DNA of 7,843 nucleotides, taken from assembly GCA_022704585.1 (NCBI GenBank), contig JAKJGD010000076.1:1-7843 (forward strand), written 5' to 3'. A program made the position numbers and the translations under genes. The DNA is from Spirochaetota bacterium (lineage in GTDB: Bacteria > Spirochaetota > UBA4802 > UBA5550). Of the stretch, positions 1-7,843 are shown piece after piece. Numbering within the stretch: the stretch's first letter is position 1; each line of letters begins with the position of its first letter. The notes beneath the pieces are model-generated. The model saw only the letters and a list, made by a program, of their open reading frames with translations. It did not search any database and was not told the DNA's origin.

Positions 1-475
1 TCAATATAATCTGAAGCAAGATTAATGCACATTATGCTGATGGATATCAATTAAAATCAAGAAATTAATGATATTCATCTGAATACTTTTCTTTCATGAG
101 GACCGGGAGCAATGCATCAAGAATGCGACCAGTATAATTGACACAACCGTGCCCCATCGTTATTCTCAACCCTATCGTGCGCTGGTATAGTTACAACCGT
201 AATGATCAATTGATTGGCCGGTGAACATATTTTACATTTTAACCTCTGTCATATTAATCCGAATTATAAAAATGCATTCATGAAAAATATTCATTCATAA
301 TTGAACCGACGATTTGATATCGCAGAAATAAATCTAGAGAATTAAATATTATTGTAATAATATTTTGCTTGATTAATTAACCAGTAAAGAGGGTAATAAT
401 GATTTCAAGGGGGTTCCAGTATATTTATCCAACATTGATTTTCTGACCAATTCAATAAAACAAGGAGGATTTCTA
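1..475. other. AT-rich region without a supportable gene
   Basis: This stretch is clearly richer in A and T than the rest of the window, and every frame on both strands is broken by frequent stops. A reading frame of 97 codons on the - strand overlaps its right end, but it lies mostly antisense to the membrane-protein gene that begins at 476 and has no family resemblance. Short palindromes are present, for example ATCAATTGAT near 203-212 and a longer AT palindrome at 344-365. The region probably holds the promoter and leader of the gene at 476. It could also contain a decayed gene, but no recognisable protein fragment was found. Confidence 0.6.
344..365. repeat. AT-rich perfect palindrome upstream of the membrane-protein gene
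   Basis: Ten bases (AAATATTATT) are followed by a two-base spacer and then their exact reverse complement. The palindrome lies about 110 bp upstream of the start codon at 476. Its position and symmetry would suit an operator or a cruciform-prone site. Palindromes made only of A and T arise easily by chance in AT-rich DNA, so a function is not established. Confidence 0.35.
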
Positions 476-1093
476 ATGAATACGTTAACTGTTGGCGGGA
501 TTTTGACAAATAGTTTCCAGCGCGGCATGAAGAATTTAATACCTGTTTTAGTGAATACCATATTATGGATTCTGACAATCTGGATTCCATACCTTAATGT
601 TGGCACCACGATTGGCCTCATGGCAGGTGTTGTGGCTAAAATGTCCCGCGGTGAAACAATTTCCATGACAGAGATATTCGACCCGGTTTATCGCAAGCGC
701 ATGGGCGAATTTTTTCTTGTTACCGGACTGATCTTCATGGGAACATTTGCAGGGTTCATGTTTTTCATCATACCCGGGTATGTAATAAGCATCGCCTGGA
801 TGCTTGCACCCCTTCTTGTTGTTGATAAGGAAATAAATCCCATTGAAGCCATTAATAAAAGCAACACGATGACCTATGGGAAAAAATGGACAATATTTTT
901 CGGCATGCTCGTGATCGGTATTTGCGTTGTGGTGGCGCTGGCCGTCATCCTGGGCATACTATCCTTTATCTTTGCAAAGCTCGGTAAATTCGGCGCAATT
1001 CTGCTGGTGCCCTGCTATATCGCAGGTTATGCCGCATTCTTCAGCGTTATGTTTGCTGCTCTCTCGTATATTTATGGGGAGTTAAATAAATAA
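476..1093 (+). CDS. Integral membrane protein of unknown function (YciC/DUF975-like)
   Basis: This 205-residue protein is dominated by hydrophobic segments. Likely membrane spans lie at residues 20-40, 43-55 (short), 78-118 (probably two helices joined at a Pro-Gly at 100-101), 138-167 and 172-200, giving five or six helices. The loop at 112-140 (PLLVVDKEINPIEAINKSN, then TYGKKW) resembles the 'lVDk..gpieAl..S...t.g..w' loop of YciC, DUF975 and related bacterial membrane families. That is pattern recognition, not a database match. The start is well supported: AAGGAGGA at 462-469 sits six bases before the ATG. The gene ends just before a strong hairpin terminator, so it is probably transcribed alone. 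No catalytic residues are evident and no substrate can be assigned. Confidence 0.85.
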   Translation: MNTLTVGGILTNSFQRGMKNLIPVLVNTILWILTIWIPYLNVGTTIGLMAGVVAKMSRGETISMTEIFDPVYRKRMGEFFLVTGLIFMGTFAGFMFFIIPGYVISIAWMLAPLLVVDKEINPIEAINKSNTMTYGKKWTIFFGMLVIGICVVVALAVILGILSFIFAKLGKFGAILLVPCYIAGYAAFFSVMFAALSYIYGELNK

Positions 1094-1101
1094 TTACGCA
1101 C

Positions 1102-1137
1102 AAATTGAAAAGGGGCTTCAAGCCCCTTTTCAATTTT
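1102..1137 (+). terminator. Strong hairpin terminator after the first membrane-protein gene
   Basis: Seventeen bases (AAATTGAAAAGGGGCTT) and their exact reverse complement are separated by one base. In practice this gives a 15-bp stem closed by a five-base loop. The GC core is GGGGC/GCCCC. An A-tract precedes the core and a T-tract follows it, so the structure could stop transcription from either direction. It begins eight bases after the stop codon of the 476-1093 gene. Confidence 0.9.
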
Positions 1138-1172
1138 ATGCCGACAACAACAATTACTGGCGGTGAACAATC

Positions 1173-1421
1173 ATGGCAACAGCGGGACTGATTATCGGCA
1201 TTCTTGCAATATTCGGCGGTATGATTGGTTGTGTTCCTTTTTTAGGCTGGGCAAACTGGGTCAATATCCCTTTCGGCTGCATCGGAATTATACTGTCAGG
1301 AATTGATCTGTCTCAAAAAAACGAGAAAACAAAGAACATTGCAACAGCCGGGCTCATTCTTTCTTCAATAGCCGTCCTGTTCGGTATCATACGGCTGATG
1401 AGCTGCGGAGGATTTATTTAA
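1173..1421 (+). CDS. Small two- or three-helix membrane protein (DUF4190-like)
   Basis: This is an 82-residue hydrophobic protein. Helices are likely at residues 3-20, 24-44 and 57-75. The protein carries an internal duplication: ATAGLIIGILAIFGG at 2-16 is echoed by ATAGLILSSIAVLFG at 57-71. A short polar loop with charged residues (DLSQKNEKTK, 45-54) lies between them. Alternating 'A.aGLilGi' helices around a basic loop are typical of small DUF4190-type bacterial membrane proteins, and the assignment rests on that resemblance. The ribosome-binding site is weak (GGCGGTGA at 1159-1166). The upstream terminator at 1102-1137 implies a promoter in the short gap, or read-through. Function is unknown. 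Confidence 0.72.
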   Translation: MATAGLIIGILAIFGGMIGCVPFLGWANWVNIPFGCIGIILSGIDLSQKNEKTKNIATAGLILSSIAVLFGIIRLMSCGGFI

Positions 1422-1430
1422 CATGCATCT

Positions 1431-1462
1431 GTCATAAACTACCGGTCCCGGTAGATTATGAC
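1431..1462. terminator. Interrupted palindrome between convergent genes, possible terminator
   Basis: GTCATAA pairs with TTATGAC as an outer stem, and CTACCGG pairs with CCGGTAG as an inner stem. One A/A mismatch separates the two stems. The structure lies ten bases after the + strand gene that ends at 1421 and downstream of the - strand gene that ends at 1510. It is well placed to separate the two convergent transcripts. There is no clear T-tract on either side, so it may not act as a classical intrinsic terminator. Confidence 0.55.
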
Positions 1463-1509
1463 ATCAATGATTTATTCAGATTTCCCCGATACCGGTAACC
1501 TTCCCCTGA

Positions 1510-1908
1510 TCAGGTTGATCGATAGAATTTCTTTACCGCCGCGTCTTTCAGAAGAATTACCATCACCAGGACTGGAAATAATATATTTATCGCAATCGGC
1601 AGGATTCCGTTCATCAAGCCGCCCAGGCCGCCGGTGATCAATCCATACGCGAGCCATATCACGGCCATTCCTATTGATGCGCATGAGAAATGCAGGTTAA
1701 GCTTAAGTGCTACCGGCCTGTCCTTAAAAAGGAAAACGCCGGCAACCACGGCCAGCAGGGATACGATGACAAGCGCGATGTTGATGAATAAACCGAATGA
1801 AAGGCTCAGACTAAAAGCGTGCAGGCTCGAAATGCCAAGCACTCCGAAAACGATGTCGAGCACTCCGAATATCGTCGCAACAATCGGCCTTGTCGTAGAA
1901 TCAGGCAT
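1510..1908 (-). CDS. Small four-helix membrane protein of unknown function
   Basis: This 132-residue protein has four predicted membrane helices, at residues 8-28, 40-62, 74-93 and 102-121. It ends in a basic tail (KDAAVKKFYRST), which would favour a cytoplasmic C-terminus. The first helix is rich in Gly, Val and Ile (IFGVLDIVFGVLGI). I do not recognise the family. The start is supported by a ribosome-binding site reading GGAGGA on the - strand (1913-1918), four to five bases upstream of the ATG at 1908. The gene follows tadA by about 80 bp in the same direction. A weak hairpin lies in that gap, so it may be transcribed separately or by read-through. Confidence 0.75.
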   Translation of the reverse strand: MPDSTTRPIVATIFGVLDIVFGVLGISSLHAFSLSLSFGLFINIALVIVSLLAVVAGVFLFKDRPVALKLNLHFSCASIGMAVIWLAYGLITGGLGGLMNGILPIAINILFPVLVMVILLKDAAVKKFYRST

Positions 1909-1955
1909 ACTGTCCTCCAGCTGAATTATTCAATACTCCCGCGCGTCGCCTCCGC

Positions 1956-1981
1956 CGGAAACGACCCGCCGCCGGTTTCCG
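1956..1981 (-). terminator. Weak inverted repeat downstream of tadA
   Basis: CGGAAAC and its exact complement GTTTCCG flank a 12-base GC-rich loop, beginning six bases past the tadA stop codon. The position suits a terminator or an mRNA 3'-end stabiliser. There is no T-tract on the - strand side, so the call is tentative. Confidence 0.3.
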
Positions 1982-1987
1982 TGCCGG

Positions 1988-2443
1988 TTACCGGGTACTC
2001 CTCCTGTCGAGGAAAAACTCCTTCAGGAGTGCCGCAGCCTCCTCCCCCAAGAGGCCAAACTCCAATTCCGGCACATGGTTAAGGGAGCGGTTGCCGCACA
2101 CGGACAGCACCGTGCCGCAGGCCCCGTACCGGGTGTCGCGCGCGCCGACAACCAGCCTCCTGATGCGCGCGTGCACGATCGCACCGGCGCACATGGCGCA
2201 CGGCTCCTTGGTCACGTACAGGTCGCAGCCCGTAAGACGCTCGTTGCCGATCGCGCCGCATGCCTTCTCGATCGCGATGATTTCGGCGTGACGTACCGGA
2301 TTGCCCGTCTCCCGGTTGTCGTTACGGGCGGACGAAATTACCGCGCCGTCCTTCACGATGACAGCGCCCACCGGGATTTCGCCGCGCGCCGCTGCTTCGC
2401 GGGCAAGCGCGAGCGCCGCTTGCATGAAATTAGTATCGTCCAT
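1988..2443 (-). CDS. tadA: tRNA-specific adenosine deaminase
   Basis: TadA converts adenosine-34 of the tRNA-Arg(ACG) anticodon to inosine so that one tRNA can read several Arg codons. It is a cytoplasmic, zinc-dependent homodimer of the cytidine-deaminase fold. Counting from the start at 2443 (151 residues), the zinc and catalytic signature is complete: HAE at 52-54, with His as zinc ligand and Glu as proton shuttle, and PCAMC at 81-85, with two Cys ligands. The segments IPVGAVIV and CDLYVTKEPC are family hallmarks, and the length is normal. An in-frame ATG at 2464 would add seven residues (MRSPGTT) with no homology value. Neither ATG has a strong ribosome-binding site, so the shorter form is chosen on family alignment. 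The gene lies 43 bp after the Mut7-C gene and is probably cotranscribed with it. Confidence 0.96.
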   Translation of the reverse strand: MDDTNFMQAALALAREAAARGEIPVGAVIVKDGAVISSARNDNRETGNPVRHAEIIAIEKACGAIGNERLTGCDLYVTKEPCAMCAGAIVHARIRRLVVGARDTRYGACGTVLSVCGNRSLNHVPELEFGLLGEEAAALLKEFFLDRRSTR

Positions 2444-2486
2444 TGTTGTCCCAGGAGAACGCATGTACCGTTTTTATTATCAAGAG

Positions 2487-3251
2487 TCAACTGAATCTCG
2501 GGCCGGGTAAAAATTTTTCAACGGTTTTTACCAGTTTCCCGTAATGGCTTCCTTTCCAGTATATCCTTCCGCAGCCGCGGCAACGGTAATACTCGCGGCA
2601 CCATGCGCGCACGCCCGGCGGGATCCCCGCGGCTTCAGCTCCTCCCGGCACGTCCGGGTCAAGGGACTCAATCATCTCGTTGCACTCGATGCACCGGGTG
2701 AAGGGCCTGCACCGGCCGCGGAGATCGAGCCGGTCCAGCACTTCCGCGACCTGTTTTTCCGGATCCGTGTTTCGTATATAGAGCCCGCGCGCGACTTTTC
2801 TCCGCATCATGAGCTGGCGGTCGCGGCTCAGCAGTATCCGCTCCTCCGCCTCGGCGATATCCGCCAGCGCCGCGTCGTCGCGATCCGGGCTGAAATCGAC
2901 ATCAAACCCGAGAAGACGCAGGCGCCGCGCCAGCTTCCGGAGATGAACATCAAGGACGAAACGCGGCTCCCGGAGCGGTTCCGGCCTGAGCCGCGTCACC
3001 GGCCCGATGTCGATCGATTCGAATACCGGGTATACGCTGATACGGTCACCGTCAGCGACAATGCGGGAAAAATCGACCGACTCGCCGTTTATCAGGATGA
3101 GATCGACTTCCACGTGTGGCACGCCGAACGACTCGACCAGGTCTTTGACCGACCGTCGCTCCGGGAAGACGGCGTCTATATCACGCTTGCGGCGGGATGG
3201 TTCAAGAAAATCGTTCAGCTCTTCATAAAATCTGATAGTAACGCGGTACAT
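2487..3251 (-). CDS. Ubiquitin-like/Mut7-C PIN-type RNase domain protein
   Basis: This 254-residue protein has two recognisable parts. Residues 1-80 look like the ubiquitin-like fold often joined to Mut7-C proteins (strand YRVTIRFYEEL, then VDLILINGESVDF and GDRISVYPVFE). Residues 96-253 match the Mut7-C domain (PF01927 type, formerly DUF82), a PIN-like nuclease fold. FVLDVHLRKLARRLRLLGFD carries the acidic Asp101, and RDDAALADIAEAE plus LLSRDRQL supply further acidic residues, including Asp144. A zinc ribbon follows, with CIEC at 187-190 and CRGC at 224-227. The family is named after the C-terminal domain of the nematode Mut-7 exonuclease. Bacterial members are inferred to act on RNA, but their substrates are not firmly known. 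The gene starts seven bases after the nitroreductase stop codon and precedes tadA, so it sits in a likely operon. No strong ribosome-binding site is visible, which suggests translational coupling. Confidence 0.9.
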   Translation of the reverse strand: MYRVTIRFYEELNDFLEPSRRKRDIDAVFPERRSVKDLVESFGVPHVEVDLILINGESVDFSRIVADGDRISVYPVFESIDIGPVTRLRPEPLREPRFVLDVHLRKLARRLRLLGFDVDFSPDRDDAALADIAEAEERILLSRDRQLMMRRKVARGLYIRNTDPEKQVAEVLDRLDLRGRCRPFTRCIECNEMIESLDPDVPGGAEAAGIPPGVRAWCREYYRCRGCGRIYWKGSHYGKLVKTVEKFLPGPRFS

Positions 3252-3258
3252 CGCTTTA

Positions 3259-3837
3259 TCAGAGGTCGAGAATCAGCTCGTCCAGCGGTCGTTTCGGCAC
3301 ATGATGAGCCCCCTTCCCGTCGCGCCAGTAGCGGATATCTGCCGACTCCCCGATATCTTCTATGATTACCTTCTCCTTCGGTTTTCCGAGAGCCACGACA
3401 AGGAGGATATCGTAGTGCAGGGGTATGCCGAGTTCAGCGCGCAGTCCCTCTTTTTCCATCGCCCCGATCATGCACCCGCCAAGACCCCTTGACACGGCGC
3501 CAAGAAGGATAGTCTGTGCAACGATTCCATGGTCGCAATCCACCGATTTGCTGATCGTGGTATCGTTGAGTATGATGATATAGGCTGCCGGCCGTTCTCC
3601 TTCCTCGGGTCCGCTCCAATCGGGCAGATAGGCCGCCCAGGCCAGGTACCGGAAAACGAGGGCATTTTTTTCCGGGCTGGCCGAGAGTATATAGCGAAGG
3701 GGCTGGCGGTTTGCCGCGGAGGGTGTCAGCCGTGCAAGGCCGACCAGGTCCCGGAGTTGTCCGAGTGTGACCGGGTGGTCCTGGTGGAACCGGCGGTAAC
3801 TGCGGTTCTTCTTTACAAGTACACTGAAGTCGGTCAC
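3259..3837 (-). CDS. Nitroreductase family flavoprotein
   Basis: This is an FMN-dependent oxidoreductase of the nitroreductase superfamily, normally a cytoplasmic homodimer that uses NAD(P)H. Counting from the GTG at 3837 (192 residues), the N-terminal RSYRRF at 12-17 is the usual FMN-phosphate contact. PSAANRQP at 39-46 is the 'pSa.N.Qpw' motif. DHGIVAQTILLGA at 102-114 and GLGGCMIGA at 118-126 form the flavin-binding core, and LGKP at 150-153 is conserved. The tail (WRDGKG, then HHVPKRPLDELI) is typical of a subgroup of short nitroreductases. The physiological substrate cannot be told. The start is uncertain. GTG at 3837 fits the family length, CTG at 3843 is ideally spaced (seven bases) from AGAGGA at 3851-3856, and TTG at 3903 would place the N-terminus inside an inverted-repeat arm. 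It is the first gene of the probable nitroreductase/Mut7-C/tadA operon. Confidence 0.9.
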   Translation of the reverse strand: MTDFSVLVKKNRSYRRFHQDHPVTLGQLRDLVGLARLTPSAANRQPLRYILSASPEKNALVFRYLAWAAYLPDWSGPEEGERPAAYIIILNDTTISKSVDCDHGIVAQTILLGAVSRGLGGCMIGAMEKEGLRAELGIPLHYDILLVVALGKPKEKVIIEDIGESADIRYWRDGKGAHHVPKRPLDELILDL

Positions 3838-3879
3838 GGTCAGATTATTTTCCTCTAGAATAGGGCTAAAAAAGAATGT

Positions 3880-4012
3880 TCTCGCAGAGACGCTGAGGCG
3901 CAAAGAAAATAATCATTAAAATTCTCTAATGAATTTTATGTCATCCACGATTGTCCTGTCAGGCTTGACGAACCAAACTAGAAAAACTCCGCGTCTCCGC
4001 GCCTCTGCGAGA
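3880..4012. repeat. MITE-like inverted-repeat element between guaB and the nitroreductase gene
   Basis: Two 26-base arms, 3880-3905 and 3987-4012, are inverted copies of each other with 21 of 26 positions matching by my alignment. The outermost ten bases (TCTCGCAGAG) match perfectly. The arms are built from 'GCAGAG' and 'GAGACGC' steps, a style of intergenic repeat ('ctcgcagaggcgcggagacgc') that I recall from many environmental bacterial genomes. The 81-bp AT-rich centre holds a smaller hairpin (TAAAATTC at 3917-3924 with GAATTTTA at 3931-3938). The element begins 17 bp past the guaB stop and carries no gene. It may fold into an mRNA 3'-end structure for guaB. No flanking target-site duplication was confirmed. 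Confidence 0.75.
3915..3944 (-). promoter_or_regulatory. Candidate promoter for the nitroreductase/Mut7-C/tadA operon
   Basis: Read on the - strand, ATGACA at 3944-3939 and TTTAAT at 3920-3915 each differ from the sigma-70 consensus at one position. They are separated by 18 bp. The pair lies within the central part of the inverted-repeat element, about 80 bp upstream of the nitroreductase start. The predicted transcript would begin near 3908 and include the left repeat arm in its leader. This is inference from two hexamers in an AT-rich context. Confidence 0.4.
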
Positions 4013-4029
4013 GATTATCCAGAGATCAA

Positions 4030-5517
4030 CTAGATATATTTCGGCTCCTTGTAGGAGTACATGTCGTGCACGCCGCCCTCAAGCTGGGCGGACAGCGACC
4101 TCAGCTCAAAACGGAGGGTGCCATCGTAGAGCTTGTCGTGCAGCGATTTCATGTCCTGGGTACCCATGTCCTGGAAGGAATGCTTCAGGCCCTGGATCAG
4201 GTAGGGCACGAACTCGTTGAGGGAGCCTTTGTCAACCACGGCGCCGGAAACGCCCTGCACGACCTTGATCTTGGTGTCTTCGGCGAAATAGCGCTTGGCT
4301 CCTCCCGCCTCGAGCGCCTCCTGTGAGGCCATGCCGCGGTATTTCTTCAGGCGCACGCCGTTCTCGTAGAAGTATTCGCCCGGCGCCTCGCTGGTGCCGG
4401 CGAACATCGAGCCCATCATGACGGCCGACGCCCCGAGGGCGAGCGCCTTGGCGATGTGGCCGATGTTCGCTATTCCGCCGTCGGCGATGATAGGCACATG
4501 TTGCTTACGCGCATACCGTGCTGTCCGGTACACTGCCGTGGCCTGTGCCCTTCCGACCGCCATGGTCATCTGCGTGGTACAGATGGAGCCCGGGCCCATG
4601 CCGATCCTCAGCGCGTCGGCGCCTGCCTTGATGATCGTGGCGCCCTGCTCCTCGGTCACGACATTGCCGCCGATCACCTGTATGTCCGGATATTTCTTCT
4701 TTATGTAGGCGATCATCTCGACCTGGTAGATCGAGTTACCCTGTGCGGCATCGATCACAATGACATCGACCCCGGCCTGTGCAAGCGCCTCCAGACGCTC
4801 TCTTGATTCTTCGCGGGTGGAGATGGCCGCGCCCACCATGAGCTGCTTCCGCGGGTCTTTAGACGCCAGGGGATATTCCCTGTTTTTCAAGAGGTCTTTT
4901 CTCGACATCAGCGCAACGAGCCTGCCCTGGCCGTCAACGATGGGCAGCTTGCCCTTCTTGGAGTTCTTGAGTATCTGGTTCGCCTCCGAGAGGGATATCC
5001 CTTTCTTTGCCGTGACAAGGTCGGTTGTCATTACCTCTGACAGCTTCTTTGTCCGGTCGGTTTCGAAATCAACATCACGGTTGGTAACGATGCCCAGGAG
5101 CAGTGAATTGAGCTTCCCGTTCTCGGTGATGGGTATGCCCGAGAAGCCGTACCGCTCCTTGATCCGGTCTATGTCGCTCAGGGTATTGCCCGGCGAAAGC
5201 ACGATAGGGTCGTTGATAAAGCCGTTCTCGAACCGCTTCACCTTGCGTACGTGCTCGGCCTGCTCCTCTATGGTGTTATTGTAATGGATGATCCCTATGC
5301 CGCCAAGCATCGCCAGCCCGATGGCCATCCTCGATTCAGTGACGGTGTCCATGGGACTCGAAACCAGGGGGTTCTTGATGCGTATGTTCCGGGTAAGATT
5401 GGATTCCAGAGTGACATCATCCGGCGAAAAGTCAATATAACCGGGCAGGATAATGAAATCGTTGTATGCCCAGCCATTTTCTTTTGTAAATAATTCTTCA
5501 GCGGAAAAGCCGTCCAT
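4030..5517 (-). CDS. guaB: IMP dehydrogenase, eukaryote-like type
   Basis: IMP dehydrogenase oxidises IMP to XMP with NAD+, the first committed step of guanine nucleotide synthesis. It is a cytoplasmic TIM-barrel tetramer with an inserted pair of CBS domains. Counting from the ATG at 5517 (495 residues), the barrel start [13 protein letters not shown] is followed by the CBS pair at about 105-220. The catalytic loop GSICTTQ has Cys313, DGGI is near 346, and the flap carries the Arg409-Tyr410 dyad. Many stretches read like human IMPDH2, for example [30 protein letters not shown] and the C-terminal SAQ-EGGVH. Arg304 and Gln421 match the human residues Arg322 and Gln441, where many microbial enzymes have Lys and Glu. 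A GTG at 5529 would add four residues, but it overlaps GAGGAG (5529-5534). That motif serves better as ribosome-binding site for the ATG at 5517. No guaA lies beside it. Confidence 0.97.
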
Positions 5518-5562
5518 TGGTAATGACACTCCTCAGACCAGATTATTCAAAACATCGATGAA

Positions 5563-5568
5563 AGTATA
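5563..5568 (-). promoter_or_regulatory. Possible -10 hexamer for guaB
   Basis: TATACT on the - strand lies 45 bp upstream of the guaB start codon and would place transcription start near 5556. No good -35 hexamer sits 16-18 bp farther upstream. The call therefore rests on one hexamer and its position only. Confidence 0.25.
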
Positions 5569-5784
5569 GACCGTACTGTCAGCAAGAAGATACATAACTC
5601 TGGGTAAAAAATAGACACGCAGCGTTTCTTTTTTTGTTTTTTTTCCTCCCGATGCAGAAGATGCAGGGGTCGGAGAAATTACTTAAATAAGAAATGCAGC
5701 ATGTGTATTTTAAATTATTTTTATTGCATATTTTGTCAAGCATTAACAGACTTGATCATTCCTTAAAAGGACGGAAACGCAGCC

Positions 5785-6147
5785 ATGGGCCACTGTAAAC
5801 GAAGAGGATACTGCTGTCAGGATGTCCGACTGGCCGAATCTCCGGATTTGCTCAGAACAGCCTATGAATTCTGGAAAAAATCATCGAAAGTCGACCCGAA
5901 TTTTTCAGAAATATACATGATATTCCACATGCTGGTATTCAAACATGAAAATCCCGAGGAAGACCTCCCGTACCATTATCAGTGCAAGCATTATACCACC
6001 GATGAAAACGGCGTGCCCACCTGTTCCATACATCCGTGGCGGCCCAGGATGTGCCGCGACTTCCCCTATTACGAGGACGTCAAGCACCTGGATCGGGACG
6101 AACCGCTTTCACCTTACGAGGGCTGCGGGTACAATGACCCTGACTGA
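5785..6147 (+). CDS. YkgJ-type cysteine-cluster protein (CxxCxxCC/UPF0153 family)
   Basis: This 120-residue soluble protein belongs to the family described as putative zinc- or iron-chelating proteins (PF03692 type). The cysteines fall in the expected pattern. CKRRGYCC at residues 4-11 opens the protein. Cys67 and Cys80 bracket YTTDENGVPT, CSIHPWRPRMC (80-90) leads into RDFPY, and Cys114 lies in GCGY near the end. The 'C.i...RP..Cr.fP' segment is the family hallmark. Members are thought to bind a metal or cluster, but no reaction is established. The ATG has a modest ribosome-binding site, AAGGA at 5767-5771, spaced rather far away (13 bases). The gene is divergent from guaB across an AT-rich gap and has no operon partner upstream. 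The next gene downstream appears to have its own promoter. Confidence 0.88.
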   Translation: MGHCKRRGYCCQDVRLAESPDLLRTAYEFWKKSSKVDPNFSEIYMIFHMLVFKHENPEEDLPYHYQCKHYTTDENGVPTCSIHPWRPRMCRDFPYYEDVKHLDRDEPLSPYEGCGYNDPD

Positions 6148-6174
6148 TCTTCCCGGCCCGGAACAATAAAATAT

Positions 6175-6206
6175 TTGACATGCTGAAAAAGGTGCTGATT
6201 TATAAT
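6175..6206 (+). promoter_or_regulatory. Consensus-like promoter hexamers before the tail-fibre-like gene
   Basis: TTGACA at 6175-6180 and TATAAT at 6201-6206 are both perfect sigma-70 hexamers. They are separated by 20 bp rather than the optimal 17. Shifting the -10 leftward to TTATAA or TTTATA gives shorter spacers with poorer matches. Transcription would start near 6213, leaving a GC-rich leader of about 110 bases before the ATG at 6325. A CTCC-ggca-GGAG mini-hairpin lies at 6265-6276 in that leader. Confidence 0.5.
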
Positions 6207-6324
6207 TATTTTACGATGGGGCGGCCCACAATTGTACGGCTGTTGACCGGTCACCGCCGCGCCACTCCGGCAGGAGACGGCCGGTAAGGCGCCGGAATTG
6301 AAAATCCAGGACTCGGGTAACAAA

Positions 6325-7843
6325 ATGGAATACATTAATATCAGCCACAAGCGGGAATATGAATACAAGATTCACGCGGTATCGAGCGAGCAGCACGAAT
6401 CCTACTCGGTGTTTAACGTTCAGCGCGATAAAGGGCACTGGTCAAGCCGGAAAAGCGACGAGAACATCCAGGAGTATATCATCCTGGATTTCCAGAGCGC
6501 CGTCACCATAGATTTTATCGAGATGACCGCATCACCCGGCGGCGCCAGGAACTTCCCGCACGACTTCCGTTTCGAGGGAAGCCTGGACAACTCCAGCTGG
6601 ATGGTCATCCACACCGAGAAAAAGCTGGAGCTTGACGACGCACCGTACCGGCTTGACATCCCGCTCACGCTGGTGCGCTACCTCAAGATTCTTATCATCT
6701 CCAGCCATCAGCAGGATGGAAAATATTATTCTGAGATTGGGCGCATTCGCGCCGGTATCGCCGGCATCGCCGAGATAAAAGCGAGCAGCGCGGCGTCCAC
6801 AGACCACGGTGCCGAGTGCCTTCTCGCGGGCAGTCCTGAATCATACTGGGAATCGGAGCCAAAGTCCCATGCGGTCAAGGAGACAATTTCCATAGACCTC
6901 GGCAAAATTTTTCACGTCAACAGGATCATTCTCGGCTCCGCCGCACGGGGTTTCCCGGAAAACATCTTCATAGAGACAAGCTCGGACAACAATGTCTGGA
7001 TGCCGCTCCTGGAAGAGAAAAACTTCAAGGCGCAGGTAAACAAGAAATACTTCTGGAACACCGACATCACTCCCGCGCGATATATTCGCATCGAGGCGAA
7101 GGGGACAAAATACCCGGAAGGCAAATATGGCATCCAGCTCACCCAGCTGGAGATCTCGGCCGCGGCCTTCAATCCATTCCACACCCATAACATCGGCGAT
7201 CTTACCCCCTACTCATCCATATTCCAGGCGGGGATCGTGCGCTTTGCAAAGGACGGCGACGACGCGCCCGGTACCGCGGTCCAGGCAAACGACCGGCGGC
7301 TCCGCGACGCGACAACCATATTCAAGGGCATTGTCCAGCTCGCAGAGGACGGCGATCACTCACAGGGCCTGGCAGTCCAGTCATCCGACTCACGCCTGAA
7401 GCCGGCGACCGACCTGAAGTACGGCACGGTCAGGCTGGCCCACAACCGGGAGACAAAGGCAGGCTCGGTCGTCCAGGGAAATGATTCCAGGCTCCAGGAG
7501 GCAACGAGCGGCAATTTCGGCATAGTCAAGCTCTGCCCGGACGGCATGTACAAGGACAACGCGGCAGTCACCGGAAACGACAAGCGCCTGCACAAGGCGA
7601 CCGTGGAATCGTTCGGCATATGCAAGCTTGCCGGTGATGGTTCAGTTGCACAGGGGACTGTCGTGCAGGCCAATGACAGGCGCCTTCGCAATGCGACGTC
7701 TGAATACCCGGGAATCATCGAGCTGGCCGAGGACGGCGAAGCCGGTGCCGGCGTCGCTGTACAGGGGAACGACAGGCGCCTCAAGGACGCAACCACCACG
7801 GCAAAGGGTATCGTTGAACTGGCCGATGACGGTGAAGAAAGGG
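6325..7843 (+). CDS. Tail-fibre-like protein with two discoidin-like domains and 32-residue repeats (3' end outside window)
   Basis: The frame is open from the ATG at 6325 to the window edge, giving 506 codons with no stop. Residues 10-145 and 150-280 each look like an F5/8 type C (discoidin) jelly-roll domain. Both have a buried Trp (W39, W175), an 'iiLDF' or 'isIDLG' strand, 'f.fegSlDnssW' or 'ifIeTSsDNnvW', and a closing 'vRYLKI' or 'aRYIRI'. Such domains usually bind glycans or lipids. A linker with HTH at 286-288 follows, as often seen in phage fibres. From Gly303 the chain is a run of 32-residue repeats with core GIVxLAxDG and VQxNDxRL, like phage tail-fibre repeats. There is no signal peptide or membrane anchor. 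The ribosome-binding site is weak (CAGGA at 6307-6311). TTG at 6298 is an alternative start, and the nearest in-frame upstream stop is at 6244. It could be a phage or tail-like-particle receptor-binding protein, or an adhesin. Confidence 0.85.
   Translation, partial: MEYINISHKREYEYKIHAVSSEQHESYSVFNVQRDKGHWSSRKSDENIQEYIILDFQSAVTIDFIEMTASPGGARNFPHDFRFEGSLDNSSWMVIHTEKKLELDDAPYRLDIPLTLVRYLKILIISSHQQDGKYYSEIGRIRAGIAGIAEIKASSAASTDHGAECLLAGSPESYWESEPKSHAVKETISIDLGKIFHVNRIILGSAARGFPENIFIETSSDNNVWMPLLEEKNFKAQVNKKYFWNTDITPARYIRIEAKGTKYPEGKYGIQLTQLEISAAAFNPFHTHNIGDLTPYSSIFQAGIVRFAKDGDDAPGTAVQANDRRLRDATTIFKGIVQLAEDGDHSQGLAVQSSDSRLKPATDLKYGTVRLAHNRETKAGSVVQGNDSRLQEATSGNFGIVKLCPDGMYKDNAAVTGNDKRLHKATVESFGICKLAGDGSVAQGTVVQANDRRLRNATSEYPGIIELAEDGEAGAGVAVQGNDRRLKDATTTAKGIVELADDGEER
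7231..7843 (+). repeat. Tandem 96-bp (32-codon) repeats in the tail-fibre-like gene
   Basis: Units begin at codons 303, 335, 367, 399, 431, 463 and 495 (positions 7231, 7327, 7423, 7519, 7615, 7711 and 7807). That makes six complete units and the start of a seventh. The spacing is exactly 32 codons throughout, with no insertion or deletion. Conserved unit positions are Gly1, Val3, Leu5-Ala6, Asp8-Gly9, Val17-Gln18, Asn20-Asp21, Arg23-Leu24 and Ala27-Thr28. The DNA copies are visibly diverged, so the array is old and held by protein constraint rather than recent duplication. Repeat 4 has Cys and repeat 5 has Cys at core positions where the others have Ala or Val. Confidence 0.93.

Follow-up and report, generated by a model that had tools for sequence, protein, structure and literature searches.

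What is a gene for a phage-type fibre doing near guaB at the end of a spirochaete contig? The stretch analysed here (7,843 nucleotides, called the window) breaks off inside this gene, and the first-pass annotation took the place for the possible boundary of an undescribed particle locus. The features of the window are collected in Table 1; everything said about the part beyond its right end was deduced from relatives.

Table 1. Fibre gene and left flank in the window (window positions)
Feature	Position	Strand	Remarks
guaB (IMP dehydrogenase)	4030..5529	-	flank conserved in L001 and other near relatives
CxxCxxCC (PF03692) protein, flanking gene	5785..6147	+	closely similar frame at the same place in L001
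Fibre gene, 5' part	6325..7842	+	506 codons, runs off the window end; homologues share the start Met
First F5/8 type C (discoidin/CBM32-fold) domain	6325..6765	+	residues 1-147
Second F5/8 type C domain	6772..7173	+	residues 150-283; holds more invariant columns
Linker with FHTHN	7174..7224	+	residues 284-300; low pLDDT in the P0002 model
Six complete 32-residue tail-collar-fibre repeats	7225..7800	+	residues 301-492
Seventh repeat, start only, cut by the window end	7801..7842	+	

As a description of the reading frame the first-pass annotation held up. The two F5/8-type domains score above the curated cut-off of the PF00754 profile, have a beta-sandwich fold and are N-terminal as claimed; the HTH linker is present, and the repeats, announced as at least six of 32 residues, are six exact copies and part of a seventh. 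The phage-type build is borne out by the match of the window repeats to the tail collar fibre family PHROG 910 (E 5.6e-10). The frame lacks a Sec signal, as had been stated, and the 26 codons between the start and the upstream in-frame stop contain no hydrophobic core, thus no hidden signal. Because a phage-type build is combined here with the absence of a Sec signal, the fibre probably folds and trimerises in the cytoplasm, in line with the cytoplasmic assembly proposed earlier.

The supposed particle locus did not survive the comparison with relatives. The fibre of L001 is 74% identical to that of the window, and sequence likeness shows that the order Mut7-C protein, nitroreductase, guaB, CxxCxxCC protein, fibre is kept between the two. 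When the rightward search for particle genes was run on L001, the fibre gene proved to be complete, and was followed by a signal-bearing protein, D-Tyr-tRNA deacylase and other ordinary genes. The contig ends inside the repeat array, or the gene is split, not only here (window positions 7225-7843), but also in L002, L003, L049 (genome G043) and L065 (G182), and the fibre genes of G043 and G182 each lie in two frames. As several contigs of relatives also stop within the repeats, the missing right flank of the window is probably an assembly effect.

The neighbourhoods of other relatives gave the same picture. At 19 loci without a par-rep cassette (see below) we collected up to four mechanical ORFs of 80-700 amino acids on each side; these 145 frames matched 25 PHROG families at E<=1e-5. 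No family name among them points to a virion component or to lysis; one family is an HNH endonuclease, and 11 carry no description. Among the best 25 of 102 Pfam families matched by these frames the commonest were PLD, D-Tyr-tRNA deacylase, thioredoxin, hydrolase and IMPDH. At the par-rep loci the neighbours were grouped into clusters, of which representatives were searched against Pfam alone. A search of 50,697 phage records with the fibre found no match at E<=1e-5. Phage_sheath_1 occurs in 18 of 296 Spirochaetota genomes, 2 of the 84 with the fibre and 16 of the 212 others, which indicates no positive link to the fibre, and the depletion is not significant (Fisher p 0.11). In the only two fibre genomes with a sheath, G054 (contig C64) and G194 (C9, C10), it lies on contigs other than that of the fibre. 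It could be argued that the protein is the tail fibre of a prophage, a tailocin or another particle encoded partly elsewhere in the genome, as its repeats and C-terminal domain are of phage type and 16 viral contigs share the repeats. These viral matches are, however, confined to query residues 246-620, and the 12 of 16 viral frames examined by eye look differently built. Taken with the ordinary flank in L001, the virion-free neighbours, the lack of phage-record matches and the rarity of the sheath, this makes such an origin very improbable. The particle-free neighbourhood is well supported, and a particle locus is rejected on the L001 flank, the 145 neighbours, the phage records and the sheath counts: the fibre is real and conserved, and as far as relatives show its gene does not belong to a particle locus.

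The relatives also revealed the whole protein, which is mostly about 840 or 1,100 amino acids long and whose architecture is well supported. Sequence or model shows that two N-terminal heads of discoidin fold are followed by a shaft, usually with 8 or 14-16 repeats, then by an HxHxYA..H motif and a stretch rich in Gly, and that the protein ends in a Peptidase_G2-like domain. The monomer models are of poor quality over the shaft, and again between the His motif and residue 725 (block pLDDT 33-76). P0002 has only 861 residues compared with 1085 in its relative L001, possibly as a result of assembly collapse. The heads match glycan-binding CBM32 modules best; they share the fold of CBM32 and F5/8 type C modules (1eut, galactose oxidase, the intracellular muskelin and IFT25), but the fibre differs from these in that no catalytic domain or signal peptide was found. 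Over the L001 repeats the PHROG 910 match reaches E 5.6e-20. The 32-residue repeats are thus common to the tail collar fibre proteins and the spirochaete fibre, but there were at most four D-x-R-L motifs in the 12 viral frames examined (none in that of L097, which may be the wrong frame), whereas the spirochaete arrays have 8 or 14-16. A match of PF08017 (Fibrinogen_BP) to L001, below its cut-off (5.1e-5), is probably a repeat artefact. By an N-terminal hydrophobicity measure none of 31 fibres and none of 37 partner proteins (see below) has a signal peptide, and an N-terminal membrane stretch is absent from all 31 fibres; in 6 of the 31 a single internal stretch of 19 residues is on the borderline of membrane-like hydrophobicity.

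For the C-terminal domain we started from 45 gene rows, left out the window, L002, L003 and L049 as incomplete, as well as 4 of the remaining 41 which lacked the search motif, and were left with 37 members. The best PDB match of their profile was the phi29 preneck appendage 3gqh (E 0.0035), with two others up to E 10. PF11962 was matched weakly, by 12 of the 37 at E<=0.5 (best 0.00067); against a curated cut-off of 25 bits L001 scored 17.1, P0002 17.0 and P0020 14.9, and P0039, P0059 and L077 gave no match. The close relatives P0236, P0244 and P0247 carry PF11962 as a precomputed domain, and a profile search with the C-terminal domain reaches PF11962 proteins of other phyla, one of them named peptidase G2 (1e-21). 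Judged by these profile matches, the domain is probably related to the domain (Peptidase_G2) that serves phi29 gp12 in assembly. Hypothetical proteins of two Streptomyces plasmids, NZ_CP108358.1 (L080) and NZ_CP108617.1, match the C-terminal part of P0059 (residues 597-838 and 697-838) with about 30% identity.

It is instructive to compare the fibre with gp12. They resemble each other by profile in the C-terminal domain (Peptidase_G2, or intramolecular chaperone), and share the lack of a signal; gp12 is assembled in the cytoplasm without one. The two differ in that the fibre carries F5/8 heads at its N-terminus, has no virion genes nearby, and lacks in 37 of 37 members the Asp of the D-x-A-E motif, which we take to be the phi29 cleavage site with a catalytic role. 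The Glu is present in 18 of the 37. The Asp is also missing from P0236, P0244 and P0247, whereas both residues occur in all nine more distant relatives, which were chosen mostly for their PF11962 mark and of which three sources are named (Saprospiraceae, Blastocatellia, Pyrinomonadaceae). With the Asp gone from the spirochaete members, self-cleavage has probably been lost. Four of the nine distant relatives (P0268, P0282, P0308, P0310) are hydrophobic over a stretch within roughly their first 60 residues, and the five without it may be fragments.

Tandem arrays usually drift in copy number. In the fibre, eight repeats (seven spacings of 32) were counted in 20 of 20 par-rep loci, which are those of the second replicon; in L065, where the gene lies in two frames, all eight are in the second. 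L075 also has eight, L071 fewer. Among the 18 other complete genes (L001, L037-L048, L050, L066-L069) 16 have 14-16 repeats, with 15 spacings in ten genes, 14 in three, 13 in three, nine in L046 and seven in L047. It must be noted that the counts were made by a regular expression, so that degenerate repeats are overlooked and stray motifs included. In view of the usual drift, the near-constant number suggests a constraint on length.

The fibre is common to Leptospira and its kin, that is, Leptospirales and neighbouring Spirochaetota; it was detected in 84 of the 296 genomes at E<=0.001, with G253 as a borderline case (8.5e-4). A protein of about 330 amino acids without Pfam or NCBIfam match, which we call the partner, was likewise found in 84, and 81 genomes have both (fibre only: G126, G171, G253; partner only: G138, G202, G217). 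This co-occurrence follows the clade, thus it is not independent evidence of joint function, and shared ancestry explains part of it. The fibre loci were labelled A, B, C or O from their gene neighbourhoods. In type B the partner adjoins the fibre divergently (8 of 8 loci, a small mechanical ORF intervening in L047), and in type C, the par-rep loci, it lies within the 20 kb analysed in 20 of 20, as it does in L071. It is present at none of the 14 type-A loci, to which the window belongs, yet all 13 type-A relatives have it at another place in the genome; its neighbour in G001 is the PLD-domain gene that it also adjoins in type B. A short second copy of about 160 amino acids stands in tandem with the full one in L052, L053, L064 and L076, and a second unnamed protein of about 300 amino acids (L087:353-1258, L088:323-1285) shares the helical segment of the partner (model positions about 197-270).

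The par-rep arrangement was also read from replicon records. In a 350-kb L. interrogans record labelled plasmid, which by its size and LIC2 numbering we take to be chromosome II, as well as on the Turneriella plasmid pTURPA.01, the order is partner, HTH/Fis-type regulator, then parA, parB, an HTH protein and the fibre, with one extra gene between HTH protein and fibre in Turneriella. A second L. interrogans record starts at parB and agrees with the first from there. The gene in the partner position is 93% identical to P0188 in L. interrogans and 25% identical to P0121 in Turneriella (E 4e-23). The HTH protein after parB was taken for the putative rep gene; the accessible text of PMC2229662, and also that of PMC8558515, describes chromosome II origins as a partition operon with a downstream putative rep gene. 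In L. interrogans the fibre gene directly following this run is LIC20001/LB001. The fibre follows parA-parB-rep in 20 type-C loci, in 19 of which the parA cluster was found; L053 and L064 have another parA/parB-like pair, at a distance of a few genes from the fibre. In L071/L090 (G091:C3) the partner, the Fis-type regulator and the fibre stand without parA, parB and rep between them, adjoined by the usual downstream clusters. This could be a naturally unoccupied site of the chromosome II cassette, or one from which the cassette was lost. The fibre tree (midpoint root, several branches below 95/80) sets the par-rep loci apart. On its other side the type-B rows branch outside 12 type-A rows including the window, and L045 (type A) is found among the B rows; the long branch of L049, a repeat-region fragment of the G043 gene, is meaningless and was ignored. 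The simplest reading of tree and gene orders would be that the partner/fibre pair is ancestral, that the par-rep cassette came to lie between them in Leptospirales, and that the pair was split in the lineage of the window.

LIC20001/LB001 appears in print as a conserved hypothetical protein (PMC5979558, PMC2387172, PMC5348505, PMC3953431, as far as the accessible parts go). It is listed in PMC5979558 at 91.0 kDa as an 'F5/8 type C domain protein', which fits the discoidin protein of L078 (838 amino acids, 90,967 Da computed, 37% identical to P0002 over 792 columns) by size and description only. Its clade has eight repeats and a place on the second replicon, compared with the 14-16 repeats of complete genes near the window. 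As evidence of expression, LIC20001 was found there bound to a ClpB trap, with five peptides at 37 C and none at 42 C, which says nothing firm about the place of the protein in the living cell. Searches of our literature library by domain and genus yielded no dedicated study of the family.

Two further explanations have to be weighed. The place of the gene behind parA-parB-rep, in type-C loci and on pTURPA.01, together with the published outline of chromosome II origins, could mean that the fibre is a replication or segregation factor of this replicon, such as a tether or spacer for the ParB-bound origin. The family is not, however, confined to genomes with the cassette: the rep protein was found in 37 of 296 genomes, 36 of them with the fibre, but 51 genomes without rep have the fibre and/or the partner (47 both), and in L071 the partner, the regulator and the fibre are retained although par-rep is absent. 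We therefore disfavour replicon maintenance as the main function, and regard this explanation as improbable. A better case can be made for a fibre that is exported to the surface by a non-Sec route and binds environmental or host glycans through its heads. It is consistent with the CBM32 match of the heads, with the hydrophobic N-termini of four of the nine distant C-terminal relatives, and with the selection of LB001/LIC20001, by prediction only, as an outer-membrane or extracellular candidate in the accessible parts of PMC2387172 and PMC5348505. Against it stand the N-termini of the fibres, with neither a signal nor a membrane stretch in any of the 31, the lack of a secretion gene among the identifiable recurrent neighbours (best 25 of 102 Pfam families), and a transcript unchanged in host-adapted cells according to the available portion of PMC3953431, though one expression column in that of PMC5348505 reads 'down'. 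We consider a surface location rather unlikely, if less so than a replicon factor.

The explanation we prefer, to which we give an even chance, is a stand-alone phage-style fibre, inherited across Leptospirales and neighbouring Spirochaetota, which is not part of a virion, is most likely cytosolic and goes with the partner. We infer a trimer, a cytosolic site and a role as tether; the fibre probably serves, together with the partner, as a spacer or tether in the cytosol. If it behaves like that of phi29 gp12, the C-terminal domain would nucleate the trimer in the cytoplasm and, with the cleavage motif gone, may stay attached as an end cap. The near-constant repeat number suggests that the shaft could serve as a spacer of set length holding the heads away from this cap, and the heads may bind a protein or glycan ligand. 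The partner, which has nearly the same distribution as the fibre and likewise lacks a signal, is a likely docking or regulatory factor. Counting against a cytosolic site are the mostly extracellular glycan-binding habit of discoidin/CBM32 folds, the predicted localisation of LB001/LIC20001 and the internal hydrophobic stretch of some fibres. As a tentative extension, which may well be wrong, we suggest that a cytosolic fibre made of phage appendage parts, of near-constant length (8 or about 16 repeats) and with its cutting site lost, acts with the partner as an intracellular ruler or tether, and that the partner/fibre pair, being the site of the par-rep cassette, is a possible birth site of Leptospira chromosome II.

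A phage-type fibre in a bacterium is usually attributed to a prophage or a tailocin. The one described here extends over part of a phylum, shows no sign of a particle and keeps its number of repeats nearly constant. Its localisation bears on whether phage fibre architecture was turned to intracellular use or to a surface structure, and the gene order gives a starting point for asking how Leptospira came by its second chromosome.
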